The notes beneath the pieces are model-generated. The model saw nothing but the letters and a program-made list of their open reading frames with translations. It ran no database searches and was not told the origin of the DNA. The position numbers were made by a program, and so were the translations under genes. This document shows, piece after piece, positions 1 through 64,000 of a stretch of DNA of 64,000 nucleotides; position 1 is the first letter of the stretch, and the number at the start of each line of letters is the position of its first letter. The stretch covers positions 186,001 through 250,000 of the forward strand of contig NZ_JAMLJK010000001.1 of the NCBI RefSeq assembly GCF_023700005.1, read 5' to 3'. The stretch comes from Larsenimonas rhizosphaerae (GTDB lineage Bacteria > Pseudomonadota > Gammaproteobacteria > Pseudomonadales > Halomonadaceae).

Positions 1-2
1 AT

Positions 3-488
3 AACATCACGCCGGGCCCGATGCTGTTCCAGAACCAGCCCGATATCGTGTGGGGGCTGATCGCATCGCTGTTCATTGCCAACATCATGCTGGTCGTGAT
101 GAATATTCCGCTGATCCGGGTCTTTACAAAGATTCTGGCCGTACCCTACTGGGCGCTGGTGCCGGGCATCGCCATCGTGACTGCGATCGGGGTTTACGGG
201 GTTCACGCCACTACCTTTGATCTGTTTTTGATGATCGTTATCGGAGTGGTGGGCTACATCCTGCGCAAGTTCGACTTCCCGCTGTCAGCCATTCTGCTCG
301 GGTTCATTCTCGGGGGCATCATGGAGCAGAACCTGCGCCGTGCGCTGTCGATCTCCAACGGTGACCTGTCCATCCTGTGGTCCAGCCCTATTACCTGGGG
401 CGGCTGGGCGCTGGTGGCGCTGATGGTCGTGCTGCCGATATACCGGGGCTGGCGCCAGCGTCGCGCGAGGGTGCCGCTCGCGCCTTGA
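3..488 (+). CDS. TctA-family tripartite tricarboxylate transporter permease, C-terminal part
   Basis: The frame is open from base 3 without a start, so this is the 3' end of a gene beginning outside the window; the ATG at 21 is internal. The segment TPGPMLFQNQPDIVWGL and the hydrophobic stretches that follow (roughly residues 18-40, 48-65, 70-110 and 132-150 of the visible part) resemble the last third of the large permease of tripartite tricarboxylate transporters. In this family TctA forms the membrane channel, with small TctB and the periplasmic binding protein TctC, and imports carboxylates at the expense of an ion gradient. TctB and TctC genes, if present, must lie upstream. Substrate cannot be told. 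Confidence 0.85.
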   Translation, partial: NITPGPMLFQNQPDIVWGLIASLFIANIMLVVMNIPLIRVFTKILAVPYWALVPGIAIVTAIGVYGVHATTFDLFLMIVIGVVGYILRKFDFPLSAILLGFILGGIMEQNLRRALSISNGDLSILWSSPITWGGWALVALMVVLPIYRGWRQRRARVPLAP

Positions 489-506
489 GCCTGCATGTCA
501 TGCTCG

Positions 507-539
507 GCAAACGAACCCGCCCTGTGCGGGTTCGTTTGC
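507..539 (+). terminator. Terminator-like hairpin after the tctA gene
   Basis: A perfect 14-bp stem (507-520 with 526-539) with loop CCTGT lies 19 bases after the TctA stop codon. The following T-run is weak, so termination strength is uncertain. The symmetric stem could also serve the convergent gene. Confidence 0.55.
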
Positions 540-580
540 TGGTGCGGGGCCGATCTGCTGCTTGCCTTGTTCAGCCGGAA

Positions 581-1924
581 CTACTCTGACCGGCGCTCGG
601 AGTCGTCGGCGTGCTCGTTCTGCCTGGAATCGTTCCGTTTAGAGCCGTTCTGCCTGTCATCTTCCTTTTCCGGGTCATCCGGGTCATCCGGGTCTTCGTA
701 GTCGCCGTTATTGCTCTGGTTATCGTCGTTGCTGTCGTCGTTATCATCGTCGCGCTGCTCCTGAAGCCGCTTCTGGCGGAGCTGCTGGCGATAGCCGTAG
801 GTGGCGCTGCGCACCGTTTCATCGCTCTCAAGCCCCGACCCCAGCGCACCGCCGACGGTGGCCAGCGAGGTGGCAAGCCACCCGAGCGCCCCGAACTCGA
901 GCAACCCAATCTCGTGGCCGAGGGTTTTCCCCATGACCACCGATGGGACAAACAGGTACGCCGTGATGAAAAACAGCAGCATCAAAAACAGATAATAGAA
1001 AAGCACCCCAATGGCGAGCGTACTGAAGGTCGCGATGTTGTAGAGCTTGGCATTGGAAAACGCATCGCGGGGCCGTATCGGCTCCCACAGCCCATGGTCG
1101 ATGATGATCCAGAGCACCATGGCGATCATCGACAGCAGCATCAGCGTGAGAAAGCGCCAGGGCTCGTAGCTGTCGGCCAGGCGCCACATCGAGGGAAAGA
1201 TCATCCCGTAGGCGCCGGTCGCAAAGGCCGCCGCACCGACGCGGCGAAAGGCAGGGAAGATCGTCCAGGGGCGGTTGGCACGCACCATGCCGCCGATCAG
1301 CTTGATGTAGCCGGTGAGGCGGAAGCGGGCGATAAACCGTACATCCAGGTGGGTGTCTTTTTCGGACATATCCCGCCGGGCAAACGGCGCAACCCACTCC
1401 GACAGGCGGCGCTTGACCAGCCGTTGAGCAGCGCCTCGCTGCCAGCGCCGTGTCTTGCCATGGTAATTGCAAAACGCATCGCGGCCTTCTTTCGTGCTGC
1501 CGAAATGCAGCTCGCTGACCAGCTGAGTGATCGCTTCCTCCACGCGCTTTTCCATCGGCGAGGCACCCAGCGCCGGCTGCGACAGAATCCCGATGCCACG
1601 CGAGTGGCTGGCACTGGCGGCCAGCGGCTTGCCGTCCTGAAACAGCGGCAGGTCAGTAATGCACACCACGTAGGTCCAGTCGTGTTCCTGCTTGAAGTGC
1701 TCGGCTTCATTCATGATGTCGTCGGCGTCTTCATCGGTGCCGACCATCGGGTTGGTGATGATCTCGATGTGCCAGCCCTTGTCGCTTGCGACCTGGCTCG
1801 ACAGTCGCCTTGCCAGGCGGTCTCGCACCTTTTCGACGATGCGCGCAGGCAGTTCCGGGGCAGGTAGAAGGCCCAGGGTCCAGCCGGTCGGTTCGGCGTG
1901 GGAAGATGAGGAATCAGAAGTCAT
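581..1924 (-). CDS. Membrane protein of unknown function with acidic Asp/Asn-rich tail
   Basis: A 447-residue protein when started at the ATG at 1924; the open frame extends further upstream but that extension looks non-coding. The N-terminal ~220 residues look soluble (mixed alpha/beta with TYVVCITDLPLFQDGKP). Four or so hydrophobic segments follow at about residues 240-265, 275-295, 320-350 and 360-395. The last ~60 residues are a very hydrophilic tail with D/N runs and the repeat DPDDPDDP. I do not recognise the family; similar membrane proteins are usually annotated as hypothetical. The gene is convergent with tctA and divergent from hemB. A cytoplasmic membrane location is inferred. Confidence 0.75.
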   Translation of the reverse strand: MTSDSSSSHAEPTGWTLGLLPAPELPARIVEKVRDRLARRLSSQVASDKGWHIEIITNPMVGTDEDADDIMNEAEHFKQEHDWTYVVCITDLPLFQDGKPLAASASHSRGIGILSQPALGASPMEKRVEEAITQLVSELHFGSTKEGRDAFCNYHGKTRRWQRGAAQRLVKRRLSEWVAPFARRDMSEKDTHLDVRFIARFRLTGYIKLIGGMVRANRPWTIFPAFRRVGAAAFATGAYGMIFPSMWRLADSYEPWRFLTLMLLSMIAMVLWIIIDHGLWEPIRPRDAFSNAKLYNIATFSTLAIGVLFYYLFLMLLFFITAYLFVPSVVMGKTLGHEIGLLEFGALGWLATSLATVGGALGSGLESDETVRSATYGYRQQLRQKRLQEQRDDDNDDSNDDNQSNNGDYEDPDDPDDPEKEDDRQNGSKRNDSRQNEHADDSERRSE

Positions 1925-2273
1925 TGGATGTTGGGTCTGTGTAGTGATTATTGTCAGAGTAACGGCCAGGCATGGCCCGCTGGTGGCATCGGGGCAGTGG
2001 ATCAACGGAAAACACCGTACGAGGGCAGTATTTCGAGATGAGCAGTGCCTGGACCAGGCGGGCTGATGCGGGGATGGACATATTGTAGGCAGCTACTGCG
2101 CGCAGCGACATAACCTGAGTGAATACAGGCCTGTTTAACGTGCTCCCCGACGCGCTGGTGAGACCGTTCGACGCACCCTATAGCGTCACGCTATACCGCC
2201 GTTTCCCTGACCTCACTCTCGAGCAGCGCTATACTCAGGCCCGATTCATTTTTCATGACCGCCAGGAGGTCTC

Positions 2274-3248
2274 ATGCCGGCCCAGTTTCCGCAGGCCCGT
2301 CTTCGTCGTTTGCGCAAGAGCGACGCCCTTCGCACCATCGTGCGGGAAACCTCACTGCGTGCAGAGCATCTGGTCTACCCGATCTTCGTCGAGGAAGAGA
2401 CCGATGACTACACGCCCATCGAAGGCATGCCGGGGCAGTACCGCGTGCCCGAGAGCAAACTCGGCGAGGAAGCCCGCCGCCTGAGCGCGCTGGGGCTTAA
2501 AAGCATCATGCCGTTCGGTATTTCCCACAACAAGGACGAGACCGGCAGCGACGCGCTCAAGGAAGATGGCATGGTGGCGCGCATGGTACGCACCATCAAG
2601 GAAGCCGCGCCGGAGCTGGTGGTGATTCCCGATATCTGCTTCTGCGAGTACACCAGCCATGGCCACTGCGGCATCCTGAAAGGCAACACCGTCGACAACG
2701 ACCGCACCATCAAAAACCTCGGTATTCAGGCGGTACAGGCCGCGAAGGCCGGGGCCGATATCATCGCGCCGTCCTCGGCGCAGGACGGTCAGGTTGCCGC
2801 GATTCGAAGCGCCCTGGATGAAGCGGGCTTCAACGACATTCCCATCATGGCCTACTCCACCAAGCTGGCCTCTGCGCTCTACGGCCCGTTCCGTGAAGCC
2901 GCCGGCACCGAGCTTAAAGGCGATCGCAAGACCTACCAGATGGACCCGATGAACCGTCGCGAGGCGCTCAGGGAATCCATGGCTGATGAAGCCGAAGGCG
3001 CAGACTTTCTGATGGTCAAACCGGCGCTGGCCTATCTCGACATCATGGCCGACATTCGCCGTAACAGCCTGCTGCCGCTGGTGGCCTATCAGGTCAGTGG
3101 CGAGTACGCGATGATCAAGTTCGCGGCCCAGCAGGGCGTGATCGACGAATACGCCGTTGTGCGCGAAACGCTGGGCTCCATGCGTCGCGCCGGGGCTGAC
3201 CTCATCATGACCTACTTCGCGCCGCAGCTTCTGGAAGAAGGGCTGTAA
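2274..3248 (+). CDS. hemB: Delta-aminolevulinic acid dehydratase (porphobilinogen synthase)
   Basis: HemB condenses two 5-aminolevulinate molecules to porphobilinogen, the first common step of tetrapyrrole synthesis. The 324-residue length equals that of E. coli HemB and the sequence is close throughout. Visible are the metal-binding cysteine cluster [11 protein letters not shown] (Cys122, Cys124, Cys132), the two Schiff-base lysines in AYSTK (Lys197) and FLMVKP (Lys249), and the [15 protein letters not shown] block. The three-cysteine site marks a zinc-dependent enzyme. The ATG at 2274 has an AGGAGG at 2263-2268. The gene stands alone, closed by a strong terminator. Tetrapyrrole supply also feeds the siroheme enzymes further along (NirB, SUMT). 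Confidence 0.98.
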
Positions 3249-3280
3249 ACGTTCACGCGTAAAGCCAGCCCGCACAAAAA

Positions 3281-3306
3281 CGCCGCGCATCTGCGCGGCG
3301 TTTTTT
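3281..3306 (+). terminator. Rho-independent terminator of hemB
   Basis: Stem CGCCGCGC/GCGCGGCG (3281-3288 with 3293-3300), loop ATCT, followed by six T. Preceding A residues allow it to act in both directions for the convergent hemB and MFS genes. Confidence 0.9.
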
Positions 3307-3335
3307 ATGCCCGATTCAGGTGACGTAACAAGTCA

Positions 3336-4616
3336 TCAGCCCTTGGGAGCAGGCCGAGTGCGAAGGTGAGCCAGCGCCGGCAGGCGAAAGAGCACCACCA
3401 GTGCCACGGCGCTGACCAGCGGAAAGCCGGCCAGCACCCACCAGGGCAGCCCGGCGCCGGGGGCGGGCGTCAGCGCCCCATCGAGCAGATCACCCGCCAC
3501 GGCGTTGCCAAGCAGTACCGCGACACCACCGGCAGAAGCCAGCGCTCCGTAGTACACCCCCAGCGGCTTGTTACCGGCAAAGCCCGGAATCAGATCCATC
3601 GCGACCGGCCGCACGATCATCTGGGCAATGGCGATGGCACTCACCATTACCGCCGCGGGCCACAGCTTGAGCCAGCCCTCTGCCGGGGCGTGCGGCGCGG
3701 CCCAGGCCACCGCGGCAAAGCCCGCGGCGTAGATCAGAAACCCCAGCGGCAGGCTGATGCCTGGCCCGACATGACGCGCCAGCCGGTTGATCGGCAGTTG
3801 AAGGGCGATGACCAGTACCGATACCAGCATGAACATGATCGCCAGCGCCCCTTCGTCTGCCCCCACGCGCTCAAGCTCCACCGGCATCGCCAGATAGAGC
3901 TGGTTGTAGCTCAGAAGCGCCGTGCTGTAGATCACGATGAACGCCAGAAACTGCGGGTTATGAAACACGTGCCACCACGAGGCCTGCGGTTCATCGGTCT
4001 GGGTAGTGGTCGCCCCTGCCGGAAGCGCTCGGCCCAGCACGAAGAACATCAGCACGAAGACGCCCGCCCCCGCCAGCGACACCAGTTGGAAACTGACATC
4101 CAGAAGCAGTGCCCCGAGCACCGGCCCCATGACCGCCCCGCATTCGCCCCAGATCGCCAGCCGCGCAAACAGGGCCGAGCGCGACTGCCCACCACGGGCC
4201 TCGCTTTCACTGCCGGCCAGCGCCAGAAGCGCCGACACAGCCGGCGAAAACAGCGCACTGCCAGCGCCGGTCAGGCACGCACCCAGCAAAATCATGGGCA
4301 GGGCGTCGGAAAAGCCCAGCATCAAAAAGCCTGCGGTACGAATCAAACAGCCCAGCAGGATAATGCGCCGTGGCCCGAGTGCATCAGAGAGCGCCCCACC
4401 GAACACGAACAGCCCCTGCTGGGAGAAGGTACGAATGCCCAGCACCATACCTACCATCGCCCCGGCCATGGCCAGGTTATCGCGCAGATGCACCGCCAGA
4501 AAAGGCAGCACCATATAGAAACCAGCGTTGAAGATCAGCTGGCTCGCCAGCAAAAGCCGCGGGTTGACCGTGGGTGAGCGCGATGGCGTGCCGGAAGGGG
4601 CAGAGGTGGATGTCAC
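3336..4616 (-). CDS. MFS transporter (MdtH-like)
   Basis: A 426-residue integral membrane protein with about 12 hydrophobic helices. The loop after helix 2 holds the MFS signature region (GGALSDALGPRRIILLGC), and helix 5 has the GPVLGALL-type motif typical of drug:H+ antiporters. Overall style resembles MdtH-type carriers, but the substrate cannot be deduced. Start is a GTG at 4616 with GGAG six bases upstream; an ATG is not available nearby in frame. It is convergent with hemB and shares its terminator region. No regulator gene is adjacent. Confidence 0.85.
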   Translation of the reverse strand: MTSTSAPSGTPSRSPTVNPRLLLASQLIFNAGFYMVLPFLAVHLRDNLAMAGAMVGMVLGIRTFSQQGLFVFGGALSDALGPRRIILLGCLIRTAGFLMLGFSDALPMILLGACLTGAGSALFSPAVSALLALAGSESEARGGQSRSALFARLAIWGECGAVMGPVLGALLLDVSFQLVSLAGAGVFVLMFFVLGRALPAGATTTQTDEPQASWWHVFHNPQFLAFIVIYSTALLSYNQLYLAMPVELERVGADEGALAIMFMLVSVLVIALQLPINRLARHVGPGISLPLGFLIYAAGFAAVAWAAPHAPAEGWLKLWPAAVMVSAIAIAQMIVRPVAMDLIPGFAGNKPLGVYYGALASAGGVAVLLGNAVAGDLLDGALTPAPGAGLPWWVLAGFPLVSAVALVVLFRLPALAHLRTRPAPKG

Positions 4617-4819
4617 ATCAAGCTCCAGAACAGGACAGGGAATCAGGGCGACGGCCGCAAGCGCAGCCTGCGGCGCACTATAGCAAAAAGCCCAGGGGCC
4701 GTGCCCTTTCCGTCACCCGGCGGACGCCTATTGCTCATGCATTACGTCCTTTCGAGCTCTGGCCGAATGGTTTGTTTATTCGATTATTCTAAAATCAAGT
4801 GTGCGCACGCCGATGGAAT

Positions 4820-5007
4820 TTGGATGATTACGTCTGGGGCTTCGCCATGCCGACTGGATCGACGCTCGCAGCCTCGATGGCCGCCGCGTGCGCTTTCCCG
4901 CGCGGGCGCTGCATCGAATCGTCGGACCGAACGGGGTACAGGGGGTGTATCGATTGGTGTTTGATCAAAAGGGTAAATTCAAAAGCTTATCAAACTTAAG
5001 TTATTAA
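4820..5007 (+). pseudogene. Frame-shifted remnant of a DUF2835 gene
   Basis: From 4852 the + strand frame 1 reads DWIDARSLDGRRVRFPAR, then further residues ending VYRLVFDQKGKFKSLSNL and a stop at 5005-5007. This matches the typical C-terminal two thirds of the small (~70 aa) DUF2835 family (pattern: sDGRrv-FPA--L---v--GV-G-y-L-FD---kF-sL). No start codon precedes it in frame: a TGA lies at 4825-4827. The family's N-terminal segment seems to survive in frame 2 as LDDYV (4820-4834), about 4 bases too close, so a small deletion probably broke the gene. Function of the family is unknown. The break adjoins the AT-rich segment that follows. Confidence 0.6.
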
Positions 5008-5037
5008 TAATATTTTTAATTATTTGAAGGGTTTTAT

Positions 5038-5610
5038 ATGGATTTTTCTGTTTTAATAGCAGGGTTAGGTTTTGGTGCAACAGTTGTTGGATCGTATGTA
5101 AGTTATAGATTGGGGCGACGGTCAGAGTATTCTGTGGATGAGTGGATGAAGGAATTAAGAGACTGGTCTAAAGACTCTATATCCGAAATGTCTGACTTGA
5201 TATATTATTCACATGAAAATGAACTTGGGCATGATAAAATTGTACAAATAAAATCATCACTATCTTGTTTAGTTGAATGTGGGAGGCTCTATTTTCCGAA
5301 TCATTATACGGAAAGCTATGGAGCATATAAGTTAAAGGCTTATCATGGGTATAGGCATTCCGCTTTGGATTGCCTAGTGGCATCCATTGAAGTTATAGAT
5401 GATAAAAGCATTGAAATTTCTGAGAAAATATATCATTACGATAAGTTGAGGAAGATATTTGTTTCCATAATGATAGATATACTCGGCCCTCAAAACCATA
5501 ATAAAATTATATCTGAGATAATTAAAAAAAGTTTAAGCGATCTAGTGATGAAACCTTGGGCGGACTTTTTTCTGATGGTAAAAACGTTCCGCTTGGTTCC
5601 AAGGGGTTAA
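5038..5610 (+). CDS. AT-rich orphan gene, membrane-anchored hypothetical protein
   Basis: A 190-residue protein. Residues 4-25 are hydrophobic (VLIAGLGFGATVVGSYVSYR) and form a likely N-terminal anchor; the rest is hydrophilic, helical and cytoplasmic by the positive-inside rule (RLGRRSE follows the helix). I recognise no domain. Base composition is strikingly AT-rich with codons such as ATA, TTA and AGA that neighbours avoid, so it was probably acquired from another genome. The ATG at 5038 has AAGGG about 8 bases upstream. It sits between a broken DUF2835 gene and ycaO. Orphan AT-rich genes in such spots are often defence or toxin-related, but nothing here proves that. Confidence 0.7.
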   Translation: MDFSVLIAGLGFGATVVGSYVSYRLGRRSEYSVDEWMKELRDWSKDSISEMSDLIYYSHENELGHDKIVQIKSSLSCLVECGRLYFPNHYTESYGAYKLKAYHGYRHSALDCLVASIEVIDDKSIEISEKIYHYDKLRKIFVSIMIDILGPQNHNKIISEIIKKSLSDLVMKPWADFFLMVKTFRLVPRG

Positions 5611-5756
5611 TCGCAAAGATTAAACGTGAGTACGCTGATAGATAAAATTTCTCTAAAATGTCAGCGGTTAACTCACCAAGACATCCCCCCCTCAAATCCG
5701 GATAATGGCGGGCAATTCGCTCCGAGCGACACCCGTCACCAACCCGGTTCTGCATC

Positions 5757-7949
5757 ATGGAAATCAAGGTCAACTACCTCGACAACCTCCGACAGGAGGC
5801 GAAGTTCGACGACTTCACCGTCATCACCGACCAGCCGATTCGTTACAAGGGCGATGGCTCCGCCCCCGGCCCGTTCGATTACTTTCTGGCCTCGTCCGCC
5901 CTGTGTGCGGCGTATTTCGTGCGCGTGTACTGCAACGCCCGGGATATCCCGACCGAGAATATCCGGCTTTCCCAGAACAACATCGTTGATCCGGAAAACC
6001 GCTACAACCAGATCTTCCGCATTCAGGTCGAGTTGCCGGATGATCTCTCCGAGAAGGACCGCACCGGCATTCTGCGCTCCATCGAGCGTTGCTCGGTCAA
6101 GCGGGTGATTCAAAATAACCCCGAGTTCCAGATCGAGGTGGTCGAGAACATCGACGAAGACGCCCAGGCGCTGCTGATGGGCGGTTCTGTTGATAGTGAA
6201 GGAGAGAGCGCCAGCACCTGGATCGAGGGCAAGGATCTGCCGCTGGAGCAGACCATCGCCAACATGACCGGCATCCTCGAGCGTCTCGGCATGAAGATCG
6301 AGATCGCTTCCTGGCGCAACATCGTGCCGAACGTGTGGTCGCTGCACATCCGCGATGCGGCGTCCCCCATGTGCTTCACCAATGGCAAGGGCTCCACCAG
6401 GGAAGCGGCGCTGTGCTCGGCGCTGGGGGAATTCATCGAGCGGCTCTCCTGCAACTTCTTCTATAACGACCAGTTCTTCGGCCCCGAGATCGCGGGTAGT
6501 GATTTCGTCCACTACCCGAACGAGCGCTGGTTTCAGCCAGGGCCGGACGATGCGCTGCCCGCCGAGGTGCTGGATGCGCACTGCCTCGAGATCTTTAACC
6601 CGGACGGTGAACTCAGAGCCTCGCACCTGATCGACACCAACTCAGGCCGCCGGGACCGCGGCATCGTCGCGCTGCCGTTCACGCGTCATTCCGACGGGGA
6701 GACGGTCTGGTTTCCGTCGAATCTGATCGAGAACCTGTACCTGAGCAACGGCATGAGCGCGGGCAATACCCTGGCCGAAGCCCAGGTACAGTGCCTGTCA
6801 GAAATCTTCGAGCGGGCGGTGAAACGCCAGATCATCGAGCAGGAAATCGCCCTGCCGGACGTGCCGGAAGACGTCATCGCGCGCTATCCCGGGATCAAGG
6901 CAGGCATTGACGCACTGGAAGCTCAGGGCTTCCCGGTACTGGTGAAGGATGCCTCCCTCGGCGGGCGCTATCCGGTCGCCTGCGTGACGCTGATGAACCC
7001 GCGCACCGGCGGTGTGTTTGCCTCCTTCGGCGCGCACCCGAGCCTACAGGTCGCGATCGAGCGCAGCCTGACGGAGCTTCTGCAGGGCCGCAGCTTTGAA
7101 GGCATGGATGACCTGCCCGCGCCGACCTTCAACTCCCAGGCAGTGGCGGAGCCGAACAACTTCGTCGAGCACTTCATCGACTCCTCCGGTGTGGTCTCCT
7201 GGCGCTTCTTCAGCGCCCGCGCCGATGTCGCGTTCTGCGACTGGGATTTCTCCGGTGCGACCCGTGACGAGGCCGAGCGGCTGTTCGGAATCCTTGCGGA
7301 AGACGGCCATGAAGCGTACGTCACGCATCATGAGGACCTCGGCGCGCCGGTATGCCGCATTCTGGTGCCGGGCTATTCCGAGGTGTACCCGGTGGACGAT
7401 CTGGTGTGGGACAACACCAACATGGCGCTGACCTACCGCGAAGACATTCTGAACCTGCACACACTCGAGGAAGACCAGCTCGCGGACCTGCTCCAGCGGC
7501 TGGAGGAAAGCGAACTCGACGAGCAGATGAAGATCGTCACGCTGATCGGCATCGAGTTCGACGACAACAGCGTCTGGTCCGAACTGACGATTGCCGAGCT
7601 GAAGCTCCTCATCAGCCTCGATCTCGGCCAGTACGAGGATGCGCTCGACCGCACGCAGATGTTCCTGCAGTTCAACGACAACACCCGCGACCGCGGGCTG
7701 TTCTATCAGGCGCTCACCGCCGTGCTCGAGATCCTGCTGGATGATGAACTCGAGTTCGAGGACTACCACCGAAACCTCGAGCGCATGTTCGGCGAAGAGA
7801 AGATCAACGCCGCCGTCGGCTCCATCAACGGCGACGTGCGCTTCCATGGCCTTACCGAGACCAGCATGAATCTTGAAGGCATCGACCGGCACCAGCGGCT
7901 GATTACCAGCTACAAGAAGCTGCATGCCTGGCGGGCGGCGAGGGCCTGA
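5757..7949 (+). CDS. ycaO: OsmC-YcaO fusion protein
   Basis: A 730-residue protein. Residues 1-~140 form an OsmC/Ohr-like domain (GDGSAPGPFDYFLASSALCA is typical of the OsmC active-site region). Residues ~160-580 form the YcaO domain, an ATP-using fold that activates amide backbones; the segments GKGSTREAALCSALGEFIER and NGMSAGNTLAEAQVQCLSEI match its nucleotide-binding helices. The last ~140 residues are helical and TPR-like, as in E. coli YcaO, which has been linked to RimO-dependent methylthiolation of ribosomal protein S12. No peptide precursor gene is adjacent, so a natural-product role is unlikely. The 3' end (from about 7764) exists again, diverged, at 9505-9693. Confidence 0.9.
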   Translation: MEIKVNYLDNLRQEAKFDDFTVITDQPIRYKGDGSAPGPFDYFLASSALCAAYFVRVYCNARDIPTENIRLSQNNIVDPENRYNQIFRIQVELPDDLSEKDRTGILRSIERCSVKRVIQNNPEFQIEVVENIDEDAQALLMGGSVDSEGESASTWIEGKDLPLEQTIANMTGILERLGMKIEIASWRNIVPNVWSLHIRDAASPMCFTNGKGSTREAALCSALGEFIERLSCNFFYNDQFFGPEIAGSDFVHYPNERWFQPGPDDALPAEVLDAHCLEIFNPDGELRASHLIDTNSGRRDRGIVALPFTRHSDGETVWFPSNLIENLYLSNGMSAGNTLAEAQVQCLSEIFERAVKRQIIEQEIALPDVPEDVIARYPGIKAGIDALEAQGFPVLVKDASLGGRYPVACVTLMNPRTGGVFASFGAHPSLQVAIERSLTELLQGRSFEGMDDLPAPTFNSQAVAEPNNFVEHFIDSSGVVSWRFFSARADVAFCDWDFSGATRDEAERLFGILAEDGHEAYVTHHEDLGAPVCRILVPGYSEVYPVDDLVWDNTNMALTYREDILNLHTLEEDQLADLLQRLEESELDEQMKIVTLIGIEFDDNSVWSELTIAELKLLISLDLGQYEDALDRTQMFLQFNDNTRDRGLFYQALTAVLEILLDDELEFEDYHRNLERMFGEEKINAAVGSINGDVRFHGLTETSMNLEGIDRHQRLITSYKKLHAWRAARA

Positions 7950-8140
7950 GGCGGCAGGGGCGTATCAATGGGATGAGTCATTGACGCCGTATGTCCCGGC
8001 GTGAGGTTTTCGAGAACAGGTGAGCCCCGGGCCACCTCGTGGCCGGCCGGAAATACATCTGGCCGGCCATGCCCCTGCAGGCTTCCACGCCTGCGGTTGT
8101 GCTTGCGCTCAGGTAGCAGCGTCTATCAGAACTGCGCAAT

Positions 8141-8156
8141 TGGCCTGCTTATTGCT
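8141..8156 (+). promoter_or_regulatory. Sigma-54-type promoter for codB
   Basis: TGGCCTGCTTATTGCT fits the sigma-54 consensus TGGCAC-N5-TTGCW in the -24 TGGC, the -12 TTGC and the exact GG-N10-GC spacing. The expected start of transcription is near 8167, about 40 bases before codB. It implies nitrogen control through NtrC; no NtrC site was searched for. Confidence 0.6.
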
Positions 8157-8205
8157 TATTGCTTGATGTGTTGATAGCTAAATAACGGCTAACGAGGCTT
8201 CGAGC

Positions 8206-9483
8206 ATGCAACATTCCGACTATCCCCTCAGTGAGGTACCAGCCAGCGCGCGGAAGGGGCTGTTGTCCACGTCTGTAGTGCTGTTGGGTTTCACCTTTTT
8301 TACCGCGACCATGTGGGCCGGTGGTTCGCTGGGCCAGGCGTTTCCGATCGACCAGCTTCTGTGGGTCGTGTTGCTGGGAAACCTGCTGCTGGGCATCTAC
8401 GCCGCGGCGCTTGGCTATATCGCCTGTAAAAGCGGGCTGAACGCGGTGCTCATGGGCCGTTTCTGCTTCGGTGAAAAGGGCAGCAAGCTCTCGGATTTCA
8501 TTCTGGGGTTTACCCAGATTGGCTGGTACGCCTGGGGGACCGCGACCATCGCCGTAGTGCTGGTACGCACCACGGGGATGCAGGCGTGGATGGAAATCCC
8601 CCTGATGGTGCTTTTCGGGTTCGGCTTCTGCATCACCGCGATGATTGGTTACCGGGGCATGGATTGGCTTTCGCGCCTGGCAGTGCCGGTGATGATGCTC
8701 TTCATTGTGCTGAGCCTGGCCATGGAGCTGGTTGATGTGGGGGGCCTTGAGGGCCTTGTCCGGCAAACGCCGAGCGAGAGCATGAATGTGGCCGCCGCCG
8801 TTACGGTAATCATCGGTACCTTCATCAGTGGCGGTACCCAGGCTACCAATTGGAGCCGTTTTGCCAAACGCCCGCGCATTGCGGTAATTGCCACACTGTT
8901 GGCCTTTCTGGTGGGCAACGGCCTGATGGTATTGACCGGCGCGCTGGGGGCCATGATCTATCAGCAGGCGGACATCGTTGATGTGTTGATCGCCCAGGGG
9001 TTTGTCTCCATTGCGGTCCTGATGCTTTTCCTGAACATCTGGACTACCCAGGACAACACCATCTACAACTTTGCCGTGGCCGGATGCAATTTGATCCGTA
9101 CCGACCGGCGTCGCACCGTTACCGTGGCGGGGGCTGCCATCGGCACCGTGCTGGCGGTGGGGGGCATGTACAACTATCTGATTCCGTTTCTGGTCCTGCT
9201 CGGCACCTTCATTCCGCCGATGGGCGGGGTGATCATGGCGGATTTCTGGCTCAAGCATAAGGGCCGTTACCCGGCCCTGGCCGATGCCTCACTTCCCGAC
9301 TTCGACCGCCGAGGCCTTGGTGCCTACGCCATGGGCGCCGCCGCCGCCTTTTTTTCACCGTTGCTGCCGCCGCTGGTCGGCGTGCTGGTGGCTGCTCTGA
9401 GCTACGCGCTGCTGCTGCGCATTCGCCCGCACGCGTCTGCCGATCGTCTTTCCACTCCCCCCAGGCACTCTGTGGGACATTGA
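8206..9483 (+). CDS. codB: Cytosine permease
   Basis: A 425-residue NCS1-family carrier with about 12 membrane helices, closely resembling E. coli CodB: SARKGLLSTSVVLLGFTFF, GNLLLGIYAAALGYI, LNIWTTQDNTIYNFAVAG and the FIPPMGGVIMADFWL block align with the known protein. CodB imports cytosine with a cation; cytosine deaminase (CodA) normally acts next and is usually co-encoded, but no codA is found here. Released uracil could feed the Rut pathway at 49-56 kb. The gene lies between two copies of the ycaO 3' end and has a sigma-54-type promoter, which fits use of cytosine as a nitrogen source. Confidence 0.9.
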   Translation: MQHSDYPLSEVPASARKGLLSTSVVLLGFTFFTATMWAGGSLGQAFPIDQLLWVVLLGNLLLGIYAAALGYIACKSGLNAVLMGRFCFGEKGSKLSDFILGFTQIGWYAWGTATIAVVLVRTTGMQAWMEIPLMVLFGFGFCITAMIGYRGMDWLSRLAVPVMMLFIVLSLAMELVDVGGLEGLVRQTPSESMNVAAAVTVIIGTFISGGTQATNWSRFAKRPRIAVIATLLAFLVGNGLMVLTGALGAMIYQQADIVDVLIAQGFVSIAVLMLFLNIWTTQDNTIYNFAVAGCNLIRTDRRRTVTVAGAAIGTVLAVGGMYNYLIPFLVLLGTFIPPMGGVIMADFWLKHKGRYPALADASLPDFDRRGLGAYAMGAAAAFFSPLLPPLVGVLVAALSYALLLRIRPHASADRLSTPPRHSVGH

Positions 9484-9693
9484 ATGCACATCATCGATGC
9501 CTGCTACCGAAACCTCGTGCACATGTTCGGCGAGGAAAAAATCAACGCTGACGTCGGCGCCATCAACGGCGACGTACGCTTCCATGGCCTTACCGAAACC
9601 AATATGGACCTCGACGGCATCGACCGGCACCAACGGCTGATTACCAGCTATCAGAAGCTGCATGCCTGGCGGGCAGCGAAGGCTGTAAGCTGA
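9484..9693 (+). pseudogene. Duplicated 3' fragment of ycaO
   Basis: From 9505 the frame encodes RNLVHMFGEEKINADVGA and continues to HAWRAAKAVS, matching the last ~59 residues of the OsmC-YcaO protein (7764-7949) at about 50 of 59 positions by hand alignment. Most differences are synonymous or conservative, so this tail evolved under selection before it was cut off. An ATG at 9484 directly follows the codB stop, so a 69-residue peptide could still be made, but the first seven residues have no counterpart. The strong terminator after it is probably the original ycaO terminator. Confidence 0.8.
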
Positions 9694-9720
9694 TTAGCGC
9701 AGTATCTAAGTTATGCACAA

Positions 9721-9745
9721 CGCCCACTTTCGAGTGGGCGTTTTT
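9721..9745 (+). terminator. Rho-independent terminator after the ycaO fragment
   Basis: Stem CGCCCACT/AGTGGGCG (9721-9728 with 9733-9740), loop TTCG, then five T. No comparable terminator follows the intact ycaO at 7949, supporting the idea that this one belonged to ycaO before codB came between. Confidence 0.9.
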
Positions 9746-9921
9746 GTGTTGGGTAACATAAGAGAGACGAGCCGTATCCGACTGGAGAGATCCGTTGGCC
9801 TGTCTTTGTCAGCATAGGTAAACACAGCACATAAGAATTATTCAAAATACTCTTAAACTATTTAAGCGATTGCCGATAATAGGGAGTTGGACGTTAGGAT
9901 TTGGTACCACGTGGCTGCGCC

Positions 9922-10098
9922 ATGCGGTATGTGCTGATCAACGGCCCTTCTGGCAATTTAAAGGTTGTAGGAAATACTAAAGACTCTATTGTATTGGAAG
10001 CACTGTCTCACGCTGATAACGACTCGAACAACTTTCCAGGCACTAAAAGAAAAGTAATAGTCAAGGTGGATGATAAGGGCAATTGGCTTCGCGAATAG
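9922..10098 (+). CDS. Small hypothetical protein
   Basis: A 58-residue reading frame starting MRYVLINGPSGNLKVV. It is rich in K, N and D and has lower GC than the surrounding genes. An in-frame upstream TTG at 9901 would add seven residues. No clear ribosome binding site is visible and I recognise no family, so coding status is uncertain. It lies in the AT-richer patch between the ycaO fragment and the zinc module, next to another unknown gene on the same strand. Confidence 0.4.
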   Translation: MRYVLINGPSGNLKVVGNTKDSIVLEALSHADNDSNNFPGTKRKVIVKVDDKGNWLRE

Positions 10099-10194
10099 CC
10101 AGTTACTTGAAGTTTGCTGTTTGAATTCGAGTTCTGCATTATTTTATATTTATGCCGTAGAGACTCAGCGTTATACCATTAATAATGGTTGAAT

Positions 10195-10641
10195 ATGAGA
10201 AAAAAAAAGCTTCTGTACCGAAAGGTAAATACTAGGACGCATGGCGTTCATCATCTCCATGGAGATGATTTCAGAAACACACGACGTAGGAAATCTGCCC
10301 TTGGAATGCGCAAAGGCATCCAGCGTGGGCTTGATTACACGCCGCTTTTCAAGTTTTTGTTGGCCAAAGTTGGTTGTCCATGGAGTGAGGTTCATAGTGA
10401 AGCGGTCTCTCGGTTGGATAAAAAAGACCCTATTAATTGGCTGGTTGCCATGGATTACGAATCAGCCGAAGAGGTAATTCGCGTTGGTGAAAGCTCATAC
10501 TTCAGTGGCCTTTACGTAGACGAGAAAAGAATTCTACGGATAGTTAACCCTGATATTGATGAAAATACACTGGGGCCTCTTTGCAAATGCTGCACTCACA
10601 CTTTCAACGGCACTCCTTTCACTCAAAAATACAATGAATGA
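10195..10641 (+). CDS. Hypothetical protein with CKCC motif, possible immunity-type protein
   Basis: A 148-residue protein from the ATG at 10195 (the frame also opens at a TTG at 10189). The N-terminus is very basic (RKKKLLYRKVNTR; RNTRRRKS). The centre reads GLDYTPLFKFLLAKVG and SRLDKKDPINWLVAMD, and the C-terminus has CKCCTHTFNGTPF. I have a recollection, which I cannot verify here, of similar small orphan proteins scattered in many gammaproteobacteria without known function; an immunity-protein role is only a guess. Composition is AT-richer than the neighbouring chromosome, suggesting acquisition. The two close cysteine pairs could bind metal. Confidence 0.65.
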   Translation: MRKKKLLYRKVNTRTHGVHHLHGDDFRNTRRRKSALGMRKGIQRGLDYTPLFKFLLAKVGCPWSEVHSEAVSRLDKKDPINWLVAMDYESAEEVIRVGESSYFSGLYVDEKRILRIVNPDIDENTLGPLCKCCTHTFNGTPFTQKYNE

Positions 10642-10913
10642 CTCGAGTCTTGTCTACTGTAATGAGCACCGTTAGGCGGAATGAGCTAAGCGTTCCATAG
10701 GTAAAGTGTTGCATGCAAATAACCTGCTGATCTGACGCCTCCCCCAGCCGGCAACCCAACTACTGCCTCGCCGTATGCCCGTCATCGATTGGTATAAACA
10801 TTCCGCGAACATCGGGCTGCGCTTTACTACCGCGTGGTCATTCATCCTTTTTCTCTCCCAAGAACTACCAACTACCCCGCTCAAGAGGAAGTATTTTTTC
10901 TGTCTAAAAATAT
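10642..10913. other. Intergenic stretch without recognised gene
   Basis: Between the CKCC-motif gene and the DUF1826 gene I see no convincing reading frame. The frame open from 10775 is the untranslated upstream extension of the DUF1826 gene. Only the Zur box at its right edge is interpretable. Confidence 0.5.
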
Positions 10914-10926
10914 GTTATATCATAAC
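10914..10926 (+). promoter_or_regulatory. Zur box upstream of the DUF1826 gene
   Basis: GTTATATCATAAC fits the proteobacterial Zur core GTTATA-N-TATAAC with one mismatch, and lies 26 bases before the start codon. An almost identical site lies upstream of the COG0523 GTPase gene. Zur represses such genes when zinc is plentiful. Confidence 0.8.
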
Positions 10927-10951
10927 AATAAAGCCATTGAGGGAGCCGATC

Positions 10952-11605
10952 ATGACCGCCGCACTCGCCACACCGCTTGCTGAACACACCCACTGGGCCA
11001 TCGACCGGGAGGTCTCGGTGCTGCCGCGCATTTTCGATCCCGAAATCACGCTGGCCGTGATGCAGCGCACGCTCTCGCCCGAGGTGGTCGAGGGAGCTCG
11101 CGCCCAGCGTGAGGCGCGCTTTCCGCTGTCGTTTTCGTGGCGGGGTAACCCGGAGGGTGAGGCGCTTGGGGATGATTTACGCAAGGCACTGCACGCGCCG
11201 GAGGCCAGTGCGGCGCTGATCGAGGATGTGGTGACGCTGGCGCAGGCGATGGCGTATCTGTTCGAGACCGAGGAGGTCGGGGTGCGTCTTCGGCGCCTTG
11301 ATGAGGCGATGTGCCCGCGCTTTCACTGCGATCGGCTGCCGGTGCGGCTGGTAAGTACCTATCTTGGCCCGGGCAGCGAGTGGCTGCCGGATGACGCGGT
11401 CAATCGAGCTGGCCTGGGGGCACCATCGGCCAGCAAACCCGACATCCTGCGGGTGCCGGAGGCGCTCGATACCCTGAGCGCGGGAGATGTGGCATTGATG
11501 AAGGGCACCGGCTGGGTGGGGAGCGAAGACCGGGCGCTGGTACACCGAAGCCCGGGAGTGTCACCGGGCGAGATGCGGCTGGTACTGACCATCGATCCAG
11601 TCTGA
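10952..11605 (+). CDS. DUF1826 protein, zinc-starvation gene
   Basis: A 217-residue soluble protein of the DUF1826 family. No catalytic motif is known; the region CPRFHCDRLPVRLVSTYLGPGSEWLPDD carries Cys and two His residues suited to metal binding, and a second His lies in LVHRSPG. The ATG at 10952 is preceded by GAGGGAG. A Zur box immediately upstream predicts expression only under zinc shortage. In other gammaproteobacteria DUF1826 genes commonly sit with COG0523 GTPase genes, and one is found 2.6 kb away here. The biochemical role is not known. Confidence 0.8.
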   Translation: MTAALATPLAEHTHWAIDREVSVLPRIFDPEITLAVMQRTLSPEVVEGARAQREARFPLSFSWRGNPEGEALGDDLRKALHAPEASAALIEDVVTLAQAMAYLFETEEVGVRLRRLDEAMCPRFHCDRLPVRLVSTYLGPGSEWLPDDAVNRAGLGAPSASKPDILRVPEALDTLSAGDVALMKGTGWVGSEDRALVHRSPGVSPGEMRLVLTIDPV

Positions 11606-11623
11606 ATGCTTCAGGGGTACGAA

Positions 11624-12019
11624 TCACTCATCGGACTCACGGTGGCGGTGCGTGCCGGGCAGGGGGAATACCACCCCGGTGCTGGCCCAGCACGCCACCG
11701 CCAGCGCTCGCCAGCCTCGGCCAGGGCGGGCCTCGCTACTGTTCTGCTCATCTGTCGGTACGTCCGCTGGGGCGGTATCCACTTCTGCCACCAGCCGGTC
11801 GGCCTCATAATCGGCGAGCACCGCGCGGGCAAGCTCCAAATCCTCCGCTGCGACCTGCACCTTGATGCCGCCCAGCGCCGTTTCCCACATCCACTGCATC
11901 GTGATCAGGTGTTCATCGGCGATGAACGCCGTCAGGTGACGTGATTCGAGCAGCCCCTTGAACAGGTACGCTTCATAGGGGTAACTGAATCGGGCCACGG
12001 TAACCGGGTGAGACGCCAT
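11624..12019 (-). CDS. DUF2007 domain protein
   Basis: A 131-residue protein beginning MASHPVTVARFSYPYEAYLF; the upstream extension of the frame is not needed. The first ~75 residues form the ferredoxin-like DUF2007 fold (LLESRHLTAFIADEHLITM; IKVQVAAEDLELARAVLADY), a putative ligand or signal binding unit. After a polar linker a single hydrophobic segment (about residues 102-117, WRALAVACWASTGVVFPL) may anchor it. Role unknown. It ends convergently with the DUF1826 gene. Confidence 0.75.
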   Translation of the reverse strand: MASHPVTVARFSYPYEAYLFKGLLESRHLTAFIADEHLITMQWMWETALGGIKVQVAAEDLELARAVLADYEADRLVAEVDTAPADVPTDEQNSSEARPGRGWRALAVACWASTGVVFPLPGTHRHRESDE

Positions 12020-12078
12020 GGGTAGTCTCCTGCACCTGGGCAATGAGTCACTATACCGGCGCCGCCGGGGCGGGCCCA

Positions 12079-13233
12079 TTACCCATTGTGGGATGCGGCG
12101 GGCATGGGAGTTTTCTCGGGGCGGCGCACCGCGCTCGAGACCGCCAGCCCGAGCGCCAGTACGGCAAGCACTACCATCAGGGCACGGTCGAGCCCGGCGT
12201 GCTCGCCGATGAACCCAAGCATCGGCGGCCCGGCAAGAAAGGCGATATAGCCCATGATAGCGGTGGCGGCGACCTGGGCGTCGCCGTTGTCGCCTTCACC
12301 GGCGGCGGACATGCTGAGCGGAAAGCCGACCGAGGTGCCGATGCCCCACAGCACCACGGCGGCGATGGCGACGCCGCTGTGCTCGGTCAGGGTGATAAGC
12401 GCCACACCGACAAGCGCCAGAATGATACAGAGCCGAAAGAGCGTGTGTCGGGGCAGCCAGCGCATGAGGGCGTTGCCGGAAAATCGCCCAAGCGTCATGG
12501 TCAGTGCAAACAGCATGAACCCGAGTGAGCCGAGCGCGGGAGAAACGCCGTGCACATCCACCAGCAGCAGCGGCAGCCAGTCGTTGGCGGCCCCCTCCGA
12601 GAGTGCTACCGCCAGCACGATGGTGCCAAGCATCAACACCCGCGGGGTCTTCCAGACCGAGACCGGCGGTGCGGTATCGGTGTCAGGCATATCGGCCCTG
12701 ACGGCAGTGGGTTGCGCTCGTTTGCCGGTATCAAGGGGCAGGCCGCGAATGGCCCACCAGAACGCCGGCAGGGTTACAAGCGTCAGCCCCATCAGGTGAT
12801 ATTCGGTCGGTACCCGCCAGGCCGTGAACGCGATGCCGACCAGCGCCCCGAGCACGGTGCCAAGGCTGAAGCAGCCGTGCAGCGTCTGCATCAGCGCCCG
12901 ACCGCTCAGCCGTTCCACCGCCGCGCCTTCGATGTTGATCGCAACCTCGGCAAGCCCCATTCCCGCACCAAAGAGCGCCAGCCCGGCGGCGGCGACCAGC
13001 GACTGTCCGCTGCGGGTGCCGAACCGGCGCACCCAGAGGCCGGCGCTCAATACGCCCATCATCGCGCCGACGGCAAGGCCGAACAGCACCAGCCCCATTT
13101 CGTCGGTGGCGGCATCGAGGCGGTCGCGGATGTCCGGCGTGCGGGTGATCCAGGTCGCGGCAAGCGTGCCCGGCAATAGAAACAGGGCGTAGAGGGCGGC
13201 AATGCGGCGCGAGTACGGGGACGGTGATGACAT
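12079..13233 (-). CDS. MFS transporter (YbjJ-like)
   Basis: A 384-residue carrier with about 12 membrane helices. The N-terminal half contains a segment, GLALFGAGMGLAEVAINIEG, that recalls the YbjJ/FucP-like MFS branch, and the C-terminal half has MLFALTMTLGRFSGNALM. Substrate unknown. It lies downstream of folE2 but is separated from it by a strong terminator reading in the same direction, so it is probably a separate unit. Confidence 0.8.
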   Translation of the reverse strand: MSSPSPYSRRIAALYALFLLPGTLAATWITRTPDIRDRLDAATDEMGLVLFGLAVGAMMGVLSAGLWVRRFGTRSGQSLVAAAGLALFGAGMGLAEVAINIEGAAVERLSGRALMQTLHGCFSLGTVLGALVGIAFTAWRVPTEYHLMGLTLVTLPAFWWAIRGLPLDTGKRAQPTAVRADMPDTDTAPPVSVWKTPRVLMLGTIVLAVALSEGAANDWLPLLLVDVHGVSPALGSLGFMLFALTMTLGRFSGNALMRWLPRHTLFRLCIILALVGVALITLTEHSGVAIAAVVLWGIGTSVGFPLSMSAAGEGDNGDAQVAATAIMGYIAFLAGPPMLGFIGEHAGLDRALMVVLAVLALGLAVSSAVRRPEKTPMPAASHNG

Positions 13234-13248
13234 GGGACGAGCCTCGAT

Positions 13249-13281
13249 AAAAAGCGGCGACCGACAGTTGCCGGTCGCCGC
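13249..13281 (-). terminator. Rho-independent terminator of the folE2 operon
   Basis: Read on the minus strand: stem GCGGCGACCG/CGGTCGCCGC with a short loop followed by TTTTT. It lies 34 bases after the folE2 stop. Confidence 0.9.
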
Positions 13282-13314
13282 AAGATAGCACGCTTTTACG
13301 CTCCGGGTCGGGGG

Positions 13315-14245
13315 CTAGAGCGAGCCGGGCCAGTGCCACTGGGCGGTTGCCACGGCGTCGTGGGCATGCAGGCTTTCCATGTGGGTGATGTCCAGCCTGA
13401 AGCCGATAACGCCGGGCTGGGTTGTCAGGGTATCGTGCAGCCGTCGGGCGGCGTCTTCGCAAAACATCAGGTTCTGGCCGTTGGCCAGGGCGAAGGCCTG
13501 CTCATCCACACGCTTGACGGCCGTTTGAAGCGCCGTGCCAAGGGCGGCTTCGCTGCGCTCGATGACATCCTGCCAGGGCAGGCGGGCGTGCCCTGGATCA
13601 AGGCGAAGCCGCAGATGGGCGCGGCTTCGCTGGCTGTGCGGCGTGGCAATGATGCCGTCTTCACTGCCGAGCCAGTTCCGCACTGCCTCAGGTGTCAGGC
13701 CGGACGCGTCGCTGAATCTTTCGTCGAAGTGACGCTGGATGAGCTGGCGCGCCAGCGCCGCCGAGCAGGGGCAGGTCGATGAATACCCGATGTCGAGCTC
13801 GAGCTGGGCTTCGAAGCCCCTGGGTGAGCGCCTCGTCCTGAGCGTGAGCGGGTAGCCCTTCCAGCCGCTGTGATCGCTGATCAGGGCCGGCCGCCTCAGT
13901 AGCGGGGTGCCGGTGAGGTCAAGGTAGGCGGTGTCCGACAGCCCGTCATGGCTTTCAAGAAATCCGGCAAGCGTCTCGTCAAGTCGGGCCAGCGTCAGCG
14001 GCCGCCGGGTGAGGGCGTCGAGCCCCAGGTAGAGCCTGGACATGTGAATGCCGCGGGCATGTTCGTCATCCAGGCTGACACCTGCATCAACGCGCACATC
14101 GAAGGCGGTGTCATCAAGCAGCAGGGGCAGCTCGATGCCGGCCATGCCGACACGGCTCAGTGCGCCGGTCAGTCGGGAAGGCCCGCGTGTCACATCAGAC
14201 AGTCCATCGCGGGCGTCGAGGGCTGAGGCGTTCGGGGAAGCGAGA

Positions 14246-14253
<8 letters not shown>
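13315..14253 (-). CDS. folE2: GTP cyclohydrolase IB (zinc-independent FolE2)
   Basis: A 312-residue protein of the COG1469 family, which converts GTP to dihydroneopterin triphosphate for folate (and queuosine) synthesis using metals other than zinc, replacing FolE when zinc is short. Diagnostic residues are the cysteine of [14 protein letters not shown] and the C-terminal [13 protein letters not shown] block with Glu and His. The ATG at 14253 overlaps the end of the COG0523 GTPase gene by 8 bases, so the two are translationally coupled. The operon is headed by a Zur box, matching its backup role. Confidence 0.95.
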
Positions 14254-15457
<1,204 letters not shown>

Positions 15458-15549
15458 CGGATATGGCTCCTGGTGATTCCGGGGCCCGTTGACGTGGGGC
15501 CACAGTAAGAGTGACGCCTGACGGCGCCGTGATCGGCAGTAACTTATAT

Positions 15550-15562
15550 GTTATAACATAAC
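15550..15562 (-). promoter_or_regulatory. Zur box upstream of the COG0523-folE2 operon
   Basis: GTTATAACATAAC on the + strand, one mismatch to the core GTTATA-N-TATAAC, flanked by AT and AA as in the extended consensus. It differs from the box at 10914 only in the central base. Confidence 0.85.
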
Positions 15563-15651
15563 AATTCAAGAGCAAGAGCGAGGCTCTTCATATGCCAACG
15601 GCGGAATCGGGCAGTAGCGAGTCTGTCGATCAGGCGCCGTGGCCGAACGGC

Positions 15652-15674
15652 AAAACGCCCGGCAGGCCGGGCGT
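15652..15674 (-). terminator. Rho-independent terminator of the nirBD operon
   Basis: On the minus strand, stem ACGCCCGG/CCGGGCGT with loop CCTG followed by TTTT, 28 bases after the nirD stop. Confidence 0.85.
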
Positions 15675-15701
15675 AGTAAGCGGGCAGAGGCTCGGTGCGG
15701 G

Positions 15702-16103
15702 TTATTCCAGCAGCACATCGTCACCGCGTAGGCAAACAGGCCAGGTGGTCAGGCGCTTCTCGGGGTCTTCCAGGCAGACGCCATCGCGGAGCCGGAAGTG
15801 CTGTTTGTAAATGGGGGAGGCCACCACTGCCTCGCCGTTCACATGGCCGATGATGCCGCGGCCGATCACGTTGGCGCCGGAAAACGGGTCGTGGTTATCC
15901 AGCGCGTAGAGCGCCTCGCCCCGGTCAGTGGCGTTCTCGTGAGGATCAGTCACGTCGGCCTCGCCGGGGCGAGCCGGCAGATGGAACAGCGCGATCTGAT
16001 GGCCATTGTACCAGGCCACCACGCCGGAACCGGCCACCAGATCCCGACGGTGGCACAGGTATACTGCGTCGGTGGTGTGAGGTGCAGCGCAGGATGTACT
16101 CAT
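15702..16103 (-). CDS. nirD: Nitrite reductase small subunit NirD
   Basis: A 133-residue Rieske-fold subunit of the assimilatory NADH-dependent nitrite reductase. As in E. coli NirD, the fold is kept (ALFHLPARPGEADVTD; YALDNHDPFSGANVIGRGII) but the cluster-binding CxH pairs of true Rieske proteins are absent. Its start overlaps the nirB stop by 4 bases (ATGA), indicating coupled translation. It is last in the flavoprotein-nirB-nirD operon. Confidence 0.95.
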   Translation of the reverse strand: MSTSCAAPHTTDAVYLCHRRDLVAGSGVVAWYNGHQIALFHLPARPGEADVTDPHENATDRGEALYALDNHDPFSGANVIGRGIIGHVNGEAVVASPIYKQHFRLRDGVCLEDPEKRLTTWPVCLRGDDVLLE

Positions 16104-18667
16104 GAGGATATCTCCACGGCCAGGGCCTTGATCTCGTCAGGTCGCGCCGGGCGCGGCTGGTCACGTTCGGAAACGGCGATGATGTCGGGGTCGCGGCGCG
16201 AATCGTTGACGAAGGTGCGGAAACGCTTGAGCTTTTCCGGGTCCTTGAGGGCATTGACCCACTCGCATTCGTACTGATCGACCACGTGCTGCATCTGGGC
16301 TTCCAGGGTGTCTCCCAGCCCGAGGCTGTCATGGATGATGACGTCCTTCAGGTAGTCGAGCCCGCCCTCCAGGCTTTCCCGCCAGACCGAGGTGCGCTGA
16401 AGGCGGTCAGCCGTGCGGATATAGAACATCAGCAGGCGGTCAATCAGCTTGAGCAGGGTGGCGTCGTCCAGGTCGGTGGCGAACAGCTCGGCGTGGCGAG
16501 GGCGCATGCCGCCATTCCCGCAGACGTACAGGTTCCAGCCGTGCTCGGTGGCGATCACGCCGACATCCTTGCTCTGGGCTTCGGCGCACTCGCGGGTACA
16601 GCCGGATACCGCAAACTTGAGCTTGTGCGGCGAGCGTAGTCCCTTGTAGCGGTTTTCAATCGTCAGGGCCATGGCAACGCTGTCCTGCACGCCGTAGCGG
16701 CACCAGGTATTACCGACACAGGATTTTACCGTACGAGTGGATTTGCCGTAGGCGTGGCCGGTCTCGAAGCCGGCATCAATCAGCTCACGCCAGATCTCGG
16801 GCAAATCCTGCAGCTCGGCCCCGAACAGGTCGATGCGCTGGCCGCCGGTGATCTTGGTATAGAGGTCATATTTCTTCGCTACTGCCCCCATGGCGATCAA
16901 CTTGTCGGGGGTGATTTCACCGCCGGGAATGCGCGGCACTACCGAGTAGGTGCCGTTTTTCTGCATGTTGGCCATGAAGGTATCGTTGGTGTCCTGCAGT
17001 GGCACCAGGGAGGCATCCATGATCGGGGCATTCCAGCAGGATGCCAGAATCGAGGCCACGGCGGGCTTGCAGATGTCACACCCCAGCTGCCCGGTGCCGT
17101 GCCGTGCATGCAACGCCTCGAAGCTGGTCAGTTCCTCGACGCGTACCAGGCTGTAAAGCTCCTGGCGGGTATAGGCAAAGTGTTCACAGAGACTCTTGTC
17201 GACGCTGATGCCGCGGCTTTCCAGCTCATGTTCGAACACCTGCTTCAAAAGCGCCGTGCAGCCGCCACATCCGGTACTGGCTTTTGTATCGGCCTTGAGG
17301 GTGGCCATGTCGCTGCAGCCGGCCTCCACGGCCTGGCACACTGCCCCCTTCGAGACGTTATGGCAGGAGCAGATCATGGCGGTGTCCGGCAGGGCATCGG
17401 CCCCGAGGGTCGGTGCGCCGTTACTGTGGGGCAGTATCAGGCTGGCGGGGTCATCGGGCAGGGCAATGCCGTTTTGCACGTACTGCAGCAGGGTGTCGTA
17501 GTAGCTGTTGTCGCCGACCAGTACGGCGCCGAGCGCGGTCTTGCCGTCAGCCGAGACCACCAGCCGCCGGTAGCCATGAGTGGCTTCATCAATGAAGCGG
17601 TAGCTGATGGCGCCCTCGGTATGGCCATGAGCGTCGCCGATCGAGCCCACATCCACGCCCAGCAACTTGAGCTTGGTCGACATGTCGGCGCCTGCAAACG
17701 GTTCACCTTCAAGCCCTACCAGCTGGTCGGCAGCGGTGCGGGCCATGGTGTAGCCCGGCGCGACCAGGCCGAAGACACGACCGCTCCACAGGGCGCACTC
17801 GCCAATGGCGTAGATCGACGGATCGGAGGTCACACAGGCATCGTTGATCATCACGCCGCCGCGCTCGCCGAGGGTCAGTCCGCACTCACGCGCCAGCCGG
17901 TCCTGCGGGCGAATACCGGCGGAAAATACGATCAAATCGGTCTCGAGCGGCTCATGGTCCTTGAAATGCATCCGGTAGCGGTGGGTCTCGCCCGGGGTGA
18001 TCTCGGTGGTGGCGTGGTCGACGTGCACGTGCACGCCGAGTGCCTCGATCTGGCGTTTCAGCGCTCGGCCACCTTCGTCGTCCAGCTGCACGGGCATCAA
18101 TCGGGGCGCGAACTCGACCACATGCGCCTCAAGCCCGAGCGAGGTCAGCGCGTTGGCGGCCTCGAGACCCAGAAGCCCGCCGCCGATTACCACGCCGCGC
18201 CGGTGGGTGTTATCGGCCACGCCCGCGGCGGCGTCGCGGATGCGGTCAAGGTCGTCAAGGGTGCGGTAGACCAGCCCGGCGTGGCCGGTGCCGTCGTCCA
18301 CGGTCGGAATCTGCGGTACGAACGGGTAGGAGCCGGTGGCGAGCACCAGCTGGTCATAGGGGAGGTCGCCGCGTTCGGTGGTCACGGTCCTGGCGCTGCG
18401 ATCAATGGTACTGACGTGCTCGCCCAGGCGCAGCTCGATGCCGTGGCGCGCGCAGAAATCGGCTTCGCCGAGCGCCAGCCCCTCGGCGTCCCGGCCACTG
18501 AAGTACTCGGAGAGGTGCACACGGTCGTAGGCCCGGTGGCGCTCCTCGCCGAACACCGTGATCGCAAAGCGCTCATGAGCGCCGCGTTCAACCAGCTGTT
18601 CCAGAAAATAATGGCCGACCATGCCGTTGCCTATCACGATCAGCCGAGGGGAATGGGACGTGGTCAT
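16100..18667 (-). CDS. nirB: Nitrite reductase large subunit NirB
   Basis: An 855-residue siroheme enzyme reducing nitrite to ammonium with NAD(P)H in the cytoplasm. Order of domains: FAD/NAD(P)H module with GNGMVGHYFLEQL near residue 13 and GGGLLGLEAANAL near 162; a BFD-like [2Fe-2S] domain (Cys433, Cys435, Cys467, Cys470); a further CDIC pair (530/533); the ferredoxin-like half domain; and the siroheme/[4Fe-4S] site with Cys650, Cys656, Cys690 and Cys694. All ligands are present. It overlaps the flavoprotein gene upstream and nirD downstream by 4 bases each. Control is through the leader at 19955-20051. Confidence 0.97.
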   Translation of the reverse strand: MTTSHSPRLIVIGNGMVGHYFLEQLVERGAHERFAITVFGEERHRAYDRVHLSEYFSGRDAEGLALGEADFCARHGIELRLGEHVSTIDRSARTVTTERGDLPYDQLVLATGSYPFVPQIPTVDDGTGHAGLVYRTLDDLDRIRDAAAGVADNTHRRGVVIGGGLLGLEAANALTSLGLEAHVVEFAPRLMPVQLDDEGGRALKRQIEALGVHVHVDHATTEITPGETHRYRMHFKDHEPLETDLIVFSAGIRPQDRLARECGLTLGERGGVMINDACVTSDPSIYAIGECALWSGRVFGLVAPGYTMARTAADQLVGLEGEPFAGADMSTKLKLLGVDVGSIGDAHGHTEGAISYRFIDEATHGYRRLVVSADGKTALGAVLVGDNSYYDTLLQYVQNGIALPDDPASLILPHSNGAPTLGADALPDTAMICSCHNVSKGAVCQAVEAGCSDMATLKADTKASTGCGGCTALLKQVFEHELESRGISVDKSLCEHFAYTRQELYSLVRVEELTSFEALHARHGTGQLGCDICKPAVASILASCWNAPIMDASLVPLQDTNDTFMANMQKNGTYSVVPRIPGGEITPDKLIAMGAVAKKYDLYTKITGGQRIDLFGAELQDLPEIWRELIDAGFETGHAYGKSTRTVKSCVGNTWCRYGVQDSVAMALTIENRYKGLRSPHKLKFAVSGCTRECAEAQSKDVGVIATEHGWNLYVCGNGGMRPRHAELFATDLDDATLLKLIDRLLMFYIRTADRLQRTSVWRESLEGGLDYLKDVIIHDSLGLGDTLEAQMQHVVDQYECEWVNALKDPEKLKRFRTFVNDSRRDPDIIAVSERDQPRPARPDEIKALAVEISS

Positions 18668-19911
18668 GCGACCTCCTGCAGAGGGTGGGTGGCATCGGCT
18701 GCGCCGAAAATCAGTGTCTCTCGAGCCGCCCCCAGGGCGGTGCCGGCCTGGGCCAGCCGAAACAGGGCGGGGCCATCGGTGGTGTCGCCGTACAGCACGG
18801 CGCCCACCAGGCGGTCGTCGGCAATCAGCAGGCGGCGGTAATCGCCGTTGCCCGGGTCGGCGTAGGTCATCGATTCCACACCGGGGGCCGGGTCGGCCGC
18901 GCCGAAGCTGTACAGATCAATGCCGGCCACCTTGAGCCGCGTGGCGCTGGGCATCGGGACATGGGCCGGGGTCGCGTGCCCGCAGAGCACGTCGGCCAGG
19001 GTCTCGACCTGCTCCCAGATCGGCTCCACCAGTCCGACGGTGGTGCCTGCCACTTCGGCGCATTCGCCCAGAGCGTGGATGGCCGGGTCCCGGGTGGTGA
19101 GGTGGCCATCGACGCAGATGCCCTTGTTCACGTTCAGCCCGGCAAGTCGGCCCAGCTCGGTGTTGGGGGTAATGCCGGCGGCGATGATGACGCAGTCGGT
19201 GGCCAGACGACGCCCATCGGCCAGCACCACGGCGCATACCTGGCCATCGGCGCTACCTTCGCACCGGGCCAGCTGCGCGCCGGTTTCCACCGTAAGCCCG
19301 CGTTGGGTCAGGGTATCCTTCAGCCAGCTGGCGGCCACAACGTCGAGCTGGCGATTCATCAATCGGTCGCTGCGCTGCAGCAGGGTGACTTCCACCCCGC
19401 GTTTTCGAAGCCCTTCGGCGGCCTCGAGCCCCAGTAACCCGCCACCGACCACCACGGCGCGTTGCCCCGCGGTGCGCTGCATCAGCCAGTGGCTGTCTTC
19501 CAGCGTGCGGAACCCGCCAATATTGCCAAGGCCAATGCCTGGAATGTCCGGCAGGGTGGGGCGGGCGCCGGTGGCCAGCACGAGGCGATCATAGTCAAGG
19601 CGCGTACCCTGATCGGTCCACAGGGTGCGGGCAGTGCGATCAATGCCGGTTACCTGCTCACCCAGATGCCAGTGCAGGCCATGCGTCGCCGGAGCGGGCA
19701 AGTCGAGGCTGTCACGGTCAATCTCGCCGGCCAGCCAGGGCGACAGCAGAATGCGGTTGTAGGCGGTAGTGGCTTCTTCACCGATCACGGTAATGCGGGG
19801 CGGTCGGTCGGGCCGGGCCATCAGGGCGGTGACAAGTCGGTGCCCGGCCATGCCATTGCCGACCACTACCAGGTGTTTATGGGGCGGGGAGTAGCCTGTC
19901 GTATCTGTCAT
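18664..19911 (-). CDS. NAD(P)/FAD-dependent oxidoreductase of the nitrate assimilation operon
   Basis: A 415-residue flavoprotein beginning MTDTTGYSPPHKHL; AAGGAG upstream of the ATG fixes the start. It has two dinucleotide-binding motifs, VVVGNGMAGHRLV near residue 16 and VVVGGGLLGLEAAEGL near residue 155, and the FAD-contacting block DPAIHALGECAEVAG. It resembles the N-terminal half of NirB and the NasC/NasB-type electron-transfer subunits of assimilatory nitrate reductases. Since NasA in this window has no separate reductase subunit, this protein probably passes NAD(P)H electrons to NasA. It is first in the operon, overlapping nirB by 4 bases. Confidence 0.85.
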   Translation of the reverse strand: MTDTTGYSPPHKHLVVVGNGMAGHRLVTALMARPDRPPRITVIGEEATTAYNRILLSPWLAGEIDRDSLDLPAPATHGLHWHLGEQVTGIDRTARTLWTDQGTRLDYDRLVLATGARPTLPDIPGIGLGNIGGFRTLEDSHWLMQRTAGQRAVVVGGGLLGLEAAEGLRKRGVEVTLLQRSDRLMNRQLDVVAASWLKDTLTQRGLTVETGAQLARCEGSADGQVCAVVLADGRRLATDCVIIAAGITPNTELGRLAGLNVNKGICVDGHLTTRDPAIHALGECAEVAGTTVGLVEPIWEQVETLADVLCGHATPAHVPMPSATRLKVAGIDLYSFGAADPAPGVESMTYADPGNGDYRRLLIADDRLVGAVLYGDTTDGPALFRLAQAGTALGAARETLIFGAADATHPLQEVA

Positions 19912-19954
19912 GCTGATCTCCTTGGGTGGTGGCGCGTTGCGCACTACCACCACG

Positions 19955-20005
19955 AAAAAGGCGCCTGATGCCACCAGGCCGAAGCTTCGTGGCATCAGGC
20001 GCCTT
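19955..20005 (-). terminator. Leader terminator (attenuator) of the flavoprotein-nirBD operon
   Basis: Read on the minus strand, a 17-bp stem starting AAGGCGCCTGATGCCAC and closing with its complement, then TTTTT, all before the first start codon. A terminator here only makes sense with antitermination. Its 5' arm overlaps the stem-loop P2 described for this leader. Confidence 0.9.
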
Positions 20006-20051
20006 TGCCTGAAGGAATAACGATGTCATGTGCTGCGGCCGTCGTTGGCCG
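19995..20051 (-). promoter_or_regulatory. ANTAR (NasR)-responsive leader of the flavoprotein-nirBD operon
   Basis: Two stem-loops with hexaloops. P1 (20036-20051, minus strand) is CGGCC-AACGAC-GGCCG; P2 (19995-20012) is TCAGGC-AAAGGC-GCCTGA. Both loops have A at position 1 and G at position 4, the established ANTAR recognition pattern. P2 shares bases with the terminator's 5' arm, so the two cannot form together. NasR with nitrate should stabilise P2 and let transcription continue. Confidence 0.85.
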
Positions 20052-20067
20052 GTCATGAGTCTGACAA

Positions 20068-20083
20068 GGCGAAAGGTGTGCCA
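20068..20083 (-). promoter_or_regulatory. Sigma-54-type promoter of the flavoprotein-nirBD operon
   Basis: Minus-strand TGGCACACCTTTCGCC: perfect -24 TGGCAC, exact GG-N10-GC spacing, one mismatch in the -12 TTGC. Expected start near 20057, just before P1. Confidence 0.75.
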
Positions 20084-20293
20084 TGTGCGGGGAATATTTT
20101 TCAATTCAAGCAGTTGGATGGTCCGGGCTATTGTCGGGTTGGCGGGGGGGCTGCTGAAATGATCATGCTCGGTGCACTCGCTGCGCGATATGCACCATTT
20201 CCAGCCATGATCCCATGCCGATGCGGGTCAAGCGGCGCCTTGTCTTTCGATATTCATGCGCAACTGCCTGTTTTTGAATGAAAACGATCATCA

Positions 20294-20309
20294 AGGAGTG
20301 ATAATTGCC
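20294..20309 (+). promoter_or_regulatory. Sigma-54-type promoter of nasA
   Basis: AGGAGTGATAATTGCC has the -12 TTGC and GG-N10-GC spacing but a poor -24 half (AGGAGT for TGGCAC). The position, about 20 bases before P1 of the leader, matches the geometry of the other two nitrate leaders, which raises confidence. Confidence 0.55.
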
Positions 20310-20328
20310 TTCATTTGGTACGCGGTGC

Positions 20329-20421
20329 GGAACAATGGGGTTCCAGCCCGACAGTATTCCCGCTTCATCCGACAGCACATCACTGTGCCGGCATCTGCCG
20401 GCATCAGGCAAAGAGGCCTGA
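20329..20421 (+). promoter_or_regulatory. ANTAR (NasR)-responsive leader of nasA
   Basis: P1 (20329-20344) is GGAAC-AATGGG-GTTCC and P2 (20404-20421) is TCAGGC-AAAGAG-GCCTGA; both hexaloops have A1 and G4. P2 overlaps the terminator that follows. Unlike typical sites, P1 and P2 are about 60 bases apart, with an extra hairpin GCCGGC-ATCT-GCCGGC (about 20387-20402) between them. Confidence 0.8.
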
Positions 20422-20457
20422 CCTCACGGCAACGTGACGTCAGGCCTCTGTCGTTTT
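20412..20457 (+). terminator. Leader terminator (attenuator) of nasA
   Basis: Stem of 11 bp plus 5 bp with one internal mismatch (20412-20428 with 20433-20449), loop GCAA, followed by GTCGTTTT. It ends just before the nasA ribosome binding site and shares its 5' arm with P2. Confidence 0.8.
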
Positions 20458-20469
20458 CAAGGAGGCTTA

Positions 20470-23223
20470 ATGTCCGATGCCCGTGCCGTACACCCGCCGA
20501 GTGTACACAACGCCGCTCCCTGCCAGGCCGCGACCACCTGCCCCTACTGTGGGGTGGGGTGTGGCGTAAGCGCCACGCTTGAACAGGGCCGAATCACGGC
20601 CGTCGCCGGCGATACGACCCATCCCGCCAATCAGGGACGGCTGTGCGTCAAGGGCAGTGCGCTGCATGAAACACTGGAGCATTCAGGTCGGCTGCTGCAT
20701 CCGCGTGTAGATGGTGCGATAACCAGCTGGGATGACGCGCTGGATCAGGTCGCTGCCCGGTTGAGCGCGACCCGCAGCACGCATGGCAATCACGCCGTGG
20801 CGGCGTACCTGTCCGGTCAGCTGTTGACCGAGGATTACTATGTGGCCAACAAGCTTTTCAAGGGGTTTCTTGGTACACCGCATGTGGATACCAATTCACG
20901 GCTGTGCATGGCCTCGGCGGTCGCCGCCTACAAGCGTGCCTTCGGGGCAGATGCCGTACCCTGCTGCTATGACGATCTTGAGGAGGCAGAACTGGTCGTG
21001 CTGGTCGGCTCCAATCTTGCCTGGAACCATCCGGTGCTGTATCAGCGGCTCAAGACGGCCCGGTCGCGTAATCCGCTGATGCGCATTGTGGTGATTGATC
21101 CGCGGGTGACCGACAGCTGCGACATTGCCGATTTGTACCTGGGCATTGCCCCCGGCAGCGACGCACGGCTGTTCAACGGTCTGCTGGCCTTCATGCACCG
21201 CACCGGGCGCATGGATCAGATCTATCTGGACCGTCATGCCGAGGGCCTTGAGGAGGCTCTGGCGGCCGCCTGCGAGGCGGATGTCACCCTTGACGCCATC
21301 GCTGCCGACTGCGATATCGACCCGGAGCGGCTGGAAACCTTCTATTACTGGTTTACCAGCCAGCTGCATGTCGTGACCCTGTACTCTCAGGGCATCAATC
21401 AGTCCAGCAGCGGCACCGATAAATGCCAGGCAATCATCAACTGCCATCTGGCCGGGGGGCGTATCGGCCTGCCCGGTGCCGGGCCGTTTTCGATCACCGG
21501 ACAGCCCAATGCGATGGGTGGCCGTGAAGTGGGCGGGCTGGCCAATCAGCTGGCGGCCCACATGGATTACCACACCCCGCAGGCCCTGGAGCGCGTCACG
21601 CGCTTCTGGCAGACCGGCACACTGGTGCCGACGCTGCCGGACGGGCCTGGCCTCAAGGCGGTGGCGCTTTTCGAGGCCATCGAACGGGGGGAGGTACAGG
21701 CGGTATGGATCATGGCGACCAACCCGGTGGTCAGCCTCCCGGACGCTGACCGGGTCAAGCGCATTCTGGCGGCCTGTCCGCTGGTCATCGTGTCGGACTG
21801 CATGGCCAATGCCGAGGTACTGGATGTGGCCGACATCATCCTGCCGGCCACCGGCTGGTCGGAAAAGGACGGTACCGTCACCAACTCCGAGCGCTGTATT
21901 TCACGCCAGCGCGGGCTGACCGAACCGCCCGGCGAGGCCCGGCACGACTGGTGGATCATGACCGAGGTGGCGCGTCGGCTCGGCTTTGCCCAGGCCTTTG
22001 ACTACGACCATCCGGCCACCATCTTTGCCGAGCATGCCCGGCTTTCAGGCCTGGATAACGACCCGGACGCGGCGGGCTGGCGCGTATTCGATATTTCCGG
22101 TCTGGCCTCGTTGACGCGGGATGAGTATGACGCGCTGGCGCCGATACAGTGGCCGGTCAATGCCCGGGCGCCGGCCGGCACGGCGCGCCTGTTTACCGAC
22201 GGACACTTTCCCACGCCGAGCGGGCGGGCCCGATTGATGCCGGTGAGGCCGTGTGGCCCGCAGCAGGCTCTGAATGCTACGTATGCCCTGCGGCTCAATA
22301 CCGGACGGGTGCGTGATCAGTGGCACACCATGACTCGCACGGCGCGTTCCGCCCGGTTGATGAATCATCGTGCCGAGCCCTTTGTCGACCTGCACCCGCA
22401 GGACGCCGAGGCACACGGCATCAAGGATCGTCAGCTGGTTGAGCTGACCGGGATCTGTGGACGATTTCGTGGCCGGGCACGGATCGCTCGTGCCCAGCGC
22501 CGCGGCGAGGTATTTGTGCCAATGCACTGGAACGAAGCATTCAGCGGCCGCGCCAGGGCCAATGCCCTGCTGGCCCCGTACGTGGACCCGATATCCGGCC
22601 AGCCGGAATCCAAGCATGGCGCGGTTAATGTGCGCCCGCTGACCCATGGCCGTGAAGCCACGCTGATGGTGACAACCGAACTGGCCGAAGACCTTCAGCC
22701 TGTTCGCGACTGTGCGTACTGGGCTCGGATCCCGATGTGCCACGCCGTGCGCTGGCAGCTGGCCGAAGACAGTGACATGGCCGAACGAGACTGGCTGGCC
22801 TGGATTGAAGATACCCTGCCCGGGCCCCTGTCACAGTGGAGCGTGGACGACGCCCGTGGGCGGCTGCGGGCAAGCAGCCTGCAGGATGGCCGCCTGAACT
22901 GGTGGCTGATGGTTGGCCCGCCTGACACGCTGCCGTCACCACTGTGGCTGGATGCGCTGTTCGGCGAGGCATCCTCCGAAGGCATCTCCATGGCGGTACG
23001 CCGGCGCATTCTGGCTGGTCATGACAGTGATGCCCGTGATGACGGACCAATTATCTGCAGTTGTCATCAGGTCGGGCAATATGCCATTCAGGCCGCCATC
23101 CGCGATGGCGATCACAGTGTCGAGGCCCTGGGAGCCCGGCTGGCCTGCGGCACACAGTGCGGTTCCTGCCAACCTGAACTTAAAGCCCTTCTGGAAGAGG
23201 AGCGTGACCATGTCCGCCTGTAA
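20470..23223 (+). CDS. nasA: Assimilatory nitrate reductase catalytic subunit NasA
   Basis: A 917-residue cytoplasmic molybdenum (bis-MGD) enzyme reducing nitrate to nitrite. The N-terminal [4Fe-4S] site is CPYCGVGCG plus a later cysteine (Cys24, Cys27, Cys31, Cys59), followed by the long molybdopterin oxidoreductase region and the dinucleotide-binding domain (LRLNTGRVRDQWHTMTRT). The C-terminus carries a BFD-like [2Fe-2S] domain (Cys863, Cys865, Cys897, Cys900), the entry point for electrons in NasA types without a bound reductase subunit. Start ATG 20470 has AAGGAGG upstream; the frame's earlier ATG lies inside the leader hairpin. It overlaps the SUMT gene by 14 bases. Confidence 0.95.
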   Translation: MSDARAVHPPSVHNAAPCQAATTCPYCGVGCGVSATLEQGRITAVAGDTTHPANQGRLCVKGSALHETLEHSGRLLHPRVDGAITSWDDALDQVAARLSATRSTHGNHAVAAYLSGQLLTEDYYVANKLFKGFLGTPHVDTNSRLCMASAVAAYKRAFGADAVPCCYDDLEEAELVVLVGSNLAWNHPVLYQRLKTARSRNPLMRIVVIDPRVTDSCDIADLYLGIAPGSDARLFNGLLAFMHRTGRMDQIYLDRHAEGLEEALAAACEADVTLDAIAADCDIDPERLETFYYWFTSQLHVVTLYSQGINQSSSGTDKCQAIINCHLAGGRIGLPGAGPFSITGQPNAMGGREVGGLANQLAAHMDYHTPQALERVTRFWQTGTLVPTLPDGPGLKAVALFEAIERGEVQAVWIMATNPVVSLPDADRVKRILAACPLVIVSDCMANAEVLDVADIILPATGWSEKDGTVTNSERCISRQRGLTEPPGEARHDWWIMTEVARRLGFAQAFDYDHPATIFAEHARLSGLDNDPDAAGWRVFDISGLASLTRDEYDALAPIQWPVNARAPAGTARLFTDGHFPTPSGRARLMPVRPCGPQQALNATYALRLNTGRVRDQWHTMTRTARSARLMNHRAEPFVDLHPQDAEAHGIKDRQLVELTGICGRFRGRARIARAQRRGEVFVPMHWNEAFSGRARANALLAPYVDPISGQPESKHGAVNVRPLTHGREATLMVTTELAEDLQPVRDCAYWARIPMCHAVRWQLAEDSDMAERDWLAWIEDTLPGPLSQWSVDDARGRLRASSLQDGRLNWWLMVGPPDTLPSPLWLDALFGEASSEGISMAVRRRILAGHDSDARDDGPIICSCHQVGQYAIQAAIRDGDHSVEALGARLACGTQCGSCQPELKALLEEERDHVRL

Positions 23224-24112
23224 CCCATTGCGTGCTCCGCGATTAAACCCCATCCGCTGGATGGCGCGGCTGAGCCAGATGGCTCAGGGACGTCTGGCCG
23301 GGCGCACAGCGATGCCGCCTGCGCGCACCGCGTTGCCTGCCGCCCTGTCGGGACAGGTCGCGCTGGTCGGGGCAGGCCCCGGGGCGCTGGATCTGCTGAC
23401 GATTCGGGCACTTGATCGGATCAGCGCCGCCGAGGCGGTGGTCTATGACCGGCTTGTCGGCCCGGATATTCTGGCGCGCATCCCGCCGGGATGTGAGCGC
23501 TATTACGTGGGCAAGGCCTGTGGCCATCACAGCGTACCTCAGGCGGAGATCGGCGCGCTGCTGGTGCGGCTGGCCGGTGAGGGCAAGCGCGTGGTGCGGC
23601 TCAAGGGGGGTGATCCGGCGGTATTTGGCCGAATGGGAGAGGAGCTTTCTGCGCTGGCCGAGGTTGGGATCGACGCCGAGATCGTGCCCGGCATTACCGC
23701 CGCCTCCGGCGCCGCCGCTGCGCTTGGCATGCCACTGACGGACCGCGCCCATGCTCAGGGCCTTCGCTTTATCACCGCGCAGCAGTACCGCGCCGGGCAC
23801 GGGCCTGACTGGCAGGGCCTTGCACGGCGCGATGAAACGCTTGTGTTTTACATGGGGCTGGGCCGGGTGGGCGAAATAAGCCAGGGCCTGATGCAGGCAG
23901 GGTTGCCTGCCGACTGGCCGATGATGCTGATTGCCCATGCCTCCCTGCCGAGCCAGCAGGTGCGCGTCAGTACGCTGCGCGACATGCCGGATGTGCTGGC
24001 GCACGCGCCGCTGCCGTCGCCCTGTCTGATTGTCGTGGGCAGTGTGGTCTCGATGCAGCAGGCCATATCCATGACCACCGAAAAATCGCTACAGACCACC
24101 TTGTCTGGCTGA
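23210..24112 (+). CDS. cobA: Uroporphyrinogen-III C-methyltransferase (SUMT)
   Basis: A 300-residue protein whose residues ~47-285 form the SAM-dependent tetrapyrrole methylase fold: VALVGAGPGALDLLTIRAL, VVYDRLVGPDIL, the VVRLKGGDPAVFGRMGEE block and GITAASGAAAALGMPLTDR. It makes precorrin-2, the precursor of siroheme needed by NirB. The first ~45 residues are a basic, low-complexity extension not typical of the family. The ATG at 23210 lies inside the end of nasA, so expression is coupled to nitrate reductase. No CysG-type dehydrogenase/ferrochelatase domain is fused. Confidence 0.93.
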   Translation: MSACNPLRAPRLNPIRWMARLSQMAQGRLAGRTAMPPARTALPAALSGQVALVGAGPGALDLLTIRALDRISAAEAVVYDRLVGPDILARIPPGCERYYVGKACGHHSVPQAEIGALLVRLAGEGKRVVRLKGGDPAVFGRMGEELSALAEVGIDAEIVPGITAASGAAAALGMPLTDRAHAQGLRFITAQQYRAGHGPDWQGLARRDETLVFYMGLGRVGEISQGLMQAGLPADWPMMLIAHASLPSQQVRVSTLRDMPDVLAHAPLPSPCLIVVGSVVSMQQAISMTTEKSLQTTLSG

Positions 24113-24140
24113 TCGTGGAGCAGGTGTAATACGCGTCATT

Positions 24141-24172
24141 AAAAAACGCCGTCATGACCATGACGGCGTTTT
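24141..24172. terminator. Bidirectional terminator between SUMT and nitrate transporter genes
   Basis: Stem AACGCCGTCAT/ATGACGGCGTT (24145-24155 with 24160-24170), loop GACC, with an A-run before and T-run after, serving two convergent genes. Confidence 0.9.
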
Positions 24173-24216
24173 CGTGTCAGTACCCCGGCAGCGCCGGGAT
24201 GACAGAAGCAGTGGCG

Positions 24217-25572
24217 TCAGCGCGCTACCGCAGGTTGGGCGGAATCCCCCCGCTCACCACTGGCCTGCTCATAGGCCAGGCCTTCTTCGGCTTCGGTGGC
24301 GGGAGTGAAGCGGACGGCAAGGGTGCACAGCGATGCCAGTACCACGGCCACACCGAGGTAAAACAGCCCCTGCTGGTAACTCAGCGATTCGCTGCGAAAC
24401 AGAAAGCCTGCTGCAACGGCGCCTGCATTGCCTCCCGCGCCCACGATGCCGGCCACGGCGCCCAGGGCCTTTTTATTGATAAAGGGCACCACGCCGAACG
24501 TGGCCCCTTCCGCCATCTGCACAAAGAGACTGAAGACCAGCATGATGCCGATAGCCACGGCCAGCGTCTGCATCTGGGCAAAGCCGATCAGGGCGATGCC
24601 TTCACACAGCATGGCCACGAACAGCCAGCGAACCCGTCCCTTGAGCCCGCCCCGGCGAGCAAACAGGTCGGAAAATACGCCGCCCAGGGTACGGGCAAAC
24701 AGGTTCATCATGCCGAACAGACCGGCAATCAGCCCGGCGGTGGCCAGACTCAGCGAAAATGTGTCGAAAAAGTAGATGGCGGCGATGTTGTTGATGGTCA
24801 GCTCGACGCCAAAGCAGGCCGCGTAGACGATAAACAGGGCCCAGACCCGAATGTCCTTCGCCGCTGACAGGAAGCTTTGCAGGGCGCCGTGTTCCTTCGT
24901 GGCCGGTGGCAGCTCGCCACGGGCACGAAGGTCACTGAAGTTGCCATCCGGGGCGTCCTGTGTGAAGCGGTAATAGGCAACGCCGGTCAGAAACAGCACG
25001 ATGCCGGGCACAACCATGGCCAGCCGCCAGCCCAGGGCTTCATTGACGCCAAGCATCAGGATGCCCGAAAACACCAGCGGCATCAGTATCTGGGTTGTCC
25101 CGCCACCCAGGTTGCCCCATCCGGCAGTGGTGGCGTTGGCAGTACCCACCACGTTGGGGGCAAACATCATGGTGGAATGGTACTGGGTAATCACGAACGA
25201 GGCGCCAATGGCGCCGATCGCCAGCCGTGCCATCAGAAAGGTTTCAAAACTGTCGGCCAGCCCGATCAGCATGACCGGCAGGGAGCCAAGGCACAAAAGC
25301 CAGGTATAGGCCTTGCGCGGTCCGATGCGGTCGCACAGCAGCCCGATGACCAGCCGAACCACAATAGTGATGGCGACCGAGGCAATAATGGTGTTGCCGA
25401 TCTGGGTCTTGGTCAGGCCCAGGTCGTCTCGCACGACCGCCATCAGCGGCGCAATGCCGAACCAGCCGAAAAAGCAGACGTGAAAGGCGAACCAGGACAT
25501 GTGAAATGCGCGCATCTGCGGCGTTGATAGCGTGAACAGGCGGATCTTGTTGGCTTTGTGTCGGATGTTCAT
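24217..25572 (-). CDS. Nitrate/nitrite MFS transporter (NarK/NasA type)
   Basis: A 451-residue, 12-helix carrier of the nitrate/nitrite porter family. Characteristic segments are the FHVCFFGWFGIAPLM helix 1, the WGNLGGGTTQILMP helix 5 nitrate signature (with the G-rich stretch) and the second signature near GIVGAGGNAGAVAAGFLF in helix 11. It supplies nitrate to NasA. The ATG at 25572 has GGAG upstream; the longer frame upstream runs through the regulatory leader. Transcribed alone from its own sigma-54-type promoter through an ANTAR leader. Confidence 0.93.
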   Translation of the reverse strand: MNIRHKANKIRLFTLSTPQMRAFHMSWFAFHVCFFGWFGIAPLMAVVRDDLGLTKTQIGNTIIASVAITIVVRLVIGLLCDRIGPRKAYTWLLCLGSLPVMLIGLADSFETFLMARLAIGAIGASFVITQYHSTMMFAPNVVGTANATTAGWGNLGGGTTQILMPLVFSGILMLGVNEALGWRLAMVVPGIVLFLTGVAYYRFTQDAPDGNFSDLRARGELPPATKEHGALQSFLSAAKDIRVWALFIVYAACFGVELTINNIAAIYFFDTFSLSLATAGLIAGLFGMMNLFARTLGGVFSDLFARRGGLKGRVRWLFVAMLCEGIALIGFAQMQTLAVAIGIMLVFSLFVQMAEGATFGVVPFINKKALGAVAGIVGAGGNAGAVAAGFLFRSESLSYQQGLFYLGVAVVLASLCTLAVRFTPATEAEEGLAYEQASGERGDSAQPAVAR

Positions 25573-25624
25573 GACTCGTGCTCCGTGGGTAACGACGGCA
25601 CCTGAATGGCGTCGCGCCAAAACG

Positions 25625-25676
25625 AAAACGGCGTCCATCTCGTTTCGCGGGGGCACGAAACAGGATGGACGCCGTT
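25625..25676 (-). terminator. Leader terminator (attenuator) of the nitrate transporter
   Basis: Minus-strand stem AACGGCGTCCATC with its complement, enclosing a second small hairpin (TTTCGTG...CGCGAAA), followed by TTTTCGTT. It lies 50 bases before the start codon and its 5' arm overlaps P2. Confidence 0.85.
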
Positions 25677-25763
25677 GTCCTCTGCGGGTCCGGGTGGGGC
25701 CGGCCTGCAATGAAAGATGACAGGGTTGCCGTTAGACAACCGATCGGACCGCCGTTGGCCCGA
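25667..25763 (-). promoter_or_regulatory. ANTAR (NasR)-responsive leader of the nitrate transporter
   Basis: Minus strand: P1 (25744-25763) is a 7-bp stem TCGGGCC/GGTCCGA with loop AACGGC; P2 (25667-25680) is GGAC-AACGGC-GTCC. The two hexaloops are identical and have A1 and G4. P2 excludes the terminator. P1 and P2 are ~63 bases apart. Confidence 0.85.
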
Positions 25764-25776
25764 GTCATCCTTTCAA

Positions 25777-25792
25777 AGCATACGAAGTGCCA
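25777..25792 (-). promoter_or_regulatory. Sigma-54-type promoter of the nitrate transporter
   Basis: Minus-strand TGGCACTTCGTATGCT: perfect -24 TGGCAC, -12 ATGC for TTGC, exact GG-N10-GC. Expected start near 25767, a few bases before P1. Confidence 0.75.
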
Positions 25793-25911
25793 TCTCAAGG
25801 GAAGCCGTTATTTTTCAGGGGGTTGCGTGGTGAGAGGGTGGTGGCGGGCCGTTGTTGTGGGCAGGCGTGGTGCACCCGCGGTGAAGGGCGCACCAGCGCG
25901 TGGCGGGGGCT

Positions 25912-27186
25912 TCAGGGGGCGAGGCGATCAACCATCAGGTCCATGACGGCCCGCGCCACCGCAACCAGCGGCTTGCCCTGATCCATGGCTGTCTTGCGCA
26001 GCAACCGATAGGCGGCCTCTTCCGAGAGCGCCTCATGGGCCATCAACAGGCCCTTGGCCCGCTCGATCAGCTTGCGCTCCCGCAGGTGGCGGCGGGTGTG
26101 CTCAAGCTCGTCACTGAGTTTTGCCAGGCGGCTGTTCTGGGCCTGCACCAGCCCCACCAGACCGCATCCCAGGTGAAATCCCATGGTGCTGGTCGCCAGA
26201 GAGGCAGTGGCTGCATCGCTGTCCATTGACGGCAGCGGTGAGCCGGGCTCCTCCGGAAGGTCATTGAGGTGGGCCGAGGCGTCGAACGGGGTGTCTCGGC
26301 ACGATTGCAGCTGCTCATGACAGCATTGATGCAGATCGGCCACCAGCTGGTCTTCCACGCGCTTCATGCCATCAATGCGTTGTGTGGCCAGGGCGTACCA
26401 CTGCTCTCCAGGATCTTCGAGCCCGGCCGGCAGAGGCGTACCGTGGTGCGCCAGCTGGCGAAGCCATTCAAGCGCTTCGTTCATCGGCGGTGAGCCGGCC
26501 TGTTGCCAGAGTGCCTGCTGTGCCGGGGTGGCAAATTCGGTAAAGGTCTCCAGGCAGCGCTGCTGTGCGTCGATCAGTTGCGTGAGAGTGTGCTGCAAAT
26601 CGGCGTCAAAGGTGCCCTGGGTAAACCCGAAGGCGGTGCAGGCACGTTCCTGACCGGCCAGCTCCTTGCCCTGAATGAAATGAAACAGGCTGACCAGCGC
26701 ACGGGCGATTACCGGGTTATCCGCCGTGTCGGCAGCTTCAAATACCACGGACAGAAGTGTACTGATCAACCGGTTGTAAAGGCGCAGGGTGTCATCAACG
26801 GTGACATCCAGTGTGTCGATCCGGGTGCGCAGCCCGGGCAGGGCATTCATTCCCTGCCAGACTGCGGCAGTCCGTCTCATAAGCCCCGGTCCGGCATGCC
26901 TGAAGGCGCTGGAGGGAGCATGTTCCGGCAGGGCCCACTGACTCAGGCGTTCATTCAGCAGCTCTCCGGCCTGAACGGATTCCTCGATACGCTGGCGGCG
27001 CTGGTGCACAAAGCGCTGGCCGTGGGAGCCCAGATAAATACTCGAAGCCCCTCGCTCGCGTTGAAGGGCGTGCACCAGTCGGCAGGTATCACCGACCAGC
27101 AGGCAGGTATCACTCAAGTGAGCCAGTCGTTCCAGCTCGGCGTCGTGGGCGGCTTTCAACAGCCGCTCGATGGGTGCAGTCGTCAC
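25912..27186 (-). CDS. nasR: Nitrate-responsive antitermination regulator NasR (NIT + ANTAR)
   Basis: A 424-residue protein. Residues ~40-290 form the helical nitrate/nitrite-sensing NIT domain (LVHALQRERGASSIYLGS is its hallmark first helix). Residues ~345-410 form an RNA-binding ANTAR domain (RKLIERAKGLLMAHEALSEE, then AYRLLRKTAMDQGKPLVAVA). In Klebsiella, nitrate-bound NasR prevents termination in the nasF leader. Three leaders in this window fit its target. The gene is transcribed in the same direction as the nitrate transporter but upstream of it. There is no obvious attenuator in front of nasR itself. Confidence 0.95.
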   Translation of the reverse strand: MTTAPIERLLKAAHDAELERLAHLSDTCLLVGDTCRLVHALQRERGASSIYLGSHGQRFVHQRRQRIEESVQAGELLNERLSQWALPEHAPSSAFRHAGPGLMRRTAAVWQGMNALPGLRTRIDTLDVTVDDTLRLYNRLISTLLSVVFEAADTADNPVIARALVSLFHFIQGKELAGQERACTAFGFTQGTFDADLQHTLTQLIDAQQRCLETFTEFATPAQQALWQQAGSPPMNEALEWLRQLAHHGTPLPAGLEDPGEQWYALATQRIDGMKRVEDQLVADLHQCCHEQLQSCRDTPFDASAHLNDLPEEPGSPLPSMDSDAATASLATSTMGFHLGCGLVGLVQAQNSRLAKLSDELEHTRRHLRERKLIERAKGLLMAHEALSEEAAYRLLRKTAMDQGKPLVAVARAVMDLMVDRLAP

Positions 27187-27412
27187 GGTCGTATCCTCTG
27201 GCCCCGCTCGGAGGAGGTCGTCGATAGCGTTATTGTTGTGTGGTCTGGCTGTCCCTCAAGGGTATACCACATGCCCCCGATCAGGTACGACGAACGTCCA
27301 GGGGCATCCATTACGGCGCAGCATTCAGCAGGAGTATCCGTATCCCTGGTGGGTCGGACGATCATGCCGGGCTGAGCTATAGTGATGCGACATGTCCTGC
27401 CGGGTAACCGTG

Positions 27413-27910
27413 ATGATTCCTGCCTCCTGTACCACCTTCTATCTGGAGCTGCCTGCTCCGCGAGAAGATCTCGCCCCCGCGCTTCCACCCCGGATGGTGG
27501 TTGATGAGGTGACGCCCCCTGACTGGCGGCTGAATCGACGGCTCTATCATCTGGTGGGTGATGACTGGCAGTGGGAAGATCTGGACGAAGCCACCGACGA
27601 GGAGTGGCAGAAGCGTATTGCAGACCCGACACTCAGGACCTGGACTGCCACGGTGGGCGATACCCTCGTGGGCTACTTCGAGCTTCACCGGCCGGATCAT
27701 GTCACTACCGAAATTCGCTATCTGGGGCTGTGCCCGGGCTGGACGGATCAGAAGCTGGGCGGCCCGCTGCTTGGCGAGGCGCTGCGCAAGGCCTGGGGCT
27801 GGCCCGGTACACGGCGGGTCTGGGTGCATACCTGTACGCTTGATCATCCGTCGGCGCTTGCCAATTATCAGGCCCGTGGGATGGTGCTCTACCATCAGGT
27901 TGAGTGCTGA
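27413..27910 (+). CDS. GNAT-family N-acetyltransferase
   Basis: A 165-residue protein with the GNAT fold: a central TWTATVGDTLVGYFELHR strand pair, the IRYLGLCPGW beta-4 segment, the acetyl-CoA-binding loop in DQKLGGPLLGEALRKAWG and HTCTLDHPSALANYQARGM as C-terminal motif. Substrate unknown. Two ATG starts are possible (27392 and 27413) and neither has a clear ribosome binding site; a TATAGT at 27375 as -10 box would leave too short a leader for 27392, so I prefer 27413. It stands alone between nasR and the OYE gene. Confidence 0.8.
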   Translation: MIPASCTTFYLELPAPREDLAPALPPRMVVDEVTPPDWRLNRRLYHLVGDDWQWEDLDEATDEEWQKRIADPTLRTWTATVGDTLVGYFELHRPDHVTTEIRYLGLCPGWTDQKLGGPLLGEALRKAWGWPGTRRVWVHTCTLDHPSALANYQARGMVLYHQVEC

Positions 27911-28025
27911 CTACCGGTGCGATAAACAAACTTTATTGTTAACCTGCTAACTATCGTCTAGGCTCTGGGCATCCATGAACAGGGCCGATGATGCCCTGAT
28001 CACTATTTGCTCAGGGAGAGGCAGT

Positions 28026-29162
28026 TTGACTTCTATTTTTGCACCGTATGATCTTCAGGACATCCGACTGAACAACCGGGTCGTGATGGCCCCGATGACA
28101 CGCTCCCGCGCCAGCGAACACGATGTGCCCAACGAGCTGGGCGCGCTGTACTACCGTCAGCGGGCCAGCGCCGGGCTGATCATTTCCGAAGGCAGCCCGA
28201 TTTCACGCGAGGGGCAGGGGTATCTGTTCAACCCGGGGATCTTCAGCCCTGATCAGATTGCCGGCTGGAAAAAGGCCACCGATGCCGTGCATGAGCGCGG
28301 TGGCAAAATCTTCTGCCAGACCTGGCACGTAGGGCGGGTCTCGCATACCTCGATTCAGCAAAACGGTGCGGCTCCGATCAGCAGCACAACCACCCAGGGC
28401 GGCATGGCCTTCGGCTACAACGAGGACGGCATGCCGGATATGCTCGCGGCCAGCAAGCCGCGTGCGGCTACGACCGAGGAATGTGGCCGGCTGGTGCGTG
28501 ACTTTGCCCAGGCCGCCGTCAATGCCCGGCAGGCCGGTTTTGATGGTGTGGAGCTGCACGGGGCCAATGGCTATCTGCTTGAGCAGTTCATCAACGGTGC
28601 GCTGAATGACCGGGATGATGCCTATGGTGGCTCGCGGGAAAAACGCTGCCGGCTGCTGCTGGAATCCATCGACGCCTCCGTGGCCCTCATCGGTGCCCAT
28701 CGGGTCGGTGTGCGGCTGACGCCATATGCGACGCTGTTTGACATGCCGCTGTATGACGATATTGAAGGCACCTATCTCTACCTGGCAGAAGAACTCGGCA
28801 AGCGTGGGCTGGCCTATGTGCACCTGATGGACCAGGGCGCTCAGGGTCAGAATCCGCTGCCGCGTGACTTCCTGCGCAGGTTCCGTGAGGCCTATACCGG
28901 CACGCTGCTGTTTGCCGGCAACCTCGACAGGGAAGAAGCGCAGCGCCTGGTGGATGAAGGCACCATCGATCTGCCCGTGTTCGGCCGCCCCTTTACCTCC
29001 AATCCGGACCTGGTGGAGCGGATGGAAAACGACTGGCCGCTGACGCCCTTTGACCCGGATACCTTTTATGGTGGCGATGCCCGCGGGTACGTTGACTTCC
29101 CCACCTATCAGGAAGAGCAGACCCGCAAGGCGCGTGAAAAAATGCTCGCAGACCGTGCCTGA
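28026..29162 (+). CDS. Alkene reductase of the old yellow enzyme family (NemA-like)
   Basis: An FMN-dependent ene-reductase of ~378 residues. Seen: IFAPYDLQDIRLNNRVVMAP, the MAPMTRSRA FMN loop, the active-site WHVGRVSHTS, the paired His/Asn of GVELHGANGYLLEQF and the C-terminal VFGRPFTSNPDLVER. Such enzymes reduce N-ethylmaleimide, enones and nitro esters. I place the start at the TTG at 28026, seven bases after AGGGAG; the ATG at 27975 has no ribosome binding site and would add 17 unmatched residues. Not in an operon; closed by its own terminator. Confidence 0.92.
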   Translation: MTSIFAPYDLQDIRLNNRVVMAPMTRSRASEHDVPNELGALYYRQRASAGLIISEGSPISREGQGYLFNPGIFSPDQIAGWKKATDAVHERGGKIFCQTWHVGRVSHTSIQQNGAAPISSTTTQGGMAFGYNEDGMPDMLAASKPRAATTEECGRLVRDFAQAAVNARQAGFDGVELHGANGYLLEQFINGALNDRDDAYGGSREKRCRLLLESIDASVALIGAHRVGVRLTPYATLFDMPLYDDIEGTYLYLAEELGKRGLAYVHLMDQGAQGQNPLPRDFLRRFREAYTGTLLFAGNLDREEAQRLVDEGTIDLPVFGRPFTSNPDLVERMENDWPLTPFDPDTFYGGDARGYVDFPTYQEEQTRKAREKMLADRA

Positions 29163-29199
29163 TCCTGCACTGACGCACTGACAGTCGCATTCTGCTGAC

Positions 29200-29225
29200 G
29201 CCCGGGCCCTGTGCCCGGGCTTTTT
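29200..29225 (+). terminator. Rho-independent terminator of the OYE gene
   Basis: Stem GCCCGGGC/GCCCGGGC (29200-29207 with 29213-29220), loop CCTGT, then TTTTT. Confidence 0.9.
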
Positions 29226-29300
29226 GTGTGCAGGGCTATCCCCCGGGGCAGCGTGCTGCGCTATGGTAGGCCTTCTGTTTCTGCTGGAGATGCTGTTCCC

Positions 29301-30698
29301 ATGGCTCACCCCTGTTACTGGCACGATAGCCTTGCGACCCCGCCGGTGGCCTATTCACGGCTTGACGGTGATATCGACGCCGATGTGGTCATTATCGGTG
29401 CCGGGTTTACCGGCCTCTGGAGCGCGTATTACCTCGGTAATGCCGACCCTTCGCTGAGGATTGTGGTACTGGAAGCCGAGCAGGTGGGGTATGGGGCCTC
29501 GGGGCGCAACGGTGGGTGGCTGGTCGGCAGCATGGCCGGGCTTGATCGCTACATTGACGACTGGCCGCTGGCAAAGCGCCAGACCGTATGTGATCTGCTG
29601 TGTCGCAACGTGGATGACATTGGCGCCGTGCTGGAAAGGGAAGGGATAGAGGCCGACTACCACAAGGGAGGAGCGGTCTATGTGGCGGCCCGTTATCCGG
29701 CACAGGAGCAGGTGCAGCGGGAATACCTGGCGCACCTGCACCATATCGGCTTTCGTGACGAGGACTGCCGCTGGCTGGACCCTGATGCCATGGATCGTAT
29801 CGGTCGGTTTCGTGATCAGCGTGGTGGTATCCTGCAGCGTCAGGTCGCGACCTTTCATCCGGTGAAGCTCCTGCACGGCCTGGCCGCCCGGCTGGTGGCG
29901 CGCGGTGTGCGCCTTTACGAGCACAGCCCCGTGGAGGAGACGGCGCCGGGGCTTGCCCGCACGCGTCATGGCCGGGTCAGGGCACGTCATGTAGTGACGT
30001 CTACGGAGGGCTATACCCGTCATCTGGGGCTGAAGCGCCATATCCTGCCGATCGAGAGCATGCTGATTGCCACCGAACCGCTGTCCTCCATGCAGTGGGA
30101 CGAGATCGGACTGGCCGGTCGTCAGGCCTTCGGGGATGCCAGTCGACTGGTGACCTATGGCCAGCGCAGCCAGGATGACCGGCTTATTTTCGGGGCACAG
30201 GGCTACTACCATTTCGGCGGCCCTGCCCGGGCGGAGTTCGGGATTTCCGCGCGGCATCAACGCATGCGGGAGGGGTTGCTGAACGCCCTGTTTCCCGGCC
30301 TTGGCAAGGTCAGTATTACCCATGGCTGGGGCGGGACACTGGGCCTGTCACGCCACTTTCGGCCTCATGCCATTCTGGATGCGGAGACCGGCATGGCCAC
30401 TGCCGGTGGCTACGCCGGAGAGGGGGCTGCCATGGCTCACCTGATGGGGCAGACGCTGGCGGAACTGATCACCGGGCAGCAGACCGAGCGTACCCGGATG
30501 CCCTGGGTGCATGCCAATGCCCGTCCCGCAGAGGTGCTGAAACGCTGGGAGCCGGAACCGCTGCGGTGGGTGTCTGCTCAGGCCGTGGCAGCAAGCTATG
30601 GTCTGGAAGAGGCGATGATGCAGCGTGACCTTCATGTGCCGGGGTTGAGTCCTGCGCTCAATGCGGTCAACAACGCCGTATCGCGGATGGTGGAGTAG
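29301..30698 (+). CDS. FAD-dependent oxidoreductase (DAO family, PuuB-like)
   Basis: A 465-residue flavoprotein starting MAHPCYWHDSLATPPV. FAD is bound by VVIIGAGFTGLWSAYYLG near residue 31, with the GYGASGRNGGWL loop that follows in amine oxidases of the DAO family; C-terminal GGYAGEGAAMAHLMGQTLAE completes the FAD site. The layout is that of gamma-glutamylputrescine oxidase and related amine oxidases, but no other puu gene is nearby, so the substrate is open. The ATG at 29301 has GGAG 12 bases away. Convergent with the TraX gene. Confidence 0.85.
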   Translation: MAHPCYWHDSLATPPVAYSRLDGDIDADVVIIGAGFTGLWSAYYLGNADPSLRIVVLEAEQVGYGASGRNGGWLVGSMAGLDRYIDDWPLAKRQTVCDLLCRNVDDIGAVLEREGIEADYHKGGAVYVAARYPAQEQVQREYLAHLHHIGFRDEDCRWLDPDAMDRIGRFRDQRGGILQRQVATFHPVKLLHGLAARLVARGVRLYEHSPVEETAPGLARTRHGRVRARHVVTSTEGYTRHLGLKRHILPIESMLIATEPLSSMQWDEIGLAGRQAFGDASRLVTYGQRSQDDRLIFGAQGYYHFGGPARAEFGISARHQRMREGLLNALFPGLGKVSITHGWGGTLGLSRHFRPHAILDAETGMATAGGYAGEGAAMAHLMGQTLAELITGQQTERTRMPWVHANARPAEVLKRWEPEPLRWVSAQAVAASYGLEEAMMQRDLHVPGLSPALNAVNNAVSRMVE

Positions 30699-30713
30699 GC
30701 CCTTCAGGCCGGG

Positions 30714-31475
30714 TCACGGCACTACCACCAGCGCGACGATCAGGCTCAGGTGGCCGGGATACCAGCTGCGCCACAGCCAGCGCGGCAGCGTCGCGCGTGG
30801 TGGCAGACGCGGCACGTCATGGCCGCCGCGGGCAGCAATGACCAGCACGCACAGCGTGGTGGCACAGGTAAAAAACAGGGCGGGCGTGCTGTCATTGAGT
30901 TGGGTGGCAAGCCAGCATACCGGCAGGCATCCCAGCGCAGCGGTCAGGCGAGGGTAATTGACCAGCAGATACTGCGCCAGCATGAAGGCCGGAATGATCA
31001 GCACGCCGTCCCGGCCGTATTCAAGCCGTGGCCCCACGGCGTACCAGAGAAACAGGCCGACTGCGGCCAGCATCACATGCCGAAGCACCGTCGCCGGGTT
31101 CCATGCCGCTTCCCGCATCAGGGCACGCGTGGTGCAGGCCAGCATCAGGCCGAGCGCGAGCGTAAAGCACACGTTCAGCACCAGCCCACCGGTCAGCAGC
31201 ATGAAGGGTAACTGGGCCACCAGGCCGATGATCAGCAGGCGCCTTGTATAGCGCCAGTGGCGGGAGGTGTCATACAGGGCATGCCAGGCCACCATGGCCG
31301 CAAACAGCGGAAAGGCGATACGCCCTGCCGTTTCCATGATCCACAGGGCCTGGCCGTGGCCCGCCGGGACCAGCAGGTAGCGGGCAACATGATCCAGCGT
31401 CATGGTGATCAGGGCGAGCCATTTGCCCCATTCCGTCCATCCGGAGCAGGGGGGAGCGTGCTGAATATGCGTCAT
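30714..31475 (-). CDS. TraX-family membrane protein
   Basis: A 253-residue protein with about seven to eight membrane helices. The N-terminal KWLALITMTLDHVARYLL and METAGRIAFPLFAAMVAWH match the TraX family (PF05857), named after the F-plasmid pilin acetylase; chromosomal members are common and their targets unknown. The ATG at 31475 begins the recognisable domain; a longer frame upstream is an artefact. It lies downstream of the ABC ATPase gene by 31 bases on the same strand, so it may be co-transcribed with the iron importer, but a functional tie is not known. Confidence 0.85.
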   Translation of the reverse strand: MTHIQHAPPCSGWTEWGKWLALITMTLDHVARYLLVPAGHGQALWIMETAGRIAFPLFAAMVAWHALYDTSRHWRYTRRLLIIGLVAQLPFMLLTGGLVLNVCFTLALGLMLACTTRALMREAAWNPATVLRHVMLAAVGLFLWYAVGPRLEYGRDGVLIIPAFMLAQYLLVNYPRLTAALGCLPVCWLATQLNDSTPALFFTCATTLCVLVIAARGGHDVPRLPPRATLPRWLWRSWYPGHLSLIVALVVVP

Positions 31476-31506
31476 GCGCGGGTGCCGAGTGCAGGTCGTG
31501 GCGTTG

Positions 31507-32262
31507 CTACAGCAGCGGGCCCTTGAGCACGACCTGAGGCTGGCCAAGGGAGTTGCGCTCGACGTGGCCGTCCACACGATAGACCTGTTCCAGCAGGTGC
31601 TCGTCAATGATGGTGGCACAGGGACCGAAGCGGTGCATGCGCCCCTGGCTGATGGCCAGGGCCTGGTCACAGTACCCCAGGGCATGGTTCAGGTCATGCA
31701 GGGCAATCATCACGATCATCCGGCGCTCGTCGGCCAGTCGGCGTACCAGGCTCAGCACTTCCATCTGGCGGTGCAGGTCGAGGGCGGCGGTCGGCTCATC
31801 CATCAGCAGAATGTGCGGGCGCCGGATGAGGCTTTGTGCAATACCGACCAGCTGCCGCTGGCCCCCGCTGAGTTCGGCCAGATACCGGGAGGCGAGGGAG
31901 GTAATGCGCAGCGAGTCGAGCAGTTCGTCGATCCGCTCAAGCTCTTCGGCGGTCACCTTCAGTGAGCGTCCCTGCTTGGCAGCCAGGACCACGGATTCAA
32001 ACACGGTCAGGGCGGCGCTGGCGCTGGTATCCTGAGGCAGGTACACCAGTGCCTGTTCTCCGTCGGGAACGCCTTCGATATGTACCTGGCCTTCTCCGGC
32101 TGCCAGCCCGGCAATGCGGCGAAACAGGCTCGACTTGCCGGCGGCGTTGGGGCCGATGACGGCAATGATCGATCCGTCGTGAATCACGGGCGTCGTGATG
32201 TCGGTCAGTATCTGAGTACGGCCATAGCGTACGCCGAGGCCTTCAATGGCGAGGCTTACCAT
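31507..32262 (-). CDS. Ferric siderophore-type ABC transporter, ATPase
   Basis: A 251-residue ATPase of the FecE/FhuC type: Walker A GPNAAGKSS, Q-loop LPQD, ABC signature LSGGQRQ, Walker B ILLMDEP and H-loop ALHD are all intact. It powers uptake of iron chelates (or cobalamin/heme) by the permease encoded upstream, with which its gene overlaps by 7 bases. Last gene of the binding-protein, permease, ATPase operon. Confidence 0.93.
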   Translation of the reverse strand: MVSLAIEGLGVRYGRTQILTDITTPVIHDGSIIAVIGPNAAGKSSLFRRIAGLAAGEGQVHIEGVPDGEQALVYLPQDTSASAALTVFESVVLAAKQGRSLKVTAEELERIDELLDSLRITSLASRYLAELSGGQRQLVGIAQSLIRRPHILLMDEPTAALDLHRQMEVLSLVRRLADERRMIVMIALHDLNHALGYCDQALAISQGRMHRFGPCATIIDEHLLEQVYRVDGHVERNSLGQPQVVLKGPLL

Positions 32263-33323
32263 GCGTTACGCTTCCTGCTTGCAAAGATCAACGAGAAGAA
32301 GAACGGGATACCTACCAGCGCTGTCGCCACGCCGATCGGCAAAATGGCGCCCGGTACCAGCATCTTGCTCAGCACCGAGGTGGCCGAGAGGATGAGTGCG
32401 CCGCACAGGATCGAGGCGGGCATGAAGAAGCGTTGATCTTCCCCTACCAGCATTCTGGCGATGTGCGGGCCTACCAGGCCGATAAACCCGATGCTGCCGA
32501 CGAACGATACCGAAATGGCGGCCAGCAGGCTGACGAGCATCAGAGTGGTCAGGCGCAGGCGCTTGACGTTGACGCCCAGGCTTTCCGCGCGGGCATCTCC
32601 CAGTCGCAGGGCCGTCAGGGCCCAGGACTGGCGAATGAACAGGGGCACGGTCAGCACCAGCGCCATGGCCGTTACCGCCACCTTGGTCCAGGTCGCCTTG
32701 ACCAGGCTGCCCATGGTCCAGAACACCACGGCGGACAGTGCCTGTTCGCTGGCAAGGTACTGAAGCAGGGCCTGCAGGGCATTGAAGGTAAAGACCATGG
32801 CAATGCCCAGCAGCACGATCGTCTCGACGGTCACGCCCCGCAACTGGCTGAAAAAGTGAATCACCAGTGCAGCCAGCATGGCCATGACAAAGGCATTGAG
32901 CGGAATGATGAAGGCCGTCAGCACCGGCACCAGCGCAATGCCGAATACCAGTGCCAGGGCCGCGCCAAACCCGGCCGCGGCAGAAATGCCCAGGGTAAAC
33001 GGGCTGGCCAGGGGATTGGCCAGAATCGTCTGCATCTGGGCACCGGCCACCGACAGCGAAGCCCCGACGGTCAGCGCCATCAGCGCGACCGGCATGCGAA
33101 TCTCCCACAGGATCACGCGCATCTTGGTGTCAGCGTCATCCGGGAACAGCAGAGTGGTGACTACGTCGGACAGCGGGTAGTCATAGGGTCCGGTCGCCAG
33201 GTCGACGGCAAAGGATACGACCAGGGCAGCGGCCAGCCCGAGCAGAATAAGCAGGCGGCGGCCGATGCTGGCACGGTAGGAATGACTGCCCCGGTGAACC
33301 GTTGGTGCAAGCGTATCGCTCAT
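32256..33323 (-). CDS. Ferric siderophore-type ABC transporter, permease (FecCD family)
   Basis: A 355-residue membrane protein with around ten helices and the FecCD hallmarks: LPVALMALTVGASLSVAGAQ-type region (IRMPVALMALTVGASLSVAG), NPLASPFTLGISAAAGFGAA, and VGSIGFIGLVGPHIARMLVG, the coupling-helix region that contacts the ATPase. A homodimer is expected since only one permease gene is present. Start ATG 33323 overlaps the binding-protein gene stop by 4 bases. Confidence 0.93.
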   Translation of the reverse strand: MSDTLAPTVHRGSHSYRASIGRRLLILLGLAAALVVSFAVDLATGPYDYPLSDVVTTLLFPDDADTKMRVILWEIRMPVALMALTVGASLSVAGAQMQTILANPLASPFTLGISAAAGFGAALALVFGIALVPVLTAFIIPLNAFVMAMLAALVIHFFSQLRGVTVETIVLLGIAMVFTFNALQALLQYLASEQALSAVVFWTMGSLVKATWTKVAVTAMALVLTVPLFIRQSWALTALRLGDARAESLGVNVKRLRLTTLMLVSLLAAISVSFVGSIGFIGLVGPHIARMLVGEDQRFFMPASILCGALILSATSVLSKMLVPGAILPIGVATALVGIPFFFSLIFASRKRNAW

Positions 33324-34450
33324 GCATCCTCATCTTTGTTCAGGGACGTGAAATACCCGGGCGCATACTCGAGGGGCAAAAAGCGGGAGTAAAGCTCGCG
33401 CAGGGTGGCGTCAGGATCCACGTCCCTGAAGAGGTCAGGGTGAATCCACTTGGCCAGCTGTTCGATGGCCACAAACTGATAGGGGCTGTTGTAGAACTGG
33501 TGCCAGATGGCGTGCACGTTACCCTGTTTCACTGCTTCGGTGTGGGCCAGGGCCGGGCGGGTCAGCAGGTATTCAAGCCGCTTGCGGGCTTCGGCCTGGT
33601 CGCTGTTCGGACCGGCAGGAATCCATTTGCCGTCCGGGACATAGCCGCTCCATTCGCCGCCGGTGGCAATATAGACCGACGGGTCGGAGGCGATGACCTG
33701 CTCCGGGTTTACCGTGCCGAACGTCCCCGGGATGATGTCGCCTGCGATGTTGTGTCCACCGGCCAGGGTCACCATCTCGCCAAAGTTGGCGTTACCGAAC
33801 GACATGCAGCATTCCTCGCTGTAGCCGGCGGCGCGCTCGATGAATACTTCCGGTGTGGTCGGGCTGGACTTGGCCAGTCGGTCGGTCACGGCCTTGATAT
33901 GGGCGTTGCTGAATTCAATGAATTCGTCGGCGCGTTTCGAATGATCCGTCAGGCGGCCCAGCAGGCGCAGGCTGGGGTCGGTGTGCTGCATGGGCTTTTC
34001 ACGGAAATCGATGTACACCACCGGGATGCCCACGGCGGCCAGCTTCCGGTCAAGCCCGGAGCTTTCCGTAGCTTCACGTGCCTCGATATTCATCACCACG
34101 ACCTGCGGGTCAAGCGTGATGGCCTGTTCGACATCGAAGGTGCCTTCCTTGAAACCACCGAAGGTCGGAATCTTCGTGATCTCCGGGTAGCGCTTTTTGT
34201 AAGCCTCCCAGGAACCCGGGTCGGCCTTGGCGAGGTCATCGCGCCAGCCCACGACCCGCTTGAACGGTGCTTCCCGGTCCAGCATGGCCAGGGCATAGAT
34301 CATTCGACCCTCACCCAGAATCATCCGTTTTACCGGGACTTCAACGGACACGTCGCGGCCGGCGATATCGTGAACGGTAATGCGTTCCTGCGCGAATGCG
34401 GCCGTGGACAGCGCCCACAGCACTAATGCGGTGATGATTCTTGATGTCAT
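33320..34450 (-). CDS. Ferric siderophore-type ABC transporter, periplasmic binding protein
   Basis: A 376-residue protein with an N-terminal signal peptide (about residues 1-20, IITALVLWALSTAAFA) and a class III binding-protein fold: MILGEGRMIYALAMLD, then GGFKEGTFDVEQAITLDPQV, and a long connecting helix. Such proteins carry iron-siderophores, heme or cobalamin to FecCD permeases. No TonB receptor or siderophore biosynthesis gene is adjacent, so the ligand stays open. First gene of its operon; the AT-rich upstream sequence has only a poor Fur-box resemblance. Confidence 0.9.
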   Translation of the reverse strand: MTSRIITALVLWALSTAAFAQERITVHDIAGRDVSVEVPVKRMILGEGRMIYALAMLDREAPFKRVVGWRDDLAKADPGSWEAYKKRYPEITKIPTFGGFKEGTFDVEQAITLDPQVVVMNIEAREATESSGLDRKLAAVGIPVVYIDFREKPMQHTDPSLRLLGRLTDHSKRADEFIEFSNAHIKAVTDRLAKSSPTTPEVFIERAAGYSEECCMSFGNANFGEMVTLAGGHNIAGDIIPGTFGTVNPEQVIASDPSVYIATGGEWSGYVPDGKWIPAGPNSDQAEARKRLEYLLTRPALAHTEAVKQGNVHAIWHQFYNSPYQFVAIEQLAKWIHPDLFRDVDPDATLRELYSRFLPLEYAPGYFTSLNKDEDA

Positions 34451-34641
34451 GCCCGATACGTCCTGCCTTTTTATGATAGAGCTTATTATTTGGAAGTGTT
34501 TGTCACTTGTAAACCGCTATTTGGCGGCGCTCTGTTATCGCTTTGTTGCCGAGCCCGGATCGGCATGAAGCGTGGCAGGGGGCAGTGTCGTGAAAACGCA
34601 CCGGCCGGCCGGGTGGGCGGTGCGGTTGAGGAGGAAGGCGG

Positions 34642-35271
34642 CTACTGCGCCTGTGCCTCGCGCTCCAGCGCGGTACATACGCCGGCCTCGAGCCCCAGCG
34701 CCCTGCCCAGCTGATCGAGCCATGCCCGTTCCATGTCATTTTGCTCATCAATGATGGCAACGCTTGCCAGGTAGACTTCCCGGGCCGCCTGGGGGGTATC
34801 CACATCCCGTGCGATGGCACTGGCATCGAGCCGGCTCGCCATCTGCTGCTCGACCCATGCCTGCAGCTCGTCATCGGCACCCAGCTCGCGCATCTGACCG
34901 GCCAGCATGTCCTGTTCCCGCTCATCGATATGCCCGTCGGCTCGTGCCGCGGCAATCATCGCCTTGAGAATGACCCGGCTGCGCTGCTCCCGGGCCTGGG
35001 CATCAAGCTGTTCCAGCGGCTCACCTTCACCGGCGGTCGAGCTGCTCTCACTGCGGTGTTTCTGCCAGGCCTGCCAGGCCATTTTGCCAAGGCCTGCCAG
35101 GGCTGCGTACTTGATGGAGCTTCGCCCGCGCCGGCCTCCCAGCAGCATGCCCAGCGCGCCGCTGCCCAGAAGCGAGGACACGTTGAAGCCGGAATCGCCG
35201 GCGGTGTGTTTTTTGCTCGACGAACGGGCAGCCTGCTTCATCAGCTGGGATAGGATCTTCTGTGCGTTCAT
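34642..35271 (-). CDS. YebE-like DUF533 / TerB-type protein
   Basis: A 209-residue protein starting MNAQKILSQLMKQAARS. After a Ser/Lys-rich start come a glycine-rich hydrophobic stretch (SSLLGSGALGMLLGGRRGR) and a C-terminal helical TerB-like domain with the acidic metal-binding motif AARADGHIDEREQDML. This is the DUF533 family of E. coli YebE, an inner-membrane protein of unknown function often in envelope-stress regulons. Monocistronic. Confidence 0.88.
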   Translation of the reverse strand: MNAQKILSQLMKQAARSSSKKHTAGDSGFNVSSLLGSGALGMLLGGRRGRSSIKYAALAGLGKMAWQAWQKHRSESSSTAGEGEPLEQLDAQAREQRSRVILKAMIAAARADGHIDEREQDMLAGQMRELGADDELQAWVEQQMASRLDASAIARDVDTPQAAREVYLASVAIIDEQNDMERAWLDQLGRALGLEAGVCTALEREAQAQ

Positions 35272-35427
35272 GAGCTCTCCTGACGCAATGAATGAAAGTG
35301 TCCCCCTCTTTATAGACCCTTCAGGCCATTCGAGGTGGGGCCGTCGCGCTCGACCAAGGTTGAGGAAGGGTTTGCCGCAGGAGTGTGCCAGGGTCAAAAA
35401 ACCGTTATTCACCCGAGGTGGCTCAAG

Positions 35428-36741
35428 ATGCTCAAGGTTGTCGCTCGTCCCGTGGTGCGGCTTGTAGAGCGCTATCTACCCGATGCCTATATCTTTGTGC
35501 TATTGCTGACACTGATAGCGGCCGGCGCCGCCATGCTGGTCGAAGGGCAGTCGCCCATGGCGGTGCTGAGGGTCTGGGGCGGCGGATTCTGGGGGCTGTT
35601 GAGCTTTTCTATGCAGATGCTGATGGTGCTGGTCAGCGGTTATCTGCTGGCCAGTTCGCCCCCGGTCCGGCGTGGTCTGACGGCGCTTGCGCGGCTGGCC
35701 GGCACGCCCGGGCGGGCCATTCTGATGGTGACGCTGGTGTCACTGATGGCCAGCTGGATCAACTGGGGGTTCGGGCTGGTCATCGGGGCATTGTTCGCCC
35801 GCGCGCTGGCCCGGGAAATTCGGGTGGATTACCGCCTGCTGATTGCCAGTGCCTATTCCGGCTTTGTGGTATGGCACGGCGGACTGGCCGGTTCCATTCC
35901 ACTCACCATCGCCACGCCAGGTCATTTCACGGCTGACCGGATCGGTGTGATTCCAACCAGTGAGACTCTCTTTTCATTTTATAACCTGGCCATTCTGGCG
36001 GCACTTTTCGTGATCATGCCGCTGGTCAACCGGGCAATGATGCCGGACGAAAGGGACATCGTGCTGGTCACGCCCGAGCAGCTGGCCGAACCGGAGCCCG
36101 TGGCCGGAAAAGACGCTTCGCTGCCTGCCGAGCGCCTTGAAAACAGCCCGTGGCTGTCCTGGCTGGTAGGCATTCCCGGTGTGCTGTATCTGGTGGTGTA
36201 TTTCATTGTCGATGGCGGCGGGCTGAACCTCAACAGCGTCAACTTCCTGTTTCTTTTTCTGGCGATGGTGCTTCACCGCACGCCCCGCAACCTGCTCAAC
36301 AGCCTGACCGAGGCCATCAAGGGCGGCGCCGGGATCGTCATCCAGTTTCCGTTCTATGCCGGCATCATGGCCATCATGGTGGAGTCGGGGCTGGCGCAGT
36401 CACTTTCGGAACTGTTCGTGTCGATCGCCGATGCCGATACGCTGCCGTTCTGGTCCTTTCTCAGTGCCGGGCTGGTGAACCTTTTCGTGCCATCCGGCGG
36501 GGGGCAGTGGGCCGTTCAGGCCCCGGTCATGCTGCCGGCCGCGCAGGCACTCGGGGCTGACGTGGGCCGGGTGGCCATGGGCGTTGCGTGGGGGGATGCG
36601 TGGACCAATCTACTGCAGCCCTTCTGGGCACTGCCGGTGCTGGCCATTGCCGGGCTGGGCGCGCGGGATATCATGGGCTTTTGCATGATTCATCTGGTCA
36701 TTACCGGCGTGGTGATCGGGGCGGGGCTGACCTTTCTCTAG
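35428..36741 (+). CDS. Short-chain fatty acid transporter (AtoE family)
   Basis: A 437-residue carrier with about ten helices. ASWINWGFGLVIGALFAR, GFVVWHGGLAGSIPLTIATP and NLFVPSGGGQWAVQAPVML are hallmarks of the AtoE family, which brings short-chain fatty acids such as butyrate or acetoacetate into the cell. The start MLKVVARPVVR at 35428 has a GAGGTGG upstream; the frame extends further upstream without meaning. No fatty acid CoA-transferase gene is next to it. Convergent with the cysteine-hydrolase-like gene. Confidence 0.9.
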   Translation: MLKVVARPVVRLVERYLPDAYIFVLLLTLIAAGAAMLVEGQSPMAVLRVWGGGFWGLLSFSMQMLMVLVSGYLLASSPPVRRGLTALARLAGTPGRAILMVTLVSLMASWINWGFGLVIGALFARALAREIRVDYRLLIASAYSGFVVWHGGLAGSIPLTIATPGHFTADRIGVIPTSETLFSFYNLAILAALFVIMPLVNRAMMPDERDIVLVTPEQLAEPEPVAGKDASLPAERLENSPWLSWLVGIPGVLYLVVYFIVDGGGLNLNSVNFLFLFLAMVLHRTPRNLLNSLTEAIKGGAGIVIQFPFYAGIMAIMVESGLAQSLSELFVSIADADTLPFWSFLSAGLVNLFVPSGGGQWAVQAPVMLPAAQALGADVGRVAMGVAWGDAWTNLLQPFWALPVLAIAGLGARDIMGFCMIHLVITGVVIGAGLTFL

Positions 36742-36766
36742 GCGGTGATGTTCACTGATGAGCAGG

Positions 36767-36796
36767 GCTGCCGCCCCCGGCGAGGAGGGCGGCAGC
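36767..36796. terminator. Hairpin between convergent genes
   Basis: Ten-base-pair stem GCTGCCGCCC/GGGCGGCAGC with a ten-base loop between the AtoE gene and the convergent gene. No T-run follows on either strand, so it is at best a weak terminator. Confidence 0.4.
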
Positions 36797-36802
36797 AGGC
36801 CA

Positions 36803-38809
36803 TCAGGCGGGCGGCAGTCTTTCCGCCCCCCAGCTTCGGCGGATATAGCCCATGACATCGTCCAGTTCGGCAGCGGGAATATCGGCCAGCCGGCCCTCTT
36901 CCTGCGGATCCTGATGGAAGATATAGAGCCGTGAGGCAAACTGGGCGAAGGGCAGGGAGGCTTCGCCGAAGCGCTCGCCGCAGCCATCGGTGCTGACATC
37001 CACGCCATCGCCCCAGTTCTGACCGCTGTCATTGTTGGGATTGAAGAAGTAGATCCGCATGTGATCATCCGGCCCCGGAGCGGCGCGCAGAATGCTGATG
37101 GCGTGCCAGCCGATGAAGCGGGCGGCACTGTCGGTCACGGCAATGCCGGCGGGTTGCGGGTGGATCAGGGGCTGGTCGCCGTTATAGTGCGGATGGTAGG
37201 CGGCGTAGAAGTGGCGCAGGAAGGTTTCCGGCTCGATCAGCATGCCGGTGGCCACATCCACATTGATGTGAAAGGCGCGTCCGGTCCACCAGCCGTGAAA
37301 TTCCGGATTGATCCAGCGATGCGGGTCGCCTTCCCGACCGATGCAGCGCCGGCCCATCTCCATGTAGATGCGGTCCAGATGCGGCACCACCAGCAGGGAC
37401 ACCGGATCGAGGTCCAGCGGTAGCGTGGGAGAGAGGCCTTCACCGCTGTCGCAGGATGAAATCGGCTGTCCTTCAAAGTGCATGGTAATGCCGTCATCCC
37501 GTGCCGCCCAGGTCACCATCTGCAGCAGATAGTCCGGGTCGCTCCAGCCCCACATGGAAAGCGCCCTGGCGGACTGACAGGTGGGATTATTGCCCTGGCC
37601 CACGCCCAGAGGCTGGCCCAGCATGCACAGTACGCCTTCCAGCAGCCGTGCTTCCGGGTCCACCATGTCACCATAGGCGGCCTTGATACGGGCACGCGAC
37701 CAGTCGCTCAGGGGCAGTCCAAGCTGACGCCACAACGCCGGCGGAATGGGCGGCTGATACAGAATGCCGCGTTCCAGCAGCCGGGCCAGGCCGTACAGGG
37801 CCTGATCGGTTTCCGGCTGGGCCACGCGTGCCAGCAGGGCACGGATCAGCGGGTGAAAGCGCAGCAGGCAATCGCGGCCGGTGGCGGACAGCCCGAGCGC
37901 CTCGCTGATCAGGTGATCGTGATCCTTCAGCAGATAACGCACCAGTACGGCGTGATAGGCCGAGACCAGCCCGGTATCGTGCATGGCGCGGGCCATGCCG
38001 GTGGCCTCCAGCTGAAGGGCGGCGCCATCCATCATGGCCAGCCGTTCTTCGTAGATATCAATGCCCGGATCTTCGCTGCAGGCCTGGGTCGGGCCGAACA
38101 GGCTGCTGACCAGCCGTGTTGCTCCCTGCCCGCTGGTGCCCAGATCGATCTCCGGGTCCGCCTGGCACAGGGCGATGCGGGTAATCATCTCGCGGATGGT
38201 TTCGGTCTGAATCGGGCGCTGTTTCAGCAGCCGCCAGATTTCATCGATCATGGAATCGATGACGTTTTCAAACCCGATGCGCTCGGACAGGTGAGCCAGC
38301 AGCTGACGGGATACCAGTGCCAGTTTGCCTTGGGTTTCCCGTTCGGCTTCGCTGGGCGGGCCAAACAGCATCGACAGGTTCAGCGCCAGTACCTGGGTCA
38401 GGTAGGAGCGGGCCTGTTCGGATGACACCTGGGGGTGGGCATAGTCCTCCCGCGCGACGGCCAGCAGGCGCAGCTCGCTGAGAGCCTCGATGACCACGGT
38501 CATCGGCTCGGGGCTGGTCAGTGAGTGGCGGGTCAGTGTCGGCAGCAGAATGCCGGGGCGTGCCCAGTCCGAGCCTTCGAAAATGCCGGCTTCTTCCATC
38601 GCTCTGGCACGGGCTTCCAGCGTCCCGCAGCCACCGGGCTCCATCAGCACACGGCGTGCAATATCGAATACGCGGCCTGCCCGCCCCACGCGGGAAACGG
38701 AGGGCGCGTCGGCCAGCCGGTCAACGGCATCGTCGAGCTGAAGTTCAAGACGGGCGAGCCGTGAAGGCTCGCCCGTTGCGTGTGATTCGCCACTGTCCTT
38801 GATCGTCAC
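36803..38809 (-). CDS. Large protein with a papain-like Cys-His-Asn arrangement, paired with an ATP-grasp ligase
   Basis: A 668-residue protein from the GTG at 38809 (AGGGAGG four bases upstream); a GTG at 38830 would add 7 residues. I recognise no family. Residues 1-~390 look all-helical, without membrane segments or signal peptide. The C-terminal part holds GQGNNPTCQSARALSMW, with Gln405 and Cys411 six apart as in papain (Gln19/Cys25), then GWHAISIL with His569 and YFFNPNND with Asn590, in the order and rough spacing of a papain/CHAP/transglutaminase-type triad. A cytoplasmic thiol hydrolase or acyl transferase is inferred. It lies 60 bases after the ATP-grasp gene in one operon. A perfect 10-bp stem-loop lies inside the first 20 codons (38751-38775). 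Confidence 0.75.
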   Translation of the reverse strand: MTIKDSGESHATGEPSRLARLELQLDDAVDRLADAPSVSRVGRAGRVFDIARRVLMEPGGCGTLEARARAMEEAGIFEGSDWARPGILLPTLTRHSLTSPEPMTVVIEALSELRLLAVAREDYAHPQVSSEQARSYLTQVLALNLSMLFGPPSEAERETQGKLALVSRQLLAHLSERIGFENVIDSMIDEIWRLLKQRPIQTETIREMITRIALCQADPEIDLGTSGQGATRLVSSLFGPTQACSEDPGIDIYEERLAMMDGAALQLEATGMARAMHDTGLVSAYHAVLVRYLLKDHDHLISEALGLSATGRDCLLRFHPLIRALLARVAQPETDQALYGLARLLERGILYQPPIPPALWRQLGLPLSDWSRARIKAAYGDMVDPEARLLEGVLCMLGQPLGVGQGNNPTCQSARALSMWGWSDPDYLLQMVTWAARDDGITMHFEGQPISSCDSGEGLSPTLPLDLDPVSLLVVPHLDRIYMEMGRRCIGREGDPHRWINPEFHGWWTGRAFHINVDVATGMLIEPETFLRHFYAAYHPHYNGDQPLIHPQPAGIAVTDSAARFIGWHAISILRAAPGPDDHMRIYFFNPNNDSGQNWGDGVDVSTDGCGERFGEASLPFAQFASRLYIFHQDPQEEGRLADIPAAELDDVMGYIRRSWGAERLPPA

Positions 38810-38869
38810 AGGGCCTCCCTGAGGCGGCACGGCGCAATGCCTGATGCATTGCCCGCGCTATCGCATGTC

Positions 38870-40093
38870 TTACACATAGAAGTCGAGGTCTTCCTGATGC
38901 TTGAGCAGATCCCTGAGGGTATGCGGATCCTCACCGAAGAAGAAGATCAGCCCCCAGTGGGTGCCGAAGGCCGTGCGCTTGGTCACGGTGGCTTCCAGCG
39001 GTGCCGTCAGCTCGTGGAAGTCGAAATACGCGTGGTTTTCGGTCTCTTCCGGAATATCAAGCTGGCTGACGACGCGACGCCGCGGATAGACCCCGAAGCA
39101 GCCGGCATGGCCCTTCGCATCGACCACTTCCGTCGGGAAGAAGGCGTTGATCTCTTCTTCCGTGGTGTGCGGGTCGAAGACCAGCATGGTGGCCTGATAG
39201 GCACTGAAGCCATAGGCGCGTTCGATCAGTTCGAACGCCTTGAAGCCCGGCGGGCGGTAGGCAACCTCACCGAAGTACATGGTGCCGTCACTGGTGACAA
39301 AATATTCGGGGTGAATCTGGCCGAACTGAATGTCGAAGGTCTTGATCAGCAGTTCGATCTGCTGCGTGATCTGGGCACGGTATTTCTCAAGCTCCGGCGT
39401 GGCGGGCACAAAGACGGAATATCCGAGGGTCACATATTCGGAGATGTTCAAGAACTGGATCTTGCCGTTCCACACCCAGGCTTCGACGGCAAATTCCCAG
39501 CCGTCCAGATGGCTTTCCATCAAAAGCGGGTATTCGCTGTCGGGGATGGTGTCGATTTCCTCCGAGGAGCGAATGACCCGATGCCCCAGGCAGCCGGCCT
39601 TGTCGAAGGCCTTGAGGTGAATCGGGTCTTCCGGGTCGCCATCAAGCTTGAGCAGGGTCTGGTTGACGCGCTTGAAAAAGCGCAGCACGTCACTTTGCTC
39701 GTGGGCTTCTTCAAAAATACCGACCCGAATGCCGCCCAGCTGGGCTCGGCGCTTCATCAGGGCCTTGTCCCGGAACAGCACGGCCTGACCATGCAGGCGC
39801 GGATTGCCCATCAGTACGGAGTTGATGGCACCGGCCCATTCAACGGTTTCTTCAAATAACGGAATGGCAGCATCGATGCCCATGTCCTTGAGGGTCTCGG
39901 CAATCTCGATGGAGCGGTCGTTCAGGCGCTCGAAGTTCCAGGGCACGTAAGGAATGTTGTGTTCGGTGCAATACTCTTCAGCCCAGGTGGGAGCCACTAC
40001 CACGTAGCGCCGGTCAAATTTTTCGGCAGCTTCCACGGCACCGAGACTCCAGCCCAGCAGTGCGATATAGCCCTTGTTGGGATCCTTTTCCAT
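38870..40093 (-). CDS. ATP-grasp ligase
   Basis: A 407-residue protein. An N-terminal pre-ATP-grasp region (YIALLGWSLGAVEAAEKFD) is followed by the ATP-grasp domain: FRDKALMKRRAQLGG, the adenine/triphosphate region with HLKAFDKAGCLGHRVI, the LMESHLDGWEFAVEAWVWNG loop and the metal-binding FGQIHPEYFV and YFGEVAYRPPG. The fold makes carboxylate-amine (or thiol) bonds with ATP; substrate unknown. A good site AGGAGACAGG precedes the ATG. It heads a two-gene operon with the papain-like protein; an enzyme pair that builds and breaks amide bonds is one reading. Monofunctional purine or amino-acid ligases of this family look different. Confidence 0.88.
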   Translation of the reverse strand: MEKDPNKGYIALLGWSLGAVEAAEKFDRRYVVVAPTWAEEYCTEHNIPYVPWNFERLNDRSIEIAETLKDMGIDAAIPLFEETVEWAGAINSVLMGNPRLHGQAVLFRDKALMKRRAQLGGIRVGIFEEAHEQSDVLRFFKRVNQTLLKLDGDPEDPIHLKAFDKAGCLGHRVIRSSEEIDTIPDSEYPLLMESHLDGWEFAVEAWVWNGKIQFLNISEYVTLGYSVFVPATPELEKYRAQITQQIELLIKTFDIQFGQIHPEYFVTSDGTMYFGEVAYRPPGFKAFELIERAYGFSAYQATMLVFDPHTTEEEINAFFPTEVVDAKGHAGCFGVYPRRRVVSQLDIPEETENHAYFDFHELTAPLEATVTKRTAFGTHWGLIFFFGEDPHTLRDLLKHQEDLDFYV

Positions 40094-40304
40094 GATCCTG
40101 TCTCCTGTTTTTTATATGTCATGTGAGTGCGAGATCGTGGGGTCAGTGTAGTTGATTAGAGGTTTTTTGCGGGAAAATCGGCAAATTGGTGCCGTTCAGG
40201 CATGAAAAAACAGACATGCGTTCAGCGGCTGATCGGCGTGGCGAGCGGCCCGGCAGCGAGGTGGCGCAAGGTTCGTCACGGCCTGGTTTCATGTCATTGT
40301 CAGC

Positions 40305-40326
40305 GGGTCATCCCCCTGTCATGACG
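40305..40326 (+). promoter_or_regulatory. Possible Pho box upstream of the PiT gene
   Basis: Two GTCAT cores 11 bases apart (CGGGTCATCCC then CCTGTCATGAC) fit the repeat unit of PhoB sites, CTGTCATAAAT; a third GTCAT lies 14 bases further upstream. The remainder of the 317-base gap between the ATP-grasp and PiT genes shows nothing else I can name. Confidence 0.35.
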
Positions 40327-40410
40327 GCTTTCTAGACTTGCGGTGACCTGGGTGGAATGGCCTTACATGCCCTGGTCTGATACCTGTCACGGGCACTGCC
40401 GGAGAGCACC

Positions 40411-42021
40411 ATGAGCAGCGACGCTTCAGAAACCGGCGGACACGCCACGCTGGATACCTTCAGGCACTCGCCTCGGCTGAGTCTTTTCTTTATCGGGCTG
40501 CTGCTGGCCTTTACCGGCTACTTCGTGGCCTGGGGCAGTGGCTACATCCAGAGTCAGCATACGCTGCTGTTTTTCTTGACCACGCTCTTTGGCGTGTTCA
40601 TGGCGTTCAACATTGGCGGCAATGACGTGGCCAACTCGTTTGGTACCAGCGTTGGCGCCGGCACACTGACGGTGCATCAGGCGCTGCTGGTCGCGGCCAT
40701 TTTTGAAGTCAGTGGGGCCGTGATCGCCGGAGGAGAGGTGACCTCGACCATTCGCGGCGGCATCGTTGATCTTGATGGCATGGCGATCCGGCCGCTGGAG
40801 TTCGTGTTCATCATGATGTCATCACTGATTGCCGCGGCACTGTGGCTGCTGTTTGCCTCCCACAGAGGGTACCCGGTGTCCACTACCCACTCGATTGTCG
40901 GGGCCATCATCGGCGGGTCTGTCACGCTGGGAGTGTTGAAGCACGGCGGACTTGCCGCCCTTGATCTGGTGCAGTGGCGCGAAGTGGGCATGATCGCCAT
41001 TTCCTGGGTGCTCTCGCCGGCACTGGGGGGCATTGTCGCTTACGTGCTGTACTCGCTGATCAAGCGCCATATCCTTGCCTACAACGACAGGGCGCAATCC
41101 CGGCTGGAAACCATTCGCGAGGAAAAGCGTGCCCACAAGCGGCGTCACAGGGAGGCCGTCGAGCGGCTGTCGGAAGTGCAGCAGATGGCCTACACCCAGG
41201 CCATGGCGCGGGACATGCAGGCCATCAGTGACAGGGATTTCAGCATCGACGATCTGGAATCGGAGTACTACCGCAAGCTCTACACCATCAATCGAAAGCG
41301 CGAGGATGTGCATGCCCACCGGGCACTGGAACACTGGGTACCGGTCATCGCAGCCCTGGGGGCGATCATTCTGACGGCCATGCTGCTGTTCAAGGGCTTC
41401 AGCCACCTGGCTCTGGGGGTCGATACCCTGGGCAGTTATCTGATCATGGGCATGGTGGGCGCTCTGGTCTGGATGGCGACGTTCATCTTTGCCAAAACCC
41501 TCAAGAGCGAGACCCTGGGACGCTCGACATTTCTGATGTTCAGCTGGATGCAGGTCTTTACGGCGGCCGGGTTTGCCTTCAGTCACGGCTCCAATGACAT
41601 TGCCAATGCGATTGGCCCCTTTGCCGCGGTTCTGGATGTGCTGCGCACCGGGGCCATCGGCGAGGAGGCCAGTATTCCGCCGCTGGCGATGCTGACCTTC
41701 GGCGTGGCGCTGATTGCCGGGCTCTGGTTCATTGGCCGGGAAGTCATTCAGACCGTCGGGCACCATCTGACCAGAATGCACCCGGCCTCCGGGTTCTCCG
41801 CCGAACTGGCTGCCTCTGCCGTCGTGATGCTGGCCACCACCTTCGGCCTGCCGGTATCCAGCACCCATATCCTGATTGGCGCCGTGCTTGGCATCGGCAT
41901 GGTCAATCGCCAGACCAACTGGTCCCTGATGCGCCCGATTGCGCTGGCGTGGGTCATTACCCTGCCTGCTGCCGCCGTGCTGGCTGCCGGCGCGTTCATG
42001 GTCCTGAATGGGGTGTTCTAG
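40411..42021 (+). CDS. Inorganic phosphate transporter, PiT family
   Basis: A 536-residue low-affinity phosphate carrier. Both family repeats are visible: [20 protein letters not shown] near residue 68 and [20 protein letters not shown] near 390, each with the GxND signature, plus the paired [16 protein letters not shown] and [18 protein letters not shown] charged, helical cytoplasmic loop of about 100 residues ([20 protein letters not shown] and on) separates the halves. No PhoU-type gene is next to it. Convergent with the LacI-type gene, sharing 4 bases at the stops. Confidence 0.95.
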
Positions 42022-43052
42022 GCGCTTTCGCCTTCGTGCAGGGTGAAGCCGACATTGATGCTCAGTTCGCCCAGCGGCTCCCCCCTGATGCGTCGCAGCA
42101 GCTGTTCGGCAGCCCGTTGCCCGATCAACTCCCGGGGAGAGACAATCGTGGTCAGGCGTGGCGTCATGTGCCGGCCGATCGGCAGGCCGTTGAAGCCTGC
42201 TATGGCGATATCCTCCGGAATACGGATGCCATCGCGCATGGCCGCGAGAAGGGCACCGCAGGCCATGTCATCGTTGGCAAAATGAATGGCATCGCATGTC
42301 GGTGAATGCGTCCGAATGTGCATGAGTGCCTCGGCCCCGCTGTCCATCTGCTGTCGGCTCGGCAGGTCAAGCAGCGGTGCCGGCAGCCCGGCGGCCTCAA
42401 GCGCCTGGCGGTGTCCTTCAAAGCGCTCTCCGGCGCGATAGTCCCGCTCGAGCTCTGCCCCCGCGTAGTGGATATGCCGATAGCCCCGGTTCAGCAGGTG
42501 GGTGGCCATGGCGTGGCCGGCGGCGCGGTGATCAAGGCCGACGTTCATGTCCAGACCGTCGCCGTATTCCATGATTTCGACCACCGGCTGGTTCCAGTTC
42601 TCCAGCAGCTGGCGGGTCTCGTCACTGTGACGCAGCCCGGCGATGATCAGCCCCGAGGCAGACCAGCCCAGAAAGGTGCGTACCAGTTGCGCTTCCCGGT
42701 CCAGGTCGTAATCGGTCTTGCCCAGCAGCAGTTGATAGCCGGCGGCTTCCAGGCGCTGCTGCAGCCCTCGAATCACCTCGATGAACACCACGTTCGCCAG
42801 CGACGGCACGATGACCGGGATCACCCGAGTCGTGGCCGAGGCCAGGCTGCCGGCAATCATGTTGCGGACATAGCCGACCTGGTTGACCGCGGCTTCAACC
42901 TTCAGGCGGGTAGCGTCACGTAGTGCCTCCGGGTCGTTGAAGTAACGCGACACCGTGATCGGTGCGACGCCGGCTTCCCGGGCCACATCGGTCAGTGTGG
43001 GCTGCATGGCTCCCTTGCGGGAGCGTTTCTCGTGGGCGTCATCCCTGGACAT
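42018..43052 (-). CDS. LacI-family repressor of the tetronate operon
   Basis: A 344-residue regulator. The HTH is [20 protein letters not shown] and the hinge helix reads [14 protein letters not shown], followed by a periplasmic-binding-protein-like sensor domain ([20 protein letters not shown] to the end). GntR/IdnR-type regulators of sugar acid genes look alike. I take the ATG at 43052 (AAGGAAA upstream); ATG 43007 is a later option. Divergent from the tetronate catabolic operon, with a perfect operator between, so it most likely represses that operon until a four-carbon acid or its product binds. Confidence 0.92.
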
Positions 43053-43108
43053 TGGTCGCGTTTTCCTTGTTCGCACTTGCGCAGGGCTCGAGACTAAAGC
43101 ACCCTTTT

Positions 43109-43122
43109 TGGTAGCGCTACCA
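43109..43122. promoter_or_regulatory. LacI-type operator in the divergent tetronate promoter region
   Basis: TGGTAGCGCTACCA is a perfect 14-base palindrome with the central CG typical of LacI/GntR-family operators, midway between the regulator start (43052) and the ltnD start (43175). Confidence 0.85.
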
Positions 43123-43174
43123 TTTACACAATCATTAGCCGGCAAGACCGGTTATTGCCTACGGGAGAATCACT

Positions 43175-44122
43175 GTGTCTACCCCCTCGAATGCTGTATC
43201 CCCTGACATCGGTGTAGTTGGTCTGGGTGCCATGGGAATGGGCACGGCCTGTTCCCTGCTGCGTCAGGGCCTGTCGGTCATCGGCTGCGATATCTCACCG
43301 ACTGCCCGTGCCGCCTTTGAGGACGCCGGCGGCCGAAGTGCCGAGACCCCGGCCGCGCTGGCAGGCTGCAGCGTCGTGCTGCTGGTGGTCGTGAATGCCG
43401 ATCAGGTCGAGCAGGTGCTGTTCGGGGCCGAGGGGCAGGGTGGCCTGGCCGCAGCGATGTCGCCCGGCAGTGTGGTAATGCAGTGTGCCACGGTTGCGCC
43501 AAGCTACGCCGTGGCCCTCGGTGAGCGCCTGGCGGCCCTGGGGCTTGTCATGCTGGATGCACCGATCAGCGGCGGGGCCGCGAAGGCCTGCACCGGCGAG
43601 CTGTCGGTCATGTCTTCCGGGACTGCCGAGGCCTATGAAAAAACGGACGCCGTGCTGTCGGCCATGGCGGCGAAGGTCTATCGGCTGGGCGAGCAGCCCG
43701 GCGCGGGGTCCAGCGTCAAACTGGTCAATCAGCATCTGGCTGGTGTGCATATTGCCGCGGCGGCAGAAGCCATGGCCCTGGGGGCGAGCATGGGCCTCGA
43801 CCTTGAGGTGCTGTACGACGTCATTACCCATTCGGCGGGCAATTCCTGGATGTTTGAAAACCGGGTGCCACACATTCTGAAGGGCGATTACACCCCGTTG
43901 TCGGCCGTGGATATCTTCGTCAAGGATTTGAACATCGTGCACGCTACCGGCCGGGAGCTGAAACTGCCCATGCCAGTGGCCGGCAGCGCACTGCAGCAGT
44001 TCACCGCTGCCAGCGGCGCAGGCCTTGGACGTGAAGACGATTCGGCGGTGGTGAAGGTCTATCAGCGGTTGCGTCATTTCGATTTGCCGGCGGCCAATGA
44101 TGCCGAGGAGCGTCCGTCATGA
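43175..44122 (+). CDS. ltnD: L-threonate dehydrogenase (3-hydroxyisobutyrate dehydrogenase family)
   Basis: A 315-residue NAD-dependent beta-hydroxyacid dehydrogenase. The Rossmann motif GVVGLGAMGMG is near residue 13, the substrate motif DAPISGGAAKACTGELSVM near 128, and the catalytic Lys182 sits in VKLVNQHLAG. In the described pathway LtnD oxidises L-threonate to 2-oxo-tetronate. GTG start with GGGAGA upstream. First gene of the operon ltnD-otnK-otnC-otnI-denD-gntP; overlaps otnK by 4 bases. The exact stereoisomer is inferred from operon context. Confidence 0.88.
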   Translation: MSTPSNAVSPDIGVVGLGAMGMGTACSLLRQGLSVIGCDISPTARAAFEDAGGRSAETPAALAGCSVVLLVVVNADQVEQVLFGAEGQGGLAAAMSPGSVVMQCATVAPSYAVALGERLAALGLVMLDAPISGGAAKACTGELSVMSSGTAEAYEKTDAVLSAMAAKVYRLGEQPGAGSSVKLVNQHLAGVHIAAAAEAMALGASMGLDLEVLYDVITHSAGNSWMFENRVPHILKGDYTPLSAVDIFVKDLNIVHATGRELKLPMPVAGSALQQFTAASGAGLGREDDSAVVKVYQRLRHFDLPAANDAEERPS

Positions 44123-45405
44123 GTCTGGTGCTCGGGGGGATTGCCGACGATTTCACCGGCGCCACGGATCTGGCCAACAACCTGGTGCGCGGCGGCATGC
44201 GCACGGTGCAGGTCATTGGGGTGCCGGAGGATGATCAGGTGCTGGAGGACGCCGATGCCGTGATCATTGCGCTCAAGTCGCGCAGCACTCCGGTAGAGGA
44301 GGCCGTTCGTGACAGTCTGGCGGCGCTGGCCTGGTTGCAGGCACGTGGCGCCCGTCAGATTTTCTTCAAGTACTGCTCGACATTTGATTCCACGCCGCGG
44401 GGCAACATCGGCCCTGTTGCCGAGGCGCTGATGGCGGCTCTTGATACGCCCCAGACCGTCATGGTCCCGGCCTTTCCGGTCAACGGGCGCAGCGTATATC
44501 AGGGGCATCTGTTTGTCGGAGACCGACTGCTCAACGACAGCGGCATGGAGCAGCATCCACTGACGCCGATGACGGATGCCGATCTGGTGCGGGTACTGGG
44601 CGCGCAGACGGACAGGCCTGTCGGCCTTCTCGCTCATGCCACCCTGGCCGGTGGCGCAGACAGGGCCATCGAGCGGCTGGCCTCATTGCGGGAGGCCGGC
44701 ACGGCCCACGTGATATGCGACAGCGTGGACGAGCAGGACCTGGCCGTGCTGGCCGAGGTCACGGCGGATCTGCCACTGGTGACCGGCGGTTCCGGTCTGG
44801 CTCAGGCACTGCCTGAGGCCTACCGCGCCCGGGGCTGGCTGGCACCACACGGTGATGCTGCAGCGCTGGCACCCTCATCCGGAGGATGTGCGGTGCTGTC
44901 CGGCAGTTGTTCGCGCATGACGCTTGCACAGATTGAGGCGTTCAAGGCCCGCCATCCCGGTCTGGCGCTGGACCCGCTCAGGTTGAGCGAGGGAGATGCC
45001 CATCGGGACGAGGCTCTGCAGTTTGCCCGGCAGTGCATGGCCCGTGACCCACAGGCGCCTTTCCTGATCCATGCCTCCGCTGACAGTGAGGCCGTGCGTG
45101 CCGTGCAGGATCGGCTCGGCACCGAACGGGCCGGCGCCCTGGTCGAGGAGACGCTGGCCTGGCTGGCTCGCACCCTGGTGGACGAGGGTATCGGCCGTCT
45201 GATCGTGGCCGGGGGCGAAACCTCCGGGGCCGTGGTATCAGCCCTGTCGATCACCACGCTGCGGATCGGGCCACAGATTGATCCGGGCGTACCCTGGACC
45301 CAGGCGAGCCTGCCTGGCCGCGAGACCGTGCTGTCCCTTGCCCTCAAGTCCGGCAATTTCGGCGGCACTGATTTCCTTACCCGTGCATTCGAGGTATTGC
45401 CATGA
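44119..45405 (+). CDS. otnK: 3-oxo-tetronate kinase
   Basis: A 428-residue member of the four-carbon acid sugar kinase family (former DUF1537). N-terminal LGGIADDFTGATDLANNLVR and the FFKYCSTFDSTPRGNIGPV block form the substrate site; C-terminal LIVAGGETSGAVVSAL binds ATP. It phosphorylates 3-oxo-tetronate at C4. Overlaps ltnD and otnC by 4 bases each, a tightly coupled operon. Confidence 0.95.
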   Translation: MSLVLGGIADDFTGATDLANNLVRGGMRTVQVIGVPEDDQVLEDADAVIIALKSRSTPVEEAVRDSLAALAWLQARGARQIFFKYCSTFDSTPRGNIGPVAEALMAALDTPQTVMVPAFPVNGRSVYQGHLFVGDRLLNDSGMEQHPLTPMTDADLVRVLGAQTDRPVGLLAHATLAGGADRAIERLASLREAGTAHVICDSVDEQDLAVLAEVTADLPLVTGGSGLAQALPEAYRARGWLAPHGDAAALAPSSGGCAVLSGSCSRMTLAQIEAFKARHPGLALDPLRLSEGDAHRDEALQFARQCMARDPQAPFLIHASADSEAVRAVQDRLGTERAGALVEETLAWLARTLVDEGIGRLIVAGGETSGAVVSALSITTLRIGPQIDPGVPWTQASLPGRETVLSLALKSGNFGGTDFLTRAFEVLP

Positions 45406-46055
45406 GCCAGTCACCTCACGAGATCAATCGTCTGCGCGAGCAGATTGCCCTGCACGGCAAGTCGCTTTTTGACCGCGGGCTGACCATGGGGTCCAGCGGC
45501 AATATCAGTCAGCGCCTGGAGGACGGAGGGTGCCTGATGACGCCCACCAATGCCTGCCTGGGCCGGCTCGATCCGGCGCGGATTACCCGGCTGGACGCCC
45601 AGGGCAGGGTACTGGACGGCGATGCACCGACCAAGGAGCACTTCCTGCATCGGGCCATGCTGGAAGAGCGGCCGAGTGCCGGCGCGATCGTGCATCTTCA
45701 TTCAACCCATTCGGTGGCGGTGTCCTGTCTGCCGGACATCAACCCCTGTGACTGCATTCCGCCGCTGACAGCCTATTACGTGATGCGGGTCGGCACCCTG
45801 CCGCTGGTGCCTTACCACGTGCCGGGCGACGAGCGGCTGGGGGACGCCGTACGGGGGCTGGCCGGTCAGCACAGTGCCGTGCTGCTGGCCAACCACGGCC
45901 CGGTGGTGGCCGGCAAGAACCTTGATGCGGCGGTGTATGCCACCGAGGAACTGGAAGAGACCGCCAAACTGTTTTTGCTGCTCAGAGGCACCAACCCTCG
46001 CGGGCTGACCCCTGAGCAGGTGGATGAGCTCAATGCGCGTTACCCGCGTGACTGA
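45402..46055 (+). CDS. otnC: 3-oxo-tetronate 4-phosphate decarboxylase (class II aldolase family)
   Basis: A 217-residue metal-dependent aldolase-fold enzyme with zinc ligands in [13 protein letters not shown] (HxH) and [29 protein letters not shown] is the substrate phosphate loop and TKEHFLHR carries the catalytic Glu. It decarboxylates 3-oxo-tetronate 4-phosphate to dihydroxyacetone phosphate, linking the operon to glycolysis. Length and motifs are normal. Confidence 0.95.
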
Positions 46056-46113
46056 TGATACCTGCGGGGCCTCCATGCCTCGCGTTACCGGACTTGAAGC
46101 ACAGGATATGCCC

Positions 46114-46914
46114 ATGACCACGAAGCTGGCCGCCAATCTCAGCATGATGTTTGTCGAACACGCCTTCCCGGCCCGATTTGCCGCGGCGGCGGAGGCCGGA
46201 TTTCGCGGCGTCGAGTACCTGTTTCCCTACGCGTATGCCCCGGAAGAGATCAAGGGCTGGCTGAGTGAGAACCGGCTTGAGCAGGTGCTGTTCAACCTGC
46301 CGCCGGGGGACTGGGACGCCGGAGAGCGAGGGCTTGCTTCCCTGCCCGGTCGCGAGGAGGACTTTCGTGCCAGCGTGGCCGAGGCCATACGCTACGCCGA
46401 GGTGCTTGATTGCCCGCGGGTGCATGCGATGGCCGGGCTGGTACCGGAAGGTGCGGACGAAGCCACCTGGCAGGAACATACCGAGACCTACATCGCCAAC
46501 CTGCGCTTTGCCGCCGGCGAGCTGGCCCGGGCAGGCAAGACCCTGTTGATCGAACCCATCAACCTGCGGGACATGCCGGGCTTTTACCTGAACCGTCAGG
46601 CTCAGGCCCGCGACATCGTACAGCGGGTAGGGGCGAGCAACCTCAAGGTGCAGTTCGACATGTACCACTGCCAGATCGTTGAGGGGGATGTGACTCGACG
46701 ACTGGAAGCGCAGTTCGACGCCGTCGGACATGTGCAGATCGCAGGTGTTCCCGACCGGCACGAGCCGGATCGCGGGGAGCTGCACTATCCGGCCCTGCTG
46801 GAGCGGCTTGAGACGCTTGGCTACACGGGCTGGGTGGGCTGTGAATATAAACCGCGCGGTAATACCCGCGCCGGACTTGGCTGGGGCCGCCCGTACGGGC
46901 TGACCACCGGCTGA
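46114..46914 (+). CDS. otnI: 2-oxo-tetronate isomerase (hydroxypyruvate isomerase family)
   Basis: A 266-residue TIM-barrel isomerase. [50 protein letters not shown] and [17 protein letters not shown] are characteristic, with Glu, Asp, His and Glu as metal ligands. It converts 2-oxo- to 3-oxo-tetronate so that OtnK can act. I place the start at [13 protein letters not shown] (46114), with AGGA seven bases before; the frame is open further upstream and overlaps otnC. Confidence 0.93.
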
Positions 46915-46993
46915 GCCACTGCTTTTTTTCCCGTCATGGCATCCACGCACTACAACAACATTCGACAACCTTTGCTTTATCAAGGAGTTGGCC

Positions 46994-47968
46994 ATGCATG
47001 TCATGATCACCGGCGCGGCAGGATTTCTGGGGCAGCGCCTTGTTCATCAATTGATCGAGCGCGGCGCGCTGAAGGGGCAGGCCCTTACCCGCCTGACCCT
47101 GCTTGATCACGTAAAAACAGCGCCCCCGGACACTGACGTGCCGGTAGATATTCATACCGGCGACCTGGCCGACCCGGCCGTCATTCAGGCCTGCCTTGCC
47201 GGTCGCCCGGCGGTGATCTATCACCTGGCGGCCGTAGTGAGTTCGGCTGCCGAGGCGGACCTGGCACTGGGAATGCAGGTCAATTTCGATGCGACGCGCC
47301 AGTTGCTGGAAGGCTGTGCGGCGTTGTCCCTGTCGGACACGCGACTGATCATGGCCGGATCGGTCGCGGCCTATGGTGGCGCCCTGCCGGATACGGTGAC
47401 CGACATGACGGCACTGGTACCGCAGAATTCCTACGGTACCCAGAAGGCGATGGCTGAACTGCTGATCAATGACTACAGCCGCAGGGGATTGATCGACGGG
47501 CTGGTACTGCGGTTGCCCACCATTATCGTGCGTTCTGGCCGGCCGAATGCTGCCGCATCCAGTTTTGCCTCTTCGCTGCTGCGGGAGCCGTTCAAGGGCG
47601 AGGTGGCGGTATGCCCGGTGCCCGAGTCGCTTGAGATGTTTGTCATGTCGCCGGGCTGTGTTGTGGCGGCGTTGCTGCATGGTGCGGACGTGCCGGCCTC
47701 AGCGCTTTCTCATTCCCGCGGGTTCATGCTGCCTGGCATCACCATCAGTGTGGCGCAGATGCTTGACACGCTGGAGGCGCTGGGCGGGCCCGAGGCGAGC
47801 GCTCTGGTGCGTCATGAACCGGACCCCCGCATCGAGGCCATTGTCGGCAGCTGGCCGGCCCGGTTTTCTACCGACCGCGCACGTGCGCTGGGGTTTGCCG
47901 GTGATACCGACCTGACCGCCATCGTGCAGGCCTTTCTGACCGACGACGCCACCGTGGCGTCTGCCTGA
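46994..47968 (+). CDS. denD: D-erythronate dehydrogenase (SDR family)
   Basis: A 324-residue extended short-chain dehydrogenase: ITGAAGFLGQRLVHQL nucleotide motif, HLAAVVSSAAEADL, the Ser/Tyr/Lys site (MAGSVAAYGG and NSYGTQKAMAE). Matches the DenD branch, which oxidises D-erythronate to 2-oxo-tetronate in the described pathway. AAGGAG six bases before the ATG at 46994 fixes the start. Presence together with ltnD gives the operon two entry points into one lower pathway. Confidence 0.9.
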   Translation: MHVMITGAAGFLGQRLVHQLIERGALKGQALTRLTLLDHVKTAPPDTDVPVDIHTGDLADPAVIQACLAGRPAVIYHLAAVVSSAAEADLALGMQVNFDATRQLLEGCAALSLSDTRLIMAGSVAAYGGALPDTVTDMTALVPQNSYGTQKAMAELLINDYSRRGLIDGLVLRLPTIIVRSGRPNAAASSFASSLLREPFKGEVAVCPVPESLEMFVMSPGCVVAALLHGADVPASALSHSRGFMLPGITISVAQMLDTLEALGGPEASALVRHEPDPRIEAIVGSWPARFSTDRARALGFAGDTDLTAIVQAFLTDDATVASA

Positions 47969-48007
47969 GTGTATCCCTAACTACAGCCCTGACAGGGGAG
48001 TGTCATC

Positions 48008-49387
48008 ATGATTGAGTCTACCGCCGCAGGACCTCAGGTCATCATCGGTCTGGGGATTGCGATTTTTGTAATGATTTTTCTGGTATTGAAGACCCGGGTG
48101 CATGCGTTGCTGGCATTGATCATTGCCGCTTCGCTGGCCGGTATCATCGGGGGCATGCCTCCCAATGAGGTGGTGTCGACCATTACGACCGGCTTTGGCA
48201 AGACGCTTTCGACCATCGGGCTGGTCATCGGCTTCGGGGTCATGATGGGGCGGATACTGGAAGTCTCCGGTGCCGGCCAGCGGATGGCCTATGCGATTTT
48301 AAGGCTGCTGGGAAAGAACAAGGAAGAAGGGGCCATGGCACTGACCGGCTATATTGTCTCGATTCCAATCTTCTGCGACTCGGCCTTTGTCATCCTGCAT
48401 CCGCTGGTACGGGCGCTGGCGCGCAACAGTGGCAAATCCGTCATCGGGCTGGGGATTGCGCTGGCCTCCGGGCTTTCCGTGACCCACAGTGCCGTGCCTC
48501 CTACCCCCGGCCCGCTGGGTGTGGCAGGTATCTTCGGCGTTGATATCGGTCTGATGATTGCCTGGGGTGTCGTGATCACGGCGCCGGCGTTACTGGCGAT
48601 GGTGATTTATGCCCACATCATGGGGCCGAAGATCGAGGCCATGCTGGCGCGTCAGCCCGGCGGGTTTGATCCGGAGGGGCATCAGGACGCCCTGACCATG
48701 AAGGAAGAATCCGAGCTGCCTGCGCTGTGGCTGTCCTGCCTGCCCATCGGTCTGCCGATCCTTCTGATCTTCCTCAATACCCTGACGGCTGCGCTGGCCG
48801 GCAAGGAATCCACGAACCTGCTGGTGCAGCTGGTGGGCTTTTTCGGTAACCCGGTCATCGCGGTGGGCATCGGTGTCCTGATCGCGGTGTATGGCCTGAT
48901 GCCGAAAACACCAAAGGATGAAGTGTTTCAGCATCTGGAAAAAGGGGTGGAAACCGCTGGTATCATCCTGCTGGTGACCGGTGCCGGGGGGGCACTGGGT
49001 GCAGTGCTGCGGGCCAGTGGTGCCGGAGACTATATCGGCGAGTATGTGGCGTCGATGGGCATACAGCCCCTGCTGATCCCGTTCATCATTGCCACACTGG
49101 TGCGCTTCATTCAGGGCAGTGGCACGGTCTCCATGATTACCGGTGCCTCGATTTCGGCCCCGATTCTGGCCAACATGCCGGAGGTCAACATGGTGCTGGC
49201 TGCACAGGCGGCCTGTATCGGCGGGATCTTCTTCAGCTACTTCAACGACAGTTACTTCTGGGTGGTCAACCGTCTGCTGGGCGTGAAAAGTACTCGCCAC
49301 CAGCTGCTGGTGCTGTCGGTGCCCACCACGATCGGCTGGGCGGTATCGCTGGTCATGCTGCTGACGGCCAATGCCGTGATGAGCTGA
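48008..49387 (+). CDS. GntP-family sugar acid transporter
   Basis: A 459-residue carrier with about 12-14 helices, of the gluconate:H+ symporter family: GFGKTLSTIGLVIGFGVMMG, SIPIFCDSAFVILHPL, SVTHSAVPPTPGPLGVAG and FFSYFNDSYFWVVNR are diagnostic. Context says it imports threonate/erythronate rather than gluconate. Last gene of the operon, followed by a terminator. Confidence 0.93.
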   Translation: MIESTAAGPQVIIGLGIAIFVMIFLVLKTRVHALLALIIAASLAGIIGGMPPNEVVSTITTGFGKTLSTIGLVIGFGVMMGRILEVSGAGQRMAYAILRLLGKNKEEGAMALTGYIVSIPIFCDSAFVILHPLVRALARNSGKSVIGLGIALASGLSVTHSAVPPTPGPLGVAGIFGVDIGLMIAWGVVITAPALLAMVIYAHIMGPKIEAMLARQPGGFDPEGHQDALTMKEESELPALWLSCLPIGLPILLIFLNTLTAALAGKESTNLLVQLVGFFGNPVIAVGIGVLIAVYGLMPKTPKDEVFQHLEKGVETAGIILLVTGAGGALGAVLRASGAGDYIGEYVASMGIQPLLIPFIIATLVRFIQGSGTVSMITGASISAPILANMPEVNMVLAAQAACIGGIFFSYFNDSYFWVVNRLLGVKSTRHQLLVLSVPTTIGWAVSLVMLLTANAVMS

Positions 49388-49415
49388 GGTATATCATCGG
49401 TATCAGACCTTGAAC

Positions 49416-49440
49416 AACCGCCGTCACATGACGGCGGTTT
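49416..49440. terminator. Bidirectional terminator between tetronate and rut operons
   Basis: Inverted repeat AACCGCCGT/ACGGCGGTT with a CACATG centre (49416-49439), followed by TTT. It separates convergent operons. Confidence 0.75.
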
Positions 49441-49455
49441 CATTGAATATGCGGT

Positions 49456-50958
49456 TCAGGCGGAGGTGGCCGGCCGGGTATCGAAGGCCTCCCTTCGGTG
49501 CTCCAGGGCCCTGCCTGCGACATAATATACGGCGGCTCCCATCGCCGATCCGGTAAACCACCCGTAGTCATGGAGCCAGCTCCAGACGCCGGTCGCAAGT
49601 GACAGCAGCATCAGGGCCACGGGCAGGCCAAAGGCAATGAACCCGGCCATGTTGACGTTCGGGTAGCGGCCGCCCTCACGGTAAAGGCTGATGACATCCA
49701 GCTGCTGGCGCTTGATCAGAAAATAATCCACCACCATGATGCCGGCTATCGGCCCCAGCAGGCTTGAATAGCCCAGCAGCCAGTTGGAATAGAGGCTTTC
49801 AAGGGTCACGCTCGAGACAATCACACCGGCCTTCTGCAGCAGGTCGTACCCCATCAGCAGCGTACCGATTCCGCCGGTCATCAGGACACCTCGGGTGCGG
49901 TTGATCACCCTGGGGGCGATGTTCTGGAAGTCATTGGTCGGCGAGACGATATTGCCGGCGGTGTTGGTGGAGAGGGTCGCAATCACGATCAGGATCATGG
50001 CGATGGAGACCCATATCGGGCTGTCGATGTGGCCGATCAGCGTGACCGGGTCAGCGACCGTTTCACCCACCAGTGATGCCGAGGCGGCGGTCAGTACCAC
50101 TCCCAGTGCGGCAAACAGGAACATCGTCAGCGGCAGTCCGATGACCTGACCGATGATCTGATCCTTCTGGCGGCAGGCGAAGCGGCTGAAATCGGGGATG
50201 TTGAGCGACAGGGTTGCCCAGAAGCCGACCATCGCCGTGAGGCCGGACAGGAAGTATGGCGTGACCGAGGCGCCTTCGGGCCGGGCGGGCGGCGTGTCCA
50301 GCAGCTCTCTCAGCGAGATATGCGGCAGTGCCCAGACCAGCAGCCCCACGGCGACCAGCAGCAACAGCGGTGCCGACAGGGTTTCCAGCCACTTGATGGA
50401 GTCCGCACCACGGATCACGACCCACAGGTTGAGGGCACCGAAGATGAAAAAACCGATCACCTGACCGATCCCGCCCAGGGCCTGCCAGGGCGGAAAAATG
50501 GCTGACAGCAGCAGATGAAAGGCCAGACCGCCAAACATGGTCTGGATACCGAACCAGCCACAGCCGACCAGCGCTCGGATCAGGCACGGTACGTTGGAGC
50601 CTCGCAGGCCGAATGAGGAGCGCAGCACGACCGGAAACGGAATGCCGTAGCGAGTGCCGGGGAAGGCATTCAGCGTCAGCGGAATCAGCAGGATCACGTT
50701 GGCCAGCAGGATCGTCAGCAGCGCTTCGCCCACACTCAGTCCAAAATAGGCAGTGAGTACGCCGCCCAGCGTATAGGTCGGTACACAGATCGACAGGCCG
50801 ACCCAGAGCGCGGCGACGTTCCATGTCGTCCAGGTTCGCTCGCGGGCCTGGGTGGGGGCGATGTCATCATTGAAAAGGGCGCTGTTACGAACGTCGTCGC
50901 CGAGCGTGAGTTCGACCTTGCCGTCACGTTCGACCATGCGAGACACGGAAGTTGTCAT
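49456..50958 (-). CDS. NCS1-family nucleobase:cation symporter
   Basis: A 500-residue carrier with about 12 helices, of the NCS1 family (Mhp1/allantoin-uracil type): WTTWNVAALWVGLSICVPTY, GIPFPVVLRSSFGLRGSN, GCGWFGIQTMFGG and STNTAGNIVSPTNDFQNI are diagnostic. It occupies the place of RutG, which belongs to a different (NCS2/UraA) family, and most likely brings in uracil or another pyrimidine. Start ATG 50958 with AGGA upstream; 90 bases after rutF, last gene of the rut operon. Confidence 0.9.
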   Translation of the reverse strand: MTTSVSRMVERDGKVELTLGDDVRNSALFNDDIAPTQARERTWTTWNVAALWVGLSICVPTYTLGGVLTAYFGLSVGEALLTILLANVILLIPLTLNAFPGTRYGIPFPVVLRSSFGLRGSNVPCLIRALVGCGWFGIQTMFGGLAFHLLLSAIFPPWQALGGIGQVIGFFIFGALNLWVVIRGADSIKWLETLSAPLLLLVAVGLLVWALPHISLRELLDTPPARPEGASVTPYFLSGLTAMVGFWATLSLNIPDFSRFACRQKDQIIGQVIGLPLTMFLFAALGVVLTAASASLVGETVADPVTLIGHIDSPIWVSIAMILIVIATLSTNTAGNIVSPTNDFQNIAPRVINRTRGVLMTGGIGTLLMGYDLLQKAGVIVSSVTLESLYSNWLLGYSSLLGPIAGIMVVDYFLIKRQQLDVISLYREGGRYPNVNMAGFIAFGLPVALMLLSLATGVWSWLHDYGWFTGSAMGAAVYYVAGRALEHRREAFDTRPATSA

Positions 50959-51048
50959 TGTTGGAATCCTGATCGCAAGGGGATGAAAAACCGCCGGCAA
51001 GGCACACCAGACAGGCCCGGGGCGCGCCTTGCCCATATCGTTGCAGGG

Positions 51049-51588
51049 TTATCCGACGCTGGCGACGGACCGTGGGAGCTGGTGATACTGCCGGTTGAAA
51101 TAAAGCAGGCACTCGTGCGCGTCATGGGTCGACATCGAGACGATTTCGCACAGCATTATCTCGTGTGTGCCTACCGGCATGCGCTGGCTGACCCGGCACT
51201 CGAAATGGGCCAGAGCATCTGCCAGCACCGGGGCGCCGGTATCCTGCGTGATCCACTCGGCGTGGTCGAAGCGCATGGCCATCGGGGTCTTGCCCCCGAA
51301 GGTATTGGAAACCTCCTGATGGGCGGCGCTCAGCACATTGACACATAGCGTTTCATTGTCGGCAAAGGCCGGGTAGGCCGAGGCGCTGCGGTTGATGCAG
51401 ACCAGCAGTGTCGGAGGTTCATCGGTCACGCTGCATACGGCCGAGGCGGTAAATCCCGCCCGGCCGCCGGGGCCATCGGTCGTCACTACATTGACGGCGG
51501 CCGCCAGATGAGACATCGCTTCGCGAAATGCCCGTGAGGAGATTTCCCGAGGGGCGGTGTGCTGTTCCTGTTGTTGAAGGGCATTCAT
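51049..51588 (-). CDS. rutF: Flavin reductase RutF
   Basis: A 179-residue flavin:NADH reductase of the FMN-binding split-barrel family. FREAMSHLAAAVNVVTTDG, GFTASAVCSVTDEPPTLLVC, NRSASAYPAF and FECRVSQRMPVGTHEIMLCE are typical. It supplies FMNH2 to RutA. Overlaps the rutD stop by 4 bases. Confidence 0.95.
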   Translation of the reverse strand: MNALQQQEQHTAPREISSRAFREAMSHLAAAVNVVTTDGPGGRAGFTASAVCSVTDEPPTLLVCINRSASAYPAFADNETLCVNVLSAAHQEVSNTFGGKTPMAMRFDHAEWITQDTGAPVLADALAHFECRVSQRMPVGTHEIMLCEIVSMSTHDAHECLLYFNRQYHQLPRSVASVG

Positions 51589-52394
51589 GAGGCAACTCCT
51601 GTTAGCGGGATCAGGGCCGTGTCGTCGGCCAGGTACTGCGTTATCAGTGTGTTGAATGCATCCGGGACGGTCACTGTCAGGCCGTGCCCCCCGTAATCGA
51701 ACATCACCTGTCGGGCATTGGGCAGCCCTTCGGCAAGACGCTGTGACCGCATGTACGGCACCAGCAGATCGTCACGGGAGGCAATGACCAGCGTGGGCGT
51801 GACGATGTCGCCCAGACGGGCATCGATATCAAAGACTGACAGCGCCTCGATGCGGGCCATCACGTTGTCCTTGCCTGGGAAGTGGGCAAGGGCGTGTGCT
51901 TCTTCTGCCAGCAGCTGCGTGTGGTGGTTCGACAGCCAGTCGGCGGGATAGAGAAACAGGGGCTGGGCATGCAGGTAGGCCTCGACCCCGCTGTCTCTCA
52001 GCAGTGCCCGCCGAACGTGAAAGCAGCGCGCGCTCTGCACGTCCAGGCAGCTCCATGCGTTGATGACAATCAGGCGGTTCAGGCGCGCCGGCGCCATCAG
52101 GGCCATCTGCAGACCGACCAGTCCGCCCAGTGCATGCCCCATGACATCCACCTGATCGATCTCCAGCCGGTCAAGCAGGGCCAGCGCCTCCCGGGCCATG
52201 TCCTCGATGCGGTAACCGGCCGGCAGGGCCGCCGGGCTCTGGCCGGTACCGAGGTGGTCGTAGATCAGCACGCGATGGGTTCGTGCGAGGGCATCCAGCT
52301 GGGGGGCCCAGAAACTGCCGGCACCGCCAAGGCCTGACGACAGCAGAATCGTCGGTGCATCAGGTGACTGACACCCTTGTAGTTCGTAGTGCAT
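51585..52394 (-). CDS. rutD: Alpha/beta hydrolase RutD
   Basis: A 269-residue alpha/beta hydrolase-fold protein close to E. coli RutD, with SGLGGAGSFWAPQLDAL and QPLFLYPADWLS. The nucleophile elbow reads VMGHALGGLVG, without the usual serine, as in E. coli RutD. The family has been assigned first to aminoacrylate, later to carbamate hydrolysis in uracil breakdown. ATG 52394 with GAGGA upstream; the frame extends further upstream over rutC. Confidence 0.93.
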   Translation of the reverse strand: MHYELQGCQSPDAPTILLSSGLGGAGSFWAPQLDALARTHRVLIYDHLGTGQSPAALPAGYRIEDMAREALALLDRLEIDQVDVMGHALGGLVGLQMALMAPARLNRLIVINAWSCLDVQSARCFHVRRALLRDSGVEAYLHAQPLFLYPADWLSNHHTQLLAEEAHALAHFPGKDNVMARIEALSVFDIDARLGDIVTPTLVIASRDDLLVPYMRSQRLAEGLPNARQVMFDYGGHGLTVTVPDAFNTLITQYLADDTALIPLTGVAS

Positions 52395-52429
52395 GGATCG
52401 TCCTCGGTCAGTGGGATGAACGCGTCGCG

Positions 52430-52816
52430 CTAGTGCGGCACGTGAGCGACCGAGGCAATCTCGATCAGGGCGTCGGGTTTGACCAGACCGCACTGAATGC
52501 AGTACCGCGCCGGCTTGTCACCCGGGAAGAACTCGGCGTATACCGCATTGATGGCGGCGTAGTCGTCCCAGTCACGCAGGAAGATCGAATTGAAGGTGAT
52601 GTCGTCCATGGTGCCCCCGGCGGTTTCGACCACACGCTGAATCAGCTCGAGCACATGGCGTGTCTGCGCGGCGGCGTCACCGACGTGCACCACGTTGTTG
52701 TCCTTGTCGAAGGGCAGGGTACCGGACACATAGACAATATTGTCGGCCTGAGTGCCGGGTACGAACGGGGCCAGCGGTGTGCCGGTACCTTCGGGAATGA
52801 CGCTTGTTTTAGGCAT
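52430..52816 (-). CDS. rutC: RutC (RidA/YjgF family)
   Basis: A 128-residue RidA-fold trimer-forming protein. [35 protein letters not shown] and [20 protein letters not shown] mark the RutC branch. It acts on the 3-aminoacrylate/peracid step of uracil degradation. Placed 26 bases after rutB and 35 before rutD. Confidence 0.95.
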
Positions 52817-52842
52817 GATGACGTCCTCGGGAAGAAGATGGG

Positions 52843-53594
52843 TCAGGCGGTTTCGGTGGCCTCGACGCCGATGGATTGACAGGCGGTTTCGAGCGCTTCG
52901 ACGCTTGAGACCCAGCCAAAGAAGGTTTCAATATTGAACAGGGCCGCCGCCTGGGCTGCGGGCGGCCCGGCCTGGTAGGTGGCGTCCTCGAGCACCGTAC
53001 CGAAGTACTCGAGGAAAAAGCCGTCGCGCAGTGTCGACTCGACGCAGACGTTGGTGGCAATGCCGGTAAACAGCAGATGGCGAATACCGCGGGCGCGAAG
53101 CATGCTGTCCAGCGCTGTATTGAAAAAGCCGCTGTAGCGGGGTTTGGGCAGGACAATATCCCCGGCCTGTGGTGTCAGGGCATCGACCAGGGCGTAGTCC
53201 CAGGTGCCCCTGGCCAGAAACCGGCCATCAAGTTCGGGCTGACGGCGCATCGTCTTCAGGGCATTGGACTTGTGCCAGTTGGGTGAGCCGGGGCCACCGG
53301 CCTCGACGTACTCCGTATCCCAGCCGTTCTGGAAGAAGATGACCTGGAAACCGGCGGCGCGGGCGGCGCTGATGGCTCGAGCAGTGGCCTCGATCACGGG
53401 CCCGGTGGCGCTGACATCGAAACCGGCGAGGTCCAGGTACCCGCCGGCCGAGGCGTAGGCATTTTGCATGTCAACGACGATCAGGGCCGTCTGTGCCCGG
53501 GGCAGGGCAATGGCTTCCGGCCGCCCCGGCAGCACGATCTCATCGTCCGACGCGGCGCCGTCGCACCGCACGACCGGTGTGGTGTGCAGCGCGC

Positions 53595-53598
<4 letters not shown>
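52843..53598 (-). CDS. rutB: Peroxyureidoacrylate/ureidoacrylate amidohydrolase RutB
   Basis: A 251-residue isochorismatase-like cysteine hydrolase. The triad is visible: Asp in [14 protein letters not shown], Lys in [12 protein letters not shown] and Cys in [19 protein letters not shown]. It cleaves the ring-opened product of RutA, releasing carbamate. Starts inside the rutA stop (4-base overlap). Confidence 0.95.
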
Positions 53599-54698
<1,100 letters not shown>

Positions 54699-54780
54699 GG
54701 GTTACCTCCAGGTCATTGCGGGATGACATGTGCCGGTGGGCCACGACAGGGGGTGTGCACCGGCACTGCATGAAATACAT

Positions 54781-54796
54781 GCCAACAGGCGTGCCA
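54781..54796 (-). promoter_or_regulatory. Sigma-54-type promoter of the rut operon
   Basis: Minus-strand TGGCACGCCTGTTGGC: perfect TGGCACG at -24 and TTG at -12, with G in place of the conserved -12 C. It lies about 70 bases before the expected rutA leader end. Rut is NtrC/sigma-54 dependent in E. coli. Confidence 0.55.
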
Positions 54797-54852
54797 GGTA
54801 TCGTTTCCCTGTCTGTTTTCAACGGCTTGTCAGGCGGGGCAGGAAATACATC

Positions 54853-54866
54853 GGACCAAATGGTCC
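54853..54866. promoter_or_regulatory. RutR-type operator between rutA and rutR
   Basis: GGACCAAATGGTCC is a perfect palindrome and matches the RutR consensus core GACCA-N2-TGGTC. It lies 57 bases upstream of the sigma-54-type promoter and 171 bases upstream of rutR. Confidence 0.8.
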
Positions 54867-55037
54867 AGGTTATTGTGAGTCAATGAGCAAAAACGGCGCG
54901 CATTGCCCTCATTTCGCGCTTTTTTAGCGCATTTGCAGGCGTGCGGCTTCATGATGGTGGCGTGCGGGCCTGAACAGGTCGTCAGTACACCGTAATATTC
55001 AGGCACCGGAAGTGGCCTTTGAGGGGCAGGGAGAGAC

Positions 55038-55685
55038 ATGAGCGACAGGGGTTCCGCCGCCGGCGGCAAGCGTTCGGCAGACCGTGAAGTGCGCATGCAA
55101 CGTATACGCCATGCCGCACTTACGCTGTTCTCGCGGTTTGGTGTACGAGGTACCAGTCTGGACGCCATTGCCGAGCAGGCCGGTGTTTCCAAGACCAATC
55201 TGCTTTATTACTTTTCATCCAAGGAGATGCTCTACATCTCGGTGATGCAGCAGATTCTGGATACCTGGCTTGCCCCGATGCGGGCGATCAATGCCGATCA
55301 GGCGCCGGCGGATGCGATTGCCGATTATATTCGTATCAAGGTCGAGCTGGCCCGGGACCGTGCCGACGCTTCCAGGCTTTTCTGCCTTGAAATGATCCAG
55401 GGGGCACCGCTGATCAAGGAGCTGCTGGAGCAGGACCTCAAGGCGCTGGTGGAGGAGAAATCGGCGGTCATCAATGACTGGGTGGCCAGTGGCCGGATCA
55501 ACCCGGTCGAGCCACATCATCTGCTTTATCTCTTGTGGGGCGCGACGCAGCATTACGCTGACTTTGCGGTGCAGATCAGGGCGGTGTCCGGTCAGGGGTT
55601 GGATGACCCGGCCTTTTTCGAGGCCACCGTGCAAACGATTCAGGACATGGTGCTGGGTGGGCTGTTGCCACGCTCGACCCCGTAA
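55038..55685 (+). CDS. rutR: TetR-family regulator RutR
   Basis: A 215-residue TetR-type regulator: HTH in FGVRGTSLDAIAEQAGVSKT and NLLYYFSSKEMLY, C-terminal uracil/thymine-binding domain with MIQGAPLIKELLEQDLKALV and LLWGATQHYADFA, close to E. coli RutR. It is divergent from the rut operon with its predicted site between. Release of RutR by uracil would open rut; RutR also affects pyrimidine biosynthesis genes in E. coli. Confidence 0.95.
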   Translation: MSDRGSAAGGKRSADREVRMQRIRHAALTLFSRFGVRGTSLDAIAEQAGVSKTNLLYYFSSKEMLYISVMQQILDTWLAPMRAINADQAPADAIADYIRIKVELARDRADASRLFCLEMIQGAPLIKELLEQDLKALVEEKSAVINDWVASGRINPVEPHHLLYLLWGATQHYADFAVQIRAVSGQGLDDPAFFEATVQTIQDMVLGGLLPRSTP

Positions 55686-55734
55686 GTGATGTACGCAGTC
55701 GAGCGCGGCCGCGGGCCATGCTGTCAAGGGCGCA

Positions 55735-56325
55735 TCAGACGAGCTGGCAGGCCTCATCGAAATCAAGGCGAGGCAGGCGCGGTTTCACGCCACTGGCATC
55801 GCCGTATCCCAGGTTGATCAGCATGTTGACGGTCCAGTCCGTGCCGGCAAGGAAGGCCTCGTCGATGGCCTTCGGATCAAAGCCTGACATCGGGCCGGTA
55901 TCCAGCCCCAGGGCCCGCGCGGCCAGAATCAGATAGCCCGCCTGCAGCGAGCTGTTGCGCAGGGCGGTCTGCTCGGCGAAGGCCTCGCTGCCGGTGAACC
56001 AGCTGCGGGCATCGGTGTGCGGGAACAGGGTCGGCAACCGATCGTAAAAGCGCTTGTCGTAGGCGACGATCACCGTGCAGGGGGCGGTCGCTGTCTTGTC
56101 GGTATTGCCCGACGACACGCACGGCAGCAGTTTTTCCCTGCCGGCTTCCGTACGAACAAAGATGAAACGTGCCGGGCAGCAGTTGGCGGATGTAGGGCCC
56201 ATTTTCACCAGGTCATAAAGCGTGCGCAGGGTTTCCTCGCTGATCTTTTCCGGCTGCCAGGCGTTGTGAGTATGAGCCTCGAAAAACAGTTGCGACAGCG
56301 CGTTATTGTCGAGTGATGACAGCAT
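55735..56325 (-). CDS. rutE: Malonic semialdehyde reductase RutE
   Basis: A 196-residue nitroreductase-fold protein: [34 protein letters not shown] and [15 protein letters not shown] are diagnostic of RutE, which reduces toxic malonic semialdehyde to 3-hydroxypropionate. It lies outside the main rut operon, beyond rutR and on the opposite strand from it, so it is expressed separately. Confidence 0.94.
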
Positions 56326-56492
56326 CGACGTTCTCCTTGTTGTTGTAATCGATATAGGTTTCCAGCACTGGCTACCCTAGCTCGCCGTTCCCCCCGATGC
56401 CAGACGTTTGTCGTACCTGCCTGTCCGGCAGGAGGGTGGCGGGCGTCGACGGCTCGGCTTCTGACGTTTGAGCGCGCCGGCAGCCTGACATG

Positions 56493-56524
56493 AAAAAACC
56501 GCCCTCGCAGGAGGGCGGTTTTTT
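56493..56524. terminator. Rho-independent terminator of the semialdehyde dehydrogenase gene
   Basis: Stem AACCGCCCTC/GAGGGCGGTT (56497-56506 with 56511-56520), loop GCAG, A-run before and TTTTTT after; on the minus strand it closes the dehydrogenase gene that ends at 56561. Confidence 0.9.
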
Positions 56525-56560
56525 ACCATCTGCCCCGGCAGGCGCCGGGGATGCTGCGTA

Positions 56561-57937
56561 TTACTGCGCGATCATCATGGACTTGATGTTGACGAATTCG
56601 CGCATGCCGAAGCCACCGTGCTCCCGGCCATAGCCGCTGTCCTTCACGCCGCCGAAAGGCAGGTTGGGCTGAGCAATGTAGTAGCCGTTGATGCTGATCA
56701 TGCCGGTATCGAAATGATCGCGGGCCAGTTTGACTGCACGCTCTTCATCTTCGGAGAAGATGCCACCGCCCAGGCCATAGACCGAATCATTGGCGATGCG
56801 CAGGGCATCGTCTTCATCGGTGGCACGGATCAGTGAGGCGACCGGGCCGAACAGCTCGCCGTCATAGGCCGGCATGCCGGGCTTGACGTCTTCAAGTACC
56901 GTGGCCGGGTAGAAGAAGCCTTCCACGTCCGGCAGCTCACCCCCGACAACACAGGTTGCGCCGTTTTCAATCGATTCCTGCACCTGCTGGTGCAGTGCGT
57001 CGCGCAGGTCCTTGCGGGCGACCGGACCCAGCTGGGTGTTCTCGTCGGTCGGATCACCGAACGCCACGTTTTTCATCTTCTCGACGAAGGCATCGCGGAA
57101 CTTGTCATAAACGGCGTCCACCACCACGAAACGCTTGGCGGCGACACAGGTCTGGCCGTTGTTGTAGATACGTCCCATGACGCAGGCGTTGACGGCCTTG
57201 TCGATATCGGCATCTTCAAGCACCAGAAAGGCGTCGTTGCTGCCCAGTTCAAGAACGGTCTTCTTGAGCTGCTCGCCGGCGGCGGCGGCAATCTTGCGAC
57301 CGGTCGCGGCGCTGCCGGTAAAGGTCACGCCACGCACCAGCCTGTGCTCGGTCACCTGGCTTGCCTGCTGGTCCTGGATGTAGAGCACGGAAAAGATGTT
57401 TTCCGGCATGCCGGCTTCCTTGAAGATCTCTTCAAGTGCCTCGGCACAGCCCCAGACATTCGGTGCGTGCTTGAGAAGCACCGCGTTGCCGGCCATCAGG
57501 TTGGCGATGGCGTAGCGCACGACCTGATAGAACGGGAAGTTCCACGGCTGGATGCCGAAGATAATGCCGATCGGCTGGTAGCTGACCAGCGCCCGTCCAC
57601 CGTCCAGATCACGCTCTTCATCGGCAAGCACCTTTTCGGCATTGTCGGCGCTGTAATCGCAGATGGCCTTGCAGAGATCGATCTCGCCGGGACCCTGACT
57701 GATGGGCTTGCCCATCTCTTCCGTCATCAGTTTTACAAGGCGATCCTTGTGGGCGTTCAGGCGCTCACCGACCTTTTTGATCAGCGCGCCACGCTCGCTG
57801 ATGGATCTGGACTTCCACTCGAGAAATGCCTGGTGGCTTTGCTCGATCTTCTGTTGAAGTGCTTCATCGGTGATGGTGTCAAATTCGCGAATGGCCTTGC
57901 CGGTCGCCGGATTGATAGTAGTTACTGTATTAGGCAC
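56561..57937 (-). CDS. NAD(P)-dependent succinate-semialdehyde dehydrogenase-type enzyme
   Basis: A 458-residue aldehyde dehydrogenase. QPWNFPFYQVVRYAIANLMA, GVTFTGSAATGRKIA, the catalytic Glu in KKTVLELGSNDAFLV and Cys in YNNGQTCVAAKRFVV are all present. The size and ELGSNDAF motif match the Sad/YneI-type succinate semialdehyde dehydrogenases. I choose the GTG at 57937 (AGGGAG upstream); the frame is open for 590 more bases upstream without a domain. A role in disposing of malonic semialdehyde from Rut is possible but unproven. Confidence 0.9.
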   Translation of the reverse strand: MPNTVTTINPATGKAIREFDTITDEALQQKIEQSHQAFLEWKSRSISERGALIKKVGERLNAHKDRLVKLMTEEMGKPISQGPGEIDLCKAICDYSADNAEKVLADEERDLDGGRALVSYQPIGIIFGIQPWNFPFYQVVRYAIANLMAGNAVLLKHAPNVWGCAEALEEIFKEAGMPENIFSVLYIQDQQASQVTEHRLVRGVTFTGSAATGRKIAAAAGEQLKKTVLELGSNDAFLVLEDADIDKAVNACVMGRIYNNGQTCVAAKRFVVVDAVYDKFRDAFVEKMKNVAFGDPTDENTQLGPVARKDLRDALHQQVQESIENGATCVVGGELPDVEGFFYPATVLEDVKPGMPAYDGELFGPVASLIRATDEDDALRIANDSVYGLGGGIFSEDEERAVKLARDHFDTGMISINGYYIAQPNLPFGGVKDSGYGREHGGFGMREFVNIKSMMIAQ

Positions 57938-58208
57938 AGCACGCTCCCTGTGGTGTGAATCAAGATTTCCAATGACCCCAGCATGGTAGATCGCGCGCGA
58001 TTTGCCAAACTCATTCCTGCTCAACTCTTGCCTGATCCTCCAGGCGGGCTTCAGTGTTCCTGTCGAGGCAATGTGCTCCGAGACCTGTGCGATGACTCTC
58101 GTGCCGTTTTGAAACCGACTGAATCCGGTCATTTCGCATCGGCGCAGGCGAACTCGGACAGGGCGACTATAGTCGTAACCCTTGAATGGATGATCTGGAG
58201 AGCAGGGA

Positions 58209-59807
58209 ATGCGGGCAGTCACAGGAGTAGTCGTTGCGGCTGCACTTCTTTTGGGCGTAACAGCGGCGAATGCCACGGAGCGAGCCATGAAACGACTTGA
58301 TGACGGGATAGTGAAGGGGGAGGTGACCGACCAGGCGCGCGTATTCAGGGGCATTCCCTTTGCGGCGCCACCGGTCGGAGCACGACGCTGGCAGCCGCCA
58401 CATCCGGTAACCCCCTGGGAAGGGGTGCGGGATGCCACGGCCTTTTCGCCCAGCTGCCTGCAGACGCCCATGGCCGGCGATGAGGCCCCCCTGGCGGGCA
58501 ATCTTTCCGAGGATTGTCTGTACCTCAATGTCTGGCAGCCGAAGGATGACGCGGAGAATCACCCGGTGATGGTCTGGATTCACGGGGGCGGATACGTCAA
58601 CGGCGGGAGTGCTGCTCCCGTGTATGACGGCAGTGCCTTTGCCCGTGATGGTGTTGTGCTGGTCAGTATCAATTATCGGCTGGGGCGCTTCGGTTTTTTT
58701 GCACATCCGGCCCTGACCGCCAGTGAGTCCGGTCCGAAGGGTAATTACGCGATCATGGATCAGATGGCAGCCCTGGCCTGGGTGCAGCGTAATATTCGAA
58801 AATTTGGCGGTGACCCTGACAATGTGACGGTGTTTGGTGAATCCGCCGGTGGTAATTCGGTGCTGTATCTGGCCAGTCAGCCAAAGGCACGGGGGCTGTT
58901 CAGCAAGGCGGTGGTCATGTCCGGCGGTGGGCGCGATCTGATGGGGCCGATATATCCACTGGAACATGATGACACACCGTCGGCCCAGGACAGCGACGCA
59001 CCGCATTCCGCCGAGGATTTCGGCCTTAATTTCGCTCGGCAGCATGGTATCGAAGGGACGGATGAGGCGGCGCTGAAGGCACTGCGTGACCTGCCGGCGC
59101 AGCAGGTGGCCGGTGAGCTCAACATGCCGACCCTGGCCTCCGAGCGTATCGAGAAGAAAACCTACGTGGGCGGGCCCTTCGTGGATGGCGATGTCATCGT
59201 TGACAGTGTTCAGCATCGGTTCATGAACACGGCGCAGTTTCAGGTGCCGCTGTTGATCGGCACGACGGATAACGATCTGGGCGCCATGGGCGCTGATTCA
59301 AGGGAGGCGTTGTTTTCGCGCTTCAAGGGCGCTGCCGATCAGGCCCGGGCCCTGTATGACCCCAGTGGTACGGCTGAACTGCATGATCTGTCCCGTCGCA
59401 TCGGGCGTGATGTAAAAATGACCGAGCCCGCTCGCTTCATCGCCAGACAGGCCATTGCCGGAGGGCAGGCGACCTGGCTGTACCGCTTCGGCCATGTGGC
59501 CACGCCCATGCGCGGCCGGTGGAACGGTGCCCCCCATGCCACGGATATCCCCTACGCCTTTGATACGCTGGCTACCCGCTTCGGGGCCGAACAGGTCAGC
59601 GAGGAAGATGCCGCCGCTGCCCGGGCCTTTCACACTTACCTGGTCAACTTTGCCCGGCAGGGAGATCCCAATGGGGCCGCGGTGCCCGAGTGGCCGCGTT
59701 ATGATACCAATACGGCTCCCCTGATGATCTTTCCCGAGCGGGCGGCACCGTCGGCGTCGCCTGACCCGTGGCAGACGGCCCTGGATCTGGTGGAGGGGCT
59801 TCACTAA
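58209..59807 (+). CDS. Secreted type-B carboxylesterase
   Basis: A 532-residue esterase/lipase. An N-terminal signal peptide (about residues 1-22) sends it to the periplasm. RVFRGIPFAAPPVGARRW, EDCLYLNVW, the oxyanion HGGGYVNGG and the nucleophile Ser212 in VFGESAGGNS are classic; His443 lies in APHATDIPYAF, and the acid is Asp in the GTTDNDLG region. Substrate unknown. Divergent from the dehydrogenase gene; convergent with pyrC. Confidence 0.92.
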   Translation: MRAVTGVVVAAALLLGVTAANATERAMKRLDDGIVKGEVTDQARVFRGIPFAAPPVGARRWQPPHPVTPWEGVRDATAFSPSCLQTPMAGDEAPLAGNLSEDCLYLNVWQPKDDAENHPVMVWIHGGGYVNGGSAAPVYDGSAFARDGVVLVSINYRLGRFGFFAHPALTASESGPKGNYAIMDQMAALAWVQRNIRKFGGDPDNVTVFGESAGGNSVLYLASQPKARGLFSKAVVMSGGGRDLMGPIYPLEHDDTPSAQDSDAPHSAEDFGLNFARQHGIEGTDEAALKALRDLPAQQVAGELNMPTLASERIEKKTYVGGPFVDGDVIVDSVQHRFMNTAQFQVPLLIGTTDNDLGAMGADSREALFSRFKGAADQARALYDPSGTAELHDLSRRIGRDVKMTEPARFIARQAIAGGQATWLYRFGHVATPMRGRWNGAPHATDIPYAFDTLATRFGAEQVSEEDAAAARAFHTYLVNFARQGDPNGAAVPEWPRYDTNTAPLMIFPERAAPSASPDPWQTALDLVEGLH

Positions 59808-59813
59808 CTCCCG

Positions 59814-59838
59814 GGCCGCGCCCGATCCGGGCGCGGCC
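59814..59838. terminator. Hairpin between esterase and pyrC genes
   Basis: Perfect 11-bp stem GGCCGCGCCCG/CGGGCGCGGCC with a three-base loop between convergent genes; no T-run, so termination is uncertain. Confidence 0.45.
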
Positions 59839-59844
59839 TGGAGG

Positions 59845-60897
59845 TCAGTCGTCCCGTTTCACGGACCAGCTGAGATGCTCACCGGCCTTGTAGGGCACAA
59901 ACATCTGCTCGCCCTGACCGATGTGGTCCGCCATGAGGGTCGGCGTGCGGGTCAGGGTAACGGTCCCCTCATTGCGGGGCAGGCCGTAGAAGGCCGGCCC
60001 GTTGTCGGAGCAGAAGGCTTCAAAGTGCTGCAGTGCGTTTTCCTGTTCGAAGACATCTGCATATACCGACAGGGCGGCAGACGTATTGAATACGCCGGCG
60101 CATCCACAGCTTGTTTCCTTGGCGGCGACAACATGGGGCGCGGAATCGGTACCCAGGAAAAAGCGGGGATGGCCACTGGCGACGGCCTGACGAAGCGCGG
60201 CCTGGTGCTCGGCTCGTTTCAGAATCGGCAGGCAGTAAAGGTGCGGACGAATGCCGCCCACCAGCATGTCATTGCGGTTTTGCGCCAGATGCTGCGGCGT
60301 CAGTGTGGCGGCCAGAAATTCATCACCGTCCTGCACGAACTGGGCGGCCTCTTTGGTCGTGATGTGCTCGAACACGACCTTCAATTCGGGGAAACGCTGC
60401 CGAATGCCGCTCATTACGTCATCAATGAAGTACTTTTCCCGGTCGAAGATATCGATGTCGCCACGGGTGACTTCACCATGAACCAGCAGTGGCATGCCGA
60501 TGCGTTGCATGGTGTCCAGCAGCGGGTAGATATCGGCCACATCCCTGACACCATGGCTCGAGTTGGTCGTGGCATTGGCAGGATAGAGCTTGGCGGCGGT
60601 CAGAATGCCCTGCTCATGGCCGTGTACCAGGGTGTCACGGGTCACGTGTTCATTGAGGTAGCAGGTCATCAGGGGAGTGAAATCGTGGCCTTCGGGCAGG
60701 GCGGCCAGAATGCGCTCCCGGTAGCTACGGGCCATCTCGAGGGTGGTAATGGGCGGTGCCAGATTGGGCATGACGATGGCCCGGGCAAACAGCTGGCTGG
60801 TATGGGGCAGTACGGTGTTCAGCGTGTCGCCATCGCGCAGGTGCAGGTGCCAGTCATCGGGACGACGAATGGTGAGGGTCTGGGGGGCGGTGGTCAT
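59845..60897 (-). CDS. pyrC: Dihydroorotase (class II)
   Basis: A 350-residue zinc amidohydrolase of de novo pyrimidine synthesis, interconverting carbamoyl aspartate and dihydroorotate. Metal ligands are in [11 protein letters not shown] (His17, His19); the carbamylated lysine is in [33 protein letters not shown] and [20 protein letters not shown] complete the site. Very close to E. coli PyrC. Monocistronic; no RutR-type site was noticed upstream. Confidence 0.97.
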
Positions 60898-60958
60898 GGG
60901 GGCTCCTGGGCAGGGAAATGAACGCGGCTCATCATACCAGAGCCCCCGGTGCGTGCGA

Positions 60959-62023
60959 TTATTCCTGAACGGAACGCTGCATCGACAGCCGTGGCAGGTC
61001 GAACAGGGCCTTGAGCGGTCCGCGGTTGATCAGACTGTACGCCAGCAGGGAGAGCCCCAGGACGACAAATCCAAGCAGCAGCGGCAGACCGGCAAACAGC
61101 AGCGACCCCTGCAGGGTGTCGACGGACAGTGCACTGAACGCGAGCGCCATCGGATAAATCAACAGCATGTGCAGCACGTATACCGGCAGCGTGCGCTGGC
61201 CCAGGGCCTGAAACCAGCCGAGTGACCACCGCTTGAGTATCAGGCTCAGCATGTCGATGCTGATCGATACCATCAGGCACGACATGATGAGCTGGGTGAC
61301 CGGGTGATAGAACAGGTCGAGCTGACGCCCGGCAAGCATCACGATCGGCAGGACGATCAGCGTTCCCAGCAGCCGAGGCAGTTTTACATCCGCGTAATAG
61401 CGCTCGATCCAGGGCTTGCCGAAGCAGCCTGCGGCGTAGAAGAACCCATAGCCGATGAGCTTCGAGAAATTGGTGATATCGGTGAGCCGGTCGGCCCCGA
61501 GGTAGAGCGCAAACAGGGCGCCGAGCAGAATGAGCGGCTGGCCTTTGAGGGCCTTGCAGAGCGTGAAGTAGACCACGAGTGCATAGAGGTACCAGATGGT
61601 GTTATCGGCCAGAAGCAGGTGGGCCAGATAGTCGACCGGTCCGGCAATGGTTGCTTCCAGCACATCAGGGGCGAACGCGCCGGCGAGCCAGGTCTTGAAC
61701 AGCAGCAGAATCGAGGCCCAGAGGATGTACAGCCAGCCCAGCATCAGAATGCGCGATGCCAGACTGTGGCTCCAGGGCCGTCTGGTGATGGCCGAGTGAG
61801 CCAGAAAGCCGGAGATGACAAAAAACAGCGGCATCCTCAGCGGCTGAAACAGTGTCAGCAGGCCGGTCCAGTAGACATCCAGCGGCATGTGGGTATAGGT
61901 GGCCTCATTGAACGCGCCGGTGGCGACGTGCCAGAGAATGACCATGAATATACAGGCGCCCTTGGCGGCATCGATCCAGGCGATTCTGGCAGGTGAGGCA
62001 GTAGCAGTATTGTGTGACGTCAT
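60959..62023 (-). CDS. Acyltransferase 3 family membrane protein
   Basis: A 354-residue protein with about ten helices. [21 protein letters not shown] with the conserved His, then [16 protein letters not shown], mark the acyltransferase-3 (OafA/YiaH-like) family, which transfers acyl groups to surface sugars or other envelope molecules. Acceptor unknown; no polysaccharide gene is nearby. Monocistronic, upstream of nothing recognisable on its strand. Confidence 0.88.
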
Positions 62024-62301
62024 GGGGGGTGCGCTAATGGTGGGTAATTATACGACCATTGTCGCACGTCTTTCCGCGTGCGTCCGTGCTGATCATTTCA
62101 ACGTCATCGTTTCACGTTCGGTGCGCCTGAGCGAGCCTCTGATGTGCCCCTGTCGTGGCCAGTGACGTGAGCGGCGGTTTGCCTGCCCCGGAGCGTGGTA
62201 TCACGCCTCGTGCGCTTTCGACTGCATGTGCCGGCCAGGCGGCAGGGCGTCTATGCTGTGTCCTGGTATATGCCACCCCACAGGATGCTCACGAGACCGA
62301 T

Positions 62302-63498
62302 ATGCCCCATCGACTTGCCCATTCATTGAGCGGTGCACGCGGCCTGGCCGCCATCGCGTTCGTATTCACCGTGACGATGCTGGGCACCACACTGCCCGCA
62401 CCGCTGTATCCGATCTATGAGCAGCAGTTCGGTTATTCGGCCCTGATCATCACGGTAATCTTTGCCACTTACGCCGTGGGTGTATTGCTGGCGCTGGTGG
62501 TCAGCGGGCCCTGGTCGGATCAGCTGGGGCGGCGCCCCATGCTGGCTGTGGGGCTGGTATGCGCCCTGGCAAGCAACCTGTTTTTCATGAGCGATGGGAC
62601 GCTCTGGTGGCTGCTGGCAGGGCGTTTTCTGTCCGGTCTGTCGGCAGGGCTTTTTACCGCGACGGCCACCGTGGCCGTGATCGAGCTGGCTCCGGAGCGC
62701 CTCAAAAATCGGGCGGCCATTATCGCCACGGCCGCCAACATGGGTGGGCTGGGGCTGGGGCCTCTGACTGCCGGAGCGCTGGCGCAGTATCTGCCGTCGC
62801 CCCTGGTCCTTCCCTACGCTGTGCATACCCTGCTGATCGTCGTGGCGGGCGGGCTGTTGTGGCAGTGCCATGAAACCGTCACCCGCCCGGACAGGCCTCG
62901 GCTGCATCGCCAGTCATTCAGTGTGCCCCGAGAGGTTCGGGCCGTATTCATTCCCGCCTCGATTGCCTGCTTCGCGGGCTTTTGCGTCATGGGGCTGTTC
63001 ACCTCACTGGTGCCCAACCTGATGGGCCAATTGCTGCACATTGATAATCACCTGGTGGTCGGGGCCTCCATCTTTCTGCTGTTCATGGGCTCGACCCTGG
63101 GGCAGATGATTCAGCGCAGGTTGCCGGCGCACCTTCGTCTGCCCCTGTCCACGTTCACGTTGCTGGTCGGGCTCGGGTGTCTGCTGGTGGCGATAATGAC
63201 CGGGCAGTTCGGGTGGCTCATTACCAGCGCCGTGATGGCCGGTACCGGGCAGGGAGGTTCCTTTGGCGCCAGCATCTCGACAGTGGCGGGGCAAAGCCCA
63301 AAAGCGCAGCGCGGGGAGGTGACGGCACTGTTGTTCGTGGTGGCCTACGTGGCACTGTCGCTGCCGGTGGTCGGGCTGGGTCTGGCAGTGACGCTCATGG
63401 GGCTGAAAGCCGCTGGCCTGTTGTTTACCGGCCTTGTCATGGTACTGGCCGCAGTTGCGCTGGCGGGATTGCTGCGCCTGCGGCACAGCCAGACCTGA
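62302..63498 (+). CDS. MFS transporter
   Basis: A 398-residue 12-helix carrier starting MPHRLAHSLSGARGLAAIAF. The loop after helix 2 has the MFS signature (GPWSDQLGRRPMLAVGL), helix 5 has AANMGGLGLGPLTAGAL, as in drug or metabolite exporters. Substrate unknown. An upstream extension of the frame from 62155 adds residues without hydrophobic character and is rejected. Convergent with the metallophosphoesterase gene. Confidence 0.87.
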   Translation: MPHRLAHSLSGARGLAAIAFVFTVTMLGTTLPAPLYPIYEQQFGYSALIITVIFATYAVGVLLALVVSGPWSDQLGRRPMLAVGLVCALASNLFFMSDGTLWWLLAGRFLSGLSAGLFTATATVAVIELAPERLKNRAAIIATAANMGGLGLGPLTAGALAQYLPSPLVLPYAVHTLLIVVAGGLLWQCHETVTRPDRPRLHRQSFSVPREVRAVFIPASIACFAGFCVMGLFTSLVPNLMGQLLHIDNHLVVGASIFLLFMGSTLGQMIQRRLPAHLRLPLSTFTLLVGLGCLLVAIMTGQFGWLITSAVMAGTGQGGSFGASISTVAGQSPKAQRGEVTALLFVVAYVALSLPVVGLGLAVTLMGLKAAGLLFTGLVMVLAAVALAGLLRLRHSQT

Positions 63499-63538
63499 GC
63501 GTTTTCAGTGAGCCGTCGTCCCGGAATGAGGAAGGAGC

Positions 63539-64000
63539 CTATTGTGCTGTACCGTTGCCCTGAAGGGTAAACATCGTCAGTTCCGGTGGGGCATCGATAC
63601 GAATCGGCACCATGCTGAAGCCGATCCCGCGATTGACGTACAGCCTGTTGCCCGGCGCGCCATAGTCCTCCTCGATCCAGCCATCGGTATGTGCCGGGCC
63701 GGATTGAAACAGGCTCATCCAGCTCCACTGTGGCAGACCGGGCAGGCGCATCTGCCCGCCATGCGTGTGGCCGGCCATGGCCAGCGGCGCCGTATGGGCA
63801 GGAAAATCGGGAAATGACGCCGGGTTGTGCATGACGACAAGGCGGGCAGCGTCGCCCGGCAGGGTTTCAAGGGCCTGTTCCACGTGATCATTGCCGGCGT
63901 AGTGCGAGCCGATACCCACCAGATAAAGGGGCTGGTCCGTGGTATTGCTGTCTGGAAGTGACAACGGTACTGCCCGGTTCTGGAGCACGGTAATGCCGGC
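63539..64000 (-). CDS. Metallophosphoesterase, C-terminal part
   Basis: The gene runs out of the window; the frame is open to 64000 and reads AGITVLQNRAVPL at its visible beginning. LVVMHNPASFPDF and the strongly conserved LAMAGHTHGGQMRLP (His-x-His metal site) identify a calcineurin-like phosphoesterase of the YkuE/YaeI type, often membrane-anchored at the N-terminus. RLYVNRGIGFSMVPIRI is the typical C-terminal block. Substrate unknown; related enzymes act on lipid intermediates. Confidence 0.9.
   Translation of the reverse strand, partial: AGITVLQNRAVPLSLPDSNTTDQPLYLVGIGSHYAGNDHVEQALETLPGDAARLVVMHNPASFPDFPAHTAPLAMAGHTHGGQMRLPGLPQWSWMSLFQSGPAHTDGWIEEDYGAPGNRLYVNRGIGFSMVPIRIDAPPELTMFTLQGNGTAQ

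Follow-up and report, generated by a model that had tools for sequence, protein, structure and literature searches.

The window analysed here is a stretch of 64,000 nucleotides from Larsenimonas rhizosphaerae (contig NZ_JAMLJK010000001.1, positions 186,001 to 250,000), and it carries on its minus strand two consecutive genes, here called A and H, which were found as open reading frames exactly where a first-pass annotation had placed them. Gene A (38870..40093, minus strand; 407 amino acids) is the first of the pair and encodes a predicted ATP-grasp ligase, and gene H (36803..38809, minus strand; 668 amino acids) encodes a candidate thiol hydrolase, so classed by its predicted model, fold comparison and conservation. 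An in-frame GTG at 38830 is an alternative start for H and would yield a protein of 675 amino acids; a Shine-Dalgarno-like AGGGAGG (38814..38820, minus strand), read in the sequence four bases ahead of the GTG at 38809, makes the 668-residue start and the 60-base gap between A and H, both proposed in the annotation, plausible. The annotation had also described ligase and hydrolase as separate rather than fused, and two separate reading frames are indeed present in the window as well as in the other loci whose gene maps were read. Gln405, Cys411, His569 and Asn590 of the 668-residue form correspond to Gln412, Cys418, His576 and Asn597 of the 675-residue form. The codons of the candidate catalytic residues lie on the minus strand at 37577..37579 (Cys, derived from the position of the reading frame start), 37103..37105 (His) and 37040..37042 (Asn), all three residues having been checked and found invariant. 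Between positions 30000 and 46000 of the window, no RNA element was detected at the gathering threshold.

The product of gene A is very probably a ligase. It reaches the Pfam profile ATP-grasp_4 (PF13535) below the curated cut-off, with 24.2 of the 27 bits required, and with 26 bits by genome search. When a profile of 17 A sequences was compared with the Protein Data Bank, the best matches of solved structure were L-amino acid ligases, namely TabS (4wd3, E 9.6e-4) and BL00235 (3vot, E 0.0021), over residues 180-311 and with the E-x-x-x-R site aligned. The Lys, Glu and Arg positions conserved in ATP-grasp enzymes are also present, because K110, K161, E193, E200, E263, E276 and R280 do not vary in any of the 146 alignment rows; residues of this kind bind ATP and metal in the family, and Ala278 occupies the position held in many ATP-grasp enzymes by a metal-binding Asn. 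Unlike the L-amino acid ligases, to which its E-values are only about 1e-3, A is tied to a thiol hydrolase, and a search for a close characterised relative of A found none. The predicted model of A was of low quality (pLDDT 54.9, pTM 0.51).

Gene H had been said to belong to no known family, and comparison with Pfam, NCBIfam and PADLOC bore this out, with no match at E-values up to 1; an identity as a defence system was accordingly rejected on the PADLOC result. The single sequence had no match among PDB sequences at E-values up to 10, and of the three weak matches obtained with a profile of H, two carry the names of designed cages or bundles. Twenty-six H members weakly matched eight Pfam families (best E 0.011), none of which was recognised as belonging to the papain clan, and we therefore claim no named family for H. 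The residues that the first-pass annotation had singled out by analogy with papain are present as described, with Cys, His and Asn in order and an oxyanion-type Gln ahead of the Cys, and all four (Q412, C418, H576 and N597 in the longer numbering) are kept without exception by 148 of 148 distinct homologues, a set that excludes the protein of the window itself and ranges in identity from 75% down to 40%. The conservation of this Gln/Cys/His/Asn set is beyond chance.

The predicted model of H (pLDDT 86.7, pTM 0.80) showed, as had been anticipated, some 390 mostly helical residues in the N-terminal part, followed by a papain/calpain-like thiol hydrolase domain. In the model, Cys418 is the first residue of a helix (418-430), His576 lies within a strand (572-585) and Asn597 directly follows the next strand (591-596), which is the order of elements in papain-type enzymes, with residues 412-415 modelled at pLDDT under 50. 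Residues 379-643 align structurally with calpain cores at Z 6.2-7.9 (best Z 7.9, rmsd 4.2, 198 residues aligned) and staphopains match at Z 5.5 (138 residues aligned, model residue 404 opposite chain residue 9 or 10), all of these being values under 8, for which the tool warns that a common arrangement may be all that is meant. Among the matches listed, only calpain and staphopain cores span the C-terminal domain, and the CHAP fold is absent, although H may still have such a fold. Foldseek returned nothing at E <= 0.001, and its list consisted mostly of helical-repeat proteins (best E 0.23). The model thus shares with calpain and staphopain cores the order of Cys-helix, His-strand and Asn and a Gln six residues before the Cys, over 138-221 aligned residues, and the spacing of 21 residues between His and Asn is also that of staphopain. 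H differs from these cores in its identity of 12-15% in the same alignments, in having no papain-clan Pfam match, in its large helical N-terminal region and in its ligase partner. The structural match of the model is moderate; the fold of H is well supported, and H is in all likelihood a thiol enzyme of the papain fold.

Among 390 genomes of the order, we found H in 59 and full-length A in exactly those 59, and the two are adjacent, in three gene orders, in 55 of them. Of 75 full A copies, 61 lay no more than 2 kb from an H, arranged as A followed by H (48), H followed by A (5) or divergently (8). In the four H-carrying genomes lacking an adjacent pair (G574, G592, G628 and G671) an intact A is encoded elsewhere, as it also is in the genomes of three further loci (L010, L072 and L082) that were picked because no full A adjoins H in them. 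Outside the order, full A was present in 10 of 10 genomes with H, and it was absent from all 24 genomes lacking H, 19 of which lie outside the order. The survey of homologues proposed with the original idea of an operon therefore gave a uniform answer, in that every H-carrying genome searched for A carries it. None of the three outcomes that the annotation had named as fatal to its reading was encountered, and that reading is supported in part. This co-occurrence is beyond chance, the pairing of A and H is well supported, and the two almost certainly form a functional pair. The thiol domain is most like those of proteases (calpains and staphopains), so that H could be a cytoplasmic protease with targets of its own, tied to A by nothing more than shared regulation or habitat. 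We regard this as very unlikely, because in no genome searched for both genes did either one occur in full without a full copy of the other, and because adjacency in several gene orders, together with the retention of A in trans after local decay, is not explained by habitat alone. A single convergent arrangement was seen in a genome outside the sample (G941), and in the genome of locus L055 gene A is split over two contigs.

At least 578 stretches in a collection of one genome per species encode a relative of H, which makes it probable that hundreds of species keep the pair, even though H is without a curated family and A is matched weakly. The carriers include a strain of Halomonas elongata (L040), the species of the industrial ectoine producer (PMC3187862). 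The distribution is patchy, the pair being present in the species of the window and absent from both further species of Larsenimonas that were searched. Carriage by mobile elements was considered and rejected: the search of phages gave no match, and that of plasmids a single one, to a Halomonas replicon of 1.8 Mb. TabS and BL00235, the ligases that A resembles, belong to the synthesis of peptide natural products, and this likeness, like the patchy distribution, would suit a specialised peptide or pseudo-peptide whose building blocks A joins and which H releases, trims or renders harmless to its producer. Such a product seems quite unlikely, since among the loci compared no third gene for biosynthesis, export or resistance is constant, and since the number of stretches with an H relative is broader than is typical of a strain-specific product.

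From the families to which A and H are assigned, a chemistry can be proposed for the pair. A, whose closest likeness is to L-amino acid ligases, would as an ADP-forming ATP-grasp enzyme turn a carboxylate into an acyl phosphate and join it to an amine. H, as a cytoplasmic calpain/papain-fold thiol enzyme, would attack an amide through its Cys, with His as the base, Asn orienting the His and Gln in the oxyanion hole, and would then either hydrolyse the amide or hand the acyl group on. A known counterpart is glutathionylspermidine synthetase/amidase, in which ATP-dependent amide synthesis and thiol-type amide hydrolysis are combined in one fused protein. The A-H pair appears, judging from its sequences, to couple the same two kinds of reaction; it differs in comprising two genes, in the alignment of H, among the matches listed, with the cores of calpains and staphopains, and in its surroundings, none of the ten neighbours scanned in the window being recognised as a polyamine gene. 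In the literature searches made, no publication named the pair in its title or the start of its abstract, and a related system may be covered by the amidoligase survey that Iyer and colleagues published in 2009.

The joint retention of a ligase and a hydrolase, even where they are not adjacent, would also be expected of a reversible protein modification, A attaching an amino acid or a small amine to some protein and H taking it off again, by analogy with tubulin tyrosine ligase and vasohibin of animals. The helical part of H would then hold the protein, and about 390 mostly helical residues ahead of the thiol domain exceed what an amidase for small molecules requires. A is, moreover, far more conserved than H (homologues of A are at least 74% identical to that of the window, those of H 40-75%), as if it met a conserved partner. 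We nevertheless consider protein modification unlikely, given that the closest solved relatives of A are small-molecule amino-acid ligases, that the loci compared have no constant neighbour encoding a candidate target protein, and that the neighbours described below fit metabolites better.

No third gene is a constant neighbour of the pair among the loci compared, and most loci examined, that of the window included, have no EctC-like, GNAT acetyltransferase or clade HDAC gene close by. The statement that no polyamine or peptide gene lies near the pair held for the ten neighbours scanned in the window; elsewhere, genes of the EctC, GNAT and HDAC types adjoin A or H in some relatives. The known ectoine pathway consists of the acetyltransferase EctA, EctB and the cyclase EctC. 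A gene of the ectoine-synthase (EctC) type was present in 59 of 59 genomes with H and in 42 of 101 without, a co-occurrence that may reflect saline habitat only and that comes from related genomes, which do not count as independent. In nine genomes an EctC-like gene lies beside A, H or a remnant of A, and these nine are 41-54% identical to the EctC of the window genome, whose gene, on the contig that holds the window but about 1.4 Mb away from it, follows open reading frames resembling ectA and ectB. In the window genome A and H are thus not part of an ectABC cluster, and they stand outside the known pathway; the EctC-like genes adjoining A or H in some relatives are solitary. Three H-carrying genomes (G489, G586 and G660) have as their sole EctC-type match the gene beside A, which in G586 is a decayed copy. 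A GNAT gene adjoins A or H in some lineages. A deacetylase clade of the HDAC family, whose members are amidohydrolases of the histone-deacetylase type, was found in 18 of 28 genomes with H and in none of 20 genomes with EctC and without H, and a gene of this family adjoins A or H in seven loci (L130, L202, L205, L209, L248, L250 and L256), the order in L250 being H-HDAC-A-EctC. The best HDAC match of the window genome is 36% identical, and at 20 of 20 further HDAC loci there was no A, H or EctC within the surrounding 14-18 kb.

Taken with the constant presence of an EctC-type gene in H-carrying genomes, these neighbours suggest, at somewhat less than an even chance, that the substrate belongs to the ectoine type, being a small acylated diamine or amino acid. 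We give about an even chance to the broader proposal that an ectoine-like amide-metabolite pathway, maintained mainly by salt-adapted Pseudomonadota, has A and H as its two obligate core enzymes; if so, the pair would represent an overlooked branch of halophile solute metabolism. A fuller scheme, in which A, H, the solitary EctC-like cyclase, GNAT and the HDAC-type deacetylase make up an undescribed osmolyte pathway, is a good deal more doubtful, and the three genomes whose single EctC-type match lies beside A are a hint in its favour. Under this scheme, A would couple an acid, such as an amino acid, to an acylated diamino acid or its ring-closed ectoine-like product, ring closure or opening would fall to EctC-like enzymes, the acetylation would be set by GNAT and HDAC, and H would release the parts once salt falls. 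Solitary EctC proteins of halophiles, whose function is described in two papers as unresolved or not yet clear (PMC5924519, PMC6344544), would thereby gain a natural function. By title and the start of the abstract, no publication found for ectoine together with ATP-grasp concerned the A-H subject.

Generic HDAC relatives, 30-42% identical to the linked clade and some kilobases from A or H, were seen in eight loci (L034, L039, L040, L060, L063, L064, L068 and L077) and were not counted as linked. ABC transporter genes also turn up repeatedly upstream, in one locus or another; judged by eye, they are of polyamine, sugar and sulfate types and belong to differing systems.

The ATP-grasp ligase gene A (38870-40093, minus strand, 407 amino acids) and the papain-like thiol hydrolase candidate gene H (36803-38809, minus strand, 668 amino acids) of Larsenimonas rhizosphaerae (3.29-Mb genome; the window is contig 1, 186001-250000) lie in that order with 60 bases between them. 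H was found in 59 of 390 genomes of the order, and full-length A occurred in the identical set of 59 of the 390; a genome without H, G039, gave a partial A match only (E 4.4e-6). Outside the order, full A was present in 10/10 H-positive genomes from samples of 398, 274, and 240 genomes, and in 0/24 H-negative genomes searched (19 outside the order and 5 of the window's family), among which G793 gave a partial match of 20 bits. The gene pair noted in the first-pass annotation is borne out, and the A-H pair is real. An adjacent pair was seen in 55 of the 59 genomes, and 61 of 75 full A copies lay within 2 kb of an H (gene order A>H in 48, H>A in 5, divergent in 8), by a search that scored at most three H candidates per genome and undercounts additional H copies. 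A fourth order, a convergent pair, was found in G941, one of the ten genomes outside the order. The four H-positive genomes with no adjacent pair (G574, G592, G628, and G671) each carry an intact A at another site; G592 and G671 also retain a remainder of the A 3' end ahead of H. The prediction that genomes whose H lacks a full A beside it still have A was tested with three such loci (L010, L072, and L082), and an intact A was found at another site in each of the three genomes.

Several loci showed decay or duplication. At L072, L082, L182, L194, and L196, A has been lost beside H and its last 25 to 47 codons persist directly upstream, perhaps kept for the promoter or translation signals of H; L010 and L206 showed no residual A match beside H. 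The reverse decay was seen in G628 (contig 16, 39052-40769; L262), where an intact A adjoins a short H fragment (33.6 bits) and a full H lies elsewhere in the genome. G055 has five full H copies and one fragment (L121-L126): at L121, a fatty-acid desaturase gene lies immediately before one paralogue, and another precedes a gene for a metallo-beta-lactamase-fold protein, with GCS2-like and weakly AstE/AspA-like genes nearby (L124). An inverted repeat, GCAATGC-ATCAG-GCATTGC, recognized by eye and lacking a T run, lies between A and H at 38834-38852.

Searches of the Pfam, NCBIfam, and PADLOC families and of PDB sequences gave no match to H. Homologues are many, with at least 578 stretches confirmed in a single genome collection, of which the best 80 were retained. 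The catalytic set proposed earlier (Gln405, Cys411, His569, and Asn590 in the 668-residue form; Q412, C418, H576, and N597 in the 675-residue form used here) did not vary in 148 distinct homologues with identity down to 40%, and 47 of 64 invariant positions lie C-terminal of residue 390. In an AlphaFold model from a 26-row alignment (mean pLDDT 86.7, pTM 0.80), a helix starts at C418, a strand contains H576, and N597 directly follows the next strand; residues 412-415, directly before the Cys, have pLDDT below 50. Structure comparison aligned the C-terminal domain with calpain cores (Z up to 7.9; for the best, 198 residues at rmsd 4.2) and with staphopains (Z 5.5; 136-138 residues at rmsd 3.8-3.9), both below the Z level that the comparison tool considers safe; among the matches listed, only these two groups span that domain. 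Residue 10 of staphopain 1cv8 stands opposite model residue 404, so that C418 would fall on residue 24, the catalytic Cys of 1cv8, if the stretch is ungapped. Foldseek alone gave no match with E <= 0.001 for the model. H would very probably be a thiol enzyme of the papain type.

A matched ATP-grasp_4 below the family cut-off. A profile from 17 A sequences matched two L-amino acid ligases in the PDB, 4wd3 (E 9.6e-4) and 3vot (BL00235; E 0.0021), across A residues 180-311, and K110, K161, E193, E200, E263, E276, and R280 were unchanged in 146/146 alignment rows. Every aligned sequence shares 74% identity or more with the A of the window, and A is therefore more conserved than H. The predicted model of A was too poor for use (pLDDT 54.9). 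Very probably, A belongs to the ATP-grasp ligases of amino-acid type. A second A type carries about 30 extra N-terminal residues, the last of which form a near-constant DPxxDSVxGTETPKDPNKG (L122, L131, L195, L197, L198, L199, L200, L203, L214-L216, L218, L255, L258-L262, L264, L266, and L267); among the loci compared, it is often a copy distant from H or adjoining an H paralogue.

An ectoine-synthase-family (EctC) gene scored over the cut-off in 59/59 H-positive genomes, compared with 42 of 101 H-negative genomes of the order (7/21 plus 35/80; alternate handle numbers from the genomes that gave no H match; Fisher p 2e-16, kinship not corrected for). Habitat could cause this co-occurrence, but it less easily explains the position of EctC-like genes beside A or H. 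Seven of the 59 have such a gene no more than 2 kb from A, H, or an A remnant, namely G480 (ectC-A-H), G038 (A-H-ectC), G574 (ectC-A), G692 (ectC and H divergent), G660 (A and ectC divergent), G586 (A remnant and ectC convergent), and G489 (ectC-GNAT-HDAC/A), against a rough chance expectation of 0.25 genomes of 59 from assumed average copy numbers and a 4-Mb genome; G586 and G660 are of one genus, and the cases are not all independent. Beyond the 59, two more genomes have an EctC-like gene at such a distance, convergent to A in G777 and following A in G1028. Eight of the nine linked EctC-like proteins form one group with mutual identity of 47-97% and 41-50% identity to the window genome's own EctC, to which that of G480 is 54% identical. 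In G489, G586, and G660, the sole EctC-type match is the gene that lies by A or the A remnant. Passages of PMC5924519 and PMC6344544 describe the role of solitary EctC proteins as unresolved or not yet clear.

Eight genomes have a histone-deacetylase-type amidohydrolase (HDAC; PF00850) gene adjoining A or H or in their vicinity; HDAC6, bacterial HDAH, and the polyamine deacetylase HDAC10 are among the PDB relatives of the encoded protein. The arrangements are H-HDAC-A-EctC in one direction (L250, whose HDAC is just 49% identical to the other linked ones), A-H-HDAC (L248), HDAC convergent to H (L130 and L202), GNAT acetyltransferase-HDAC-H (L209), HDAC adjoining or near A or H (L205 and L256), and HDAC 3 kb from A (L264). 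The HDAC clade, defined by at least 66% identity to the L248 protein in near full-length matches, was present in 18 of 28 H-positive genomes picked from the 59, versus 0/20 EctC-positive H-negative genomes (best match 43%; Fisher p 2e-6, kinship not corrected for). At 20/20 further HDAC loci, none of A, H, or EctC lay near HDAC in the 14-18 kb covered, which counts against a tight module; a GNAT gene directly precedes HDAC at 6 of these 20 and at L205, L209, and L256. The window genome's best HDAC match is 36% identical, which makes the HDAC part accessory or replaceable.

As expected from their families, A would convert a carboxylate and ATP via an acyl phosphate into an amide, and H would take up the acyl group of an amide as a thioester, then pass that group to water or another amine. 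Acylated diamines would suit the neighbour genes: GNATs acetylate, HDACs deacetylate, and EctC forms a ring. According to PMC5924519, EctC makes a ring by condensing an N-acetyl diamino acid, acts on some ring analogues by opening them, and can cyclise glutamine in a side reaction. Because the neighbours fit acylated diamines, we favour, inferring substrate from neighbourhood, action of A and H on a salt-related amide metabolite. Protein modification is a less likely reading, which the large helical region of H keeps in play.

Pairs of an amide ligase and an amide hydrolase were known before; no such pair made up of separate, obligate ATP-grasp and calpain-like partners, with links to EctC-like, GNAT, and HDAC genes, was named in the literature searched. 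H is patchy, occurring (own genome included) in 23/58 relatives, 11/398 genomes of the phylum, and 8/274 of the class, and in 3/240 of another class, including its centre G073; two other species of the window's genus searched have neither H nor A. Phage records gave no match to H, and plasmids gave one. The best-scoring 80 of at least 578 matches are not a fair sample; their named hosts belong for the most part to Halomonas, Salinicola, Chromohalobacter, Billgrantia, and comparable genera, and are presumably mostly saline or alkaline.

Elsewhere in the window, a TIGR00366-like gene (35425-36738, below that family's cut-off) is convergent to H, and at L130 an ORF that resembles it by eye (2183-3490) is separated from H by about 5 kb. 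An FAD oxidoreductase-like ORF at 29301-30695 is related to the aminophosphonate oxidases and the pipecolate oxidases but scores under the cut-off of each, and a 730-aa ORF at 5757-7949 has what we take to be the appearance of an OsmC/YcaO-type protein.
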